Shown here: positions 1 through 64,000 of the stretch, one piece after another
Layout of the letters: the number at the start of each line of letters is the position of its first letter
Position numbering within the stretch: the stretch's first letter is position 1
NCBI GenBank assembly: GCA_019244165.1
Contig: JAFATA010000074.1
Location: 1-64,000 of the forward strand
Length of the DNA stretch: 64,000 nt
Direction: 5' to 3'
Source of the DNA: Pseudonocardiales bacterium
Lineage (GTDB): Bacteria; Actinomycetota; Actinomycetes; Mycobacteriales; Pseudonocardiaceae
Program-made: the position numbers and the translations under genes
Notes under the pieces: model-generated
Told to the model about the DNA's origin: nothing
The model's database searches: none
The model's input: only the letters and a program-made list of their open reading frames with translations

Positions 1-2
1 TC

Positions 3-137
3 ACCGGACTCGCCGACTTCGCCATCGTCCAGTCCTACCTCAGCACAGCCACCAAATGGGGACTCGACACCCTCGACGTCCTCACCCAACTCTTCACCGG
101 CCAACCCTGGCTACCACCAGCCCCCGAACCCTGCTGA
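3..137 (+). mobile_element. IS66-family transposase, C-terminal end (cut by window edge)
   Basis: An open frame enters from the left edge and ends at TGA 135-137, giving about 44 residues. The end pattern (YLSTATKWG, then LTQLFTGQPWLPP) is what I expect at the C-terminus of actinobacterial IS66 transposases, where a short helical tail follows the DDE domain. The catalytic part lies outside the window, so an intact copy and a remnant cannot be told apart. The lower-GC gene after it fits an insertion hot spot. Confidence 0.55.
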
Positions 138-223
138 ATAGCTACGGGCAGCCGACCAGGCAAAATACCATCGATTGCTCCTGGCGGCTTCCTTACCAGC
201 ACCCCGAATCTGCTCATCGATCC

Positions 224-868
224 TCATTGTTTCAAATCATTAATTAACTCTTGAAGCTGCAAAGCGCTATAGTCCGCATTTGACTCTGACTTCCTGAATT
301 CCTTAGCGCACTCTCCAAGGATCGCAGCCGCCTTCGGAACGTTGGCCGGATACATCATTCCTGGAGGACCAAGCTCGTCCTCGACGGCCGCGAGTGCCTT
401 TTCCGGGGCAATCTTGATTTCGTAAACGTTGTGATGGAATAATATCTCGCTGTGATAGATACGCTGGAGGGCTGTAGTAAGTTGTTGCTTCCGCTCCTGC
501 GAACTCAGTCCAAGGAGTTCGGTCAGAGATGAAAAGCCGCGCCGCTGTGCTGTCTTTTCCAGTGAACGTACATGATTATCGATGATACTGCATCTGCCGC
601 GTAGTGCGTTGAGCTGGTCCTCGACATGGCGCGCGTGATCCTTATGTTCTATGAGGTCTTCATTGAACCGAGCGGGCTCCAAATCGACTCCCCATCCAGA
701 CACGGTGAATTCAAAATGTGTGATGATCGACGAGCTGAGAGCGATTGAATTGAGCGTGCCGCGCATCTCTTGACACATTGCAATAAGATCGGTGTCCATA
801 TTGTGGTCTCTCGGACTGATGCGGTTTTTGTATTCCTTAAATGCTCGACGGATTTGGATGATGGACAT
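224..868 (-). CDS. Hypothetical protein, mostly helical (214 aa)
   Basis: The ATG at 868 is preceded by a strong ribosome site, AAGGAGG, four bases upstream on the minus strand. The product has no signal peptide or membrane segment and is rich in charged helix-forming stretches, with a likely coiled coil around residues 75-130. I do not recognise a family. Base composition is clearly lower in GC than the core genes further right, and the gene sits next to an IS66 end, so recent acquisition is likely. Confidence 0.6.
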   Translation of the reverse strand: MSIIQIRRAFKEYKNRISPRDHNMDTDLIAMCQEMRGTLNSIALSSSIITHFEFTVSGWGVDLEPARFNEDLIEHKDHARHVEDQLNALRGRCSIIDNHVRSLEKTAQRRGFSSLTELLGLSSQERKQQLTTALQRIYHSEILFHHNVYEIKIAPEKALAAVEDELGPPGMMYPANVPKAAAILGECAKEFRKSESNADYSALQLQELINDLKQ

Positions 869-1028
869 CGCGCCTCCTTGTGGTGTGACTCACCATTCTC
901 TCGTGGACAACGCTCAGCGTCGTGGCCAGCAGACCAGCCGGGTTTTCGGCTCATGACACCGTTTTTCCTCACCCCGACGCGGGTCCCAGCTCGCCTCGGC
1001 TTGTTCACAACGGACAGCCCTGAAAGGG

Positions 1029-1076
1029 CCAGGAGGCCCCACCGTCGGGGGAAACGGATCGGGCCTCCTGGTTTTT
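1029..1076 (+). terminator. Strong intrinsic terminator
   Basis: An 11-bp perfect stem (CCAGGAGGCCC at 1029-1039 paired with GGGCCTCCTGG at 1061-1071) is followed at once by TTTTT at 1072-1076 on the plus strand. The loop is about 21 nt. No convincing protein gene lies upstream on the plus strand, so it may end a short RNA or protect against readthrough. On the minus strand it could also end the 87-aa gene at 1350-1613, but the T-run there is poor. Confidence 0.7.
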
Positions 1077-1203
1077 CCTCCGAACCGAACCCCGGTGGGT
1101 GGTGGATTGGAAGGCACCGTGGTCGGTCCGGCGGGGGGCATGAAGGTGGGGCCGGTAGCTCACTGAACGAGGGGGTAGCCCCGATCTTGAGTGCCCTCCG
1201 TGC

Positions 1204-1263
1204 GCCGAGTTCGACAGGGGAGCTGCTCAGGACGACCCCGCTAGCTCCCCTGTCGAACTCGGC
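1204..1263. repeat. 21-bp perfect inverted repeat with 18-nt spacer
   Basis: Arms at 1204-1224 and 1243-1263 are exact reverse complements (core GAGTTCGACAGGGGAGCT). No T-run follows on either side, so it is not a classical terminator. It lies in the gene-poor interval 869-1349, downstream of the minus-strand gene ending at 1350. It could be a transcript-end hairpin, a protein-binding palindrome or a transposon-related repeat. Apart from this and the terminator at 1029-1076 I see nothing in the interval. Confidence 0.75.
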
Positions 1264-1349
1264 AGCAGTACAGTCGATCACGGTGCCGAGGAGCTGTGCC
1301 GGCGGCGCTCCTGCTGGTCAAGGCTCGCCGCTCCTCAGGCGCTGCCCAG

Positions 1350-1613
1350 TCACGTCCCGAGAACGTCGAACAACGTCGCCGTGGCACCCTCATCAAAGAT
1401 GATCACGCATTGGCCGGTGACGTGCGGGTCGAAGATGATGTCCCCATTCTCTTTGTGCTCCACCACAACGTTGGTGAAACCCCGCGGACCCCCGTGTACC
1501 CCGCACTGAGCGGGGATCGCCCTGCGGTTCTTGCGACCCGCCTTCGCCGTCGCACCTTCCACTACGGCCATGGGTGCGAGACCCGACGCCGTATTCCTGC
1601 CAGGATTCATCAT
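1350..1613 (-). CDS. Small conserved-looking hypothetical protein (87 aa)
   Basis: The reading frame starts with two consecutive ATG codons (1613 and 1610) preceded by GAGGAGG about 12 bases upstream. The product has a basic N-terminus (AGRKNRRAIPAQ) and a beta-rich C-terminal half ending DEGATATLFDVLGT. I recall small actinobacterial proteins of this shape (VTGQCVI..DE..A..LFD) but cannot name a function. The gene is isolated between hairpins and the HTH gene at 1761. Confidence 0.5.
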   Translation of the reverse strand: MMNPGRNTASGLAPMAVVEGATAKAGRKNRRAIPAQCGVHGGPRGFTNVVVEHKENGDIIFDPHVTGQCVIIFDEGATATLFDVLGT

Positions 1614-1699
1614 GGGTCCTCGACCTCCTCGTCAGGTTTGGGATCAAGGCCCCGCCGTGGTGTCGCTAGCACCCGGCGGGGCCGCCATAGGGACCAATC

Positions 1700-1778
1700 G
1701 TTGCAGACGTTCTCATTCGTTGTAAACGTTGCAGCTCAGTAGTATACGTGGCATTCGTATGTGATCGTTTTAAACGTG
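1700..1778 (+). promoter_or_regulatory. Four spaced 12-bp direct repeats upstream of a BldC-like gene
   Basis: Four related boxes run in the same direction: GTTGCAGACGTT (1700-1711), GTTGTAAACGTT (1719-1730), GTAGTATACGTG (1739-1750) and GTTTTAAACGTG (1767-1778). Starts are 19, 20 and 28 bp apart, so the first three lie about two helical turns apart. A plausible promoter is embedded (TTGTAA 1720-1725, 17-bp spacer, TATACG 1743-1748). The last box covers the GTG at 1776. The layout fits autoregulation of the downstream HTH gene. Confidence 0.55.
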
Positions 1779-1958
1779 GCCGCACTCGTCGCTACCGGTG
1801 TCGCTGCGCGCGAGCTTGGAATCGACCGGGGGACCCTCGTGCGCTGGTGGCAGCAGGGGCTCGTCACCCCCGCCGTGGTCACCGCCGGAGGACACGGCCG
1901 GTGGGACATCGATGAGCTACGCCAGCAGCTCAGAGATCGCCGCCAGCGCGGCGAGTAG
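1761..1958 (+). CDS. Small MerR/BldC-like HTH DNA-binding protein
   Basis: The product is about 65 aa, essentially one winged helix-turn-helix: VATGVAARELGIDRGTLVRW is the helix-turn-helix and GGHGRWDIDELRQQL the wing and recognition tail, as in BldC-type and excisionase-type MerR relatives. There is no effector domain. The start is uncertain: GTG 1761 or GTG 1776 (60 aa), neither with a good ribosome site, which fits a short-leader transcript from the embedded promoter. The direct repeats upstream suggest it controls itself. It could instead be an excisionase left by a mobile element. Confidence 0.6.
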   Translation: MIVLNVAALVATGVAARELGIDRGTLVRWWQQGLVTPAVVTAGGHGRWDIDELRQQLRDRRQRGE

Positions 1959-2063
1959 GACTGCCGGTCACTCCCGGACGGTGCGGTGGTCTCGCCCATG
2001 ATCGGTAATCCTCGCCGACCAGCACCCGCCGAGGTCCACATCGTTGGACCTCACCCGCGTGGG

Positions 2064-3251
2064 CTACATCGGCAAACCAGCCCGATAGGCCATCCCCCGC
2101 AACTCCACGCCTAGGGCATCACGCCGTGAGCGCACCAGCAACTCACCGAGTACCTCGCGGACGAAGGGGTGGCGCTGCACCTCGTTTGGTGAGATCAGCT
2201 CTGCCTTCCGTAGTGCCATCACCGCCTGCTTCTGGCGTCCTCGCAGTCGGGCCAGCGCCCGCCCGTAGCTCATCCAGTAGCCCGCTCGCCGCGCCGATGC
2301 CTGAATCCGCTCCGGGGCTACAGTCTCGGCGAGCGCGACGGTCCGCTCATAGTCCTTTGCTTCGAGGACCGCTGCCATACGCCAGAGCGTGACGTTGGTG
2401 GGACCAAACGACAGGAAGAACCTGTTGCCTTCCCCAGTGCGCACTGCCAGGTCAGCGGCATAGTCCAAGGCTGCCTCTGCGTCGGCGGGACGCTTGCCGG
2501 CGGCTGCGGTCAGCGACGTTGCCAAGGCCAGCATCCCGGCCAGTTCCACGTCAACGCCAGGGGTAACCCCGGCTCGGCGCACGATGCCATCAGCCAGGGT
2601 GAATGATCCGGACGCGAGCAGCACATTGTGGAAACCGAACGCGGCCACACCCAGACTCACCGGATCGTCCAGGCGTTCCGCGGCGTCGTTGGCCAACGAC
2701 GCCGCGACCAGCCGTAAATCATCCGATGCGCGCATGACGTACAGGTAGGTCTGAGTGCCATTGGTGTGCAGTTCCACGGCCAGCCTCAGAAGTTGCGCGT
2801 CGTTGCGGCCCGCCGCGATGCTGGCGTACAAGTCCCCGATCAGCTCCGGAAGCATCGCGCCGAGTTCCCCGTTCGCGCAGCGCTGTTTGAGACGTCCCAC
2901 CGCGTCTACCCGCACCGACAACTGCTCGATGGGGCACACTCGCCCGTCCGGCGCGCCCACGAGCGCGCCCTGCATGGCACAGCGAATCTTTGCTGTGACC
3001 GCGTCGCTTTCCCCGTTACCCGGCGCGGGTACGTCAACTTTGGTCAGCTCAGAGGGGGCTACTTGCAGAGCGTTGGCCAGGGCGACGATGTCCGAGCGGC
3101 TGTCGAGCGCGAGTTCTCCCCGCTCGATCAGCGACAGCTTCGACTTGCTCATCCCCGCAAGACCGGCGACTACCCGCAGCGACTTGCTCCGGGCGTACCG
3201 GATCTGGCGCACCCGCCGGCCGATCGTGTGCGCGTCACCGTCAACATCCAC
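2064..3251 (-). CDS. XRE-family regulator with C-terminal helical repeat domain (395 aa)
   Basis: The start GTG 3251 is chosen because AAAGGGGGA lies just upstream and the frame then begins directly with the DNA-binding domain. Residues about 10-65 form a Cro/C1 helix-turn-helix ([20 protein letters not shown] is its core). The rest is an alpha-helical, TPR-like region of about 300 residues. This architecture is common among actinobacterial regulators of unknown ligand. It diverges from ribBA, with 127 bp between starts, but no operator is evident. Target genes are unknown. Confidence 0.75.
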
Positions 3252-3378
3252 GAAGATCCCCCTTTCACTGAGCCAGCGCAAAGAAAGTATGTCGAGCAGT
3301 TGGTCTGCCCACATCTTGCCTCCGGGGACGGCCGTCTGCGGGATGATGCTGGGGGATGATGCGGGGGAGGAGGATGCG

Positions 3379-5186
<1,808 letters not shown>

Positions 5187-5199
5187 CTACCACCGTGAG

Positions 5200-5664
5200 A
5201 TGACCACCACAGTGTTCGAGGCCCGGCCGCGCAAGGCCCGTTGGGTCGCGATCACCGCCGCGGTGGTGGTGGTCGTGGTTTTCTCGGTGGTCGCGGTGTT
5301 GCTGCGGCGCACCCCGACCGGTGTCTACTTCCGGCTCTCTGACCAGGTAGCCATGATGTTGCTGGGGCTGTTGCTGGCTGGTGCGGCTCTGCTGTTCGCC
5401 CGGCCCCGGGTACGTGCCAGTGCCCAGGGCGTGGAGGTGCGCAACTTGCTGGAAACCCGCACGATCCCCTGGGAGCTGGTGCTCCGGGTGTCCTTCCCTG
5501 AGGGCGCCCCCTGGGCACGCCTTGAGCTGCCCGACGATGAGTACATCGCGGTGATGGCAATCCAGTCCGCCGATGGCCGGCATGCGGTGCGGGACATCCG
5601 TGCTCTGCGTGCCGTCCACGCCGAACACACAGCACCCCGCCAAACCCCCGACCAGGATCGGTAA
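5200..5664 (+). CDS. PH-domain membrane protein downstream of ribH
   Basis: 154 aa. Two transmembrane helices lie at about residues 15-37 (VAITAAVVVVVVFSVVAVLL) and 49-67 (VAMMLLGLLLAGAALLFA), followed by a bacterial PH-like beta domain (VRASAQGVEVRNLLETRTIP and on). Mycobacteria carry a similar conserved membrane protein after ribH. The ATG at 5200 lies 13 bp after the ribH stop. Function unknown; a link to riboflavin is only by position. Confidence 0.75.
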   Translation: MTTTVFEARPRKARWVAITAAVVVVVVFSVVAVLLRRTPTGVYFRLSDQVAMMLLGLLLAGAALLFARPRVRASAQGVEVRNLLETRTIPWELVLRVSFPEGAPWARLELPDDEYIAVMAIQSADGRHAVRDIRALRAVHAEHTAPRQTPDQDR

Positions 5665-5671
5665 CCCGGGC

Positions 5672-5992
5672 CTACGAAGTTTCCCCGGCCTTCGTGAGGA
5701 GCGCGGTGATCTGTGCCATGCCGGTGGCCAGCGTGGCGAAGCCTTCGCGCATCTCTCGGCCCAGCTCGACGATTTTGTGGCTTTGTTCGAGCTGGGTTTC
5801 GCGCAGGGCGTTGAGGGCTTGGGTGTGGGCGCGCAGTTCAGCTCTGACTTCGGAGACGTCGTGGTCGGCGCCAGCGGCGAGGGTGCGGGCAGCGGTGGCG
5901 TCGGAGGTGGTGAGGGCGAGTTGTTGGCGGAGTTGGGCGACGGTGCGCTCGACGGTGGTCAGCCGGGTTTCGATGTCGTCGGCGGGCGGCAT
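5672..5992 (-). CDS. Short coiled-coil protein of unknown function (106 aa)
   Basis: The product is almost wholly helical, with heptad-like spacing from residue 5 (ETRLTTVERTVAQLRQQLA) to about residue 95. I have seen similar stand-alone coiled-coil proteins in actinobacteria without an assigned role. The start at ATG 5992 has no good ribosome site, so a further-upstream start in the same frame is possible. It is convergent with the PH-domain gene and divergent from sufR. Confidence 0.55.
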   Translation of the reverse strand: MPPADDIETRLTTVERTVAQLRQQLALTTSDATAARTLAAGADHDVSEVRAELRAHTQALNALRETQLEQSHKIVELGREMREGFATLATGMAQITALLTKAGETS

Positions 5993-6072
5993 GGGGGGAT
6001 CGTACGCGGCGCACGCCGGCCGATCGCATCGGTCACGAGGACCCCGACCCGGGTGATGAGGATACCGATCAG

Positions 6073-6109
6073 TTGGCACCCGCCGGGGAAATACGTAACA
6101 TAGACGTTG
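6073..6109 (+). promoter_or_regulatory. Promoter of the suf operon, leaderless sufR transcript
   Basis: TTGGCA (6073-6078), a 17-bp spacer and TAACAT (6096-6101) make a good sigma-70-type promoter. The expected start of transcription falls on or next to the GTG at 6109, so sufR is probably translated from a leaderless message. No separate ribosome site is visible before the GTG. SufR probably represses here, but I could not define its operator. Confidence 0.6.
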
Positions 6110-6867
6110 TGAAAAACGTCGGGACTGATCGCCGTACCCGCGAGGCGGTGGCACGGATGCTGCTGGAGCACGGCCCAGTGACAGTCGCACAGGTCGCCGA
6201 TGCGCTGGGGCTGAGCCCGGCCGCGGTGCGCCGCCACCTGGATGCCCTGCTGGCGCTCGGGCAGGCTAGCTACCGCTCAGCACCACGCCGAGGTCCCCGG
6301 GGCCGTGGCCGTCCGGCCAAGGTGTTCCTGCTCACCGCCGCTGGGCGGGCGCAGTTTGAGCACACCTACGACGATCTGGCGGTGGCCGCGCTGCGCTTTC
6401 TCTTCGAGCGCGAGGGTGAACAGGCGGTGCGCTCGTTCGCCGAACGCCGGGTGACAGACCTGGTCGAGCGGCACCGGGCCACGGTGGCCGCGGCGCCTAA
6501 CCCGGTGGCGCGGGCACAGCTCCTGGCGGCCGCTCTGAGCACGGAGGGTTATGCCGCCTCAGCTGAACACCTCGGCGCTGGTGCCCAGTTATGCCAGCAC
6601 CACTGCCCGGTCTCGCACGTCGCCGCGGAGTTTCCGCAACTGTGCGAGGCCGAGACGGCGGCCTTCGCCGAGCTGCTCGGCGTCCATGTCCAGCGGCTGG
6701 CGACCATCGCCCGCGGGGACGCGGTATGTACGACGCATGTTCCCGAGGCCCGGCTACCCCGGCGTGCCCGGATGGCTGTTCCCACCCTTAACCCAGCATC
6801 CCACCCTAACCAAGCATCCCACCCTAACCAAGCACCCCAGAACCGGATGGAGGCGTCTGAAGCATGA
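6109..6867 (+). CDS. sufR: SUF operon iron-sulfur-sensing repressor SufR
   Basis: 252 aa. An N-terminal winged helix ([20 protein letters not shown]) is followed by a dimerising helical region and a cysteine cluster, C162-x3-C166 and C179 (in QLCQHHCP and PQLCEAET). SufR-type regulators hold an iron-sulfur cluster there and derepress the operon when clusters are scarce. The first gene of the SUF operon is the expected place. The C-terminal tail is unusual: an 18-bp tandem repeat encodes ASHPNQ-type repeats. The stop overlaps sufB by 4 bp. Confidence 0.9.
6779..6832 (+). repeat. 18-bp tandem repeat in the 3' end of sufR
   Basis: Two exact units CATCCCACCCTAACCAAG (6797-6814, 6815-6832) follow a degenerate unit at 6779-6796. 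The repeat stays in frame and lengthens the C-terminal tail of SufR. Confidence 0.9.
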
Positions 6868-8324
6868 CGACTGCCCCTGAGCAGGATGTGCGAGCCCCGA
6901 CCGCCCTGAGGACCCCGCTCACCCAGGAAGAGACGCTCTCTCGTCTGGGTCGCTACAAGTACGGATGGGCCGACTCTGACGTCGCTGGCGCCAGTGCGCG
7001 GCGCGGGCTGTCCGAAGCGGTGGTTCGTGACATCTCGACCAGGAAGAACGAGCCGGAGTGGATGCTGGAAAACCGGCTCAAGGCGTTGCGACTGTTCCAG
7101 CGCAAGCCGATGCCCCATTGGGGTGCTGATCTGTCCGGCATAGACTTCGACAACATCAAGTACTTCGTCCGCTCGACCGAGAAGCAGGCCACGTCCTGGG
7201 ACGAGCTGCCCGATGACATCAAGGCCACTTACGACCGGCTCGGCATTCCCGAGGCGGAGAAGGCCCGGCTGGTGGCCGGCGTGGCCGCGCAGTACGAGTC
7301 CGAGGTTGTCTACCACAAGATCCGCGAAGATCTGGACAAGCTGGGTGTCCAGTTTCTAGACACCGACACCGCGCTGCGCGAGCAACCGGAGATCTTTCAG
7401 CAGTACTTCGGCAGGGTGATCCCCGCTGGGGACAACAAGTTCGCCGCGTTGAATACCGCGGTGTGGTCGGGCGGGTCGTTCATCTACGTGCCGCCCGGCG
7501 TGCACGTGGACATCCCGCTGCAGGCCTACTTCCGGATTAACACCGAGAACATGGGCCAGTTCGAGCGGACACTGATCATCGTCGATGAGGGCGCGTACGT
7601 GCACTACGTCGAGGGCTGCACGGCACCGATCTACAAGTCCGACTCACTGCACTCCGCGGTTGTCGAGATCATCGTCAAGAAGGGTGGCCGCTGCCGCTAC
7701 ACCACGATTCAGAACTGGTCGAACAACGTCTACAACCTCGTCACCAAGCGGGCCACCGCCGCCGAGGGCGCGACCATGGAGTGGATCGACGGCAACCTCG
7801 GCTCCAAGGTCACCATGAAGTACCCGTCGGTCTGGCTGATCGGCGAGCACGCCAAGGGTGAGGTGCTCTCGGTGGCCTGCGCGGGTGAGGGGCAGCATCA
7901 GGACGCCGGGGCGAAGATGGTGCACGCCGCGCCGCACACCTCGAGCACGATCGTGTCCAAGTCAGTGGCCCGTGGCGGTGGCCGCACCTCCTACCGGGGG
8001 CTGGTGCAGGTCAACGAGGGGAGCCACCACTCCCGCTCCACCGTGAAATGCGACGCCCTGCTGGTGGATCAGATCAGCCGCTCGGACACCTATCCCTACG
8101 TCGATATCCGCGAGGACGACGTGTCGATGGGCCACGAGGCCACCGTCTCCAAAGTCAGCGACGATCAGCTGTTCTACCTGATGAGCCGGGGGCTGACCGA
8201 GGACGAGGCGATGGCCATGATCGTGCGTGGGTTCATCGAGCCGATCGCCCGCGAGCTGCCCATGGAGTACGCCCTGGAGCTCAACCGCCTGATCGAGCTG
8301 CAGATGGAAGGAGCCGTCGGCTGA
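6864..8324 (+). CDS. sufB: Fe-S cluster assembly scaffold protein SufB
   Basis: 486 aa, the usual length for an intein-free SufB. It forms the SufBC2D scaffold in the cytosol where clusters are built from SufS sulfur. Recognisable blocks include [39 protein letters not shown] with its cysteine, and the C-terminal [20 protein letters not shown]. Many mycobacterial sufB genes carry an intein; none is present here. The ATG overlaps the sufR stop (ATGA). Confidence 0.97.
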
Positions 8325-8325
8325 G

Positions 8326-9546
8326 ATGACGGCTACCACCAACCGGCCGGCCGAGCACGGTCTGGCCGCACACTCGCACGGCAGGACACCGGCTGTTTCC
8401 GGGGGGCCGATGGTGTCCCGGGGACAGCGGTTCACCTCCTACGACGTGGACGCCTTCGAGGTGCCCACCGGGCGCGAGGAGGATTGGCGGTTCACCCCGC
8501 TGCGGCGGCTGCGCGGGCTGCACCAGGGTGTCGGCGCCACCGGCACTGCGCAGGTCAGCGTGCAGATAGGGGACCAAGCGGCGGGCACAGTCACCGTCGA
8601 AGAGGTGGACCGGTCCGACCCGCGCCTGGGTGAGGGTGGCGTCCCCGCCGACCGGGTGGCCGCGCAGGCCTGGAGCGCGATGACGCGAGCCACCGTGGTG
8701 ACCTTGCCGGCGCAGACCCGGATCGAGGACCCCGTGACGATCACCGTCACCGGGCCGGACGCCGGACAGGTCGCTTACGGGCACCTGCAGGTGCGCCTGG
8801 AGGCGTTCGCCGAGGCCGTGGTGGTGCTCGACTACCGGGGCAGCGGCACCTACGCGGAGAACGTCGAGCTGATCCTTGCCGACGGTGCCCGGCTGACCCT
8901 GGTGAGCGTGCAGGACTGGGCCGATGATGCGGTGCACGTCGCCGCGCAGCACACCCGGCTAGGCCGCGATGCGGTCCTGCGAGCCACCACGGTGAGTCTG
9001 GGCGGCGAGTTGGTCCGGCAGTCTCCCACGGTGACGTTCACCCAGCCCGGCGGCGACGCCGAGCTGCTCGGGCTGTACTTCGCCGACGCTGGGCAGCATC
9101 TGGAGCACCGCTTGCTGGTGGACCATGCCGTTCCGCACTGCCGGTCCCACGTCGCCTACAAGGGCGCGCTGCAGGGCAGTCCGGACAAGCCCGACGCGCA
9201 CACCGTGTGGATCGGCGACGTCCTCATCCAGGCCGCCGCCGAGGGCACGGAGACCTTCGAGGTCAACCGCAACCTGGTGCTCACCGACGGCGCTCGGGCC
9301 GACTCGGTGCCCAACCTGGAGATCGAGACCGGGGAGATCGTCGGAGCTGGCCACGCCAGCACCACCGGCCGTTTCGACGACGAGCAGCTGTTCTACCTGA
9401 CCTCCCGGGGCATCCCCACCGAACAGGCCCGCCGGCTGGTGGTGCGGGGCTTCTTCGGCGAGATCCTGCAGAAGATCACCGTCACGCAGATCCGCGAGCG
9501 GCTGGCGGCGGCGATTGAGGCTGAACTGGAGGCGGTGGGAGTATGA
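8326..9546 (+). CDS. sufD: Fe-S cluster assembly protein SufD
   Basis: 406 aa paralogue of SufB with the same beta-helix fold, partner in the SufBC2D complex. The N-terminus (about 1-120) is variable. The conserved C-terminal block runs from HCRSHVAYKGALQG through GHASTTGRFDDEQLFYLTSR to ARRLVVRGFFGEIL. It starts one base after the sufB stop and its own stop overlaps the Rieske gene start. Confidence 0.95.
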   Translation: MTATTNRPAEHGLAAHSHGRTPAVSGGPMVSRGQRFTSYDVDAFEVPTGREEDWRFTPLRRLRGLHQGVGATGTAQVSVQIGDQAAGTVTVEEVDRSDPRLGEGGVPADRVAAQAWSAMTRATVVTLPAQTRIEDPVTITVTGPDAGQVAYGHLQVRLEAFAEAVVVLDYRGSGTYAENVELILADGARLTLVSVQDWADDAVHVAAQHTRLGRDAVLRATTVSLGGELVRQSPTVTFTQPGGDAELLGLYFADAGQHLEHRLLVDHAVPHCRSHVAYKGALQGSPDKPDAHTVWIGDVLIQAAAEGTETFEVNRNLVLTDGARADSVPNLEIETGEIVGAGHASTTGRFDDEQLFYLTSRGIPTEQARRLVVRGFFGEILQKITVTQIRERLAAAIEAELEAVGV

Positions 9547-9866
9547 CAACACTGCGGGTGTGCAGCCTGACCGATCTCAAGGACGACGTGCCCGTCGGCT
9601 TCGAGGTCGGCGGCGTGCCGGTGGTGCTGGTCCGCCAGAGCGAGCGCGTCTACGCGCTGGCCGACGTCTGCTCGCACGCCGAGATCGCGCTGTCCGAAGG
9701 CGAGGTAACCCGCAAGGGCCTGGAATGCTGGCTGCACGGATCGTGCTTTGACCTGGCCACCGGAGAGCCCTCCTCGCCACCGGCATCCGAACCGGTGGAC
9801 ACCTACGCCGTGACGATCGAGGGTGACGACGTGTACGTGGACCCATCTACCGTGACCAACCGCTAG
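9543..9866 (+). CDS. Rieske [2Fe-2S] ferredoxin within the SUF operon
   Basis: 107 aa, one Rieske domain. Ligands are C43-x-H45 (VCSHAEIAL) and C62-x2-H65 (LECWLHGSC), the spacing of the ferredoxin components of non-haem iron dioxygenases. Actinobacterial SUF operons often carry such a gene between sufD and sufC. It may donate electrons for cluster assembly, or test or receive clusters; neither is shown by sequence. The ATG overlaps sufD by 4 bp. Confidence 0.9.
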   Translation: MTTLRVCSLTDLKDDVPVGFEVGGVPVVLVRQSERVYALADVCSHAEIALSEGEVTRKGLECWLHGSCFDLATGEPSSPPASEPVDTYAVTIEGDDVYVDPSTVTNR

Positions 9867-9887
9867 CAGGAGTGTGAGAACACACCG

Positions 9888-12446
<2,559 letters not shown>

Positions 12447-12450
<4 letters not shown>

Positions 12451-12809
12451 GCCTGAACGAGGAATCCGACGTGGCGCGCGGGGAGCTGGCCGCCATCGAC
12501 GACATCGAGGAAGCCATGCGCGATGTGGTCGACCCGGAACTGGGCATTAACGTCGTCGATCTGGGCTTGGTCTACGACATCCGAGTCGACGAGGGCAACG
12601 TCGCCACCCTGGACATGACGCTGACCTCCGCGGCCTGCCCGCTGACCGACGTCATCGAGGACCAGACCCGCGCCGCGCTCACCGCCGGCCCCGGCGGGGG
12701 ACTGGTGGACGACGTGCGGATCAACTGGGTCTGGATGCCGCCGTGGGGCCCAGACAAGATCACCGAAGACGGTCGCGAGCAACTACGCGCGCTAGGCTTC
12801 ACCGTCTGA
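12447..12809 (+). CDS. sufT: MIP18/DUF59 family Fe-S maturation protein SufT
   Basis: 120 aa. The family motif is intact: VVDPELGINVVDLGLVYDI followed by LTSAACPLTDVIEDQ with the conserved cysteine. SufT proteins help mature or insert iron-sulfur clusters under high demand. It is the last gene of the operon. Only 89 bp separate it from the convergent channel gene, and I see no clear terminator there. Confidence 0.92.
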
Positions 12810-12898
12810 GCGAGCGCAGCAGCTCGGCCGTGGTGATGGCGTCTTGGTCGGTGACCGGTAGCGCGGTGGGGGTTGGTTATTGGCTGCCAGCAAAAATA

Positions 12899-14311
12899 TC
12901 ACGGTTGGCCACGTGATGACATAACCTCCCCTGCTTTGTCTCTCGAGATGGGCTGGTCGCGTAGTCCATGGGTAGACGGAGTGTGCATATCAGCCCAGAA
13001 CGGCTCAATCCGGCCGTCGGGGGTGATTAAGTATACCGTTTGTTCGTGGAGGAACGCCTCCGTCGCGTCCGAGCCTAAGGCCGCGGCGGCCAGCAGTGTC
13101 CCCCCGATCCGGTAGACATCTCGCACCACACCGATGCGGAACAGTGATCGTGTCTCGTTTACCACGTCGCCGCGTCCGGCTCGCAGGATTGTGCGGAGAT
13201 TGTCATGCATGCCTAAGGCGGTCACCGCAACCGAGATGTTTTTGATCTCGTGGCTGGTCACTGCGGCCAGCGCTCGCGCGCGGTGGAGGGAAAGCCGCTG
13301 GAGGAGGAAGTGGCTGCTGGCCTGGCCGATGACCACGGGAAGCCCGTAGTTTTTCGCCCGGGCGACGTTGTAGCGATCCGGGTCGTTCTCGATGGCCAGC
13401 ACGGGTATGCCAAGCTCGCGTAAGAGTCGACACAGGCGCAGCCCGACCTGGCCTAGGCCGACGACCACTACGTGGCCCTTGCGGGGAACCGCCCGCGGGC
13501 CGACGACAGTGGTGAGCCGGCGGTCGAGGAGGCGTTCGACGACGCCTGCGGTAAACAACGCGGTGAAGGCAATAGCGATGAGCATGCTCACCGCTGAGAA
13601 GGCCTTGATCCAGCCGGGGCCCCGGTCAACGGTCTGGTCCGGTCCCACGGTGACGATGGTCTTGGTTGCTGTGTAGAAAGAGTCCAGGGGTGATCGGCCG
13701 AAGAACAGGATCGTCGCCACGGTGTCAAGCACGAGGATGAGGAGGAATCCGAACAGGCCCGCAGTCAAGATTCGGGCGCTCGGCTCGAACGGTCGGACAA
13801 GCGAGCCAAGGCTGGCCAGCAGTTGTTGGCCGCGGTGGCGGTCGGGTGTCTTGATCTCCACCAGGCGGAGACGGGCGTGATCTGCCCGCACGCCTGAGAG
13901 TCCCTCTGGCGTGGGCCTCACCCACAGCAGGCGGTCATCGAGGCAGGGCGCAGCCAGCGTAGGAGCCACGATCTCGGCCATGGACGTGACGCGGATGTTG
14001 CTGACCGCGCGCTCTAGTTGGGAGGTGATGATCCGGCTGTGCACTGTGACGACCAGAGGCACCCCGGGGCGAATGTGCTCCACGACTAGCGCGAGTCGAA
14101 GCGCAACTGCATCGTCCCTGGAGCACACGATCACCGAGTCGACCTGCTCGCTCAGCGCCTCGCGGATGTCGGCATCACTGGGGTGCACCAGCCGGGTCAC
14201 CCAGACCGCGGCGGCCTGCAGCGCCCGCTGAGTGGCATCGGGCAGCTCACCGGGCCCGAGGAGAAGCACACGCCGGCTGGCGGAACTGTTGACTGAAGAT
14301 CGGTTATCCAT
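12899..14311 (-). CDS. Potassium channel-family protein with TrkA-N (RCK) domain
   Basis: 470 aa. The order is an N-terminal Rossmann-like region (about 14-120), a membrane helix at about 180-205 (GLFGFLLILVLDTVATILFF), a pore loop TIVTVGPDQ, a second helix (SAVSMLIAIAFTALFTAGVV), then a TrkA-N domain (HVVVVGLGQVGLRLCRLL). That is a two-helix potassium channel with nucleotide-sensing RCK parts on both sides. The selectivity filter reads TVGPD rather than TVGYG, so ion selectivity is uncertain. It is convergent with sufT. Confidence 0.75.
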   Translation of the reverse strand: MDNRSSVNSSASRRVLLLGPGELPDATQRALQAAAVWVTRLVHPSDADIREALSEQVDSVIVCSRDDAVALRLALVVEHIRPGVPLVVTVHSRIITSQLERAVSNIRVTSMAEIVAPTLAAPCLDDRLLWVRPTPEGLSGVRADHARLRLVEIKTPDRHRGQQLLASLGSLVRPFEPSARILTAGLFGFLLILVLDTVATILFFGRSPLDSFYTATKTIVTVGPDQTVDRGPGWIKAFSAVSMLIAIAFTALFTAGVVERLLDRRLTTVVGPRAVPRKGHVVVVGLGQVGLRLCRLLRELGIPVLAIENDPDRYNVARAKNYGLPVVIGQASSHFLLQRLSLHRARALAAVTSHEIKNISVAVTALGMHDNLRTILRAGRGDVVNETRSLFRIGVVRDVYRIGGTLLAAAALGSDATEAFLHEQTVYLITPDGRIEPFWADMHTPSTHGLRDQPISRDKAGEVMSSRGQP

Positions 14312-14780
14312 CTCGCCTCTCCGTGCTGGCAGCGCTCAGGGACGGACTCGCACCGCTACCGGATGGCTGTAGCAGCACGTGTCCCAGATTCGCTCGGTGA
14401 CCTGGGTCACGGCGTCATTGACATTGACCCTTCTTTATCTCTCTCGATCACTAGGCGGTATTATCCTGAATGACTACATCTCTCCCGCGCCGGGGCTGGC
14501 GCAGATCGGCCATTGTCGTGAATTTCCTACCCACTCTTGCGTCCGGGTGGAGCCCTCCGCAACCCCGCGGCAAAAAAGATGATCTATGAGCGGGATACTA
14601 AATGCGTCGGATCCAGCCATTACGCGCTTAAAGGTGAGATCTCTCACATTGCCTTGTAACGCTACGCGCGACGGTCGACGCCACGATCGGATTACTGGTC
14701 AACCAAGTACGATATGTACGATTCTTCCCGGGTGAGTCGCAAGCGTTATCTATCGAGTCGAGCTACATCTTGTGTGCTGA
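14312..14780. other. Gene-poor, lower-GC interval
   Basis: No convincing gene. A TATTAT hexamer (14459-14464) sits five bases before an ATG at 14470 that opens a 39-codon plus-strand frame of no recognisable content. The interval is lower in GC than both flanks and borders the ClC relic, so it reads as decayed or acquired DNA. Confidence 0.4.
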
Positions 14781-14791
14781 AGCAAAATCAA

Positions 14792-15115
14792 TCATGACCA
14801 TTGCGAGCAACTCATCGAGGCCCGGAGCCCCACGACGGCTGCGAGAATGCCGAGGAGGGCGTAGCACAGGAACTCGACAGGCGAGGTGAGGTGGAACGCG
14901 GGCCGCGCCAGGAGCGGCTGGTCGCCGAATGGGCGCGGCCGATCACCGCGGAGGTGACCGAGGCTAGCACCACCACCCCGAAGGATTTTGCCTCGAAGTC
15001 CCGCAGGATCAGCTCCAGGGCGAAGAACACGCCCGCGATCGGAGCGTTGAACGTCGCCGAGATGCCACCGGCCGCGCCACAGGCCACCAGCAGCCGCGGC
15101 CGCGGGAAATGCGGG
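14792..15115 (-). pseudogene. ClC-family chloride channel relic, frameshifted
   Basis: Two minus-strand frames together spell the middle of a ClC channel. Frame A (about 15115-14935) reads RPRLLVACGAAGG, then FNAPIAGVFFALELILRDFE. Frame B (about 14926-14792) reads GDQPLLARPAFHL, then EFLCYALLGILAAVVG. The frame change lies near 14930. Both ends of the roughly 400-residue family are missing, and the upstream end stops where the VapC relic begins. Confidence 0.75.
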
Positions 15116-15134
15116 CTGGCGGCGCCCCACCGGG

Positions 15135-15293
15135 GACATCGGGACTGATCTCAATCTCGGGCTGGCCGACTATGCCACTGTGCTACTCGCGGCGCGACTG
15201 AACACCTGGCGAGTGCTGACCTTCGATGAACGCCACTTCCGCGCAGTTCGCCCGTTGCAGGGGGGTGCGTTCGAACTGCTGCCCCCCAGGTAG
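15135..15293 (+). pseudogene. VapC-type PIN domain toxin, C-terminal relic
   Basis: A plus-strand frame of 52 codons up to TAG 15291-15293 reads [15 protein letters not shown], then [18 protein letters not shown], ending ELLPPR. This is the typical C-terminal third of an actinobacterial PIN toxin, with the last acidic residue of the active site in GLADYA and a TFDERHF strand. No start or N-terminal half is present, because the sequence before it belongs to the ClC relic. It overlaps the 3' end of recQ in antisense. Confidence 0.7.
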
Positions 15294-17168
15294 GTCCCCA
15301 GGTAGGTCCCCAGGTGTGGTCGTGGCGCCGGAGGCCGCCAGCGCGGTCAGGATCTGCTGGCCGTACTTGGCCAGCTTGTTCTCGCCGACACCGCTGATGG
15401 TGCCGAGTTCGGCCAGGGTTGCAGGGCATTCGGTGGCGATCTGGCGCAGGGTCGCGTCATGGAAGATCACGTAGGCGGGCACGCTCTGCTCCTTCGCGGC
15501 GGCGGCGCGCCAGGCGCGGAGCCGTTCGAACACCGGCACCGCCTTCTCGGGCAACTCGACGGGTGCGGCGCGGCGTGGCTTGGGTGTTTTGGGTGCGGCT
15601 TGGGTTACCCGTTCGGGTTCGCGGCGCAGCAGGACCTGGCGTCGCCGGCTCAGCACCTCGCCGCTGGAGTCGGTGAGCGCCAACGTGCCGTAGTCGCCCT
15701 CGACGGCGAGCAGCCGCTGGGCCAGCAGTTGGCGCACCACCCCGCGCCACTGCACCTCGTTCAGCTCGGTGCCGATCCCGAACACCGTCAGGCGGTCGTG
15801 GCCGAACTGGGTGACCTTGGGCGTCTTCTTGCCGAGCAGGATGTCGATCACCTGGCCGGCGCCGAAGCGCTGGCGACGCTCTCGATCGAGCCGCAACACG
15901 GTCGACAGGAGCTTCTGCGCGGCGATCGTGCCATCCCACGACTCCGGCGGTGACAGGCAGTTATCGCAGTTGCCGCACGCGCTGGCCTGCTCACCGAAGT
16001 AGGCGAGCAGTTGCCTGCGGCGGCACTCGACCGTCTCGCAGAGGGCCAGCATGGCGCCGAGGTGGGTGGCAAGGCGGCGGCGGTGGGCATCGTCGCCCTC
16101 GCTGGTATCGATCAGCTTGCGCTGCTGTACGACGTCGGCCAGGCCGTAGGCCATCCAGGCGGTGGCGGGCAGGCCGTCCCGACCGGCCCGGCCCGTCTCC
16201 TGGTAATAGCCCTCCACCGACTTGGGCAAATCAAGGTGGGCGACGAAGCGCACGTCGGGCTTGTCGATGCCCATGCCGAACGCGATCGTGGCGACCATGA
16301 CCACGCCGTCCTCGCGCAGGAAGCGAGCTTGGTTCGCGGCCCGAGCTGGCGCGTCGAGCCCCGCATGGTAGGGCAGCGCCTCGATCCCGTTCTGCACGAG
16401 GAACTCCGTGGTCTTCTCGACCGAAGCCCGGGCCAGGCAGTAGACGATGCCCGCGTCGCCGGAGTGTTCGGTGCGCAGCAGCTCCAACAGCTGCCGCTTG
16501 GGCTCGGTCTTGCCCACGATGCGGTACTGGATGTTCGGGCGGTCGAAGCTCGCCACGAAGTGACGGGCGTCGAGCAGGTTCAGCCGAGACGCGATCTCGG
16601 CGTGGGTCGCCTGGGTGGCTGTCGCGGTCAATGCGATGCGGGGCACGGTGGGCCACCGCTCGTGCAGCGTGGACAGGGCAAGGTAATCGGGCCGGAAGTC
16701 GTGCCCCCACTGGGCCACGCAGTGTGCCTCGTCAATGGCGAACAGCGAGATCGTGCCGCGATCCAGCAGGCTGGTCGTCGACTCGACGCGCAGGCGTTCC
16801 GGCGCCAGGTAGAGCAGGTCCAGCTCACCGGCGAGGAAGGCAGACTCCACCTGGCGGCGCTGGAAAGCCTGCTGAGTGGAGTTGAGAAACCCGGCCCGGA
16901 CGCCGAGCGCGCGCAGGGCCTCGACCTGGTCCTGCATCAGCGCGATGAGCGGCGAGATGACGACGCCGACGCCGTCCCGCAGGAGAGCGGGGATCTGGTA
17001 GCACAGCGACTTGCCACCGCCGGTGGGCATGAGCACGAGCGCGTCACCACCCGCGGCGACGTGCTCGATGATCTCCTGTTGCGCTCCCCGGAACGACTCG
17101 TAACCAAAGACGCGGCGCAGCACCCGCATGGCGGCGCCCTCGTCGAGTCCTGCTGCGCCAGCGGCCAC
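15183..17168 (-). CDS. recQ: ATP-dependent DNA helicase RecQ
   Basis: 661 aa from GTG 17168. Motif I is MPTGGGKS (K53), motif [17 protein letters not shown], motif VI in [12 protein letters not shown], the zinc-binding cysteines CGNCDNC, then a winged helix and a C-terminal HRDC domain ([13 protein letters not shown]). It unwinds DNA in 3'-5' direction during repair and fork restart. The last roughly 35 residues after the HRDC domain are odd: they are encoded by a 12-bp tandem repeat and then by the antisense strand of the VapC relic. Confidence 0.93.
15284..15315. repeat. 12-bp tandem repeat at the recQ 3' end / VapC relic junction
   Basis: CCCCAGGTAGGT occurs at 15284-15295 and 15296-15307, with a partial third copy at 15308-15315. 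In recQ it encodes repeated GDLP. It marks the point where the conserved recQ sequence gives way to DNA shared with the VapC relic. Confidence 0.85.
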
Positions 17169-17470
17169 TCGGCGATCCTAGGACCGGCGCTGGGGAAAAC
17201 GCCGGAGCCGGCGCGTGTCGGCACCAGTCTGGCGTCCGTGACGCTCACCACTGCAGTGCGGAGCCGGGCTGACGTCACCGCCGATGGCGTGACCCCGCGA
17301 ACCGCCTGGCCCGCTGATGCCGCAACGTCCTGCAGAGTCTACGGCCATGGGCCTTCGGGTGTCGATATCCGGTGGCGGGCGCGGCATTTCCTTGTCGTCC
17401 CAGATGCCGCCGCGATGGCCTCCCACTGGGCCGCTCTGGCCGGGTTGGTGTAAGCAAGCTGAGGCCGCGG

Positions 17471-17719
17471 TTACCCGGTGTCCTCCTCGGGGGGCCGCGC
17501 CCAGCGGTGCGCGGTGGCAGCAGGTATCCCTGTGAGGTCGGCTATCTGACGGTAAGACAGACCATGGTGGGTGAGGGCGATGATGACTGCGGCGCCCGCG
17601 TCAGTGTTGACGTGGCGTCGTCGCCATGCCTCGGTGGCTGCGGCGACGAGATCGTCCTGCTCGTTACCGGTCCGGTTGCTAGCGGGCAGCAGCTCGTCGA
17701 GGGCTTCTTCTAGGTTCAC
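17471..17719 (-). CDS. Small helix-turn-helix protein (82 aa)
   Basis: The GTG at 17719 is chosen because the frame then starts NLEEALDELLPASNRTG and the operator-like palindromes lie just upstream. The C-terminal half is a helix-turn-helix (HGLSYRQIADLTGIPAATAH), like sigma-70 region 4 or small phage regulators. No other domain is present. A weak AGGGG lies 9-13 bases upstream. It faces a run of tiny plus-strand ORFs across the palindrome pair, the usual layout of an autoregulated switch. Confidence 0.6.
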   Translation of the reverse strand: MNLEEALDELLPASNRTGNEQDDLVAAATEAWRRRHVNTDAGAAVIIALTHHGLSYRQIADLTGIPAATAHRWARPPEEDTG

Positions 17720-17728
17720 TTGACACCC

Positions 17729-17776
17729 CTGTCTCAGTGTGAGACAGTCACGGTACACTGTCTCAGAATGAGACGG
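17729..17776. promoter_or_regulatory. Pair of 19-bp palindromic operators
   Basis: CTGTCTCAGTGTGAGACAG (17729-17747) is a perfect 8-bp inverted repeat around 3 nt. CTGTCTCAGAATGAGACGG (17758-17776) is the same site with one mismatch. The sites start 29 bp apart, between the minus-strand HTH start (17719) and a plus-strand ATG at 17779. A TTGACA (17720-17725) lies beside them, though no good -10 follows. They are probably bound by the HTH protein. Confidence 0.7.
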
Positions 17777-17833
17777 TGATGATCGCAGTAGGAGACCGAC
17801 ACCTGCTGAGGGTAGCAACAGGCGTAGAAGCGA

Positions 17834-18025
17834 GTGGGATGCCTCAAACATTTCGGGTGGATCAGGCGGCGATGTTCGCCGCGCAACCGCGCTGAGCGTT
17901 CGACCGGCAACCGCCGCGAGGCGATCCCTGCACCGTGTCAGCCGTGCCGGGGACCGTTCGTGATTACTCTCGACATGGATGGCGCCAAGAAACTGCGCCA
18001 CCTCTTGAGGGAATGGCTGGGCTGA
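17834..18025 (+). CDS. Possible small CxxC protein (63 aa)
   Basis: The frame runs from GTG 17834 to TGA 18023-18025. The C-terminal half looks protein-like: PCQPCRGPFVITLDMDG, then KKLRHLLREWLG, with a CxxC pair. The N-terminal half is arginine-rich and less convincing, and an alternative 38-codon frame starting at ATG 17779 overlaps it. It is followed one base later by ATG 18027. I cannot assign a family. Confidence 0.35.
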   Translation: MGCLKHFGWIRRRCSPRNRAERSTGNRREAIPAPCQPCRGPFVITLDMDGAKKLRHLLREWLG

Positions 18026-18109
18026 TATGGAACCGTCCGACCGCGCCGAACACCCGGCTCCACACCATCACCGCAAGGCGACTCCCGAAAAAACGACGGG
18101 GTTACGCGG

Positions 18110-18247
18110 ATGGTGGCTGGTGTGGTGAAGCGGCGACGGATGCGCAAGGGTCGGGCGCGCGTGGCGTGGCGGACCTGCCGTCGGTGTGGAAAGTACGGGT
18201 CCCAGACGGGTAAAAGCGGGCTGTGTGACCGCCGCCGTAGCCTATGA
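18110..18247 (+). CDS. Possible small basic zinc-knuckle-like peptide (45 aa)
   Basis: Starting at ATG 18110 (or GTG 18125) the frame encodes a strongly basic peptide, RRRMRKGRARVAW, then CRRCGKYGSQTGKSGLC, with three cysteines suited to metal binding. A 33-codon frame (18027-18128) precedes it, and its TGA overlaps the GTG at 18125, so two or three tiny ORFs may be translated in series. Such short frames can arise by chance in GC-rich DNA; only their tight coupling and the operator pair upstream speak for them. Confidence 0.35.
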   Translation: MVAGVVKRRRMRKGRARVAWRTCRRCGKYGSQTGKSGLCDRRRSL

Positions 18248-18281
18248 TAACAAAAATACTACCTTCCGGCCAACCTCACGA

Positions 18282-18404
18282 GATATTACCGCCTTCGAGT
18301 GGATAGAATGCTGGTACAACTCACGCAGACGCCATTCCGGCATCGGCATGTACAGCCCCGTCGCCTTCGAGGCCCTCCATACCGGGCTAGACCAAGATCA
18401 CTGA
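18282..18404 (+). mobile_element. IS3-family transposase OrfB, C-terminal remnant
   Basis: About 40 codons read FEWIECWYNSRRRHSGIGMY and then SPVAFEALHT, the standard C-terminal end of the IS3 OrfB integrase (W/F-YN-RRRHS-LGY-SP). The catalytic DDE part is absent, and the DNA just before it is lower in GC and not in frame with the family. It is a decayed fragment ending at TGA 18404. Confidence 0.8.
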
Positions 18405-18476
18405 CCCCACACGGGAGGCGCCCGTGCTACGGGGAACCTCACTTCAGGACAACGGAGAAGCGTCGGACCAGCATAG

Positions 18477-18563
18477 CTACGTACTGTAGCGGGCGCTGGT
18501 GACCGATAGGGCGTCAACCTGGTCCCGCATGAGCGCGATGAGCGCCTCAATGGCGACGCCGAC
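18477..18563 (-). pseudogene. RecQ-like helicase relic
   Basis: The last 28 codons of a minus-strand frame read VGVAIEALIALMRDQVDALS, close to the [20 protein letters not shown] segment (motif Ia) of the recQ gene 1.6 kb upstream. Nothing else of the helicase is in frame. It is a small fragment of a second recQ-like gene, on the same strand as the intact gene. Confidence 0.55.
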
Positions 18564-18581
18564 ATGAGCGTTGGAATCTAC

Positions 18582-18796
18582 GCGGTTCCGCGGAACAGCA
18601 CACGATGCGACGGTGCGGCGACGATGATTGATGCCGATCGCCTTGCGGCACCTGTTCCAGCACCCAGCGTGATGATGGTTTGCTCCTCGCTGGGACGGCG
18701 CAGTGGGCGATCTTCCGCAGGACGAGCCGGCTGGTCTGCACCGTGGGAAGGCCTCGAAGTCGATCATCTGTCTGTCGTTGGCGGTTCCGCGGAACA
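18582..18796. repeat. Two exact 16-bp direct repeats, each with a palindromic core
   Basis: GCGGTTCCGCGGAACA occurs at 18582-18597 and again at 18781-18796, 199 bp apart. The core GTTCCGCGGAAC is a 12-bp palindrome. The DNA between carries no gene I recognise. The sites could be remnants of a small non-autonomous element or a paired protein-binding site. Confidence 0.6.
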
Positions 18797-19059
18797 CTGC
18801 ATCGCCCCGGACTCCGGTCGTTCTATCTGGACGCCTGCGGATTCCAGAGCGCGGAAGCCGCAAGGATCATGAACCTGATACGTGTGGTAGGACGCAGCGG
18901 CTTAGCGCAGGACAGGGAACGGTGATGTGGGGGACCGGCCGCTGGCGGCTTCGATCAGCGCCTCGACCCATGTGGTCATTCCAGCCACGCCCGGCCAGAC
19001 AAACAGGGACGTGGGCTCCCGAGTGCGCAGCGCGGCGATCGCGCGTTCGCCGTCGTCGG

Positions 19060-19185
19060 CGTAGCACGCGACCACTGCTGCTCGGACAGTTCGTTGCCGA
19101 TCTCGGCCCAGCGTCGCCACACCACTTCCAGAGCGTCGATCCTGCTGCGGTAATCAGACCTGATCGTGTCGGCTGGCTCAAGCAT
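19060..19185 (-). pseudogene. Possible maleylpyruvate isomerase-like (DinB fold) N-terminal fragment
   Basis: From ATG 19185 about 40 codons read MLEPADTIRSDYRSRIDALE, then WRRWAEIGNELSEQQWSRAT, which resembles the N-terminus of mycothiol-dependent DinB-like proteins. The frame then becomes low-complexity, and a different frame looks more protein-like downstream. I read it as a frameshifted remnant. The family call is tentative. Confidence 0.35.
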
Positions 19186-19228
19186 GATGCCAGTCTGGTC
19201 GTCGCGAAGGAAGAAATCGCGGGGGCGG

Positions 19229-20257
19229 TCAGTCGATGCCGATCGCCTTGCGTACCTGGGCCAGCACCGGCACCGCCCGCTTGCGGGCCTTCTCGGCCCC
19301 TGCCGCCAGCAGGGCGTCCAACTCGCTGTCGGGGTCCATCAAGGCGTTGTACCGCTCGCGCAGCGGGCTCAACCGGGTATTGAGTACCTCGAACAGCTGG
19401 TTTTTCAGTTCTCCCCAGCCCATGCCGCCCTCGCGCAGCCGCCGCCGCGTCTCAGCCGTGATCTCCGGTGCGGCGAACTGAGCCAAGATCTGGAAGGCAG
19501 GGGAACTGTCGGGGTCCTTGGGCGCCTCGACCGGCGTGGAATCGGTCGGGATACGACGCGCCAGTTTCTTGAGCTGGGCCTCGCTGCAGAACAACGGAAT
19601 CGTGTTATCGTAAGATTTGCTCATTTTCCGACCGTCCAGGCCGGGCAGGGCTCTCCCTGTTTCGGTGTCGGAAACGATAGCCTGGGGAATCGTGAACTTG
19701 AAGTCTTTCCCGTAGACATGGTTGAACGACCCGGCTATGTCGGCGGCGACTTCAACGTGCTGTAACTGGTCATGTCCGACCGGTACCACGTCGGTCTCCA
19801 TGATCAGGATATCTACGGCCATCAGCACCGGGTAATTGTACAGCCCCATGTTGATTCCAGCATCCAGATCGGTCTTTCCCGACTCCTCATTGCGGTCCCG
19901 CGCGGCCTTGTAGGCGTGTGCCCGGTTCATCAGTCCCTTGCTGGTCATGCACGACATGATCCACGTCAGATCAAAGATCTCGGGAATGTCCGACTGGCAG
20001 TAGAAGATAACGCGATCAGGGTTGAGGCCCGCGGCGATCCACGTCGCGGCAACCGATCTGGTGTAGTGGCGCAGCAACTGCGGATCACGAACGGTCGTCA
20101 GGGCATGGTAGTCAGCGATGAAATACAGCGCGTCGTATTCCTGGGCGAGCGCCAGCGCTGGCTTGATAGCGCCAATGTAGTTGCCGAGATGCGGCTCGCC
20201 GGTCGGCTTGACTCCGGTCAGCGATACCTGGGCGGAGGATGCGGAGGTTGTGCTCAC
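19229..20257 (-). CDS. trpS: Tryptophanyl-tRNA synthetase
   Basis: 342 aa class I synthetase charging tRNA-Trp. The HIGH-like motif is in PTGEPHLGNYIGA, KMSKS in GRKMSKSYDN, and the ATP-site block in PVLMAVDILIMETDVVPVGHDQ. Length is normal. The base composition is lower in GC than neighbouring core genes, and it lies among relics, so it may be a horizontally acquired or second copy; whether another trpS exists cannot be seen here. Its start overlaps the stop of the truncated DUF5753 gene by 4 bp. Confidence 0.92.
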   Translation of the reverse strand: MSTTSASSAQVSLTGVKPTGEPHLGNYIGAIKPALALAQEYDALYFIADYHALTTVRDPQLLRHYTRSVAATWIAAGLNPDRVIFYCQSDIPEIFDLTWIMSCMTSKGLMNRAHAYKAARDRNEESGKTDLDAGINMGLYNYPVLMAVDILIMETDVVPVGHDQLQHVEVAADIAGSFNHVYGKDFKFTIPQAIVSDTETGRALPGLDGRKMSKSYDNTIPLFCSEAQLKKLARRIPTDSTPVEAPKDPDSSPAFQILAQFAAPEITAETRRRLREGGMGWGELKNQLFEVLNTRLSPLRERYNALMDPDSELDALLAAGAEKARKRAVPVLAQVRKAIGID

Positions 20258-20595
20258 TTGCCTAGCTCCCTGGCGACTTGGGTGATCAGTTCCCGGGATG
20301 CCTTCTCGTCCAGAGACGACTCCCCGTTGTTTCTGAACGCGGTGTCGTACCGGTCAACCTCGTAGGATTTGTCCAGGTACAGGTCTGCGGTGAAGCCATC
20401 ACGGTACACCATGGTGCCGTGGTGCAACCCGGCGGTGAACGGTATCACCCTGAGCGACACGGTGGGCGGTTCGCTGGCGGCTGCCAGCCGCTTGAGCTGA
20501 CCGCGTGCGGTCTCCTCGCCGCCGACCGGGCGAGCTGCCGGGGTGGCATTGTCGACTCCGTCGCGGTGCCCCCGGTCATGGCCTACCTCTCTCAT
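20254..20595 (-). CDS. Truncated DUF5753-domain protein coupled to trpS
   Basis: 113 codons from ATG 20595. The C-terminal part matches DUF5753, the effector domain of Scr1-type XRE regulators: LKRLAAASEPPTVSLRVIPF, then AGLHHGTMVYRDGF. The N-terminal helix-turn-helix and about half of the domain are missing, and the first 30 residues look unrelated. It is a remnant that may still be translated, since its TGA overlaps the trpS start. Confidence 0.6.
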   Translation of the reverse strand: MREVGHDRGHRDGVDNATPAARPVGGEETARGQLKRLAAASEPPTVSLRVIPFTAGLHHGTMVYRDGFTADLYLDKSYEVDRYDTAFRNNGESSLDEKASRELITQVARELGK

Positions 20596-20804
20596 CGCGC
20601 GGGAATCTTACACCGGAATGAAAGCTGAAAAGAGAAGCTTGCATGGAGGTGTCTCGCAGTGATTGAGCAGACGCGCTCAGCGCGGCCGCTGTTAATTCGC
20701 TGAGACGCGATCAGCGGCGCCGCTCGACGGCGCGTGTCCGGGTGTGAACCGGTCTATCCTGGAGTTGCGTTTGCGCATAGTACCGTTGTCGTGAGGAGGG
20801 TGTT

Positions 20805-21470
20805 GTGGACGCGCCGAGCCGGAGCGTGACGTGGTTGCGGGCCGGGGTTGGCGCGGTGTTGGCTCTTTTCCCCGGCCGCGTGGCCAGCGCCGCGGAGGGT
20901 CACCCGGCCACTCCGCGCGCGTGCCTGGTCACCCGCGTGCTGGGCGTGCGCCACCTCGCCCAAGCCGTCCTCACCTTCGTCGCACCCCAGTTGCTCACGC
21001 CCGTGCGCGGCGCACTCGTCGACGGACTGCACATGGCGACCGTGATGCTGCTGGCTGCGCGGAGCCCACAGCACCGTCGGGCCGCTCTGATGAACGCGGC
21101 GTTGGCTGCGACGTTCTGCGGGCTGGACATGGCCCGCGCTCATGACGCTCAGGGCCAGCGCGTGGTAGAGGAGGAGCCTGTCATGCAAGTCCCTGCTGCG
21201 CCCCAGCAGCACGCACCCGAACCCGAGCGCCGGAAGCTCCCTCAGGGCGCCGATCAGTTCAGTCTGGGCCTCGGCGAGGACAGCAACCTGGAGCGGGCAA
21301 AACTCATCGCCGGGGCAGTGACGGTCGTGGTGCTGGTCGGGATGTTCGTCACCTCGCTGTCGGATGTGGGGAGCCCCGCCTGGAGTGTCGCGTTGATGGT
21401 CCTGCCGGTCGGGCTCATCGTCGCGATCAGCGCCCGACTACTGCGCCACCGCACCCAACGGCGACTGTGA
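20805..21470 (+). CDS. Membrane protein of unknown function (221 aa)
   Basis: GTG 20805 follows GAGGAGGG. The N-terminal half has weakly hydrophobic segments (WLRAGVGAVLALFPGRVAS and HMATVMLLAA). A polar linker covers about residues 125-165, and two strong transmembrane helices follow (LIAGAVTVVVLVGMFVTSL and WSVALMVLPVGLIVAISARL). No family recognised. The 209 bp upstream hold no gene; the 180 bp downstream hold only a short palindrome (GATCTTGACAAGATC). Confidence 0.6.
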   Translation: MDAPSRSVTWLRAGVGAVLALFPGRVASAAEGHPATPRACLVTRVLGVRHLAQAVLTFVAPQLLTPVRGALVDGLHMATVMLLAARSPQHRRAALMNAALAATFCGLDMARAHDAQGQRVVEEEPVMQVPAAPQQHAPEPERRKLPQGADQFSLGLGEDSNLERAKLIAGAVTVVVLVGMFVTSLSDVGSPAWSVALMVLPVGLIVAISARLLRHRTQRRL

Positions 21471-21649
21471 GCCGGCTGGTGTCGTGACGGCGAGCTCTGC
21501 CGCGCGTTCACCGATCTTGACAAGATCGTCCCCGAGCCGGTGCCCGCGCTGATCCTGCACTGCGAGACGCGTGGTCAACCGGTACGGTCTGGTGCTGGAC
21601 AACCTTCGCCAGGATTCGGCCGCTCCGCCCGTGCCCTGAAGGCGGTGAC

Positions 21650-22804
21650 ATGACCGTAACCCGTCTGTCCGCCACGACGCACGCGCGGCGGAACGGCAGC
21701 TTGCGGGGGACATCCCGGCGCGGCGACAGCCGCTTCGCGATTCCGCGCACCCTCGTGCTCGGCGCAGCCTGGTCGTGGCGGCTGCTCCTGGTGGGAGTTG
21801 CGGCATACGCCATCGTGCGGGTACTCGCCGTCCTGTCGCTGGTGGTGATCCCGCTGGTCGCGGCGTTGCTGCTGGCGGCGTTGCTGCGGCCGTTCGCCGG
21901 GCTGCTGCACCGCCGCCTACCGGGACCGCTGTCTGCGCTGCTGACGCTGCTGTGTGCCATTGTTGTGCTAGCTGGTTTTGGATACCTGATCGGCGCGCGT
22001 TTCGCCCAGCAGTTGCCCTCCCTGATCCAACAGTTGGTCGCCACCCTCCATCAGCTCCGGATGGCGTTGGCGAGCAGAGGTGTCGGCCAACGTCAGCTCG
22101 ACCAGATCGAGGCGCCCGTGGTCGACTGGCTGCAGCGCAACCGCAGCGAGGCCATCGGCTATCTGACCACGGGGGCCGGCTACTTTGTGGAGTTTCTCAC
22201 TCTCACCCTCCTTACCTTGTTCATCACCTTTTTCCTGCTCTATGACCACGAACGAATCTGGCGTTGGCTCATCAGCTCGTTGCCGCCGCGTCAGGCGCGC
22301 CAAGTAGACCGGGCGGGGCGGGCCGCCTGGGCCACCATCACCGGTTACGTGCGCGGCACCGCGACCATCGCCTCTATCCACGGCATCGTGATCGGTCTTG
22401 CACTGTATTGGTTGGGCGTGCCCTTGGCGATCCCGTTGGCTGTGCTGATATTTCTGGGCAGCTTCATTCCGTTTGTTGGTGCATTGGTCGCTGGTGGGCT
22501 GGCGGTGCTGGTCACATTCGGTACCCAGGGATGGTTGACCGCGGTGATCCTGCTGGGAATCCTGATCGTCGAAAGCCAGCTCGAGGTCCACTTGCTCCAA
22601 CCACTGATCGTCGGGCGCTACGTGCGGTTGCATCCCCTGGCGATCGGGCTCGCCTTCGCCGTCGGCACCGTGCTCGCCGGAATCCTCGGAGCGATCATTG
22701 CCGTGCCCGTTGCCGCTGTCATCCATCAGGCCTGGCCAGCGTTCCGGGGTCCGAGCCGCCATCACCGACGCTGGCTGGGGCGTTCTGGGGACAGACTGTA
22801 CTAG
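21650..22804 (+). CDS. AI-2E/PerM family membrane transporter
   Basis: 384 aa with about eight transmembrane segments: two near residues 45-85, one at 95-115, a cytoplasmic helical stretch, then LTLLTLFITFFLLYDHERIW and a C-terminal cluster including FLGSFIPFVGALVAGG and the QPLIVGRYVRLHPLAIG motif. This is the DUF20 family, variously proposed to export AI-2 or other substrates; the substrate here is unknown. It stands just before the mrp operon but is probably transcribed separately. Confidence 0.88.
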   Translation: MTVTRLSATTHARRNGSLRGTSRRGDSRFAIPRTLVLGAAWSWRLLLVGVAAYAIVRVLAVLSLVVIPLVAALLLAALLRPFAGLLHRRLPGPLSALLTLLCAIVVLAGFGYLIGARFAQQLPSLIQQLVATLHQLRMALASRGVGQRQLDQIEAPVVDWLQRNRSEAIGYLTTGAGYFVEFLTLTLLTLFITFFLLYDHERIWRWLISSLPPRQARQVDRAGRAAWATITGYVRGTATIASIHGIVIGLALYWLGVPLAIPLAVLIFLGSFIPFVGALVAGGLAVLVTFGTQGWLTAVILLGILIVESQLEVHLLQPLIVGRYVRLHPLAIGLAFAVGTVLAGILGAIIAVPVAAVIHQAWPAFRGPSRHHRRWLGRSGDRLY

Positions 22805-22850
22805 CTCACGGATCGATGTTTCCTGCGCCAGGACGTGGTTTGATCGTGGT

Positions 22851-23369
22851 GTGGACCGAGGCGGGGAACGCCAGGTGGTTGAGGTGGCGGTGTGGTGGGC
22901 GCTGCTGTTCGCCGGGTACCTGGTGTTAGTATCACCGCTTTCTGGCGGGGAGTTCGCCTTGGGAGCGGTGCTGAGCGCTCTCGCGGGTGGCGCTGCGGTG
23001 CTGGCGCGCCGCATGAGCGGCTCGTTGTTCCTGATGCCGTGGGGCTGGGCAGGCGCGCTGCTCCGGCTCCCGGCGGCGGTGCTGGCTGACACGTGGTTGC
23101 TGGCCGCTCTGGTGTGGCCGGAGGTACGCCGCCGGGGGACACCGGCGGGTGCACTGCGGAGCTTGCCCCTGAGGAGCGTGTCACCGGCGGGCCAGCCGGC
23201 TGAGGCCCGCGAGGAGAGCTGGCAGGCGGTGGCTGGGTTGATGCTGAGCCTGAGCCCCGGCAGCTTTGTGGTGGAGAGCGGCGGTCACCCACCGGCGCTG
23301 CTGGTGCATGCCGTGCGCGCTGCACTGGGCCCAGTGGAAAACGCTGTGGAAAGGTCGGTGCACCGATGA
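22851..23369 (+). CDS. mrpE: Mrp antiporter subunit E
   Basis: Start GTG 22851 or, more likely by its ribosome site, GTG 22875. The product of about 170 aa has helices at WWALLFAGYLVLVSPLSGGE and in the LLRLPAAVLADTWLLAALVW region, then the MnhE signature LMLSLSPGSFVVESG. It is a membrane subunit of the cation/proton antiporter. The stop overlaps mrpF (ATGA), and all genes to mrpC follow this pattern, giving one tightly coupled operon. Confidence 0.85.
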   Translation: MDRGGERQVVEVAVWWALLFAGYLVLVSPLSGGEFALGAVLSALAGGAAVLARRMSGSLFLMPWGWAGALLRLPAAVLADTWLLAALVWPEVRRRGTPAGALRSLPLRSVSPAGQPAEAREESWQAVAGLMLSLSPGSFVVESGGHPPALLVHAVRAALGPVENAVERSVHR

Positions 23370-23617
23370 ACCGGTGGTTGGTGGGCGCGGCGGTGCTGCT
23401 GGTGGTGGGCATGTTGCCGGCGGTGGTAGTGGCCGGTCGAGGGCCCCTCCTGGACAGGCTGGCCGGCCTGGCGATGGCCGGCGTGGTCGCCACGCTGGAG
23501 ATGTTGCTGCTCGCCGCAGGATACCAGCGGAGCGCTTATGTGGACACCGGCCTGGTCTTGGCTGCGCTGTCGTTGACCGGGTCGCTGGTGTTCGCCCGCC
23601 TGGTGGTGCGGCAGTGA
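23366..23617 (+). CDS. mrpF: Mrp antiporter subunit F
   Basis: 83 aa, three transmembrane helices (VGAAVLLVVGMLPAVVVAG, AMAGVVATLEMLLLAAG, LVLAALSLTGSLVFARLVV). Size, topology and position between subunits E and G identify it as MnhF. It overlaps both neighbours by 4 bp. Confidence 0.82.
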   Translation: MNRWLVGAAVLLVVGMLPAVVVAGRGPLLDRLAGLAMAGVVATLEMLLLAAGYQRSAYVDTGLVLAALSLTGSLVFARLVVRQ

Positions 23618-23913
23618 AACTGGTGGAGATCGTGCTGCTCGCCGCGGGGATGGCCGGGGTGGCCGTGGGCTGTCTGGGTCTTGTGGTGGCACGGGAGGCC
23701 CTGCTACGGCTGCACTATCTGGGTCCGGCCTCCTCCGTGGGCGCGCCGCTGATCATCGCTGCGCTGGTGGTGCAGGACGGGCTGAGCCTCTCGGCGGTCA
23801 AACTGGTCCTGATCGGAGTGCTGCTGATCGGCAGCGGCGCGGTCACGGTGGCCGCTTTCGGCCGGGCCATCGCGCAGCGTGAGGGTTTGATCGAGACGGA
23901 TTCGCCGGCATGA
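23614..23913 (+). CDS. mrpG: Mrp antiporter subunit G
   Basis: 99 aa from GTG 23614, three transmembrane helices. The family segment RLHYLGPASSVGAPLIIAAL is clear. The C-terminus is a short cytoplasmic tail. The GTG overlaps the mrpF stop (GTGA). Confidence 0.88.
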   Translation: MKLVEIVLLAAGMAGVAVGCLGLVVAREALLRLHYLGPASSVGAPLIIAALVVQDGLSLSAVKLVLIGVLLIGSGAVTVAAFGRAIAQREGLIETDSPA

Positions 23914-24146
23914 TGCTGTTGATCTACTTGGCGATGGGGCTGGTCACCCTCGCCGGCACGGTGGTCGTCCTGAGCCGGGAGCCGGCCCGGCAGGCGGTCA
24001 GCCTGTCGGTGTTCGGGCTGATGCTGGCGATTCTTTTCGTCACCGTGCAGGCGCCGGATGTGGCACTGTCTCAGCTGGCAATCGGCACTGCGGTGGTGCC
24101 ACTGATGATCATGTTGACGATTCAGAAGCTGGGCGGCCGGCAGTGA
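23910..24146 (+). CDS. DUF4040 (MbhD/MrpA C-terminal-like) antiporter subunit
   Basis: 78 aa, three transmembrane helices. The central motif VFGLMLAILFVTVQAPDVAL followed by SQLAIGTAVVPLM is the DUF4040 signature, which in canonical Mrp systems is part of the large MrpA chain. Here it is a separate gene, as in membrane-bound hydrogenase-type complexes. It is coupled on both sides by 4-bp overlaps. Confidence 0.85.
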   Translation: MMLLIYLAMGLVTLAGTVVVLSREPARQAVSLSVFGLMLAILFVTVQAPDVALSQLAIGTAVVPLMIMLTIQKLGGRQ

Positions 24147-24895
24147 GCCCCCGGGCACGATTGGTGCTCTTCGCGGCGGTGACACCGGTATTCGCCGTGC
24201 TGTTTTTCCTCGCGGCGCGGGGTCTGCCGAGCTTCGGTTCCGACTTTCATCCCTATGGGGATCGGGCGGTGGCGGTGGCCATCGAGCAGCGCGCGACGGA
24301 CAACGTGGTGTCCTCGGTGAACTTCGACCAGCGCGCGGTGGACACCCTGGGGGAGGAGTTCATCCTGTTCGGTTCGGTCATCGGAACCCTGGTGCTGCTG
24401 CGTCCCTCGCCGGAAGAGCGGCAGGTCGGACAGCGCTCGGCCGGCCGGGTGCTGCCGACCACCCGGTTGGCGGGGTACCTGCTCCTGCCGGTCAGTGTCC
24501 TGGTCGGGCTGTACGTGATCGCGCACGGTCAGCTCAGCCCGGGTGGTGGATTCCAGGGCGGGGTCGTGCTGGCCACCGGCTGGCACCTGCTCTACGTCGC
24601 CGGACGCTACCTGGCGATGCGCCGTGCCGCGCCGCCGACGGTGCTGGAAATTACCGAGTCCCTCGGCGCGGCGGCCTTCGCCGCGGTGGGCCTGGCTGGT
24701 CTTGGCCTCGGCGGCGCCTTCCTGGCCAACGTGCTGCCCACGGGCTCCCGTGGCGAGCTGCTCTCCGGGGGGACGGTCCCGCTGCTCAACGCGGCCGTGG
24801 GAGTGGAGGTGGCGGCCGCGGTTGTCCTGCTGCTCGCCGCGTTCCTGGAGCAAGCCGTGGTGCTGCGGCGCGTGGATTATCAGGACCAGCGATGA
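24143..24895 (+). CDS. mrpB: Mrp antiporter subunit B (MnhB domain)
   Basis: 250 aa. An N-terminal region (residues 1-90) with a helix and DTLGEEFILFGSVIGTLVL resembles the MbhE-like end of MrpA. From about residue 110 comes the MnhB domain with IAHGQLSPGGGFQGGVVLAT. It is therefore a fusion of the extreme MrpA C-terminus with MrpB. It is coupled to its neighbours by overlaps. Confidence 0.88.
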   Translation: MSPRARLVLFAAVTPVFAVLFFLAARGLPSFGSDFHPYGDRAVAVAIEQRATDNVVSSVNFDQRAVDTLGEEFILFGSVIGTLVLLRPSPEERQVGQRSAGRVLPTTRLAGYLLLPVSVLVGLYVIAHGQLSPGGGFQGGVVLATGWHLLYVAGRYLAMRRAAPPTVLEITESLGAAAFAAVGLAGLGLGGAFLANVLPTGSRGELLSGGTVPLLNAAVGVEVAAAVVLLLAAFLEQAVVLRRVDYQDQR

Positions 24896-25236
24896 GCGTG
24901 CTGCCCTACCTGGTGGCTGGCTGGCTGTTCCTGGTCGGGTGCCACGGCTTGGTGACCAGCCGCAACCTCGTGCACGCGGTGGCCTGCCTGACCGTCACCC
25001 AGTCCGCCACCTATGTCCTGCTGCTCGCCGTCGGCTTCCGAGCTGGCGCCACCGCACCGGTGTTCAGCGACATCCCGGTCGGCACCCGGGTCGTCGATCC
25101 CGTGGTGCAGGCCCTGACCCTGACCGACATCGTGGTCTCCGCGACGATTACCGCGGTGCTGCTCGCGCTGACCATCCAGATCCACAAGCGACACGGCACC
25201 GTGAACCCCGACGAGCTGCGCGCGCTGCGGGACTGA
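24892..25236 (+). CDS. mrpC: Mrp antiporter subunit C (NuoK-like)
   Basis: 114 aa, three transmembrane helices. NuoK-type features are visible in LVHAVACLTVTQSATYVLLL and VQALTLTDIVVSATITAVLL. The C-terminus is a short basic tail. It follows mrpB with a 4-bp overlap; the next gene starts 25 bp later. Confidence 0.9.
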   Translation: MSVLPYLVAGWLFLVGCHGLVTSRNLVHAVACLTVTQSATYVLLLAVGFRAGATAPVFSDIPVGTRVVDPVVQALTLTDIVVSATITAVLLALTIQIHKRHGTVNPDELRALRD

Positions 25237-25261
25237 GCGGTGCCGCCCATGGTTGAGGCCC

Positions 25262-27112
25262 ATGGTTGTTGAGACGCTGCCCCCGCTGATGGTGGCGCTG
25301 CCGCTGCTGACGGCGACGGTGCTGGCCGCCGCTGGTCGGGTGCTGCCCCGGCTGGTGATCGACGCGGTGTCGCTGCTCACCTGCCTGCTCGTATTCGCTG
25401 GATCGGTGGCGCTGCTCGTTGCCACCGGTTCGCGGCGGGTGGTCAGCTGGCTGGGGGGCTACTCACCCGAACACGGGGTGAGCGTGGGGGTGGTCTTCGT
25501 CGTCGACCGGGTAGGTGCTGGGCTGGCCGCTCTGGTTGCCGTCCTGGTCACCGCGGCGTTGACCTATACCTGGCGTTACTTCGAGGAGGTGGAGAGCTAC
25601 TTCCACGCCCTGATCCTGCTCTTTCTGGTGGGCATGGTCGGTTTCGTTCTCACCGGCGACTTGTTCAACGCCTTCGTGTTCTTCGAGTTGATGGGTGCGG
25701 TGGCCTATGCGCTGACCGGCTACAAAATCGAGGAAGCCAAGCCCTTGCAAGGAGCTCTTAACTTCGCGGTGATCAACTCGCTGGGTGCCTACTGCGCGCT
25801 GCTTGGCATCGGGTTGGTTTACGGGCGGACTGGGGAGCTGGGCTTCGCCCAAGTGCAGCGAGCCTTGGCTGGTCACCATACCGACTGGTTAGTGCTCCTA
25901 GCTGCGACGCTGGTATTCACCGGCTTCCTCGTCAAGGGCGCTGCGGTGCCGTTTCACTTCTGGTTGGCCGACGCGCACGCCGTCGCGCCCTCGCCGGTGT
26001 GCGTGCTGTTCTCCGGGGTGATGGTCGAACTGGGCATTTACGGGGTGGCCCGAACCGCCTCTACGGCGTTCTCTTCGGCGCTTCCGGCTGAGCGCTTCCG
26101 GCCGGTGCTGATGGTCGCCGGCGTGCTCACCGCAGTGATCGGTGCGGTGATGTGCCAGGCCCAATCCCACCTCAAACGGTTGCTCGCCTTTTCCACTGTG
26201 GGGCACGTCGGCGTGTTCCTCGTTGCTCTGGGTGCCTTCGAGCCGGCGGCGGTCGGTGGCCTGGTCGTCTACGTTCTCGGGCACGCCGCAGTGAAGGGCG
26301 CATTGTTCCTCTGCACCGGGATCCTGCTCAATACCCGGGGCAGCGTCGATGAGGCGCAACTGCACGGCCGAGGCCGTGACCTGCCCCTCACCCGGGTCTG
26401 TTTCCTCGCCGGGGGCCTTGCGCTGGCCGCACTTCCCCCGTTCGGCACGGGGCTGGGCGAGACACTATCCGAAGAGGGTCTCTCCCACGCAGGGTTCAGC
26501 TGGCCCAGCGCCCTGTTCGTGGGAGTCTCCGCGCTGACCGGCGGGGCCGTACTGCGGGCCGGCATGCGCGTCTTTGTGGGGATGGGCATCCCGCCCAGTA
26601 TTCAAGGAGAAACCAGTGTCCAAGGAGAAATCAGCGTCCACGGCGAAACTCGAGGCGTTGACGAAAACCGGGAAACCGAGGGCGCCGTGCGCAGCGTCCC
26701 CGCCACCATGCTCGCCCCTGTGGTGGCCCTGCTCGCCGGTGGGCTCGCCCTAGGTCTGCTCCCGGGGTTGGCCGCCTCCGCTCAGGACGCCGCCCAACAG
26801 TTGCTGGACTCCGCTGGCTACGCCGCCGCGGCTTTGGACGGCATCCGTGCTGTGCCCCCGCCCACCCCAGGGGCCGAGACGTGGAGCCTCTCTGGCCTGC
26901 TTTTCGACATGGTGTCGACCCTGCTGGCACTGCTCATCGCCGTTACTGCGGTGTATAGCGACCGGCTGCCGCGGCTGTTGCGCGGGATCGTGCACGCAGT
27001 GAGGCTGCCGCTGGGTGCGCTGCGGAGCACGCATTCGGGTCACCTCGGTGACTACGTGGCTTGGCTGCTCGTCGGCGTCACACTGCTGGCTATCGGCATC
27101 GCCGTGAGTTGA
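25262..27112 (+). CDS. mrpD: Mrp antiporter subunit D (NuoL/M/N-like)
   Basis: 616 aa from ATG 25262, with about 14-16 transmembrane helices. Conserved features are the glutamate in FNAFVFFELMGAVAYALTGY, the lysine in FLVKGAAVPFHFWLADAHAV and HLKRLLAFSTVGHVG. It is the only large proton-pumping subunit; no full MrpA is present. A hydrophilic loop at about residues 446-465 is encoded by an 18-bp tandem repeat. The C-terminal 150 residues are less conserved. Confidence 0.9.
   Translation: MVVETLPPLMVALPLLTATVLAAAGRVLPRLVIDAVSLLTCLLVFAGSVALLVATGSRRVVSWLGGYSPEHGVSVGVVFVVDRVGAGLAALVAVLVTAALTYTWRYFEEVESYFHALILLFLVGMVGFVLTGDLFNAFVFFELMGAVAYALTGYKIEEAKPLQGALNFAVINSLGAYCALLGIGLVYGRTGELGFAQVQRALAGHHTDWLVLLAATLVFTGFLVKGAAVPFHFWLADAHAVAPSPVCVLFSGVMVELGIYGVARTASTAFSSALPAERFRPVLMVAGVLTAVIGAVMCQAQSHLKRLLAFSTVGHVGVFLVALGAFEPAAVGGLVVYVLGHAAVKGALFLCTGILLNTRGSVDEAQLHGRGRDLPLTRVCFLAGGLALAALPPFGTGLGETLSEEGLSHAGFSWPSALFVGVSALTGGAVLRAGMRVFVGMGIPPSIQGETSVQGEISVHGETRGVDENRETEGAVRSVPATMLAPVVALLAGGLALGLLPGLAASAQDAAQQLLDSAGYAAAALDGIRAVPPPTPGAETWSLSGLLFDMVSTLLALLIAVTAVYSDRLPRLLRGIVHAVRLPLGALRSTHSGHLGDYVAWLLVGVTLLAIGIAVS
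26597..26650 (+). repeat. 18-bp tandem repeat inside mrpD
   Basis: Three imperfect units, AGTATTCAAGGAGAAACC (26597-26614), AGTGTCCAAGGAGAAATC (26615-26632) and AGCGTCCACGGCGAAACT (26633-26650), encode repeats of the type SIQGET, SVQGEI, SVHGET in a loop between membrane helices. The frame is preserved. Confidence 0.85.
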
Positions 27113-27390
27113 CAGCGCCACGGGCGGGTACCCACACATCGTGGTTACCGATCGAACTGCCACCAGGTGGCTCTGCCAGCATCTGAGCCGGCAGGTGGGC
27201 CCCGTGAACACCGTCCCACCGGACCCGGAACCCCCGCCGGATCCGTATCCCGGCCCGTTGCCCCGACGCCCGGGCCCCGCCGGACCACGCCCTGAACCCC
27301 CCGAGCCCCCAGAACCGGGGCCGTCGGGTTTGGGCGCGTAGTAAGCGGGGCACCCCCCGCGACGCACAGCGGCAGAAAGGGGGCAGAACG

Positions 27391-27729
27391 ATGGCGAATG
27401 CCGCGTTGCACGATGATGAGGTGTGGCACGAGTTCCACCGGGTGGTGAACATGTCCTCCCGCGAACTCGCCGACTGGTTGCGCACCTGCTCCGCGGGCCC
27501 TGAGGCCGAAAGCCTTCCCGAGCAGGCAGGTACCCTGACTGGCCAGCAGGTGCTGCATGTCCTAGGGAAGCGCCGGACCGATCTCACCCCCGAGGATATC
27601 GAACTGATGCGCAGAGTGATCCGCCGGGTGCACGCCGAGCGCCGAGGCAATCGCGAGTCCGTCGCGGGCCGCACCGGGTGGCGCCACCGGCTGATGTCGC
27701 TGGGTCACGACCCGCTCAAGCCGGCCTAA
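27391..27729 (+). CDS. DUF3140 family protein
   Basis: 112 aa, soluble and helical. AAAGGGGG lies about 8 bases before ATG 27391. The pattern DEVWHEFHRVVNMSSRELADW and then LRRTDLTPEDIELMRRVIRR-like text matches the DUF3140 family, short actinobacterial proteins of unknown, perhaps nucleic-acid-related, role. The 278 bp before it after mrpD contain only proline-rich coding-like text I do not support as a gene. Confidence 0.75.
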   Translation: MANAALHDDEVWHEFHRVVNMSSRELADWLRTCSAGPEAESLPEQAGTLTGQQVLHVLGKRRTDLTPEDIELMRRVIRRVHAERRGNRESVAGRTGWRHRLMSLGHDPLKPA

Positions 27730-27835
27730 GCTGCTCCCCCCGATCCGCCTCCGCCACTGCCTCGTTGCATGTCATCTCCTCTGCCGCCCCGCCGATGCGG
27801 AGCGCTAAGGCCCTACCTCATGTGCTGTCATGCAC

Positions 27836-28321
27836 TCAGCGTATGCTCATCCGACCCAGAGCAATCCCCGCCAGGGCGGTGACCAGCGCTCCGAGGCCAT
27901 AGAAGTAGCCGAGCTGCTCCAGCACGTGGAGCAGGCTTGGCCCCGCCGGAGCACCGATGGGGGCTGCGAGCCCGCCTACCCGCCACAACTGGCTGAGTAC
28001 TGGGCCGACCGTGAACCAGATGCCGCCGAGCAGGGCAAGCCAGGCTCCGAACCCGCCGCTGGCGCGGTTCGCGCTCGGGCCAAGGATCAGCCCGCCCAAC
28101 AGCACGGCGATACCGGGCAGAACATCCAGCCACAACCGGTCGTAGGTGAAAAACCAGGGGGTGTTGACGCCGAAAGTGTAACCAAAGTACGGCCCCACAA
28201 AGGGGATGATGGCGCCCCAGAGGCCTAGTAGCACGAGCAGGAAGGCGCTCCCCGCGCCCCGGCTGCGTTGCATCGTCATGGCCGTTCCCCGGGCGCCGAC
28301 TGAAGACTGTGTCATCGACAT
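27836..28321 (-). CDS. Four-helix membrane protein (161 aa)
   Basis: Four transmembrane helices: AFLLVLLGLWGAIIPFVGPY, LWLDVLPGIAVLLGGLILG, FGAWLALLGGIWFTVGPVLS and LEQLGYFYGLGALVTALAGI. The start may be ATG 28321 or an internal ATG near 28279. It resembles small actinobacterial membrane proteins with WLDVLPGIA-type segments, with no known function. It lies 92 bp downstream of the encapsulin gene on the same strand and could be cotranscribed. Confidence 0.65.
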   Translation of the reverse strand: MSMTQSSVGARGTAMTMQRSRGAGSAFLLVLLGLWGAIIPFVGPYFGYTFGVNTPWFFTYDRLWLDVLPGIAVLLGGLILGPSANRASGGFGAWLALLGGIWFTVGPVLSQLWRVGGLAAPIGAPAGPSLLHVLEQLGYFYGLGALVTALAGIALGRMSIR

Positions 28322-28413
28322 GGCACTCTAACCTCCCTCTAGGGTCCCTCCCAGCCCTCAGCGGTTACCCCCTACCAGTCGGGAACAAACTCACCGGCAC
28401 CACCCGAGAGCGC

Positions 28414-29238
28414 CTACCCACCCGTGAGGACGACGGCCGCGTCGGGTTCGGTGACGCGGAAGCTGAAGCTTTCTTCCAGGTAAAGCGTCACCAGCTCGGC
28501 ATCGTGGCTGGTGTAGCCAATCGAGAAGTCCTGCCCGACGCTGAGGATGAAGTCGCCGCCCCGCTTGCTCATCACCACGGCACCGTCCAAGCCGGGAGCC
28601 CACACGATGTCTCCGCCGAGAATCTTGATGAGGTGCTCCTGCACGGAGTAGCCCTGCTCGCTTGCCTCCGCCATGCGGGTGTATCCCTCCGGGCCGATGG
28701 CCAGGGCGTACGGACCTTCGATGCCGGCCTGGCGAAGCAGGTTGGTCGCCTGAGCGACGGCGTGCGGGTAGGTCTTGGCGTCGTGCTTCAGCGTCACCGG
28801 GGGATGGGAGCTAGACCCCACGATGCCGGTGATCCCCGCCTCCGGCCAGCCATGGAACACGGCCCGGTTCTCGATCAACGCGGCGTCGTGGGCGGCCCGG
28901 TCCAGATCGGCGTAGTCCACGTCGCTGGCGCCGCGTTCGGCATCCTGCACCCCGGAGCACTCCACCGTGAAGCCCACCCGAAACTCGATCAACGCGAGGA
29001 CCTGCCGCTGGCGGGCGAGAAGCGTCTCGGATTTCGTCCCCGGTGGTGCGGTCTCCACCGGTGTGGTCCGGCCGAGGCTGGTGGCCGAATGCGTCCAACC
29101 GTGCGGGCCTGACCAGTCGACCAGGCGGCGTGCGGCCAGCTGGGGAGTCAGGCGGTTCTTGGCCTCTTCATCGATCTGTTGCCACCCCTTGGGTGGGATC
29201 GGTGCGTACTGACGTAACAAATGATCTGTCATCGTCAA
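28414..29238 (-). CDS. Family 1 encapsulin nanocompartment shell protein
   Basis: 274 aa, HK97-fold capsid-like protein that self-assembles into a protein shell around cargo. Diagnostic features are the N-terminal YAPIPPKGWQQIDEEAKNRL, the ARRLVDWSGPHGW segment, the LALIEFRVGFTVE-type E-loop region and the C-terminal DFSIGYTSHDAELVTLYLEE. Length is typical of the linocin M18-type family. The ATG overlaps the stop of the cargo gene by 4 bp, so cargo and shell are made together. Confidence 0.93.
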   Translation of the reverse strand: MTMTDHLLRQYAPIPPKGWQQIDEEAKNRLTPQLAARRLVDWSGPHGWTHSATSLGRTTPVETAPPGTKSETLLARQRQVLALIEFRVGFTVECSGVQDAERGASDVDYADLDRAAHDAALIENRAVFHGWPEAGITGIVGSSSHPPVTLKHDAKTYPHAVAQATNLLRQAGIEGPYALAIGPEGYTRMAEASEQGYSVQEHLIKILGGDIVWAPGLDGAVVMSKRGGDFILSVGQDFSIGYTSHDAELVTLYLEESFSFRVTEPDAAVVLTGG

Positions 29239-29792
29239 CGTCCTTTCAGGCTGCCGATGCCCAGGGACTCCTGCTTGCCGCCTGCGGAGATCTCCGCTTC
29301 TACCGCGCTGACGTACCCCTGCGGATCTTTATCGTCGGTGTCCACGTCCTGGGCCTCGGAGTGATCGGTCTTGAACTTCAGGAACTGGTGGCCCAGGTCC
29401 ACGCGTACCCCGAGTGGGGTGTTGCGGCGAAAATCAGAGAGCGCGTCGTCCTCCTCCTCGGCCATATGGCGGCTATTGGCTACTCGGGCGTGCCGGACGG
29501 CATCCCACCACGGCGGGCTACCGATCGGGTGTCGTGCTGCCTCGCGCACTCCGTCACGAATGTCGTTATGGTCACCGATCGCGTCTAGGGTCTCGTCTTC
29601 GGCATCGGCCCCCCGGCGCAGCAGCTGCGGGTAAAAAATGGCCTCCTCAGCCGCTGCGTGCACCTCCAGCAGTACCGCAAGAGGTTCCCAGATTTCCCGT
29701 AGCTGTTCGGGCTCGCCGGTGTCGTCCAGCGCGGCGAACTCCCGACGGAACGTTTCATGATCGTCTAGGATCAGCTGTGTGATATCAGTCAC
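29235..29792 (-). CDS. Hemerythrin-domain encapsulin cargo protein
   Basis: 185 aa. Residues 5-145 form a four-helix hemerythrin domain with iron-ligand-type residues in ILDDHETFRREF, LEVHAAAEEAIFYPQL, IGDHNDIRDG and SRHMAEEEDDALSDF. After a flexible acidic linker the C-terminus ends ESLGIGSLKGR, the canonical encapsulin-targeting peptide. Encapsulated hemerythrins are linked to oxidative or nitrosative stress tolerance. The gene overlaps the shell gene downstream. Confidence 0.93.
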   Translation of the reverse strand: MTDITQLILDDHETFRREFAALDDTGEPEQLREIWEPLAVLLEVHAAAEEAIFYPQLLRRGADAEDETLDAIGDHNDIRDGVREAARHPIGSPPWWDAVRHARVANSRHMAEEEDDALSDFRRNTPLGVRVDLGHQFLKFKTDHSEAQDVDTDDKDPQGYVSAVEAEISAGGKQESLGIGSLKGR

Positions 29793-29795
29793 GCC

Positions 29796-30143
29796 TCATC
29801 CCTCCCCCTGCGGGGGCTCCTCCGGGAGCATCTCGTCGTCGACGGAGTCGTCAAGCTCCTCCAGGGGCGTCACAGCCACCGGCCGGTCCCGCCCCGGTTC
29901 GACCCTGAGGTCCGGGCGCTCCTCGGCCAGCCGCTCGGTCAGCGGACGGTCGGTGGCCTGTTCTATCGGGGTAGTGCCGTATCGAGTGGCCCCCGACCAG
30001 TCCTCGGGCGGGTCCATCCCGCCCTCTAACGGATCGACACCCAGTTCATCCTCGTCGAGCGCCTCACTCTCGGTGACGACATCGTCGTCGTGCCCTAGCG
30101 GGTCTGGGGTGACACTTCGCATCGCACCTTCCGGTGATCCCAT
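29796..30143 (-). CDS. DUF5709-domain acidic protein, first gene of the encapsulin operon
   Basis: 115 aa, strongly acidic and probably disordered. The block RYGTTPIEQATDRPLTERLA followed by EERPDL fits DUF5709. The function of the family is unknown. The stop lies 3 bp from the hemerythrin cargo start, so it is probably cotranscribed with cargo and shell. No targeting peptide is present at its C-terminus (EEPPQGEG). Confidence 0.65.
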   Translation of the reverse strand: MGSPEGAMRSVTPDPLGHDDDVVTESEALDEDELGVDPLEGGMDPPEDWSGATRYGTTPIEQATDRPLTERLAEERPDLRVEPGRDRPVAVTPLEELDDSVDDEMLPEEPPQGEG

Positions 30144-30281
30144 GGCGGGAGGATGCCCGCTCCCCGACGCCCCTACACCTGCATGGACTGACTGGCCTGG
30201 GCGACGCTACCCTCGTCGGTGCCAGCGCAGGTCCAGCGGTGCGTCGTCATCATCGGTGGTGCCTCGGGAGGTGGTGGCGGG

Positions 30282-30908
30282 GTGACCGAGAGCGCCCGGC
30301 GTGCGCGATGGCGCCGGTATTGGGATAAGCATTCCAAGACCTACGACGGCGAGATGCGTTTCTTCGACCGGGTGCTGTTCGGCGACACCCGGAGTTGGAT
30401 CTGTCAGCAGGTGGGTGGTGAGGTGCTGGAGGTCGCCATCGGTACCGGCTTGAACCTGGAGCACTACCCGCCCGAGACCCGGGTGACCGGTATCGAGCTC
30501 AGCCCGGACATGCTGGCGATCGCCCGGCGGCGCGCGGATGACCTCGGCCGTCAGGTCACGCTGCAGGTGGGGGATGCCGAAGCGCTGGAGTTCCCCAGCG
30601 CCACCTTCGACACGGTAGTCTGCACCTTCTCGCTGTGTGCCATCCCCGACCACCGGCGGGCCCTGGCCGAAATGACCCGGGTGCTGCGACCGGGGGGAGT
30701 GCTCCTGCTTGCCGACCACGTGGCCAGTTCGGTCCCGGTGCTGCGGGCCACCCAACGCGTCCTGGAGTGGGTGACGATCCCGCTGGGTGGCGAGCACTTC
30801 CGGCGCCGACCTCTGGAGCACGTCCGCGCCGCAGGGTTCCGGATCGAACGCCACGACCGGTTCGCGGCCGGGACCGTCGAACGGCTCGCCGCCCGTAAGC
30901 CCGGTTAA
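30282..30908 (+). CDS. Class I SAM-dependent methyltransferase
   Basis: 208 aa from GTG 30282 with GGGAGGTGG upstream. Motif I is VLEVAIGTGLNLEHY, motif II GDAEALEFPSATFDTVVCTF, and the post-motif LRPGGVLLLADHV. The YWDKHSKTYDGEMRFFDRVL N-terminus resembles UbiE-like or phospholipid methyltransferases, so a quinone or lipid substrate is possible. The UbiA-type gene 1 kb downstream on the same strand makes a prenyl-quinone role worth considering but unproven. Confidence 0.85.
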   Translation: MTESARRARWRRYWDKHSKTYDGEMRFFDRVLFGDTRSWICQQVGGEVLEVAIGTGLNLEHYPPETRVTGIELSPDMLAIARRRADDLGRQVTLQVGDAEALEFPSATFDTVVCTFSLCAIPDHRRALAEMTRVLRPGGVLLLADHVASSVPVLRATQRVLEWVTIPLGGEHFRRRPLEHVRAAGFRIERHDRFAAGTVERLAARKPG

Positions 30909-30938
30909 CCCAACGGCCGGCGATCGGAAGGAGCCGAC

Positions 30939-31796
30939 GTGACAAGTTCTGTGGCGGTGCTGGGCACCGGGATCATGGGCGCGGGGATGGCCCGCAGCCT
31001 GGTGAGGGCGGGCTTGGACGTCACTGTCTGGAACCGCAGCGCGGACAAGGCCCGGCCGCTGGCCGATGAGGGGGCCAAGGTCGCCGCGGATGCCCCCGGC
31101 GCGGTGTCCGGTGCGGACGTGATCGTGACGATGCTGTTCGACGGTGACGCGGTTGCCGAGGTGATGGGGCGGGCGCTGGAGGCGACCCGGCAGGACGCGG
31201 TGTGGGCCCAGACCAGCACCGTTGGTCTCGCCGACACCCAGCGGCTTGCCCAGCTCGCCAGCCAGCATGGCCGTGGCTTCATCGACGCGCCCGTGCTGGG
31301 CACCAAGCAGCCCGCCGAGCAGGGCGAGCTGATCGTGCTCGCGGGGGGACCGCGCGAGCTGGAGCCCACCGTGGCGCCGGTGTTCGAGGCGATCGGCAGC
31401 AAGACAATCTGGGTCGGCGAGCGGGCCGGTGACGGGCAGGCGCTCAAGCTCGCGCTCAACTCCTGGGTGTTGTCCATCACCGCTGCCACCGCGCAGGCTA
31501 TCGCGCTGGCCCGTGACCTCGGAGTGGACCCGCAGCTGTTCTTGGATGCCATCCGCGGTGGCGGCACTGACAGCCCGTACGCCCAGCTCAAGGGCAAGGC
31601 AATGATCACCGGCGACTTCGCGCCAGCGTTCGGGCTGGCGGGTGCGGTGAAGGACGCGGAGCTTATCGTCGAGGCGTTGCTGCAAGCCGGTGACGACCCG
31701 TCGCTGATGCGGGCAATCCACGACCTCATGTCGGTTGCGGCCAGTGCCGGGCACGCGGGCGAGGACATGGCCGCGGTAGTGCACGCCTTCCGTTGA
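30939..31796 (+). CDS. 3-hydroxyisobutyrate dehydrogenase-family NAD(P)-dependent oxidoreductase
   Basis: 285 aa from GTG 30939 with GGAAGGAG upstream. The Rossmann motif is VLGTGIMGAGMARSL. The substrate-binding block (about 116-130, FIDAPVLGTKQPAEQGELIV) and the catalytic lysine region (GDGQALKLALNSW) follow, then the helical C-terminal domain. The true substrate cannot be read from sequence. It starts 30 bp after the methyltransferase. Confidence 0.88.
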   Translation: MTSSVAVLGTGIMGAGMARSLVRAGLDVTVWNRSADKARPLADEGAKVAADAPGAVSGADVIVTMLFDGDAVAEVMGRALEATRQDAVWAQTSTVGLADTQRLAQLASQHGRGFIDAPVLGTKQPAEQGELIVLAGGPRELEPTVAPVFEAIGSKTIWVGERAGDGQALKLALNSWVLSITAATAQAIALARDLGVDPQLFLDAIRGGGTDSPYAQLKGKAMITGDFAPAFGLAGAVKDAELIVEALLQAGDDPSLMRAIHDLMSVAASAGHAGEDMAAVVHAFR

Positions 31797-31828
31797 CCCA
31801 CCCGGCAGGAGCCGTCAGGCTCGACGGT

Positions 31829-32833
31829 GTGACCGATGCTGCGGCTCGTTCTCGGGTGCGCGCCTGGCGCTACGCCCTGAGCACGTCTAACCCACCCGAT
31901 GGTCCGATCGACGCGGTGACCCGCTGGATCGTGATCTCCCGCGCGGCCGTGCTGCCGATGACCCTGGTCGCCGGTCTGGTAGCCGCGCTGCTCGCCGCCC
32001 GCGCGCCCGCCTTCGACTGGCGCTGGCTCGTCCTGGCCATCATCGGGATCACCCTCGCGCACCTGGCCAACAACCTGATGAACGACCTCTATGACACCAG
32101 CGCCGGTTCGGACACCGCGAGCTACCCCCGGGCGCTGTATGCCCCGCACCCGATCCTTTCCGGGCTGGTCACCCGCCGGGCGCTGGTGGTGTCGGTGCTG
32201 GTCATCAACGCTGCCGACCTGGCGATCCTGGTCGTGCTCGCCCTGGCGCGGGGGTGGCCCGTGGTGGCGTTCGCGCTGGCCGGGTTCGTGCTGTCGGTGG
32301 CCTACACCGCACCGCCGCTGCGGCTGAAGAAGCACGGGCTGGGAGAGGCGGACGTGCTGGTGGTGTGGGGACCGCTGATGGTCGGTGGCACCTACTACGC
32401 GGCGGTGGGATCGATCACCTGGCAGGTGCTGCTGGCGTCGCTGCCCTATGCGTTGCTGTGCACGTCGGTGCTCATGGGCAAGCATACCGACAAGATCCCC
32501 TACGACGAGCCGTTGGGCATCCGCACGCTGCCGGTGTTGCTGGGTGAGCGGCGGGCCCGGGGTGCGACGCTGGCCCTGATGGCAGGCTTTTACCTGCTCA
32601 TCGTAGTCTGCGTGCTCCTCGGCGCGTTGAGCTGGCCGGCGCTGCTCGCCCTCGGCGGGCTCTACCGGCTGGTCACCGTGTGGCCGTGGTTCCGCCAGGG
32701 CCGCCCAGCGCAGCCGCCACGCCCAGTGCCGGTGTGGCCCTTGTGGTTCGCAGCGTTGGCGTTCGTGCACCTGCGCCTCGCCGGCCCGTTGCTCGTCCTC
32801 GGTCTGGCTGTGGCCGCCTTCGCGGGAATCTGA
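31829..32833 (+). CDS. UbiA-family prenyltransferase
   Basis: About 334 aa from GTG 31829; a TTG at 31793 overlapping the previous stop is the alternative. There are eight or nine transmembrane helices. The first aspartate motif is NNLMNDLYDTSAGSD, the second GKHTDKIPYDEPLGIRTLP. These bind the prenyl diphosphate through magnesium. The family includes MenA and other aromatic prenyltransferases. The product is unknown. It may form a unit with the two genes upstream. Confidence 0.85.
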   Translation: MTDAAARSRVRAWRYALSTSNPPDGPIDAVTRWIVISRAAVLPMTLVAGLVAALLAARAPAFDWRWLVLAIIGITLAHLANNLMNDLYDTSAGSDTASYPRALYAPHPILSGLVTRRALVVSVLVINAADLAILVVLALARGWPVVAFALAGFVLSVAYTAPPLRLKKHGLGEADVLVVWGPLMVGGTYYAAVGSITWQVLLASLPYALLCTSVLMGKHTDKIPYDEPLGIRTLPVLLGERRARGATLALMAGFYLLIVVCVLLGALSWPALLALGGLYRLVTVWPWFRQGRPAQPPRPVPVWPLWFAALAFVHLRLAGPLLVLGLAVAAFAGI

Positions 32834-32862
32834 TCACGATGCCGGTCACGGGCAAGGGCCGA

Positions 32863-33642
32863 TCAGGGCTTGTTCAGCCGTCCGGCGATGCTGCGGAGCA
32901 CCGGACGCGGACTCACCCGTAGCGACTCTTGGGAGATCTTGTTCCACAGGCCGGGGATCGCGATCGTCTTGCCCTTCATCATCGCGCGGTAGCCATACCG
33001 TGCCACCGAGGCCGCGTCTGCGGAGCTGCGGAACAGGGCCGCGTTCTGCATCTTGGCCACCTGCGCGAACTCGGTCGCCGTCGCGCCCGGGCAGAGCACC
33101 GTGGCCGTGACGCCCGTGCCGCGCAGCTCGTAGCTGAGCGCCTCGGTGAAGTTGAGCACGTAGGCCTTGGAGGCGTAGTACGTCGCCATGAACGGTCCCG
33201 GCAGGAAGCCCGCCAACGAGCCGACGTTGAGGATGCGGCCACTGCGACGCGCGAGCATCGCCGGCAGGAACAGGCCCGTCAGGTGGGTGAGCGCCTTGAC
33301 GTTGAGCTCGATCAGGTCCAGCTCGCGGGCAAGGTCCAGCTCGGCGAAGGCCCCGGCGGTTCCGAACCCGGCGTCGTTGACGAGGAACTCCACCTCGATG
33401 CCGGTCCGCACGACCTCCTCGTGCAGGTGCAGCGTGGCTTTCGGGTCAGTCAGATCGGCGGCGAGGACGGTCGTGCGGATCCCGTACACCTGGCGCAGCT
33501 CGGTGGCCACCTGATCGAGCTTGCCCTGCCGGCGGGCGACGAGCACGAGATCGTGGCCATCCTGGGCGAACAGCCGCGCGAAATGCGTGCCGAGCCCAGC
33601 TGAGGCGCCGGTGACCAGAGCTGTCTGTGCGGTGCGTGGCAT
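32863..33642 (-). CDS. Short-chain dehydrogenase/reductase
   Basis: 259 aa classical SDR. The cofactor motif is ALVTGASAGLG, the VNDAGFG stretch stands where NNAGFG is usual, and the catalytic Ser-Tyr-Lys lies in LNVGSLAGFLPGPFMATYYA with the YYASK tetrad. An arginine after the glycine motif region (VARRQGKLDQVA) suggests NADP(H). The C-terminal 50 residues (FRSSADAASVARYGYRAMMK) are of the type seen in acyl-reductase-like SDRs. Substrate unknown. Confidence 0.88.
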   Translation of the reverse strand: MPRTAQTALVTGASAGLGTHFARLFAQDGHDLVLVARRQGKLDQVATELRQVYGIRTTVLAADLTDPKATLHLHEEVVRTGIEVEFLVNDAGFGTAGAFAELDLARELDLIELNVKALTHLTGLFLPAMLARRSGRILNVGSLAGFLPGPFMATYYASKAYVLNFTEALSYELRGTGVTATVLCPGATATEFAQVAKMQNAALFRSSADAASVARYGYRAMMKGKTIAIPGLWNKISQESLRVSPRPVLRSIAGRLNKP

Positions 33643-33669
33643 ATCGACTTCCTCCTGTGTGGACCTCGC

Positions 33670-34137
33670 CTACCGATCACTGTCCGGCAGGGCTTCACGC
33701 ACCCGCCGGATCGCCTCCGCGTTGGCTTGCGGATCCCGGCTCAGGGCCTGCACCTCAGAGACGATGCGCTCGATGTGCTCGAGCGCCGCCTGCTCCTTGG
33801 CCGCCTCGACCCGTTCGGTGAGCTCGTGGAGCTGATCCAGCACGTGGATGTCCGCCTCGCTCAGGCCGCGCCGGGACTGCCGCCCGGCGAGCACGTCGAC
33901 GGCCTCGATGAGCCAGCCGAGTTGGCGGCCGTAGCTGGCCACCTGGGTGATGATGCGCTGCTCCAACGCCGGGTCGCCCGAGCGGGTGGCGTTGATGTTG
34001 AGCAGGCCGAGCTGGCCGCCGATCGAGGGCGCGATGTCCTGGGTCACGTCACCGGACAGCGGTGCCCGGATACCGAACATCGACAGCCACGCTTGCCACG
34101 GGGTCAGCGGCTGCGAGCCGCAGCGATCGTCGGGCAT
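33670..34137 (-). CDS. Hypothetical helical protein (155 aa)
   Basis: A soluble, helical product. TPWQAWLSMFGIRAPLSGDV near the N-terminus is followed by IAPSIGGQLGLLNINATRSG and a coiled-coil-like C-terminus (LDQLHELTERVEAAKEQAAL). It lies 27 bp upstream of the SDR on the same strand, so the two are probably one operon. I do not recognise the family; a structural or granule-associated role is only a guess. Confidence 0.6.
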   Translation of the reverse strand: MPDDRCGSQPLTPWQAWLSMFGIRAPLSGDVTQDIAPSIGGQLGLLNINATRSGDPALEQRIITQVASYGRQLGWLIEAVDVLAGRQSRRGLSEADIHVLDQLHELTERVEAAKEQAALEHIERIVSEVQALSRDPQANAEAIRRVREALPDSDR

Positions 34138-34264
34138 GGTTGCGCACTCCCTGGAGTTCTCGACCTCTGCCAGTATCTTCTCTCATCTCACGATCAATAC
34201 GGTGGCACCCGGCGGTACGCAAGGGGATTGACGGATCCCGGCAGCGGCGAGCACCCTCAGCGGC

Positions 34265-35116
34265 ATGGCTGTCTGCCTCGCCTCAGTCGTCTCGTCCGCA
34301 CTGCCCGATCTGCGGTACCAGCCGACTCCGAAACGGGTTCGAGTGCGCGTCGCTGGTACGCCGGTGGCCGACACCACCCAGGCCGTGCTGGTGTGGGAGC
34401 CGCATCGGGTGGTGCCGCAGTATGCGGTCCCGATCGAGGACGTCCTCGCGCAGCTTGTCCCGCAACGGCCGGGTGACGACGTCATCAGCGGCGGAGTCGA
34501 GAAGCACCGGGCCGACGGGCCAATGGTGCTTACCCCCTCGACGGGCTTCAGCGTGCACACCAGCGACGGCGATGTGTTCACCGTTCGCACCGCGGAGCAC
34601 GAATGCCCCGGAGCTGCTTTCCAGCCCCACGATCCTGATCTAGCGGGTTACGTTGTCCTCGATTTCAATGCGTTTGACGAATGGTTAGAAGAGGATGAAA
34701 TCATTCTCGGGCACCCGCGCGACCCGTTCAAGCGGATTGATATCCGGCAGAGTTCGCGAACGGTACGCATCGAGCGCGACGGGGTGGTGCTCGCGGAGAG
34801 TAGCAGGCCCATTCTGCTTTTCGAGACCTCTCTGCCGGTGCGGTTTTACCTACCGCCCGCCGATGTACGCACCGATCTCCTGCACCCCAGCGACACCACC
34901 ACCGTCTGTGCCTACAAGGGTGTCGCGTCCTACTGGTCGCTGCCGGGTGCTGCGGGCGCGAACGCTATTGCCGACATCGTCTGGAGCTATCCCCGGCCGC
35001 TGCCCGACGCTGTGCCGATCACCGGCATGCTGTGCTTCTTCGACGAGCGAGTGGACGTCATGCTCGGTGGAGTTCGCCGCGAGCGCCCCAACAGTCCCTG
35101 GGCCAATCAGCCCTGA
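34265..35116 (+). CDS. DUF427-domain protein (283 aa)
   Basis: Two DUF427 modules in tandem: a degenerate N-terminal one (about 20-130) and a typical C-terminal one with RIDIRQSSRTVRIERDGVVL, SLPVRFYLPPADVRTDLL and CAYKGVASYWSL. Function unknown; the fold is a small beta domain. The real start may be later than GTG/ATG 34265. The last codons and the stop lie within a 14-bp tandem repeat. Confidence 0.85.
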   Translation: MAVCLASVVSSALPDLRYQPTPKRVRVRVAGTPVADTTQAVLVWEPHRVVPQYAVPIEDVLAQLVPQRPGDDVISGGVEKHRADGPMVLTPSTGFSVHTSDGDVFTVRTAEHECPGAAFQPHDPDLAGYVVLDFNAFDEWLEEDEIILGHPRDPFKRIDIRQSSRTVRIERDGVVLAESSRPILLFETSLPVRFYLPPADVRTDLLHPSDTTTVCAYKGVASYWSLPGAAGANAIADIVWSYPRPLPDAVPITGMLCFFDERVDVMLGGVRRERPNSPWANQP

Positions 35117-35153
35117 GTCAATCAGCCTGGGCCAATCAGCCTGGGCCAATCAG
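35097..35153 (+). repeat. 14/15-bp tandem repeat at the end of the DUF427 gene
   Basis: CCTGGGCCAATCAG occurs at 35097-35110, 35126-35139 and 35140-35153, with a variant unit CCCTGAGTCAATCAG at 35111-35125 that supplies the stop codon TGA (35114-35116). The array begins in the gene and continues past it. Confidence 0.9.
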
Positions 35154-35170
35154 CACCGCAGCGTGAGCCG

Positions 35171-35614
35171 TTAGTCACCGGCCGCCGTTAGCCTCGACAG
35201 CTCTTCCGCCATCGTAATTGTGTGACAAAATGTATCGATCGATACCTCTCTGTCGCCGAGGTTCTTGAGCGCCTGGACCGTCACAGGGTCCCGCAGGGAG
35301 ACGCCCAGATCCTCGGCCCAACTCAGTGCTGACCTGGAATCGGTCATGCTGGCCATCATCCGGTTCCGGTCGTGCTCCGTCCGCGTCGCTTTCACCGACT
35401 GCTGGGTAGAGCGGATGTGGGCTGGCAGACGGAAGTCATCAACGACTCGGAGCTGTTTGGGATCAGTCTTGAGCCAGCGGGCAAGGGCGTCCCGGATGCT
35501 GTTTCGAGCCTGTGCCAAACTGGTACACCGGCGGTGAACACGAGGTTCTTCGGCGATCCCCACCACCCAGGCTTCGCCGTCTCGTTCGTATACCGCGGTG
35601 TAGGTCTCGCTCAC
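35171..35614 (-). CDS. HicB-like antitoxin-fold protein (147 aa)
   Basis: GTG 35614 starts VSETYTAVYERDGEAWVVGI, an N-terminal HicB-type partial RNase H fold (about 1-60) with ARNSIRDALARWL after it. The C-terminal half is helical (WAEDLGVSLRDPVTVQALKN). No hicA-like toxin gene is adjacent, so it may be an orphan or act alone. It lies between the DUF427 gene and the type IV secretion-like locus. Confidence 0.55.
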   Translation of the reverse strand: MSETYTAVYERDGEAWVVGIAEEPRVHRRCTSLAQARNSIRDALARWLKTDPKQLRVVDDFRLPAHIRSTQQSVKATRTEHDRNRMMASMTDSRSALSWAEDLGVSLRDPVTVQALKNLGDREVSIDTFCHTITMAEELSRLTAAGD

Positions 35615-35794
35615 GCCACGAAGACTACCCGCACGCCCACCGCACCCCAAGACGTCCAGGAGCGCGTTGCGCCGTCCGAGTGACCACTGGGCGTGGCGAG
35701 CCGGGTACGCTCCGGAAACGCTGGCATGGTCTACTCACTACCCACCGGGCAACCGCCCGGCATCGAACCATGATCGAATCCCCAGGGGGTTGCG

Positions 35795-36055
35795 ATGATT
35801 GCGTTGACCGTGGTCGCCCAGGGAGCCGAGCTTGACACGCATAACCTGCGCGCCTGGATTTTGGACAACATCCTGCCACTGCTGCTGCTGGCGGTGGCGG
35901 TTCTGCTGCTGTGGCTAGGGGGGGGCAAGGGAGACAACGCCGGGGTGATGCGACGGGTCGCAGGCGTGATCATCGCGTTGGGTGTCATCGGGCTGGCGGT
36001 GTCCGGCACAGGGACGGACCTCGGAAAGTGGATCGCCCATCTGTTCAGCGCCTAA
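35795..36055 (+). CDS. Small two-helix membrane protein, VirB2/pilin-like
   Basis: 86 aa. Two transmembrane helices (NILPLLLLAVAVLLLWLGGG and VAGVIIALGVIGLAVSGTG) flank a short polar loop, the topology of VirB2/TrbC-type conjugative pilins. CAGGGGG precedes ATG 35795. The identification rests on topology and on its place as the first gene of a locus encoding VirB3-, VirB4-, VirB6- and VirB8-like proteins; sequence alone would not settle it. Confidence 0.6.
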   Translation: MIALTVVAQGAELDTHNLRAWILDNILPLLLLAVAVLLLWLGGGKGDNAGVMRRVAGVIIALGVIGLAVSGTGTDLGKWIAHLFSA

Positions 36056-36074
36056 GTGAGGAGTTGATGCGGCG

Positions 36075-36524
36075 TTGCGGATCCGCACTGACGACGATGT
36101 GTACCGGGTAGACGCGGTATGGCTCGGCCCACCCAAGGCGACGTTCCCGTGGCGCGCCCGGTACGTGGCCTGGGGCGTCGGGATCGTGCTGTTTCTCGTC
36201 GTGCTCGCCATCGAGCGTCAGCTGGGCATCGGTTTCAGCTTCTTTTCGACCGCCTGGGGGCTGCTCATCACCATCTTCCTCACCCGGTTCATCGGCGCCC
36301 GGATCAGCCACGAACGCCCGTTGACCGCTGTTGTCGTGATGTGGGTCCGCGAGCTCACCGCACCTCGGAAGGTGACTGCACTCCGCGCTGGTGCCGCCAG
36401 CGCGGCGCGGGTCCGGGTCGAACGCGACCGCCCTCGACCTGGCCAGCGGTCGAGCCGTCGCTGGGGCCGTCGCAGGAAGGAGCGCGCAGGTGTTCGGGCT
36501 CCGGCGTCCCCCCCACCACAGTGA
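36075..36524 (+). CDS. PrgI/TcpE-like (VirB3-type) membrane protein
   Basis: 149 aa from TTG 36075, with GAGGAG 11 bases upstream. A short N-terminal domain (RTDDDVYRVDAVWLGPP) is followed by two helices (YVAWGVGIVLFLVVLAIERQ and FFSTAWGLLITIFLTRFI) and a basic tail of about 60 residues. In Gram-positive type IV systems this kind of protein precedes the VirB4 ATPase and anchors it. The tail overlaps the VirB4-like start by 35 bp, so the exact end of the functional protein is uncertain. Confidence 0.6.
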   Translation: MRIRTDDDVYRVDAVWLGPPKATFPWRARYVAWGVGIVLFLVVLAIERQLGIGFSFFSTAWGLLITIFLTRFIGARISHERPLTAVVVMWVRELTAPRKVTALRAGAASAARVRVERDRPRPGQRSSRRWGRRRKERAGVRAPASPPPQ

Positions 36525-39249
36525 CCGCGACCAGCACTCCGGGCAGGACGGTCCCGAGTCGGTTCTCGCCACGCCCCCTGCTTGGAGTGGTTCCCACCGG
36601 CGCAGTGATTCCCACCGGCGCGGCCACAAGCTTCCCGGTGAGGCCGTGGCTCCGGCCTATACCCCCTCCATCGCGGTGCGCTCGATCGACGGGCACCTGG
36701 TGCGCAACGGGCAAGAGGTCTACGCCTGGTACCGGTTGGCGTCGCAGCGCTGGTCGTTCCGCTCGGACTCGCAACGTCAGGACCTGATCCACGCCATCGC
36801 TGGCCAGTACGCGGAGCTGCAGGGCAGGTGGATGCACCTGCGGGTGACCGCTCGTCCCTACCCGATCCGGATGTGGGCCGAGGCGCACGTGCGCAACGCG
36901 GTGGGGCGGCTGCCCGACACCCCCGGTGCGCCGTCCTTCGACGATTACATGATCGGCGAGCAGCAACAACTCCTCGGGCACTCGATGGCCGAGAAGGAGG
37001 TCTACCTCGGCGTGCAGGTGCAGACCCGCTCCCTGGTGGATCGGGTCGTGGAACAGGCCGCGCCGGTACTGCGGTGGGTGTTCCCCACCGCCGTGGACGC
37101 CGAGCTGGTCGCGATCGACGCCGAGGTCGAGCACCTGGACGGCGTGGTCGGCGTCACCGGGCTGGAGGGTCGGCCGGTGACCGCGGAGGAGATGTCCTGG
37201 TTGATGCACCGCTCGTGCTCGCTGGGACTGCCCGCGCCGCGCAACCTTCCTGCAGCGCCCAGCGCCACCTGGGAGCCCGAGGACCTGGCCAGTTTCACCG
37301 ACGCGGCCGACTTCTACGCCGAGCCCTACGCGCCCACCCTCACGGTCCGCGGTCGTACCGGCTCCAACGCCGGGATTGCCCGGCACGTCGTGGTGCTCAC
37401 CGTGGGCCAGATGCACGGACTGCAGATCCCAGAGATCGACGATCCCTGGGTGCAGCGCTCGGACCGCCTGCCGGCCGCGGTCGAATGGTCAGCACGCATC
37501 TATGTGCGCCGCCCCGAGGAGGTGGCTGGCGAGCTGCAGCGGCAGATGAACAAGGTGCGTTCCCAGGTGCGGCACTACACCGACGAGCACGACCTCGAGC
37601 CGCCGCAGAGCCTGGTCCGGCAGGCCACCCGGGTGCTGGAGATCGACGACGAGATGACCTCGGGCTTCACCGCGCTGGGCACCCGGGTGCGGTCGTGGTG
37701 GCGGGTCGCGGTCTCGGGGCCCACGGAGCGGGACGCGCTGCGGTTGGCCCAGCAGCTACTTGATCTTTACAAGCCCAAGATTGCCATCGAGCATCCGGAG
37801 GCGCAGTACGCGCTGGCCCGCGAGTTCATCCCGGGCGAGCCGCTGTCCTCGAGTGCCTACCTCCGCCGCGGTTCGGTGATTTGGGCGGCGTCCGCGGTGC
37901 CCACCGCCACCGCGGAAGTGGGGGACCGGCGCGGCATCTTGCTCGGCGAGACGTGCACTGCTACCCGGCGCCCGGTCGCCTGGGACCCGTGGATGGCCCA
38001 GGAGATCCGGGACTCCTCCGGGTTGACCGCGCTGGTGGCCGGGCTCGGTGGGGGAAAGTCCTTCCTGGGCGGCGGCATCGTGTACAAGACGCTGCGTTCC
38101 GGTGCGTACTGGACCTTGCTGGACCCCTCCGGCCCACTGGCCAAGCTGTGTGAGCTGCCCGAGCTCCGCCCCTACGCCCGGCCGATCAACCTGCTCAACG
38201 CCCAGCCTGGCATCCTCAACCCCTACCGGGTGGTCGCCGAGCCCGAGCTGGCGCACTTCCTGGATGAGGAGCACCCGGAGCGGGCCTGGCGGCGGGAAAA
38301 GGCGCTGGCTGCCGCCACCCGGCGCCGGCTGGTGCTCGACGTGCTCACCGGGGTGCTGCCCTTCGAGGTCGCCCGGATGGCGAAGACCCGCATCGTGCTG
38401 CTCCGTGCGGTTCGTACGGTGGGCGGGCGGCCTGAGGCGCATCCGGGGCAGGTGTTCGAGACGCTGCGCCGTGATCCTTCCGAGCATCATGAGCACGCCA
38501 TCGTGGTCGCCGATTTCCTGGATGAGATGCGCGAGCGGATGTCACTGCTCATCCCGGAGAAGGGTGCCGACCCCTACACCGAAGTGCGCGACGACCGGCT
38601 CACCGTGCTCACCATGGCCGGGCTGCCCCTGCCCAAGGACAACGTTGACCGAGAGCACTGGAATGATAACGAGGCGCTCGGAGTGGAGCTGCTCAACCTC
38701 GCGGCCTGGCTGACCCAGCGGTCGATCTACGAGCGTCCTCGCGACCAGCGCAAGGGGGTCTGGATCGACGAGGCGTTCTTCCTGTCCGAGGTCCCGACCG
38801 GCCGGGTGCTGATGAACCGCTTCGCCCGGGACTCCCGCAAGTGGAACGTGCGGGTCCTGCTGTCGTCGCAGATCCCGGCTGACTTTCTCAAGATCCAGGG
38901 CTTCGTGTCGCTGCTGGACTCGGTCTTCGTCGGGAGGCTGGACGACACACCCGCGCAGTCCGATGCGCTGCGACTGCTCAAGGTTCCCATCGGGGTGGGA
39001 TATGAGCAGGTGGTGGCCTCGCTGGGGCACCGCCCCGGAGGGGAGCGGGGGGCCACGGAACGCGACCGGGCGCCTCGGCAGTTCATCTTCGCTGACGGCG
39101 CTGGCGGGGTGGAACGAGTGCGAGTGGACTTCTCCGGCGCCCATCTGGAGCACCTGTGTGCCGCGCTGGACACCACTCCGGATGCCCTGCGGGGCGAGCC
39201 GCTGGGGGCTGAGCTGCCTCCGGCGGCGCCGGTCGGGGCGAGAGCATGA
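36490..39249 (+). CDS. VirB4/TraE-like type IV secretion ATPase
   Basis: 919 aa from GTG 36490, chosen because AGGAAGGAG lies 6 bases upstream. An N-terminal region (about 60-480) contains YAWYRLASQRWSFRSDSQRQ and the TcpF/VirB4-type lid. The P-loop AGLGGGKSFLGGG is near residue 520 and the Walker B-like WIDEAFFLSEVPTGR near 760, followed by LLSSQIPADFL. VirB4 ATPases power pilus assembly and substrate transfer. The stop overlaps the next gene (ATGA). Confidence 0.85.
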   Translation: MFGLRRPPHHSDRDQHSGQDGPESVLATPPAWSGSHRRSDSHRRGHKLPGEAVAPAYTPSIAVRSIDGHLVRNGQEVYAWYRLASQRWSFRSDSQRQDLIHAIAGQYAELQGRWMHLRVTARPYPIRMWAEAHVRNAVGRLPDTPGAPSFDDYMIGEQQQLLGHSMAEKEVYLGVQVQTRSLVDRVVEQAAPVLRWVFPTAVDAELVAIDAEVEHLDGVVGVTGLEGRPVTAEEMSWLMHRSCSLGLPAPRNLPAAPSATWEPEDLASFTDAADFYAEPYAPTLTVRGRTGSNAGIARHVVVLTVGQMHGLQIPEIDDPWVQRSDRLPAAVEWSARIYVRRPEEVAGELQRQMNKVRSQVRHYTDEHDLEPPQSLVRQATRVLEIDDEMTSGFTALGTRVRSWWRVAVSGPTERDALRLAQQLLDLYKPKIAIEHPEAQYALAREFIPGEPLSSSAYLRRGSVIWAASAVPTATAEVGDRRGILLGETCTATRRPVAWDPWMAQEIRDSSGLTALVAGLGGGKSFLGGGIVYKTLRSGAYWTLLDPSGPLAKLCELPELRPYARPINLLNAQPGILNPYRVVAEPELAHFLDEEHPERAWRREKALAAATRRRLVLDVLTGVLPFEVARMAKTRIVLLRAVRTVGGRPEAHPGQVFETLRRDPSEHHEHAIVVADFLDEMRERMSLLIPEKGADPYTEVRDDRLTVLTMAGLPLPKDNVDREHWNDNEALGVELLNLAAWLTQRSIYERPRDQRKGVWIDEAFFLSEVPTGRVLMNRFARDSRKWNVRVLLSSQIPADFLKIQGFVSLLDSVFVGRLDDTPAQSDALRLLKVPIGVGYEQVVASLGHRPGGERGATERDRAPRQFIFADGAGGVERVRVDFSGAHLEHLCAALDTTPDALRGEPLGAELPPAAPVGARA

Positions 39250-41114
39250 GAACCCGGATGCCGCGCGGCAGGAGAATCGCGGCGCTGCTGATGGTAGTCA
39301 TCGCGGTACTGGGCGTGCAGGCCGTGCTGGGACCACCGGCCCTCGCGCAGATCCCGGGAGTCGAGGACTGCAAACAAGCGCCCAACCCGGAGCGGCCTGG
39401 ATCCGGCATGGTTGGTGCCCTCGACTCCACGCCGCCGCAGGCGGGCACCCCGAACAGCGTGTACGCCGAGGTCGGCTACGCCGGGCTGGTGTGGCATACC
39501 TACGACCTGGGCTGCGGCCCCTCGGGGCTGCGCAACCCCAACGCGGTGATTGACACCTGGACCGGCAACCTGCTCTTCGACGTTGCCAAGGTGATCGTCG
39601 GCGCCACCAACGGACTGCACTACGCGCTCGCCGAGGGTGGGCTGCTGACCCCGCTGAACAATCTGATCGTCTCCGGCACGGACGCGCTGTATCGCAGCGT
39701 GTACGCGCCCTGGTTCGGGTTGGTCGCGGTGCTGTTGGCGATCGTGCTGTTCCGGTCGATCTGGCGCGGCGATCTCGCCACCGTCAGCAAACGCGCGGCG
39801 TGGGCGCTGGCCGGTATTTGGCTGGCGGCCGCCACCTTCCTCACCCCGCTGCTGTACACCCAGGTCCTGGACGGGCTCCTGGTCCAGGGCAGCAACGAGG
39901 TGCGCACCGGCTTCCTCTACGACGTCGGGATCCAGCAGCGTGACGCGCTGCCGACTCTGCTGCACGAACAGATCATCTACCGGAACTGGCTGCGGGGGGA
40001 GTTCGGTTCCCCGGACGGCCCCCAGGCCACCCAGCTCGGTCGTGACCTGCTGCGCGCGCAGGCCTACACCAAGCAGGAAATCGCGGCTGGCGCGGATGAT
40101 CCGAAATCCGGCGTCGCGGACCGCAAGAAGCAGGAATACAAGGCCGTCGCCGAGCGCACCGGGAGCGCCTACGGCTACTTCCAGGGCGTAGACGGCAACC
40201 GGATCGGCGTCGGGTTCCTGGCCGCGTTGCAGGCGGTGATGTTCGGACTGTTCCAGATGCTCGCCCAGGCGACGCTGCTGCTGGCCCAGGTGCTGCTGCG
40301 GGTGGTGATCCTGCTCGGTCCGGTGATCGGCCTGGTCGCCATCCTGCATCACGACCTGCTGCGCGGGGTCGGTCGCGCGGTCGGCGCCGCGCTGCTCAAC
40401 ATCGCCGTGCTCTCGGTGCTGGCCGCGTTACACACGCTGGTGATGGTGTGGGTGTTCGACCCCTCCCGCAACCTCTCGGTGCTCGCCCAGATGCTGCTCG
40501 GCGGGATGATCACCTTGGTGATGCTGCTGATAGCCCGCCCGATCCGGCGGATGTGGCAGATGACCGAACTCGCGGTCGGTGCGGTGGGTGGTGGGCTGCC
40601 GTCCTCCCCACCGGGTGTACTGGCCCGGCTACGGCGGCGGCCGCCAGGCACCGAGGCCACGGCGTCGGAGCGGTTCTGGGAGGAGGCTCGCGGCACCGAG
40701 GCTGATTCGGGAACGCCGACCGTGGACTCTGTTGCTGGCAGCCGCGGACGTCCCGAGGCTGGTGCACTAGCGGCGATCCCGGTGCTCGGTCCGGGGGGTC
40801 TGGGTGGTTCTGGCCAAGGAGGCGCTGCGGCGGCGCTGACCAGCTCGATCGAGAGCATGGTGCGTCCGGATCGGTTGGCGGCGTTGCCATCCGGGTTCAG
40901 CCTCACCGGGGCAGGCCGCGCTCAGATCGGCGAGGAGGCGGTGTACGTGCCCTCGGCGCTGGACGATCCCCGGGGCGCGCCGCGTCCAGCCGAGCTCGAA
41001 GAGGTGGCTGGGCAGCCTGTGTGGGTCCTCTACCGCCCCTCGGCCGGCCTTGAGGTCGGCCCGGAAGCCGGCGCGGACGGCACTGGCCCTGACAGCGCCC
41101 GGACCACGGACTGA
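39246..41114 (+). CDS. VirB6/TrbL-like polytopic membrane protein
   Basis: 622 aa. A cleavable signal peptide (RIAALLMVVIAVLGVQAVL, then PPALAQ) is followed by an extracellular stretch and about six or seven helices between residues 150 and 445, including FGLVAVLLAIVLFRSIW and LLRVVILLGPVIGLVAIL. The C-terminal 170 residues are a low-complexity cytoplasmic tail. Size and topology match the channel-forming VirB6/TrbL subunit. It is coupled to the ATPase gene. Confidence 0.75.
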   Translation: MRTRMPRGRRIAALLMVVIAVLGVQAVLGPPALAQIPGVEDCKQAPNPERPGSGMVGALDSTPPQAGTPNSVYAEVGYAGLVWHTYDLGCGPSGLRNPNAVIDTWTGNLLFDVAKVIVGATNGLHYALAEGGLLTPLNNLIVSGTDALYRSVYAPWFGLVAVLLAIVLFRSIWRGDLATVSKRAAWALAGIWLAAATFLTPLLYTQVLDGLLVQGSNEVRTGFLYDVGIQQRDALPTLLHEQIIYRNWLRGEFGSPDGPQATQLGRDLLRAQAYTKQEIAAGADDPKSGVADRKKQEYKAVAERTGSAYGYFQGVDGNRIGVGFLAALQAVMFGLFQMLAQATLLLAQVLLRVVILLGPVIGLVAILHHDLLRGVGRAVGAALLNIAVLSVLAALHTLVMVWVFDPSRNLSVLAQMLLGGMITLVMLLIARPIRRMWQMTELAVGAVGGGLPSSPPGVLARLRRRPPGTEATASERFWEEARGTEADSGTPTVDSVAGSRGRPEAGALAAIPVLGPGGLGGSGQGGAAAALTSSIESMVRPDRLAALPSGFSLTGAGRAQIGEEAVYVPSALDDPRGAPRPAELEEVAGQPVWVLYRPSAGLEVGPEAGADGTGPDSARTTD

Positions 41115-41129
41115 CCGGGAAAGATCTCC

Positions 41130-41711
41130 GTGCCGATCCGTACCCACCGTGGCCGTGCCGCCGTCTACCGCAAGTTCTGGGGCGCTCCGGTGCGTTCCCC
41201 CAAGCACCTCGCCGCAACCATGCTGGCGCTGGTCGTGATCGTCCTCGGAGCTGAGTGGGCGCTGCCCCACAGCCGGACGAGCATGGTCGGCGCAGCGCCG
41301 TCGCACGGCCCGCAGGCCAGCTCGGTCGCGCCGGCACCAGCCTCGGGGCCGGCCGGAGCCGACCTCGGCCGCGGTCCTCGGGTGCCCTTCCCGACCGGCC
41401 CGGCCCCAGCCGCCGCGCTTACCGTCGCACGTTCCTGGGTGCAGGCGTTTCTCACGGTCCCGCAGGGCATCACCCCGGCGCGGTGGGCCGAGCAGCTGCG
41501 GCCGTACACCACCGACGACTTGTTCCCCCAACTTCAGTCGATCAACCCGGCGAACGTGCCAGCCGCCCAGATCACCGGTCAACCGCGGACCGTCAGCGTG
41601 GGAGAGGACTCGGCTGAGGTGGACGTGCCCACCACCGCGGTCGTGGTGCGGTTGCTGCTGGTTTCCACTCCCTCCGGCTGGCGAGTGGCCAGCTACGAGC
41701 GGGTGGGTTGA
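41130..41711 (+). CDS. VirB8/TcpC-like bitopic protein
   Basis: 193 aa from GTG 41130. A basic cytoplasmic N-terminus precedes one helix (LAATMLALVVIVLGAEWALP), an Ala/Pro/Gly-rich linker, and an extracellular domain of about 95 residues (VARSWVQAFLTVPQGITPAR and on to VRLLLVSTPSGWRVASYERV). The NTF2-like shape and single anchor fit TcpC and VirB8, which scaffold the channel in the wall zone. The family assignment is structural inference. Confidence 0.6.
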   Translation: MPIRTHRGRAAVYRKFWGAPVRSPKHLAATMLALVVIVLGAEWALPHSRTSMVGAAPSHGPQASSVAPAPASGPAGADLGRGPRVPFPTGPAPAAALTVARSWVQAFLTVPQGITPARWAEQLRPYTTDDLFPQLQSINPANVPAAQITGQPRTVSVGEDSAEVDVPTTAVVVRLLLVSTPSGWRVASYERVG

Positions 41712-41714
41712 GCC

Positions 41715-42728
41715 ATGCGGCGGTGGCTGATCGGGCTTCTGGTTCTCGGCTCCTTCGGCGGTTTCATCGCGGTAGGCGCGATCTTTGTCCTGCTGGGTGG
41801 CGTCGGTTCCGGCGACTTCATGTTTGGCGCGCCCTGCGGCACGGTTCTCGCGTCCACCGATCCCCGGGAAGCGCCACGGGTGGCCGTCCGGGTCAGTGAC
41901 CTCGATATGGAGCAACGGGCCATCGCCCAGCAGATCATCGCGATCGGCAAACAGCGCCGGTTGCCGCCGCGAGCGTGGCAGATCGCCATCCAGGCGGCGA
42001 TGACCGAGTCCCGGCTGCATAACCTGCACTACGGCGACCGGGACTCGCTGGGCATCTTCCAGATGCGCCCCTCCCAGGGGTGGGGTGGCACCACCCAGGT
42101 CACCGATCCCGTCTACGAGATCAACAAGTTCTACGACGTGTTGCTGACGGTGCCCGGTTGGCAAACCCAGCGGCCCGGCGATTCCGCGCAGGACGTCGAG
42201 CGGTCGGCCTTCCCGGCGCGCTACCACCAGTGGGAACCGTTGGCGGTCAACGTGATCGGCGCTGTGGGCGGCGATGTCGCGGAGTTCACCCGGGTGTCCT
42301 GCGCCGCGCCACTTCCCCCACACGCGTCCTCCGAGGTTGCCGAGCGGGCGATGCGCTACGCGTTGGGTGAAGTCGGCAAGCCCTACGTCTGGGGCGCTAC
42401 CGGGCCTGCTGCCTACGACTGCTCGGGACTGATGTTGCGAGCCTACGAGTCGGCTGGGGTCACGCTGCCTCGGGTGGCGCGGCAGCAGTACTGGGCTGGT
42501 GCCCAGCTGCCGGTGCGCCAGGCGCAACCCGGAGACCTGTTGTTCTGGGGTTACGACAGGTCGAACCCGGATAGCATCCACCACGTTGCGATGTATCTGG
42601 GTAACGGCCGCATGGTCGAGGCGGCGAATGAAACGGTGCCGCTGCGGCAGCGGGCTGTGAGCTTTGAGGAGCGCGAACTGATGCCGCTCGCGGTCCGGCC
42701 CGGTGTGCCGGTCGCGAAGGCGGCCTGA
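41715..42728 (+). CDS. NlpC/P60 cell-wall hydrolase with lysozyme-like domain
   Basis: 337 aa. A membrane anchor lies at residues 5-33. A lysozyme/transglycosylase-like domain (about 70-190) contains IQAAMTESRLHNL and DSLGIFQMRPSQGWG. The C40 peptidase domain (about 210-330) has the catalytic Cys in PAAYDCSGLMLRAY and the His in SIHHVAMYLGNG. Such two-domain hydrolases open peptidoglycan for type IV systems (VirB1 role). It starts 3 bp after the VirB8-like gene. Confidence 0.88.
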   Translation: MRRWLIGLLVLGSFGGFIAVGAIFVLLGGVGSGDFMFGAPCGTVLASTDPREAPRVAVRVSDLDMEQRAIAQQIIAIGKQRRLPPRAWQIAIQAAMTESRLHNLHYGDRDSLGIFQMRPSQGWGGTTQVTDPVYEINKFYDVLLTVPGWQTQRPGDSAQDVERSAFPARYHQWEPLAVNVIGAVGGDVAEFTRVSCAAPLPPHASSEVAERAMRYALGEVGKPYVWGATGPAAYDCSGLMLRAYESAGVTLPRVARQQYWAGAQLPVRQAQPGDLLFWGYDRSNPDSIHHVAMYLGNGRMVEAANETVPLRQRAVSFEERELMPLAVRPGVPVAKAA

Positions 42729-42743
42729 CATCCGGAGGTGAAG

Positions 42744-43169
42744 GTGTACGCGTCAGACCCGATCCCGCGACCGGCCGGTCGACCGGCTTCGGCCACCCCG
42801 CTGCGGGATCATCTCGAGCGGGCCACGGTGGGGGTCAACGAGGGCTACGTCGTGTTGCCCCGGTCACTGGCTGAGGAGATGCCCTTGCCCTGGCAGCAGC
42901 AGATGGCCTATCTCCTCGATGAGTTCCATCAGACCTACGGCGATCTGCCGTGGCCGGTCTACCGGGTGGTACCCAGCCGCACCGAACGGCTGGTCGACCT
43001 GGACGAGGGCCAGCTCGCCGAGGCCGGTTATCTGCTGGAGATCGACGCCAGCGGCGAGCTGGTGTACCGGGACCGGAACGACTCGGTGGTAACCGACCCG
43101 CAGTCCAGGGAAGTCCTGGTGTCCTGCCTGGACCCGATACCCCGCCGCTCACCAGCGATCAACCCGTGA
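42744..43169 (+). CDS. Hypothetical protein ending the type IV-like locus (141 aa)
   Basis: Start GTG 42744, about 5 bases after GGAGG; GTG 42738 is too close to it. A soluble product with GYVVLPRSLAEEMPLPWQQQ and MAYLLDEFHQTYGDLPWPVY, then a beta-rich C-terminus. No family recognised. It follows the wall hydrolase by 15 bp and overlaps npdG by 4 bp (GTGA). It probably belongs to the locus, as an accessory or substrate-adaptor protein by position only. Confidence 0.55.
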   Translation: MYASDPIPRPAGRPASATPLRDHLERATVGVNEGYVVLPRSLAEEMPLPWQQQMAYLLDEFHQTYGDLPWPVYRVVPSRTERLVDLDEGQLAEAGYLLEIDASGELVYRDRNDSVVTDPQSREVLVSCLDPIPRRSPAINP

Positions 43170-43840
43170 GCCAAGCTGACCTCTCGCGCCTGGCCATCGG
43201 AGTTCTTGGTGGCACCGGTCCGCAGGGCCGCGGTTTGGCCTACCGGTGGGCGCTCGGCGGGCTGTCGGTGGTGATCGGCTCCCGAGACCTTTCTCGGGCC
43301 GAGCACACCGCGGCCTTGCTGCGGGACCGTGCCGGCTCACCGCGGGTGTCCGGCACGGACAACGCCGGCTGTGCCGCCGAGTCAGATCTGGTCGTGGTGG
43401 CGGTGCCCTTCGACGGTCACGCAGGGTTGCTCACCTCGCTGCGCTCACCGTTGGCCGGCACGATCGTGGTCGACTGCGTGAACCCGCTGGCATTCGACCA
43501 ACAAGGCCCGTACCCGCGGGCGGTGCCGGAGGGCAGCGCCGCCGCGCAGGCCCAGGCCCTGCTGCCCGACTCGCGGGTGACCGCAGCGTTCCACCATGTC
43601 TCCGCGGTGCTGCTGGAGGACCCCGCGGTGAGCACCCTGGACACCGACGTGCTGGTGTTGGGCGACGACCGGGCGGCCACCCACCTGGTGTGTGCTCTGG
43701 CCGACGCGATACCGGGCATGCGTGGCATCTACGGGGGTCGGCTGCGCAACGCCGGCCAGGTGGAGGCGTTAACCGCCAACCTCGTCGCGATTAACAGGCG
43801 ATACCACACGCACGCCGGGATCCGGGTCACCGGCCTCTGA
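43166..43840 (+). CDS. npdG: NADPH-dependent F420 reductase
   Basis: 224 aa from GTG 43166. It transfers hydride between NADPH and coenzyme F420. The N-terminal Rossmann motif is IGVLGGTGPQGRGLAYRWA, followed by GLSVVIGSRDLSRAEHTAAL (NADP phosphate-binding SR) and DLVVVAVPFDGH. The F420-side region is VTAAFHHVSAVLLEDP and the C-terminal GIYGGRLRNAGQVEALTANL. Its presence implies F420 metabolism in the organism. It is convergent with panB, 7 bp apart. Confidence 0.93.
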   Translation: MSQADLSRLAIGVLGGTGPQGRGLAYRWALGGLSVVIGSRDLSRAEHTAALLRDRAGSPRVSGTDNAGCAAESDLVVVAVPFDGHAGLLTSLRSPLAGTIVVDCVNPLAFDQQGPYPRAVPEGSAAAQAQALLPDSRVTAAFHHVSAVLLEDPAVSTLDTDVLVLGDDRAATHLVCALADAIPGMRGIYGGRLRNAGQVEALTANLVAINRRYHTHAGIRVTGL

Positions 43841-43847
43841 GCCCCGT

Positions 43848-44711
43848 TCAGTGGTAGGTGTGCTCGGAACCCGGGTAGGCGCCCGAGCGGACCTCCTCGG
43901 CGAAGTGGCTCGCGGCCTCCCGGAGCCCGTCGCCGAGCTGGGCGTAGGCCTTGACGAACCTCGGCATGGGGCCGGCGGCAGGGTGAAAGGCCGCCATGTC
44001 CTGCCACACCATGACCTGCGCGTCGCAGGCCGGCCCGGCCCCGATCCCGATGGTGGGCACACTCGTCACCGCGGTGACTCGCGCGGCCAACTCGGCGGGC
44101 ACGACTTCGAGCACGATGGCGAACGCCCCGGCGGCTTCCAGAGCTTTGGCGTCCTCCAGCAAGCGCTCACCGGGTTCGCCCCGTCCCTGCACCTGGTAGC
44201 CGCCCATCGTGTGCACCGACTGCGGGGTGAGCCCGAGGTGGCCCATCACCGGCACGCCCGCCGCGACCAGCGCTTCGACCTGCGGCACCACCCGGCGGCC
44301 ACCCTCGAGCTTCACCGCATGCGCGCCGGCCTCCTTCAGGAAACGGGCCGCGGTCTCTAGCGCCTGGGTCGGGGAGGACTGGTAGGAGCCGAAGGGCAGA
44401 TCAGCGACGATCAACGCCCGGCGGGCGCCGCGGACCACGCCGCGCACCAGGGGCACCAGCTCCTCGACGGTGACCGGGACCGTCGTGTCGTAGCCGTAGA
44501 CGACGTTGGCGGCGGAGTCGCCGATCAGCAGCACGGGGATTCCGGCGGCGTCGAGCAGCGCGGCCGTGGAGTAGTCATACGCGGTGAGCATCGCCCATTT
44601 CTCGCCACGACGTTTGGCCGCCATGAGATCCTGGATGCGGACTCGCCTGATTTTCTGGTCGGGTCCCACCGGTCCGCCGTACAGTGCGGGTTGGGCAGCA
44701 ACTGCGGTCAT
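43848..44711 (-). CDS. panB: 3-methyl-2-oxobutanoate hydroxymethyltransferase
   Basis: 287 aa, first committed enzyme of pantothenate (CoA) synthesis. A TIM barrel with the metal-binding block [20 protein letters not shown], then DLPFGSY, the KLEGG motif ([10 protein letters not shown]), [12 protein letters not shown] and [29 protein letters not shown] lies about 10 bases before ATG 44711. The N-terminal 25 residues are variable. The C-terminal end YPGSEHTY is typical of actinobacterial PanB. Confidence 0.96.
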
Positions 44712-44772
44712 CTTCGACCGTCCTCCCTCGAGGCCGGCGATTGTCCGCCGGTCCCCGTGTCATGCAGGATCG

Positions 44773-44801
44773 CTTATATCAAAGCCTGACACCAATTGCC
44801 A
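44773..44801 (-). promoter_or_regulatory. Candidate panB promoter
   Basis: On the minus strand TGGCAA (44801-44796), a 17-bp spacer and TATAAG (44778-44773) form a plausible sigma-70-type promoter about 60 bp before panB. The -35 is weak. No regulatory motif is visible. Confidence 0.4.
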
Positions 44802-44834
44802 GGGCTGGCCCTAGCGCGCGATGAGGCTCACACG

Positions 44835-45971
44835 CTAGGCCAGGCTCACGTGCTGCCCGTGCGGGGTGATGGTGAACTGCCAGCGCGTGGCGGCGGGTCG
44901 GCCGAGCTGTTCCCATCGGTGGTAGGCGGTGGTGATCTCGTCCCAGAGTCGCCGTGGCCCGAACTGGTGCACGGGCCAGCGTCGGGTTCCGGGGTGGTAG
45001 TCAAACCGCGCCCAGGATCGGGATCGTGGGTCAAGGAACCATACGCACCAGTGGCCGTCGTCATCGGTGGCGGCCACGTACTCGACATGGCAATCGGACA
45101 CCTGAAGTGCGACCGCGAAGGGTGCGTCGTCGTTACCGACGTAGGAAGCGTGCAAGTCGGTGTCGCTGACTTCGGGGATGTCCGTGTCGCGCACCACCTC
45201 GGTGATCTCGGGTCGGGGAGTTCGCTGGTCGCGCAGTTCCATGAACGAGATGGTGGTGTTGATGAGTCCCCCGGTGGCCGTGCCGTCGGAGTTGACGCTC
45301 AGCGACAGCAGCCCGGCCGGCTTGTAGGCGCTACCCCAAGGGGTGACGACCAGCCCACCTGGCCGGGTCTGCGCCACCCACGCATAGGGCACCCGGGGTG
45401 CGGCGGCGGTGGGGAGCACCCGATCGAACGGTGCCCCGGCGGGGTGGCCGTGCGCCCCGTCACCGGTGAGCACGGTGACCTCGCCGTACCCGGCGGTGGC
45501 GAGCGCGGCCTGGGCCCGCGCCGCCAGGAGGGGGTCGACTTCGATCGTCGTGACGTTGCTGGCGCCGAGGTAGTGCGCCAGCAATGCGGCGGTGTAGCCG
45601 GTGCCTGTGCCGATCTCCAGTACCCGCATTCCCGGCTGAACCTGTCCGGCTTGCAGCATCAGGGCGACAATGTCCGGACGTGAGGCCGAACTGGTCGGTA
45701 CCCGGCCGCGCCCATCAGGGCCGGCTGGGCTGCCGTCGTCGACCTGAGTGATCACGTAGCGAGGCCCGTATGCCCGGCGCAACCACTCCTGCGGGTCCTC
45801 CGCGCGGTGCAGCGCCACCAGATCGTCCCCGTCGCGGCGCCAGATCACCTCGGGAATGAATACTTCCCGGGGCACCGCCAAAAACGCCGCCCGCCACGGC
45901 TCGCCGAGCACTCCCTCCGCCGTCAGGTCCTCCACCAGCTCAGCCCACGAGGGTGGCGCCGTTGTGGTCAC
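44835..45971 (-). CDS. PIMT-type O-methyltransferase of the RiPP-associated group
   Basis: 378 aa from GTG 45971. Residues about 85-235 form a protein-L-isoaspartate methyltransferase fold: motif I VLEIGTGTGYTAALLAHYLG, then TTIEVDPLLAARAQAAL and VTVLTGDGAHG. A C-terminal extension of about 140 residues ends TRWQFTITPHGQHVSLA, the kind of tail (TV.P.GQ.VWL) found in methyltransferases of FxLD lanthipeptide, graspetide and imiditide clusters, not in repair PIMTs. The start overlaps the stop of a 45-codon gene. It probably methylates an aspartate of that peptide. Confidence 0.85.
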   Translation of the reverse strand: MTTTAPPSWAELVEDLTAEGVLGEPWRAAFLAVPREVFIPEVIWRRDGDDLVALHRAEDPQEWLRRAYGPRYVITQVDDGSPAGPDGRGRVPTSSASRPDIVALMLQAGQVQPGMRVLEIGTGTGYTAALLAHYLGASNVTTIEVDPLLAARAQAALATAGYGEVTVLTGDGAHGHPAGAPFDRVLPTAAAPRVPYAWVAQTRPGGLVVTPWGSAYKPAGLLSLSVNSDGTATGGLINTTISFMELRDQRTPRPEITEVVRDTDIPEVSDTDLHASYVGNDDAPFAVALQVSDCHVEYVAATDDDGHWCVWFLDPRSRSWARFDYHPGTRRWPVHQFGPRRLWDEITTAYHRWEQLGRPAATRWQFTITPHGQHVSLA

Positions 45972-46105
45972 TTCTTGTCCTGGTCATCGTCGGTGTCCGG
46001 TTTCCCGTGCTTGCCACCAGGATCCTCAGCCGGTATCGGCCGATGAGGGTCGTGCCCGTTCCCCACGTACTTGTCTTGGGGGTCTTGTTTCTCGTGTTTG
46101 CCCAC
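45968..46105 (-). CDS. Candidate RiPP precursor peptide (imiditide-like), 45 aa
   Basis: GTG 46105 with GAGGG 8-12 bases upstream; TGA at 45970-45968 overlaps the methyltransferase GTG (GTGA). The peptide has 45 residues: nine Asp, seven Lys, four His, two Glu, one Arg, and no Cys, Ser or hydrophobic leader. It starts GKHEKQDPQDKY, the centre reads GNGHDPHRPIP, and the end is DTDDDQDKK. It has no family I can name. Translational coupling to a RiPP-type PIMT makes it the likely substrate. Which Asp is modified cannot be told. Confidence 0.65.
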   Translation of the reverse strand: MGKHEKQDPQDKYVGNGHDPHRPIPAEDPGGKHGKPDTDDDQDKK

Positions 46106-46322
46106 GGTGTTTTCCCTCGCGGCGTTTGTTAGCAGGACGGATCAGGGTGTTACGGTGCGATACCATCATCCGACGACCGGCTCGGCGACGTTCCGTCGTC
46201 CTCGGGGGAGCCTGGCTGGTGGTCAGTGACCTTGCCCCTTATCGGCGACGGCCCGCCGTGCGCCAGCTCACCGAGCAGGCCGCTGGACTCCTCACCTCCT
46301 CGGAGGCGAGCGGAGTAGCGGA

Positions 46323-46757
46323 TCATGGTACGAGCAGCTGGGCCTTGGCCCCGACTGCTAGGTAGGTCGATGCCGCCCGCCGATCCATGGTGACGAGTGG
46401 TCGGCCCGCAGCTGCAGCGGCTGCGCCGACGAGTGCGTCGTACACGGCACCGCCGATGATGTCTGCTCGGGCGAACAGCTCCAGCAGAACCTCGGCCTGC
46501 GGTGCTGGCAGCGGCGCCCAGCCGAGGAACGCTCGCTGCATCAGCTCCAAGGCTTCAGAACCGGTGCGTCGGATCGCACCAGGAAGCCGGGTGAGGACTG
46601 AGTAGGTCTCGAACCATGCGTGTCCAGCGAGACCCACCGCATTGCTCGTGACCAAGCGGAGCGCGGCCGCGTGGTGCTCGTGGTCGGCCACCAAAGCCGG
46701 GATCGCGATGCTGGTGTCGAGAAGCAACGAGACAGGCAGCTCACCGGCGGGTGGCAT
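46323..46757 (-). CDS. vapC: PIN-domain ribonuclease toxin VapC
   Basis: 144 aa from ATG 46757. The PIN acidic residues are visible in LLLDTSIAIPALV (first Asp), the AWFETYSVLTRLP Glu, ADIIGGAVYDALV (Asp) and VTMDRRAASTY (Asp). It would cleave RNA when freed from its antitoxin. It overlaps vapB by 17 bp. The 217 bp between its end and the peptide gene hold only a short GGAGG-type hairpin. Confidence 0.9.
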   Translation of the reverse strand: MPPAGELPVSLLLDTSIAIPALVADHEHHAAALRLVTSNAVGLAGHAWFETYSVLTRLPGAIRRTGSEALELMQRAFLGWAPLPAPQAEVLLELFARADIIGGAVYDALVGAAAAAAGRPLVTMDRRAASTYLAVGAKAQLLVP

Positions 46758-46980
46758 CACGGAGCGCCCGTACCTGGTCAGCGGTGAGCGGTTGACCAGT
46801 GGGAGCAATGACGAGGATGCCTGCTTCCTCAGCCATCGGCACGCGTTCGGTGACCGGTGTCACGACGACCGAGCCGTCGCTCTCGATCACCTCGACCTCA
46901 CTTCCCGTGTGCAGCGCCAGCCTGTCCCGAATCGCCTTCGGGACAACAACGCGACCACCAGCGTCGACCGTAGTACGCAT
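46741..46980 (-). CDS. vapB: AbrB/SpoVT-type antitoxin VapB
   Basis: 79 aa from ATG 46980. The N-terminal swapped-hairpin DNA-binding domain reads MRTTVDAGGRVVVPKAIRDR. The C-terminal part (ILVIAPTGQPLTADQVRAL) wraps the toxin. No ribosome site is seen, but TATCCT lies 6 bases before the ATG, so the message is probably leaderless. Antitoxin-first order with overlapping toxin is standard. Confidence 0.9.
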   Translation of the reverse strand: MRTTVDAGGRVVVPKAIRDRLALHTGSEVEVIESDGSVVVTPVTERVPMAEEAGILVIAPTGQPLTADQVRALRDATRR

Positions 46981-47020
46981 GCCATCAGGATACCATCTTG
47001 CTGCCATCCACTCTGCCAGG

Positions 47021-47081
47021 TGCACAACGGGGCCCGTTCGCGTCAGCGGTTGGTGATCGGCAGTCACCGGTCCCGGCCGAA
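47021..47081 (-). repeat. Direct copy of the nadE 3' end (left boundary of a small island)
   Basis: These 61 bp align without gaps to 51211-51271, the last codons of nadE, with about seven mismatches. The shared core CAGCGGTTGGTGATCGGCAG is exact. Both copies have the same orientation, 4190 bp apart, and enclose the genes at 47127-51170. No nadE frame is retained here. Confidence 0.85.
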
Positions 47082-47126
47082 AACGGTCCTACGACGGAAC
47101 CGCCACTTCTCGCGAGAAGCACCTGA

Positions 47127-48743
47127 TCACGCTTCGAGGCCGTACACGACAAGGCGATTAGAGAACGTTGCCAGGTAGACTTTTCCGTTCGCGATGGTCG
47201 GTGGGCAGAACTTAGCGAATTTCCCGACGTCGTCACGGGCGGCGTCTTTCTTGCTATTCCAAATTTCCTGGGTGAGGTCAGAGGCCTTATAGGCGCGCAG
47301 GATCCCATCCACCACCTGCTGATTGGCGTTACTGAGGTAGGGATGGGCTGCCCACACGATGCCGGACTCCGGGTCGTTGCCGTTGGCTGAGATCGACAAG
47401 AAGCCGCCCGGCATGCCCGGTGAGCCTCCCGGGATGCCGGTCGGATCATTTGTGGTGCTCATGGACACCGGGATGCAGGTCTGTTCGGTGATCGTGAAGG
47501 GGTAGGCGTAGGCACGGAGCACGCTGTTTTCCGGCCAGACGTAGATCCATTGGCCACGGGTGGAGGTCCAGGTCACCGGACCGCCGTGGATATGCTTGGT
47601 TTTTGTGGGGTCATCGGTGTAGCCACTATCAGGCTCCACCCAGAAGTTCGGTACCCGGTCGGTAGAGCCGGTTTGGAGACCGCCCAGCGCGGCGGTGTCC
47701 AGCTCATAGAACTTGCTCTGCTTGCCGCCCGCCAGTAAGCGGTCAGTGCCAGGAATCAGCAGCGGTCCCGCTGACCCCAGATCGTAGTCGGTGCGGTCAA
47801 GGTCCTTGCTGTTGTAGGGTGCGAACCAGTCCAGCACTTGCAAGCTGGGACTGAGCTTGACCACGCTTTCCGGCAAGTCGGTGCCGTCCGGAGGGTGCCA
47901 GGCGGGGCTGGTGACCTCAGTGGTCGAGTTCCCACTGAGGTAGTACAGGTTTCCGAGGGCGTCAACGGCGAGGCCTTGTCCGGCCATCCAAATCCCACCG
48001 CCGCTTAAATTCGGTGTGCTGACGTGCACGTTAGTTCGCTGAAGCGTGTCCGCGTCGAAACCTATGACCCATCCATGATACGGCGTAGCGTCGCCGTAGG
48101 AGGAGAACGCTGCGTATACCTGGTTGTTGGCCAGCGTGAGCGCCGAACGCTGTAGTTGACGGTGGTCGGTGAATGTAAGTTGACCGTTCACGCTCCCATC
48201 GCCGGTGCCCGGAAAGGTTGCGACGATTCGGGTGGGCCCGTCGAATAGGTCATCGCCGGTCGTCAGGTCCAAGGCGTGCAACCAGTGGGAATAGTCGCTA
48301 GTGTCTTTGCTGGCAGTCAGGACGTAGATCGCGTTGCGACCACGGTCAATCACGGGCGTGCTCACGATGCCCACCTCGATTGCGATATCGGCATAGCCCG
48401 GGGGGCCGATATTCGTGTCCGGTAGCGCGATCGAGGGCTCCAGGGTCCGATGCCACAATGGTTCCGTTACCGTCGCCTGATCGGCGTCAAAGGCGTACAC
48501 CGAGTTGTGCATCGTCGCAACATACACCACGTTATGCGTGCCCTTGCCTGGAATAGTCATTTGTGGCAGATACAACGGCTGAGCGTAGATCTCGCCGTCA
48601 ACGCTACGAGTGAATAGCTTCCCGAATTCCGGACCACTGACACTCGCCGGCGTCAGCACCGTCTCACGGACAGTGACGCCAGTGCGACTACTATCATTGT
48701 GCTGGGTAACCATTGACACGATTGCGCCGCCACCGCTAGCCAT
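47127..48743 (-). CDS. PQQ-like beta-propeller protein (538 aa)
   Basis: The product is a repeated beta-propeller: VVYVATMHNSVYAFDADQA, ALDLTTGDDLFDGPTRIVA and GKVYLATFSNRLVVYGLEA are blade-like repeats of the pyrroloquinoline-quinone type. The opening (MVTQHNDSSRTGVTVRETVL) matches outer-surface or periplasmic propellers, but no signal peptide or membrane anchor is visible. Whether it binds PQQ or is only structural is unknown. It lies inside the island bounded by nadE-end repeats and diverges from the broken radical SAM gene. Confidence 0.75.
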   Translation of the reverse strand: MASGGGAIVSMVTQHNDSSRTGVTVRETVLTPASVSGPEFGKLFTRSVDGEIYAQPLYLPQMTIPGKGTHNVVYVATMHNSVYAFDADQATVTEPLWHRTLEPSIALPDTNIGPPGYADIAIEVGIVSTPVIDRGRNAIYVLTASKDTSDYSHWLHALDLTTGDDLFDGPTRIVATFPGTGDGSVNGQLTFTDHRQLQRSALTLANNQVYAAFSSYGDATPYHGWVIGFDADTLQRTNVHVSTPNLSGGGIWMAGQGLAVDALGNLYYLSGNSTTEVTSPAWHPPDGTDLPESVVKLSPSLQVLDWFAPYNSKDLDRTDYDLGSAGPLLIPGTDRLLAGGKQSKFYELDTAALGGLQTGSTDRVPNFWVEPDSGYTDDPTKTKHIHGGPVTWTSTRGQWIYVWPENSVLRAYAYPFTITEQTCIPVSMSTTNDPTGIPGGSPGMPGGFLSISANGNDPESGIVWAAHPYLSNANQQVVDGILRAYKASDLTQEIWNSKKDAARDDVGKFAKFCPPTIANGKVYLATFSNRLVVYGLEA

Positions 48744-48970
48744 CTACCCGCTCCCTCCGAACTCACCACCCCACACCACCACCGGGCCGCCACCCAGTGC
48801 TCAGACGTGGTCACCAGGGAGGAGCACAGCAACGCAATGGCTGATACACGGAGAGCGGGTGGTCGGTAGAGCAGGTTATCGAGGTGGTCTTCGACCAGGC
48901 CTTGGCCGATTCCATTTGTGGCTGGGACCCTTGATCCGATCTGTGGTCTTCCGGGTGGAAGGGGCGCGCC

Positions 48971-49507
48971 GTGTCGGGTGTGTCGTTCCTCTGGTTGGAG
49001 CTGACTGGTCGTTGCCAGTTGGAGTGCGTGCATTGCTACGCGGAGTCGGGGCCGGCGGGTACGCACGGGTCGATGACGGTCGGTGACTGGCGGCGGATGA
49101 TCGGCGAGGCGGCCGACCTCGGGGTGGGTGCGGTGCAGTTTCTCGGCGGGGAGCCCACGTTGTACCCGGCGTTGCCCGAGCTGGTGAACCATGCGCTGGC
49201 CGCCGGGGTGCAGGTCGAAGTATTTTCCAACCTGGTGCACGTCACGCCGGTGCTGTGGGAGTGCTTCGGACGGCCGGGGGTGCGGCTGGCCTGTTCGTAC
49301 TACTCCGACGATCCGGGGCAGCACGCAGCGGTGACCGGCAGAGCCGGCTTGCACGCCCGGACCCGGGCGAACATCGCCGAGGCGGTACGCTGGTCGATTC
49401 CGCTGCGAGTCGGGGTGATCGACCTGGGTGGCGGTCAGCGTGCCGAGCAGGCGATAGCCGAGATGGAGGCGTTGGGAGTGGCTGAGGTCGGCTACGATCG
49501 GCTCCCG
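48971..49507 (+). pseudogene. Radical SAM protein, 3'-truncated
   Basis: From GTG 48971 the frame encodes about 179 residues of a radical SAM enzyme: the cluster motif GRCQLECVHCYAESGP (C-x3-C-x2-C), QFLGGEPTLYPALPELV and VEVFSNLVHVT. After EALGVAEVGYDRL the family similarity stops and the open frame continues only as antisense of the phosphotransferase gene. The SPASM or C-terminal half is gone. Comparable genes often sit in actinobacterial peptide-modification loci. The break is at about 49507. Confidence 0.75.
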
Positions 49508-49549
49508 GTGAGCGGATGTTTACCCGGCCTCCAGCCCCGGTACCCCGCG

Positions 49550-50398
49550 TCACCGGACAGGGATGACGCCGAGGCGGCGCACATGGGCGCGGATCGGGTC
49601 GGCCAGCTCGGGGAAGTCGCCGTCGGCGATGCGCGACAGCAGTCGGGCAGCGACGGCGAGCTGTGCGGTACGGCCGGCGGGGGTGTCGAGCTGGTCAGCG
49701 AAGGTGTCGTACACCCGCTCGGCCACCTCCGGGATCAGCAACGAGTACAGCAGCAGGGTGGCCGCATCCATGCCGGCCGGGCCACGACCCCACAGCTCCC
49801 AGTCGATCAACCCGAACTCCGGGGCGAGCAGGTTCTCCCAGTGCAGGTCCCCGTGCACGGTCTCCCACTCGGTCACGTGCAGCTCGGTGCCGTAGGTGGC
49901 GCGGGTACGCTGCGCTACGCGCCCGCTGGTGGTGTAGGCGCGGACAGTGAGGGTGGCTCGCAGTACGTCGATGCCCTCGCGCAGGTCGGCCCACCAGGCG
50001 TCGGGCAGGTCGACTGCGGCTCGAAGCTGGTTGGTGCGCGAGATCGCGGTGCCTGGCAGCAGAGTGAGTACTTCGGCGCGCTGGCGGCGCCAGTTCTGCT
50101 CGTCCCACTCGTGCACACCGATCACCTGGGGCTTGGTGATGCCGGTGAGGGTGTTGGCGTCGGTGTTGCCGGTCCAGGTGTCGCCGTGTGCCCATTCGGG
50201 GAACTCGGTGACCACCCGCAGCCAGACCGGCCCCTCGCCACCAGCGGCCGGGGCGCCGATGGTGCGTAGCCGCCACCCGAACACCGACTGTCCGGTGAGG
50301 GTCAGCCCGAAGTGGTCGGCGGCTCGGTCGAGGTTGAGGCGCATCCACTGGGTGAAGCGGGCGTCGGCGTCGGCGATGGCCTGCTCATCCGGCCGCAT
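49550..50398 (-). CDS. Aminoglycoside phosphotransferase-family kinase
   Basis: 282 aa from ATG 50398 with AGGAGGAG upstream. The kinase catalytic loop is TVHGDLHWENLLAPEFG and the metal-binding segment GLIDWELWGRGPAG. The N-lobe is reduced. Family members phosphorylate antibiotics, choline or other small molecules; the substrate here is unknown. The start overlaps the ATPase gene by 14 bp, so the two are one operon inside the nadE-end-bounded island. Confidence 0.82.
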   Translation of the reverse strand: MRPDEQAIADADARFTQWMRLNLDRAADHFGLTLTGQSVFGWRLRTIGAPAAGGEGPVWLRVVTEFPEWAHGDTWTGNTDANTLTGITKPQVIGVHEWDEQNWRRQRAEVLTLLPGTAISRTNQLRAAVDLPDAWWADLREGIDVLRATLTVRAYTTSGRVAQRTRATYGTELHVTEWETVHGDLHWENLLAPEFGLIDWELWGRGPAGMDAATLLLYSLLIPEVAERVYDTFADQLDTPAGRTAQLAVAARLLSRIADGDFPELADPIRAHVRRLGVIPVR

Positions 50399-51170
50399 GG
50401 CGCTGCTCCTCCTGGTGGCCCTGGTCGTCGATGAGGTGGCGTAGGTAGGCGTCGGGGTGGTCCAGGTAGCGGCGCCAGTGGTCAACCAGCTCCAGTTCGC
50501 CCCAGGTGGTGCGCTGGTAGCCGTGGCCGCCGACCTCGATGATGTCCGCCCCGGGGGTGCTGGCCAGGATCGGTGAGTGGGTCGCGCAGACAACCTGGGA
50601 GCCGGATCGGCCGAGCTGGTGCAGGAGGGCGACCAGGTGCAGGCAGGCGGTGAACGAGAGGGCTGACTCCGGTTCGTCCATGACGTAGAAGCCGGGTGCG
50701 TTCATCATCGCCTTAAATACCGTGACGAACCCTTCGCCGTGGCTCATGGCCGAGGTGTCCTCGGCCCAGTAGCCGGGCACTCCGCCGAGCTGTTCGGTCA
50801 TAGCGAACGCGGTCTCGGCGCGCAGGAAGAAGCCTTTCTTCTTCAGCCGCGGGCCGGCCAGCATCCGGGAACCGGCCGCAGTGGTCTCCAGCTTGAGGAC
50901 CTCGCCCAGCGGCGTCTTGGTCGGGTTGGGTCGGCCTGCTCGGGCCGAGGCCCGCCCGCCGTACGGGTCGAGCCGAAAACCCTCGGCGATCGCTTCCACC
51001 AGTGTGGATTTGCCGGAGCCGTTGTCGCCGACCAGCAAGCTCACCGGGGCGGCGAACTCCAGGCCCTCGTCGAGGAGCTGGGCGACGGCTGGCACGGTGA
51101 ATGGCCAGCGGTGCCGGTCGGCCGGGCCGGGTCGCAGGTGCTCGGGGACGTGGGCGCGGGCCACGAACAT
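50385..51170 (-). CDS. ABC-type AAA ATPase without membrane partner (261 aa)
   Basis: Walker A SLLVGDNGSGKSTLVEAIAE, a signature-like SHGEGFVTVF, Walker B FYVMDEPESALSFTACLHL and the switch His in ATHSPILA. The compact form resembles the YhaN/OLD-like or RecF-type ATPases often found in defence or repair modules. No nuclease domain is present. It is cotranscribed with the phosphotransferase. Function cannot be assigned. It starts 32 bp downstream of nadE on the same strand. Confidence 0.8.
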   Translation of the reverse strand: MFVARAHVPEHLRPGPADRHRWPFTVPAVAQLLDEGLEFAAPVSLLVGDNGSGKSTLVEAIAEGFRLDPYGGRASARAGRPNPTKTPLGEVLKLETTAAGSRMLAGPRLKKKGFFLRAETAFAMTEQLGGVPGYWAEDTSAMSHGEGFVTVFKAMMNAPGFYVMDEPESALSFTACLHLVALLHQLGRSGSQVVCATHSPILASTPGADIIEVGGHGYQRTTWGELELVDHWRRYLDHPDAYLRHLIDDQGHQEEQRHAAG

Positions 51171-51202
51171 GAGGTCTCAGCCTTTCCTCGGACGACTCCG
51201 GC

Positions 51203-52945
51203 TCAGCGGGTGCGCGACGGGTCGCGTTCGCGCCAGCGGTTGGTGATCGGCAGTCGCCGGTCCCGACCGAAAGCCTTCAAAGTGATCTTCGTGCCAGGCG
51301 GGTACTGCCGGCGTTTGTACTCTGCGGCGTCCACCAGTTGCACGATGCGCTCGACCAGCTCCGGAGCGAAACCCGCCGCCACCAGGTCGCCGAAACCGCG
51401 GTCGCCCTCCACATAGTCGTCGAGCACCTTGTCAAGCAGCAGGTAGTCCGGCAGCGAGTCGGCGTCAAGCTGGCCGGGACGCAGCTCCGCCGAGGGCGGC
51501 TTGCTGATCGAGCGCGGGGGGATCGGCGGGGTCTGGCCCCGCTTCTCGGCCATCGCGTTGCGCCACCGCGCCAGCGCCCACACCGCGGTCTTCGGCACGT
51601 CCTTGATCGGCGCGAACCCGCCGACCGCGTCGCCGTAGATCGTCGAGTACCCGACCGCGAGCTCGGACTTGTTGCCGGTGGCCAGCACCAGATGGCCGTA
51701 CTGGTTGGACAGCGCCATCAGGGTCACCCCCCGGCAGCGAGCCTGCACGTTCTCCTCAGCGGTTCCGGACAGGCCAAGCTGGCGCACGAAGACCTCGACC
51801 ATGTCCCCGATCGGCTGGACCTGGTAATGCAGGCCGGTGCGCTCGGCCAACTCGGCGGCGTCGGATCGGGAGTGCGCCGAGGAATACGGCGAGGGCATCG
51901 AGACCCCGTACACCGCGTCGGCGCCCAGCGCGTCCACCGCCAGTGCGGCACACACCGCAGAGTCGATCCCGCCGGAGAGCCCAAGCACCACTGAGCGGAA
52001 TCCGTTCTTGCGCGTGTAGTCCCGCAGGCCGATCACCAACGCGTTCCACACTTCGGCCTGCTCCGAGAGCGGCTCGGCCCTCGGCGTCCTCGGCACCAGC
52101 AGGACAGGTGAGCAGGCCGGCGCTGCCTCGTTGGTGAGGACTACCCGGCCAACGTCCAGCCCGGCGTACCGTCCGACGGCCCTGGCCGATCCACCGGGCA
52201 GCTCCAGGTCAACGACCAGGAGCTGCTCGGTGAACTGCGCTGCACGTACCAGCAGCTCCCCGCGCCCATCGACCACCCTCGAGTCGCCGTCGAAGACCAG
52301 CTCGTCCTGCCCTCCCACCAGGTTGACGTAGGCGAGCGGTACCCCCACCTCGATGGCGCGGCGGGCCACCAGCGCCAGCCGGGTGTCGTCCTTGTCACGT
52401 TCGTAGGGGGAGGCGTTGGGCGCGACCACCAGATCCACCCCAGCCTGCGCCAGCGCGGCGATCGGACCGCCCACCTGCCAGAGGTCCTCGCAGATCACCA
52501 TCCCGATCTCCAGGCCGCAGTGCCGGAACACGGTCAGGGTGGTGCCGGGGATGAAGTAGCGGCGTTCGTCGAATACCCCGTAGTTGGGCAGGTGGTGCTT
52601 GAACTGGCGGGCTACCACCCACCCCCGGTGCACGACGGCCACCGCGTTGCGGGGGCCGTGGGTATCGGAGTCCAGGTATCCGACGACGACAGCCAGCTCC
52701 CGGACGTCGTCGTGCGCGAGGGCCGCTGCCAGCGTCTGCAGGGCGTGCACGGACCCGGCGACGAAAGACTCCCGCATTGCGAGGTCCTCCACCGGGTAGC
52801 CGGTCAGCGCCATCTCGCCGAACACCACGAGGTGCGCGCCCGCGGCGGCAGCTTCCCGGCAGCGCGAGGCGATCATCGTGGTGTTGCCCGCGACATCACC
52901 CACGCAGGGGTTCACCTGCGCCAAAACCAGACGCAGCGGGGGCAT
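51203..52945 (-). CDS. nadE: Glutamine-dependent NAD+ synthetase
   Basis: 580 aa. The N-terminal nitrilase-type glutaminase domain (1-270) has FGEMALTGYPVEDL (Glu), the Lys in ARQFKHHLPNYGVFDE and the Cys in MVICEDLWQVGGP. The C-terminal synthetase (from about 310) has the P-loop LGLSGGIDSAVCAALAVDAL and LATGNKSELAVGYSTIYGDA. It makes NAD from deamido-NAD. The last codons are also found at 47021-47081, marking the other side of a small inserted region. Confidence 0.96.
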   Translation of the reverse strand: MPPLRLVLAQVNPCVGDVAGNTTMIASRCREAAAAGAHLVVFGEMALTGYPVEDLAMRESFVAGSVHALQTLAAALAHDDVRELAVVVGYLDSDTHGPRNAVAVVHRGWVVARQFKHHLPNYGVFDERRYFIPGTTLTVFRHCGLEIGMVICEDLWQVGGPIAALAQAGVDLVVAPNASPYERDKDDTRLALVARRAIEVGVPLAYVNLVGGQDELVFDGDSRVVDGRGELLVRAAQFTEQLLVVDLELPGGSARAVGRYAGLDVGRVVLTNEAAPACSPVLLVPRTPRAEPLSEQAEVWNALVIGLRDYTRKNGFRSVVLGLSGGIDSAVCAALAVDALGADAVYGVSMPSPYSSAHSRSDAAELAERTGLHYQVQPIGDMVEVFVRQLGLSGTAEENVQARCRGVTLMALSNQYGHLVLATGNKSELAVGYSTIYGDAVGGFAPIKDVPKTAVWALARWRNAMAEKRGQTPPIPPRSISKPPSAELRPGQLDADSLPDYLLLDKVLDDYVEGDRGFGDLVAAGFAPELVERIVQLVDAAEYKRRQYPPGTKITLKAFGRDRRLPITNRWRERDPSRTR

Positions 52946-52997
52946 GCCCTCATCATCCGCCTCCCGCGGGCCAGCGGGAGACGCCGCAGAGGCTCAC

Positions 52998-53010
52998 TAG
53001 GATCTGCCGG
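52998..53010 (+). promoter_or_regulatory. Candidate -10 element, leaderless hydrolase transcript
   Basis: TAGGAT (52998-53003) ends 7 bases before ATG 53011, the distance expected when transcription starts at the ATG. No ribosome site is present. No clear -35 is seen. Confidence 0.4.
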
Positions 53011-54666
53011 ATGCCGCGCCTGTTGCGTCTGCGTATTTTCCTGGGCCCTGGCTTGGGTGCTGTTTTGGCGATCGTGCTTGCCCTCAACGGTTGCGCCGCC
53101 GAAGCCGGGCAACCCGCTGACGTCGCGGGATCACCTCCAGGTGGAGGGTCCGGCTTCACACTGCACCAGCACGGCCCCGCCGGGCCGGTGCCCCCAGGCC
53201 TGGAGCGCTTCTACAGTCAACGCCTGACCTGGGGCAGCTGCCCGGGTTTCGCCACCACCTCCCGGGACCGGGAGTCCTTCGCGAACCCTCAGCTGGAGTG
53301 CACCCGGGTGGAGGTGCCGCTGGACTACGCCCACCCGCACGGGCGCACCGCGTGGCTAGGACTGCTCCGCCTGCCCGCCACGCACCAGCTGGAGCGGTTG
53401 GGTTCGCTGCTGGTCAACCCCGGCGGTCCGGGTGCCTCGGGGATGCACGCGGTCGCCTCGCTGGCCGCAGTGGTGGCCGGTACCGAGCTGGGTCGGCGCT
53501 TCGACGTGGTCGGGTTCGATCCCCGAGGAGTCGGCGCGAGCCAACCGAAGATCGTCTGCCGGACCACCCAGGAGCAGGACGCCGCGCGGCTCACCCTTGA
53601 CCTGGACACCTCGCCGGCCGGGATTGCCTATACCGAGAACCAGAACCGGGACTACGCCGCGCTGTGCGCCCAGCGGGTGGGCAAGGACGTGCTCGCCCAC
53701 GCCGGCACCCGAGATGTCGCGCGGGACCTGGACGTGATGCGCTCCGCCCTCGGCGACACGAGGCTCAACTATCTGGGCTACTCCTACGGCACCCGGATCG
53801 GCACCTCCTACGCCGACCAGTTCCCGGGCAATGTGCGGGCGATGGTGCTCGACGGCGTGCTGGAACCGAACGAGAACCTGGTGGAGAGCTTGGCGAACCA
53901 GGGTGCTGGATTCCAGCAGTCGTTCGACGCCTTCGTCGGCTGGTGTCTCGGGCAACCCCGCTGCTGGTTGGGCAGTGTCCTCAAAGTGCCCCCGAAGGAG
54001 GCCCCGAAGGAGGAGGCCAACCGCCGCTTCCAGCAGTTAGTGCGGCCACTGACCACTGCGGCACTGCCGGTCGGCGACCGCAAGCTGTCCTACACCGACG
54101 CGAGTATCGGCACGATTCAGGGCCTGTATACCGACCAGCTCTGGCCGGTGCTCAACCGGGGCCTGATCGAACTGGCTACCGGGGACGGCTCCACCCTGTT
54201 GCGGTTGGCCGACCTGTACTACCAGCGCGACGGACACGGCTACTCCGGCAGCCAGGACGCCTTCAAGGCAGTCCGCTGCGTCGATGACCCTCCGGTAACG
54301 GATCCAGTGGTGATCTGGCAGGCCGACCGGCAATACCGGCAGGCCGCGCCGTTCCTCGATGACGGGCATCCGCCGTCGGCGGCTCGGGATGCCTGCGCTT
54401 TCTGGCCGGTACCGCCAAGCGGCGGGCCGCCAGACCCGCAGGTGGAGGGGTTGCCGCCGGTACTCGTGATCTCCACGACCGGTGACCCGGCCACCCCGTA
54501 CCAGGCCGGGGTGGAGCTGGCCCACCAGCTCCGCGGCAAGTTGGTCAGCTTCGAGGGCAACCAGCACACCGTCGCCTTGCAGGGAGTGAAGTGTGTGGAC
54601 GACGCGGTGTCCGCCTACCTGGTGCGGCTTGCCCTGCCGAAGCACTCCGCGCTGTGCGTCGCCTGA
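53011..54666 (+). CDS. Secreted alpha/beta hydrolase with TAP-like C-terminal domain (lipoprotein)
   Basis: 551 aa. A signal peptide ends in a lipobox ([11 protein letters not shown]), so the mature protein is probably lipid-anchored outside the membrane. The alpha/beta-hydrolase core shows the oxyanion region NPGGPGASG, the nucleophile in [15 protein letters not shown], the Asp in [15 protein letters not shown] and the His in [12 protein letters not shown]. The last part is the TAP C-terminal domain of tripeptidyl-aminopeptidase-type enzymes. Mycobacteria have such hydrolases between panB and glnA2. Its 3' end overlaps the convergent P55 gene by 52 bp. Confidence 0.9.
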
Positions 54667-56207
54667 GGTGTCTGGACACCCGCCGTCGCCGGGGTGCGCT
54701 GGCCGATCAGGAGAGCGCCCAGCGCACCGAGCAGGCACACCCCCACGGTGAGCAGGAAGATCTCGTGGTACTGGGTGCGGAGCGCGGCCTGCAGGGCTCG
54801 CTGGTAGCTGGCGAGCTGCTGCTGGTACACCGGAGCACTGACGCCGAAGGGGAGTGGAGTGGCCAACCCAGCGGTGAGCTCGTGGAAGCGGTGCAGGCCC
54901 CAGCCGGACAGCGCGGCGATGCCGACGAGCATGCCGGTCATCCGGGCCACGACCACCGCAGCGGACACCACGCCGTGCCGGTCGGGCGGGGTCGCGCGCA
55001 GCGCCGCCGCCGACAGTGGCGCGATCACCAGGCCGAGACCCAAGCCGGCCAGCGCCAGGTCGGCGTCCAGGCGCGGCAGGCTCAGCAGGCCGAGGTGATA
55101 GCGAGCAGCCATGACGTTTGCCGGCCACCCCGCGATCAGCAGATAGCCGGCGGCAGCCAGCACCATCCCGACCAGCGTCACGACCACCTCACCCATCCGG
55201 TTCGCCACCACCCCTCCGGCCAGCGCCCCGACGGGCAGCGCCACCAGAAACCGGGCCAGGACCGCGGTCGCGGCGGCGGCGTCGCGGCCCAGCACTGTCT
55301 GCGCGTAGAGCTGGATGTCCACCAGAGTCACCAGCAGCGCCGCTCCGGCCGCCAGACTGACCCCCAGGGCACCGAGGAAGACCCGCCACCGCACGCCAGC
55401 GGGATCGAGCAGCCGCACCGTTGCCCGCCGCTCCCACAGCACGAACCCCATCCCGGTCACCGCGGCCGCGCCCAGCACCGGCCATCCCCAGGAGGGCAAC
55501 ACCCCACGGTTGGGATCGGGGTTATACAGCCCGACCACCAGCAGTCCCAGCGTGAACGCCAGCAAGCCACCGCCGAGGAGATCCAGCGGCACCCGGTTGG
55601 GGGGTCTGCCGCTACCGGGTCGGGCCCTCGCGGGAACGGCCAGGTGCACCGCCACCACCGCGGCCAGCGCGAGCGGGACGTTCACCCAGAACACGCCGCG
55701 CCAACCGATCAGCGCGGCCAGCGCGGCGCCGTACAGCGGGCCCAGCACGCTGCCCAGCTCCTGAGCGGCGCCCAGCGCGCCTAACGCGGTGGAGCGGCCA
55801 CGACCCGGCCACAGGTCCGCGGCCAGCGCCATGGACACCGGCAGCAACGCGCCACCGGCGATGCCCTGCCCGGTTCGCCCCGCCACGAGCACCGGCAAGG
55901 TTGCCGCGGCCGCGGTGACCGCTGAGGCGGCCGCGAAGGTGATCAGGCAAGCCTGCAGCAGCGCCCGCCGGCCGAAGCGGTCGGACGCTTGGCCCAGCAG
56001 GGGCATCGCCGCGACGTAGCCCAGCAGGAAGCCGGTGATGATCGGGGTGGAGCGCTCCAGGTGATTCAGCGGCACCTGCAGGTCGCGGATGATATCGACC
56101 AGCAGGCTGACCACAACGTAGGCATCCAGCGCGGCCAGGAGGGTGACCAGCGCGCCAGCACCCAATGCCAGCCCGCGACGCCGGAGCGGAGTTGGCCTCT
56201 CGCCCAC
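54615..56207 (-). CDS. P55-like MFS efflux transporter
   Basis: 530 aa from GTG 56207, with about 14 transmembrane helices. The MFS motif A is [15 protein letters not shown], and motif C-like [19 protein letters not shown] identifies the drug:proton antiporter class with 14 helices. The partner gene directly upstream is an LprG-like lipoprotein, so this is the P55 of the LprG-P55 lipid-export and drug-tolerance pair. GTG lies 5 bp after the lprG stop. Confidence 0.88.
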
Positions 56208-56211
56208 CAGA

Positions 56212-56898
56212 TCAGGCCGGTGGGGTGATCTGGACCGGAGCGTCGAAGTCGGAGAAGTGCACCGTGGCCGTGCCGTATCTCGTCGGGAACTGGGCCTGGA
56301 TCAGCCGTGAGCCTGCGGCCGCGACCCAGACCTCACTGGTACCCGGGACCAGCCCTAGCCCAGGCACCAGCGTGCCGAGCGGCTGTGCCGGGAAGTCCAC
56401 CTTGAGCCGGTAGCTGTCCACGCCATCGAGCTGCTCCCGGTCTTGGGTGGTCGCTCCTTGACCACTGGCGAGCACCGCCGCGATGCCCCGGTTCGGGTCG
56501 AGAATCGCACTAGGGTCCAAGTACGCGCTGAGCATGGACGCCGGGAGCTTCTGGACCGGGCCGGTCGGAGGCTGCAGGTACACTGTCCCGCCGATAACCG
56601 CGAACTTCATTTCCAGGGTTTGCCTGCCCTCGTCCACCGTGGCAGTGCCCTGTGCGGAACCATCCCGGGTGAGCTGGCCCTCGGCGGAACGCAGCTGTAC
56701 CTCGGGTGCGTTGCCTGCGACGTTCACGGCGAAGTGGGTGGTGGTCACCGTCCGCATGGCGGCAGCGGAGTCGGCGAGCAGCGTGGCGCCGGGGGGAAGG
56801 GTGGCTTTGTGGGCAGGAGCGGCTTGCTGCCCGCCGCCCCCGCCGCAGGACGTGACCAGCGCGATAATTAGCGCGATGACCACGGTGGCAAGACGCAT
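56212..56898 (-). CDS. lprG: LprG-like lipoprotein (LppX/LprAFG family)
   Basis: 228 aa from ATG 56898. The signal peptide and lipobox [14 protein letters not shown] anchor it outside the membrane. The mature part ([20 protein letters not shown], then the [17 protein letters not shown] strand) is the LppX_LprAFG fold, which binds triacylated lipids in a large cavity. It is in an operon with the P55 transporter. TACGAT ends 6 bases before the ATG and AGAAGG overlaps that gap, so the start may be leaderless. Confidence 0.87.
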
Positions 56899-56945
56899 CC
56901 TTCTATCGTAGGGGGCGGACTGCAGTGCCGTCACGGACTGTCCTC

Positions 56946-56957
56946 TACCCTGCGCGC
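56946..56957 (+). promoter_or_regulatory. Candidate -10 element, leaderless glnA2 transcript
   Basis: TACCCT (56946-56951) is followed by GCGCGC and ATG 56958. There is no ribosome site, so a leaderless message is likely. The region of about 60 bp is shared with the divergent lprG promoter. Confidence 0.4.
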
Positions 56958-58301
56958 ATGGACCGCCAGCAGGAATTCGTGCTGCGCACGCTGGAGGAAC
57001 GCGACATCCGGTTCGTTCGGTTGTGGTTTACTGACGTGCTCGGCTACCTCAAGTCGGTGGCGGTGGCACCAGCTGAGCTAGAGGGAGCCTTCGCCGAGGG
57101 CATTGGTTTCGACGGGTCGGCTATCCAGGGTTTCGCCCGTGCCTACGAGTCCGACATGATCGCGAAACCGGACCCCGCCACCTTCCAGGTGCTGCCCTGG
57201 GAAAACCCGAACGGGGTGCACTACTCGGCCCGGATGTTCTGCAACATCGCCATGCCCGACGGTTCGCCGTCCTGGGCCGACCCACGGCATGTGCTGACCC
57301 GGGCCCTGTCCAAGGCGGCGGTCAGCGGGTTCACCTGCTACGTGCACCCTGAGATCGAGTTCTACCTGCTGCGTGACCTGCCTGACAACGGTTCCGAGCC
57401 GGTACCCGCCGACTCCGGTGGGTACTTTGACCAGGCCAGTCACGACGCTGCTCCGCACTTTCGCCGGCACACCATCGAGGCGCTGGAGCAGATGGGCATC
57501 TCGGTGGAGTTCAGCCATCACGAGGGCGCCCCGGGTCAGCAAGAGATCGACCTGCGCTACGCCGACGCGCTCACGATGGCCGACAACATCATGACTTTCC
57601 GGTACGTGGTGAAGGAGGTCGCGATCACTCAGGGGGTGCGCGCCTCGTTCATGCCCAAGCCCTACACCGCCCAGCCCGGCTCGGCCATGCACACCCACAT
57701 GAGTCTGTTCGAGGGCGACCGTAACGCCTTCCACGACGATGACCACCCCTACGAGCTGTCCATCACCGGCCAAGCCTTCATCGCCGGGGTCCTGGCGCAT
57801 GCCCGGGAATTCACCGCGGTGACCAACCAGTGGGTGAACTCCTACAAGCGGCTGATTGTCGGGGGAGAGGCCCCCACCGCGGTGTGCTGGGGACACGCGA
57901 ACCGCTCGGCGCTGGTCCGGGTGCCGATGTACTCACCGGGCAAAGCGTCCAGCCGGCGGGTGGAGATCCGCAGCCCGGACTCGGCGTGCAACCCCTACCT
58001 CGCCTACGCGGTGGTCCTCGCCGCCGGGTTGCGGGGCGTGCAGCAGAACTACGAGCTGCCGCCCGCCGCGGAGGACGATGTGTGGGCCCTGTCTGAGCAG
58101 GAACGGAGGGCGGCGGGTTATGCGCCGTTGCCGCAGAACCTTTCCGAGGCGCTGGTCGAGATGGAGAATTCTGAGCTGGTCGCCGAGACCCTCGGAGAGC
58201 ACGTCTTCGACTTCTTCCTGCGCAACAAGCGCGCCGAGTGGGACAGCTACCGACGTCACGTCACGCCCTATGAGCTGCGCACCTACCTGCCCGTTCTGTA
58301 A
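56958..58301 (+). CDS. glnA2: Type I glutamine synthetase, GlnA2-like
   Basis: 447 aa. The beta-grasp domain carries GIGFDGSAIQGFARAYESDM. The catalytic barrel carries CYVHPEIEFYLL, EFSHHEGAPGQQEIDLRYAD, FMPKPYTAQPGSAMHTHMS, the NSYKRL loop and RVEIRSPDSACNPYLAYAVV. A tyrosine is kept in the QNYELPP segment where GSI-beta enzymes are adenylylated, and the adenylyltransferase gene glnE lies 3 kb downstream. In mycobacteria this position is held by glnA2, distinct from the main glnA1. Confidence 0.9.
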   Translation: MDRQQEFVLRTLEERDIRFVRLWFTDVLGYLKSVAVAPAELEGAFAEGIGFDGSAIQGFARAYESDMIAKPDPATFQVLPWENPNGVHYSARMFCNIAMPDGSPSWADPRHVLTRALSKAAVSGFTCYVHPEIEFYLLRDLPDNGSEPVPADSGGYFDQASHDAAPHFRRHTIEALEQMGISVEFSHHEGAPGQQEIDLRYADALTMADNIMTFRYVVKEVAITQGVRASFMPKPYTAQPGSAMHTHMSLFEGDRNAFHDDDHPYELSITGQAFIAGVLAHAREFTAVTNQWVNSYKRLIVGGEAPTAVCWGHANRSALVRVPMYSPGKASSRRVEIRSPDSACNPYLAYAVVLAAGLRGVQQNYELPPAAEDDVWALSEQERRAAGYAPLPQNLSEALVEMENSELVAETLGEHVFDFFLRNKRAEWDSYRRHVTPYELRTYLPVL

Positions 58302-58340
58302 TCGATCGACGCGCCGGGCTGCCGGGGTGAGGATGGCGGG

Positions 58341-59210
58341 ATGAACGGCCGGCTGCATCGCGACCTCGCGGAGTTCACCACGCTCACCCAGCCGCTGCTG
58401 CAGGCCGATCCGATCCGCCACAACCTCGCGCTCACCGCGCTTACTTTACTGCCGCGGATGCCCGACGCCGCCGCTCATCCACCGGTATTGCTCAGCGTGT
58501 ACCGGGCCGGCGTCCTGGCCGGAGCGGCGGTGCGTCTGCCGCCCTCCGATCTGATCGTCAGCGGGCTGCCTGCGGAATGCGCCGGTGCGGCGGTCGAGGT
58601 GCTCGCCCCCAGCCACCAAGGTTTGCCTGGCACCGTCGGGCCGCGCAGTGAGGCGGAAGGGTTCGCGCGCCGCTGGTCAGCCCGCACCGGCATCTCGGCG
58701 CACGAGCGAATGGCGCAACGGGTGTTTGCCCTGGGTCAGCTCACCCCACCCCGTGGTGTTCGGGGTGCTCCCCGGCAAGCTGACGCCGATGACCTCGAGC
58801 TGCTGGCACAGTGGCGGGAGGAGTTCGCCAGCGAGGCGACCGGCGGGCTGCGCGGCCCCGGGACCGCCCGGCAACAGGCCAGGGGCAGTCTGGCGGTGGG
58901 CACCGCGGCGCTGCTGTGGGAGATCGCTGGGCAGCCGGTGGCCTGGGCATCAGCCACTGCCCCGGTGGCCGGCATGTCCCGGATCGGGCCGGTGTATACG
59001 CCGCCGCGGTATCGCGGGCACGGGTATGGCAGCGCCGTCACCGCAGCCGCCGCGGGCTGGGCCCGGCAGGCCGGTGCGCAGCACGTGGTGTTGTTCACCG
59101 ACCTGGCGAACCCCGTGTCCAATGCGATCTACCCGCGGATCGGCTTCCGTCCGGTGCACGACGCCGTGGAGATCGCGTTCACGCTCCCGCCAGAACGCGG
59201 GTCAGCCTGA
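58341..59210 (+). CDS. GNAT-family N-acetyltransferase (289 aa)
   Basis: The C-terminal half is a GNAT domain: acetyl-CoA site PVYTPPRYRGHGYGSAVTAA (Q/R-x-x-G-x-G/A type) and FTDLANPVSNAIYPRIGF. The N-terminal half (DPIRHNLALTALTLLPRMP) is the extra domain seen in many actinobacterial GNAT enzymes of unknown substrate. It starts 39 bp after glnA2. Its 3' end (59173-59227) is copied at 61179-61233, just before glnE. Confidence 0.88.
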   Translation: MNGRLHRDLAEFTTLTQPLLQADPIRHNLALTALTLLPRMPDAAAHPPVLLSVYRAGVLAGAAVRLPPSDLIVSGLPAECAGAAVEVLAPSHQGLPGTVGPRSEAEGFARRWSARTGISAHERMAQRVFALGQLTPPRGVRGAPRQADADDLELLAQWREEFASEATGGLRGPGTARQQARGSLAVGTAALLWEIAGQPVAWASATAPVAGMSRIGPVYTPPRYRGHGYGSAVTAAAAGWARQAGAQHVVLFTDLANPVSNAIYPRIGFRPVHDAVEIAFTLPPERGSA

Positions 59211-59246
59211 CGCACGTGACCCGACTGTCCGGGAGGCCCACATAGG

Positions 59247-60680
59247 TCAGAGGGCGGTGGCGGTCAGGCGCTCGCGTAGCTCGGCGACTCCGGGGCTGGT
59301 GTGTAGAGGTTCCAGTACGGTGTTCAGCGCGCGCAGCCGGCCATAGGCCCGGGGGGAGTGCACCGCGGTGACCGCGTCCAGGGCCTGGTGACCCACCGCG
59401 ACGGCGGTGTCGATGTCCCCGGCGATGGCGTGCGCCCCGGCCAGGTCGGACAAATACAGCGCTCGGCCCCGGGCGTGGTCGGGGCCGAACTGGTCCAAGG
59501 CGTGGCGCAGCAGCGGCACCGCCCGCCCGGCGGCACGAGGGTCGCGCTCGTGCCGCGCGAGCGCGTAGTACGTACCGCCCTGGATTACGGCGAGGCGGAG
59601 GCCGTTGAGCCAGGCGCCCCAGGGTGGACGGGCCTGGTGATCGATGCTGGCGAACTGCTCCTCGGCCTGGTGCAGGGCACGGTCACAAGCCCGGGCATCA
59701 CCTCGGGCGGCGTGCGCGCGGGCCGAGACGCCGGACAGAGCGTTGGCGGTGGACGCGGAGAGGGGGTGTGCTCCGACCGCGGCGGCCTGGCCGATGTGGA
59801 CCAGCTTGAGCGCCTCGTCTGGGCGGCCGAGATGCACTGCTTGGCTCGCCATGTCGTAGAGCAGGTAGGCGGTGAGGTCACTACCGAGCGGGTGCTCGCA
59901 GTCCCGGGCGAGCCCCAGGCCGATCATCCACAGCCGCCGGGCGGCGTCATGGTCGGTGACATCGAAGCTCATGAAGCCGGTGACCAACGCCAGGTGTGCG
60001 GTGGCGATCATGAGGCGGGGCCGCAGCTCGGCGGCAATCTGGGCGTCGAGCAGGGGCAGGACCGAGCGCAGGTGTGACACGGCGAGGTCCCGGATCGGCC
60101 CGGATCCCGTGGCGAGGTCCTGACGGGTGTAGGTGGCGGTGGCCTGCTCGATGACCTCGACATCACTGGCCCCCAGGTGGCGGGTGCCAGGGGACTCAGC
60201 CTGCGGTACGAGAGCAAGCAGCCGGTGGAAGTCCACTCCGGTGGCACCGAAGGTGAGCGCGGTGACCTGCTCTATGAAGTCCCTCCTGCGTTCCACCCAG
60301 CTGCCCCTCCGGTCGGCCTCCGCTGCGCTTCCTACCGTAACCCCGTAGCGGAACCCGAGCTTGCCCGCAGGGATCCCCAGCACGTTGGCGACCCTGACGA
60401 CGGCGGCGGTGTCGGTGAGTGACCGCTGACCATTCTCGATCTTGGACATGGTGGCCTGGTCCAGGCCGAGGAGCGCGCCCAGCACGTGCTGACTACAGCG
60501 GGTCTCAACACGCACCCGGCGGAAGATCGGTCCGAAGTCCAGTCGTGCCAGTGCGGCGCTCAGGCGTGGGTCGTCGTAGAAGCCTGCGGGCAACACCACT
60601 TCACGCCCACCGGTGCCATTGCGGCTGCGGTGCGGCTGAGTCCCGCGGTCCGGGCAGGGTCGCTCCCCCCAGTGAGTCAT
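59247..60680 (-). CDS. XRE-family regulator with long helical C-terminal domain (477 aa)
   Basis: The helix-turn-helix is at about residues 55-110 (CSQHVLGALLGLDQATMSKI, ENGQRSL). The remaining 360 residues are TPR-like helices. ATG 60680 is preceded by TACAGT and 6 bases, suggesting a leaderless message; GTG 60599 is an alternative start. The class resembles the regulator at 2064-3251. It is on the opposite strand to its neighbours and inside the block bounded by GNAT-end repeats, which suggests insertion. Confidence 0.75.
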   Translation of the reverse strand: MTHWGERPCPDRGTQPHRSRNGTGGREVVLPAGFYDDPRLSAALARLDFGPIFRRVRVETRCSQHVLGALLGLDQATMSKIENGQRSLTDTAAVVRVANVLGIPAGKLGFRYGVTVGSAAEADRRGSWVERRRDFIEQVTALTFGATGVDFHRLLALVPQAESPGTRHLGASDVEVIEQATATYTRQDLATGSGPIRDLAVSHLRSVLPLLDAQIAAELRPRLMIATAHLALVTGFMSFDVTDHDAARRLWMIGLGLARDCEHPLGSDLTAYLLYDMASQAVHLGRPDEALKLVHIGQAAAVGAHPLSASTANALSGVSARAHAARGDARACDRALHQAEEQFASIDHQARPPWGAWLNGLRLAVIQGGTYYALARHERDPRAAGRAVPLLRHALDQFGPDHARGRALYLSDLAGAHAIAGDIDTAVAVGHQALDAVTAVHSPRAYGRLRALNTVLEPLHTSPGVAELRERLTATAL

Positions 60681-60870
60681 CCGATCACTGTAGCCGTGCT
60701 TTGTCCCAGCGCCATGGGCACAGCGTCATGACGGGGGCTCATGGTCGGGTGCCGTTGCGGTGGGTGCGAGCACTGCCGTGTGATCAAGGCACCAGAGTCG
60801 GGAGGAGGGCAGCGCGTCATCTAATCTGATCGAGAGGCGCGTGTCACGGAGCGCCGTAGAGGGTTCAAAG

Positions 60871-61083
60871 ATGTCGAGCGTCGCGATGCTCAGATGGATG
60901 ACGGGAGCCGTCGCCTTTTGGTTCACGGTCTTGGGCATGATGTGCGTGCCGGAAATGCTCGCGGAACGCCGGTACCGGTTGCAGCAGGAGGCGCGGCGCG
61001 CGGCTCTACGACGGCACAACGCGAGTCGCCATCAGCACCGGCGCCCCATCGCGTGTCGCGAGACCGAGGGCACGCCCGGCTAA
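60871..61083 (+). CDS. Possible small single-helix membrane peptide
   Basis: From ATG 60871 (or GTG 60841) the frame has one hydrophobic segment (WMTGAVAFWFTVLGMMCVPE) followed by a very basic tail (RRYRLQQEARRAALRRHN). No clear ribosome site is seen and no family is known. It may be real or chance coding in GC-rich DNA. It is the only candidate gene in 60681-61178. Confidence 0.35.
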   Translation: MSSVAMLRWMTGAVAFWFTVLGMMCVPEMLAERRYRLQQEARRAALRRHNASRHQHRRPIACRETEGTPG

Positions 61084-61287
61084 AGGAAAAAGCGCGCTCG
61101 CCGCGCGGCAGGTCTCCGAGGCAGCTGGGGCGGTCGGCTCGCGTTGTCATGGTGTGGCCGCGTGGCGTCCCGTCGCCCTCGCGTTCACGCGCTCGCCAGA
61201 GCGCGGATTAGCCTGACGCACGTGACCCGACTGCGTGTGCAGTGGCCCTCCCAGCCGCTGCTGGACCACTAGCGTCTGGAGCGCGTC

Positions 61288-64000
61288 GTGGCCGAAAGCA
61301 GGCGGGCCGCCCCTTCCCTGGCGCGACTGGGACTCACCGACAGCGGCGCCGCGGACACCCTGACTCGGCTGGGTTGGTGGCGTCACGGGCAGGCCTGCCC
61401 GGAGGCGGAGGACGTGCTGTGGGCGCTGTCCCGGGCACCCGATCCCAACCTGGCGCTGCGCACCTTGGCCCGGCTGGCCAGCGCCCTAGGGGATAGGGCC
61501 CTGGGGGATGGGGCCATCGGGCCGGGATGGGCCGAGCTGGGCGGGTTGCTGTGCCACGACCCCGGGGTACGCGGGCGGCTGCTCGCCGTGCTCGGCTCCT
61601 CGACCGCACTCGGGGATCACCTCGTCGCCGACCCGGCGCGCTGGCACGGCCTGGCCACTTCGGAGGCGACCCAGGTGGACTGGGCGGATCACGCGGTGCA
61701 ACGGCTGCTCGCTGCCGTCGGCACCGAGTCCCCCTCCGCGCCTGCGCGGGCGCTGCGAAACACCTACCGTGACCTGATCGGCGAGCTCGCGGCCGCCGAC
61801 CTCGCGGCCGTGGTGGAGACCGAACTACCGGTGGTGCCCTTCGAGCAGGTCACCGAGGCGCTCGCCGAGCTCGCGGTCGGGGTGCTGCGCGCCGCGCTGG
61901 CCGTCGCGGTGACTGAGGTGGCCCCCGGCGGGCAACCACCCCGGCTCGCCGTGATCGGGATGGGCAAGTGCGGCGGGGCCGAGCTCAATTACGTCTCCGA
62001 CGTTGACGTGATCTTCGTAGCTGGTTCCGAGGAGGAGCTGGGTGCGGCCACCAAGCTGGCCTCGGCGACCATCCGGCTGGCGTCGGCGTGCTTTGAGGTC
62101 GACACAGCGCTGCGCCCGGAAGGCAAGGCCGGCGCGCTGGTGCGCACCCTGCAAGGGCACCTGTCCTACTACCGCCGGTGGGCCAAGACCTGGGAGTTCC
62201 AGGCGCTGCTCAAGGCCCGTCCGATCGCTGGTGACCTCGAGCTCGGTGCCCGCTACCTCCAGGCCCTCACCCCCCTGGTGTGGACCGCCGCGGACCGGGA
62301 GAACTTCGTGACCGAGGTCCAGGCGATGCGCCGCCAGGTCGCCGACCATGTTCCCACCGAACTGCGGGACCGGGAGCTCAAGCTGGGCCAGGGCGGCCTG
62401 CGCGACGTGGAGTTCGCCGTACAGCTGTTGCAGCTGGTGCACGGCCGCACCGACACCTCGCTGCGGGTCGCGTCCACCGTGAAGGCGTTGGCCGCGCTGA
62501 GCGCGGGTGGGTACGTCGGCCGGGACGACGCCGCGAACCTCGCGGCCTCCTACCGGTTCCTGCGCCTGCTGGAGCACCGGTTGCAGCTGCAGAAGCTGCG
62601 CCGCACCCACCTGCTCCCGGCTGACGACGACACGACGGGATGGCGCTGGCTGGCCCGCGCCGCCGGGATACGACCGACCGGACGGCACGACGCTGCCGGA
62701 GCGCTGCGCATGGAGTACACCCGGCAGTCCCACCGGGCCCGCCGGCTACACCAGAAGCTGTTCTACCGGCCGCTGCTGGAGGCCGTAGCCAGGGTGCCCA
62801 CCGAGGCCTACCGGCTCTCGGAGTCCTCGGCGAAGGCACGGCTGGCGGCGCTGGGCTACGCCTCACCGCAGGGGGCGCTGAACCATCTCCGGGCACTCAC
62901 CGACGGAGTGTCACGCCGGGCAGCCATCCAGTCCACGCTGCTGCCCGTCCTGCTGGAGTTCCTCGCCGACACCCCAGACCCCGACCGTGGGTTGGCCGCC
63001 TACCGGCGGGTCTCCGAGGCGCTCCGTGACACCCCGTGGTACCTGCGGTTTCTGCGCGACGAAGGCGTGGTAGCCCAACGGCTGATGGAGTTGCTGGGCA
63101 CCTCCCGGATGGTGGCCGAGCTGCTGGTCCGCTCACCCGAGGCGCTGCAGCTGCTGGCCGATCCGGACGAGCTGGCTGGCCGTGATCCGGTGGAGGTGGC
63201 GACGTCGCTACGCTCCACCGCCTGCCGTTACCGCGACCCCGGCGCCGCGGTGGTGGCCGCCAGGGCGCTGCGCCGCCACGAGCTGTTCCGGATCGCCTGC
63301 GCTGACTTGCTCGGACTGCTCGACGTCACCGTGGTGTGTGCTGACCTGTCCTCGGTGTGGACCGCGGTGCTGGCCTCGGCGTTGGACGTCGCACTGCGTG
63401 CGGAGATCGAACGCAGGCAGGCCGAGCCGGCCCGGATCGCGGTGATCGGGATGGGCCGGTTGGGAGGCGCGGAGCTGGGCTACGGCTCGGACGCCGACGT
63501 TCTGTTCGTCTGTGAGGCGCTCCCGGATGCGCAGGCCGGGACCCACCCGGAGACCGACGCCGTGCGTTTCGCCTCCTCCGTTGCCGAGTCGGTGCGTACC
63601 CTGCTCGGCTCGCCCAGCCAGGACCCACCGCTGCTGGTGGACACCGGGCTGCGTCCCGAGGGGCGCTCCGGCCCGTTGGTGCGCACCCTGGCCTCTTACC
63701 AGGCCTACTACACCCAGTGGGCGCAGCCCTGGGAGGCGCAGGCATTGTTGCGGGCTACCCCGGTGGCGGGTGATGTGGAGCTGGGGAAGCGGTTCATCTC
63801 GGTCATCGACCCGGTGCGCTACCCCGCAGGGGGGCTGAGCCCGCGCCAGGCCACCGAGATCCGCCGGATCAAGGCCAGAGTCGACACTGAGCGACTGCCT
63901 CGCGGCGCCGACCGGACGACCCACACCAAGCTCGGCCGCGGTGGGCTGGCCGACGTGGAATGGACTATCCAGCTGCTGCAGTTGCAGCACGCCCACGAGG
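61288..64000 (+). CDS. glnE: Glutamine synthetase adenylyltransferase/deadenylase, 3' end cut off
   Basis: GTG 61288 follows GGAG by 7 bases; 904 codons are present and the frame is open at the window edge, so about the last 100 residues are missing. Two nucleotidyltransferase domains are visible: the first with GMGKCGGAELNYVSDVD (deadenylylase), the second with GMGRLGGAELGYGSDAD (adenylylase), each followed by a helical domain with LGQGGLRDVEF or LGRGGLADVEW. It switches glutamine synthetase by modifying a tyrosine. A 15-bp repeat near the N-terminus encodes ALGD repeats. Confidence 0.95.
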   Translation, partial: MAESRRAAPSLARLGLTDSGAADTLTRLGWWRHGQACPEAEDVLWALSRAPDPNLALRTLARLASALGDRALGDGAIGPGWAELGGLLCHDPGVRGRLLAVLGSSTALGDHLVADPARWHGLATSEATQVDWADHAVQRLLAAVGTESPSAPARALRNTYRDLIGELAAADLAAVVETELPVVPFEQVTEALAELAVGVLRAALAVAVTEVAPGGQPPRLAVIGMGKCGGAELNYVSDVDVIFVAGSEEELGAATKLASATIRLASACFEVDTALRPEGKAGALVRTLQGHLSYYRRWAKTWEFQALLKARPIAGDLELGARYLQALTPLVWTAADRENFVTEVQAMRRQVADHVPTELRDRELKLGQGGLRDVEFAVQLLQLVHGRTDTSLRVASTVKALAALSAGGYVGRDDAANLAASYRFLRLLEHRLQLQKLRRTHLLPADDDTTGWRWLARAAGIRPTGRHDAAGALRMEYTRQSHRARRLHQKLFYRPLLEAVARVPTEAYRLSESSAKARLAALGYASPQGALNHLRALTDGVSRRAAIQSTLLPVLLEFLADTPDPDRGLAAYRRVSEALRDTPWYLRFLRDEGVVAQRLMELLGTSRMVAELLVRSPEALQLLADPDELAGRDPVEVATSLRSTACRYRDPGAAVVAARALRRHELFRIACADLLGLLDVTVVCADLSSVWTAVLASALDVALRAEIERRQAEPARIAVIGMGRLGGAELGYGSDADVLFVCEALPDAQAGTHPETDAVRFASSVAESVRTLLGSPSQDPPLLVDTGLRPEGRSGPLVRTLASYQAYYTQWAQPWEAQALLRATPVAGDVELGKRFISVIDPVRYPAGGLSPRQATEIRRIKARVDTERLPRGADRTTHTKLGRGGLADVEWTIQLLQLQHAHE
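61483..61527 (+). repeat. 15-bp tandem repeat near the glnE start
   Basis: GCCCTAGGGGATAGG (61483-61497) and GCCCTGGGGGATGGG (61498-61512) are followed by a diverged third unit (61513-61527). The repeat keeps frame and adds ALGDRALGDGAIG to the N-terminal region. Confidence 0.75.

What the first reader, a model, noticed from the sequence alone, without database searches (positions are those of the whole stretch)
44835..46105. Minimal two-gene RiPP candidate: charged 45-aa peptide coupled to a PIMT-type methyltransferase
A 45-codon gene overlaps the methyltransferase start by GTGA, so the two are made together. The methyltransferase has the C-terminal extension typical of RiPP-associated PIMTs rather than repair enzymes. 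No lanthipeptide, lasso or ATP-grasp gene is next to it. A PIMT plus a highly charged linear precursor is the arrangement described for imiditides, where one Asp is methylated and closes to an aspartimide. This peptide is mixed-charge, with an Asp-rich end and a GNGHDPHRPIP centre, so it may represent a distinct branch. The pairing is seen; the chemistry is inference.
Basis: partly seen in the sequence, partly recalled or inferred. Interest (0 to 1): 0.78.

Follow-up and report, generated by a model that had tools for sequence, protein, structure and literature searches.

The report
Asn-coded branch of imiditide peptides
A soil actinobacterium carries a two-gene peptide-plus-methyltransferase unit of a known kind, but where its relatives encode the aspartate thought to be modified, this branch encodes asparagine followed by glycine, which could reach the same chemistry by spontaneous ageing.

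Summary
In detail: a 45-codon gene overlaps, by GTGA, a 378-aa PIMT-type methyltransferase with the C-terminal domain and WXXXGXP motif of RiPP-associated enzymes (PAMTs). Peptides of the same design lie at the start of 16 PAMT genes in this genome and of many in other actinobacteria, and peptide and enzyme are under purifying selection. So the arrangement is the known imiditide / type I pamtide one. What is unexpected is the substrate. Relatives share a central Asp-Gly (a few Asp-Ala), the likely modified Asp; the window peptide has Asn-Gly there, and three of its nine Asp precede Pro, which cannot form an aspartimide. Asn-Gly is kept in 10 peptides from four species of one uncultured Pseudonocardiales genus, through synonymous codon changes, with one Asp-bearing peptide inside the clade. 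Best mechanism: Asn-Gly deamidates spontaneously to succinimide/isoAsp, which the PAMT methylates and recycles. Site homology and selection are shown; the chemistry is inferred. The mass test must change (about +1, -17, +15 Da relative to the Asn peptide, not +14/-18). The genome is also unusual: 60 PIMT-family hits in 3.7 Mb and 16 graspetide ATP-grasp loci, each next to a PAMT.

The parts
45968..46105 (-). charged 45-aa precursor peptide gene (GTG start)
   Evidence: homologues; dN/dS
46055..46060 (-). codons for Asn16-Gly17 (AAC GGG), the position that is Asp-Gly in most relatives
   Evidence: for the DNA; alignment A2; codons in relatives
44835..45971 (-). 378-aa PIMT-type methyltransferase (PAMT) with C-terminal domain; WEQLGRP near the C-terminus fits WXXXGXP
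45968..45971 (-). GTGA overlap of the peptide stop and the PAMT start
46114..46118 (-). GAGGG, ribosome-binding-site-like, 8 nt before the peptide start
   Evidence: read
45978..45981 (-). AGGA, ribosome-binding-site-like, inside the peptide gene, 6 nt before the PAMT start
   Evidence: read

Best explanation
The two genes are a divergent branch of the imiditide / type I pamtide kind: a linear charged precursor and one PAMT. In this branch the residue homologous to the modified Asp is Asn, always followed by Gly. The peptide is made with Asn16-Gly17; this pair deamidates spontaneously through a succinimide (aspartimide) to isoAsp and Asp; the PAMT, an enzyme type reported to accept isoAsp as well as Asp, methylates the carboxylate so made and drives it back to the aspartimide. 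End states are thus the same as in the Asp relatives, but entry is delayed by a non-enzymatic step, which could act as a timer. Shown here: the gene pair, its homology, the Asp-to-Asn change at the conserved site, retention of Asn-Gly under purifying selection, an intact PAMT. Inferred: that Asp-Gly is the modified site in this family, deamidation in the cell, isoAsp methylation by this enzyme, any timing role.
For: Alignment A2 of 30 hand-picked peptides: site is D in 21 and N in 9, next residue G in 27 and A in 3. Close matched contexts differ at that residue: L249 (another genus) YTGDGHDPSRPVP against L112 YTGNGHDPNRPVP and window YVGNGHDPHRPIP; L013 RKRQSDGQVP against L125 RKRQSNGQVP. PAMT tree of 60 rows (2 of 62 dropped as under 250 aa; states assigned by hand): the 9 Asn rows need 2 changes, shuffled mean 8.6, 0 of 500 as low; they form a 10-row clade (SH-aLRT 91) with one Asp row, L013, inside; the window's 6-row clade has support 100. 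A tenth Asn-Gly peptide, L302, was found by peptide profile. Asn is AAC or AAT and Gly GGG, GGT or GGA among nine of these genes, so the pair is held at protein level. Between the charged ends no Asp that could cyclise is common to the ten; L125 has none there at all. Outside the genus 5 of the 7 best class-wide relatives have Asp-Gly, none Asn-Gly at the site. The genus's graspetide precursors keep Asp-Gly: 17 of 19 candidates found in 31 rows, none with Asn-Gly there. Asn-Gly is the fastest-deamidating pair, half-life of days in unstructured peptides (PMC4682632, passages). PAMTs OlvSA, ThfM and AmdM methylate isoAsp substrates (PMC13001092). Precedent for Asn/Asp exchange at a kept isoAsp site: ribosomal protein uS11 encodes Asn-Gly in bacteria and Asp in archaea and eukaryotes (PMC7550191, passages).
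Against: No experiment. That Asp-Gly is the modified site rests on conservation; I could not see which Asp is modified in SpaA, and the review says the modified Asp of NmaA is followed by His, not Gly. The window peptide still has six Asp not followed by Pro, and two of the ten Asn-Gly peptides (L011, L130) have an Asp-Gly in the acidic tail. Days-long deamidation is slow against growth, and no deamidase or other gene is shared next to the Asn-Gly loci. The 10-row clade has support 91, below the star level. Some peptides of the wider family lack the central Asp-Gly altogether (L020, L021, L141, L255), and an orphan peptide L303 has neither, so the site is not indispensable.
Confidence: 0.5

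Rival explanations
1. Ordinary imiditide in which the PAMT methylates another Asp of this peptide (N-terminal D11 or the acidic tail), and Asn16 is only a structural stand-in.
For: Six of nine Asp are not followed by Pro; L011 and L130 have Asp-Gly in the tail; in NmaA the modified Asp is followed by His, so Gly is not required.
Against: No such Asp is at a conserved position across the ten Asn-Gly peptides, whose tails differ in length and order, while Asn-Gly is kept in all ten.
Confidence: 0.25
2. The branch has lost the modification: Asn at the site is a natural knock-out, and the PAMT binds the peptide as a partner or acts on something else.
For: Asn cannot be O-methylated; one locus (L302) keeps the peptide while its PAMT is reduced to two short remnants; charge-based peptide binding by the enzyme is described for NmaM.
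Against: PAMT dN/dS stays 0.17-0.39 in the 18 pairs, Asn-Gly pairs included; E[IV]GTGTG and WXXXGXP are present in the window enzyme; Asn is always followed by Gly, and one member carries Asp again.
Confidence: 0.15
3. The PAMT here has returned to PIMT-like repair: it holds the peptide as Asp by removing isoAsp that forms at Asn-Gly, and the active form is the Asp or Asn peptide.
For: Asn-Gly is a classic repair substrate; repair PIMTs methylate isoAsp (PMC13001092).
Against: The enzyme keeps the C-terminal domain and groups with Asp-modifying types, not with repair enzymes; a dedicated repair enzyme for a 45-aa peptide would be odd.
Confidence: 0.07
4. Not a gene: the 45-codon frame is a chance ORF upstream of a methyltransferase.
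For: GC-rich DNA is full of chance frames (98 ORFs of 40 aa or more listed in 11 kb).
Against: Homologous peptides at the same place in 16 loci of the genome and in other genera; purifying selection in 18 of 18 pairs.
Confidence: 0.02

Closest known systems
Imiditides / type I pamtides (NmaA-NmaM, SpaA-SpaM)
   Same: Two genes, linear precursor of about 45 aa rich in Gly, Pro, Asp and charged ends, one PAMT with C-terminal domain and WXXXGXP, no other RiPP enzyme.
   Different: The published class is defined by a conserved Asp that is methylated; here the homologous residue is Asn followed by Gly. I did not see the NmaA or SpaA sequences, so identity to them was not measured.
Asp-Gly paralogues in the same genome and in L249, L162, L165, L170, L310
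   Same: Same peptide design M(G/S)KH ... xGxxP ... P(x)GKHxK and adjacent PAMT.
   Different: Asp instead of Asn at the central site.
Group 13 graspetides with PAMT (graspimiditides)
   Same: Same enzyme family, TIGR04188; 16 such ATP-grasp loci in this genome.
   Different: No ATP-grasp gene at the window locus; precursors there are of another type, with Asp-Gly.
Repair PIMT (Pcm / PCMT1)
   Same: Catalytic domain; isoAsp from Asn-Gly would be its classic substrate.
   Different: Window enzyme has the extra C-terminal domain and a dedicated translationally coupled peptide.
isoAsp119 of ribosomal protein uS11
   Same: A functional isoAsp whose codon is Asn-Gly in bacteria and Asp in archaea and eukaryotes (PMC7550191, passages).
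   Different: Not a RiPP; its forming enzyme is unknown.

Membership tests
imiditide / type I pamtide | PIMT homologue of the RiPP clade with a C-terminal extension | tested here: met
   TIGR04188 over residues 12-375, though 335 bits against a cut-off of 380; model and 1DL5 match; WEQLGRP
imiditide / type I pamtide | two-gene unit without another class-defining RiPP enzyme | tested here: met
   ten neighbouring ORFs scanned with Pfam; no shared third gene at Asn-Gly loci
imiditide / type I pamtide | precursor of about 45 aa rich in Gly, Pro, Asp with charged ends | tested here: met
   45 aa; 6 Gly, 6 Pro, 9 Asp counted
imiditide / type I pamtide | highly conserved Asp near Pro/Gly as the modification site | tested here: not met
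   Asn16 at the homologous site; hence a divergent branch, not filed as a regular member
imiditide / type I pamtide | aspartimide or isoAsp formed by the PAMT | not testable with these tools
   needs mass spectrometry
imiditide / type I pamtide | recognition by charge-charge contacts (acidic loop in the C-terminal domain) | tested here: inconclusive
   acidic ATDDDG stretch in the C-terminal domain, not tested for binding
type II pamtide / cysimiditide | two CXXCXGXG motifs in the precursor | tested here: not met
   no Cys in the window peptide
graspetide, lanthipeptide or lasso peptide with PAMT | class-defining enzyme in the cluster | tested here: not met
   the 16 ATP-grasp loci lie elsewhere, none on contig C4
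housekeeping PIMT | no C-terminal extension, no dedicated peptide | tested here: not met

The most novel reading that the evidence does not exclude
Asparagine-coded imiditides: a RiPP branch in which a spontaneous reaction, Asn-Gly deamidation, is the genetically encoded first step of maturation and the PAMT only acts on its product, so that the peptide carries a built-in delay. Asn and Asp would be evolutionarily exchangeable at the site because both routes meet at the same succinimide.
Probability: 0.4. Interest if true: 0.8.

Novelty: new variant of a known kind. Interest (0 to 1): 0.6.

Why it matters
The function of the aspartimide in these peptides is an open question in the 2026 review (PMC13001092). 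A branch that swaps the very residue that defines the class, keeps Asn-Gly, and in one case has Asp, is a natural experiment: it can tell whether methylated Asp, aspartimide or isoAsp is the state that selection keeps, and whether PAMTs work on deamidation products. A genus with dozens of PAMT loci of two RiPP types also gives many matched enzyme-substrate pairs for specificity work.

Tried and rejected
Chance ORF: rejected by conservation and dN/dS. Lanthipeptide, lasso, graspetide or Cys-type pamtide at the window locus: rejected. A third conserved gene such as a deamidase, protease or transporter beside the Asn-Gly loci: ten stretches compared, shared ORFs were the PAMT, the peptide or frames overlapping them, except one upstream gene shared by C54 and C50 only, plus one weak 31% match; that gene gave only a TPR match below its cut-off. 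Promoter scan: none found. PAMT residues special to the Asn branch: ten positions are fixed in the 6-row clade and seen in at most 2 of 51 Asp rows, but the three other Asn rows mostly do not share them, so no specificity residue is claimed. Profile search of solved structures found only the catalytic domain of PIMTs for this enzyme. Paper searches for Asn-coded substrates: terms imiditide/aspartimide/PIMT, pamtide/imiditide/aspartimidylat/graspimiditide, asparagine deamidation+RiPP+isoaspart (none), asparagine/methyltransferase/imiditide/Asn-Gly, lanthipeptide+deamidation+isoaspartate+asparagine; and find in two papers. None described an Asn-coded imiditide, but the original imiditide paper (JACS 2023) is not in the library and supplements could not be read, so prior report is not excluded. 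The only encoded Asn found was Asn83 of SsfA, a spontaneous side site.

Limits: the genome is a draft of 87.95% completeness and 4.41% contamination. Family, order and class searches scored only 6, 4 and 4 candidates per genome, so further copies may be missed. The 116 auto-picked peptides (of 193 PAMT records) include some spurious ORFs; the tree used 62 rows chosen by hand, leaving out many Streptomyces and other peptides of different design. L312 had no assignable site.

Full report
What is there. On the minus strand of the window a 45-codon gene (45968-46105) overlaps a 378-codon methyltransferase gene (44835-45971) by GTGA. Pfam finds PCMT in the enzyme; the best NCBIfam model is TIGR04188, methyltransferase of ATP-grasp peptide systems, over residues 12-375 but under its cut-off (335 of 380 bits). 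All 16 members of my alignment A1, taken from the window's genome, match the same model. The predicted structure is confident (91.7); the best solved match is T. maritima PIMT 1DL5, the one solved PIMT that the pamtide paper names as having this C-terminal domain, but with rmsd 7.7 over the whole chain. Neighbours with Pfam matches are panB downstream and a PIN-domain gene upstream, then NlpC/P60, F420 oxidoreductase and APH; none makes a RiPP.

One of many. In the window's own genome (3.74 Mb draft) PF01135 gives 60 matches, all over the cut-off, and the window enzyme 62, some being pieces of one gene. At E up to 1e-20 the window enzyme finds 48 in this genome, and 38, 17, 13, 11, 4, 2, 1, 1, 1 and 0 in the ten other genomes of the genus (11 genomes). 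Sixteen PAMT loci here have a charged peptide of the window's design at their start. Another group stands beside ATP-grasp genes: TIGR04187 gives 23 matches, which are 16 loci (some in pieces) plus one weak match, and each of the 16 lies within about 400 nt of a PAMT hit. Contig lengths tie three relatives of the genus to records titled 'MAG: Pseudonocardiales bacterium'.

The peptide family. Peptides beside PAMTs of this genus and of Streptomyces, Actinomadura, Pseudonocardia and others share a start M(G/S)KH, a centre with Asp-Gly, then Pro, and often a (G)GKH and a charged tail. Of 116 auto-picked peptides 94 contain Asp-Gly somewhere; this list includes a few spurious ORFs and peptides of other design. 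In 30 hand-picked and aligned ones the site is Asp in 21 and Asn in 9, followed by Gly in 27 and Ala in 3. [quoted passage not shown]

Asparagine at the site. The window has Asn16-Gly17. So have L010, L011, L012 of the same genome, L111, L125, L130 and L302 of G003, L112 of G006 and L094 of G008: ten peptides, four species. All ten read N-G-x-x-P. Matched pairs differ at just this residue in otherwise similar stretches: L249 (another genus) YTGDGHDPSRPVP and L112 YTGNGHDPNRPVP; L013 RKRQSDGQVP and L125 RKRQSNGQVP. On a PAMT tree of 60 rows the nine Asn rows need two changes (shuffled mean 8.6; 0 of 500 as low): one 10-row clade, support 91, holding one Asp row, L013. The simplest reading is one change to Asn and one back. 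Among 18 gene pairs dN/dS is 0.08-0.45 for the peptide and 0.17-0.39 for the PAMT; the Asn codon varies AAC/AAT and the Gly codon GGG/GGT/GGA in the nine genes looked at. Relatives at 70% identity or more were found only in G000, G003 and G006. Of seven best class-wide relatives outside the family, five have Asp-Gly, L315 does not, and L312 could not be assigned. The genus's graspetide precursors show Asp-Gly in 17 of 19 candidates and no Asn-Gly at that place (31 rows looked at).

Mechanism. Asp followed by Pro cannot cyclise, so D8, D19 and D28 are out; this is general chemistry, not a call. Asn itself cannot be O-methylated. Asn-Gly deamidates fastest of all pairs, in days in unstructured peptides (PMC4682632, passages), by way of the very succinimide that PAMTs make from Asp. 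PAMTs of three RiPP pathways also methylate isoAsp (PMC13001092, parts 1-3 of 5). I therefore propose deamidation first and PAMT recycling second. An exact parallel for exchange of Asn and Asp at a kept isoAsp site is uS11: Asn-Gly in bacteria, Asp in archaea and eukaryotes (PMC7550191, passages).

Against it. The site assignment rests on conservation; NmaA's modified Asp is followed by His. Six Asp of the window peptide remain possible; L011 and L130 have an Asp-Gly in the tail. Some peptides of the wider family have no central Asp-Gly (L020, L021, L141, L255), L303 has neither and no PAMT hit in the 5 kb fetched around it. L302 keeps the peptide although its PAMT is two short remnants. Deamidation is slow, and no helper gene is shared.

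Verdict. Observation confirmed; class right; the implied chemistry at an Asp not supported at the conserved site. A new variant of a known kind. Paper searches found no Asn-coded imiditide in the held library, which lacks the first imiditide paper.

Noticed in passing
whole genome G000: 60 PCMT-family matches in a 3.7 Mb draft; two of 11 genomes of the genus (G000, G003) have 48 and 38 close PAMT matches while others have 0-17: an uneven burst of copies.
   Followed up: partly
G000, 16 loci listed: Sixteen graspetide-type ATP-grasp loci each beside a PAMT, several in pieces; precursors with Asp-Gly in an acidic C-terminal end.
   Followed up: partly
L302 (G003:C9:36462-36587, -): Intact Asn-Gly peptide followed by a PAMT reduced to two short remnants.
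   Followed up: partly
L015 (G000:C71) against L136 (G003:C127): The G000 peptide frame breaks near its C-terminal end while the orthologue is open throughout; real decay or a sequencing error.
   Followed up: no
L303 (G000:C25) and L305, L308: Peptides of the same design without a PAMT hit in the stretch fetched; L303 lacks both Asp-Gly and Asn-Gly at the centre.
   Followed up: no
L235 6890-7285 and L237 6537-7571: Two of the Asn-Gly loci share an upstream gene of unknown function (88% identical over 128 aa), suggesting duplication of a larger block.
   Followed up: partly
window 46323-46808 (-): PIN-domain gene (VapC-like by recall) upstream of the pair; no partner antitoxin was looked for.
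   Followed up: no
L219, L221, L225, L234: Close PAMT relatives of the window enzyme in Actinomadura and Frankia lie beside Cys-rich type II pamtide-like peptides.
   Followed up: no
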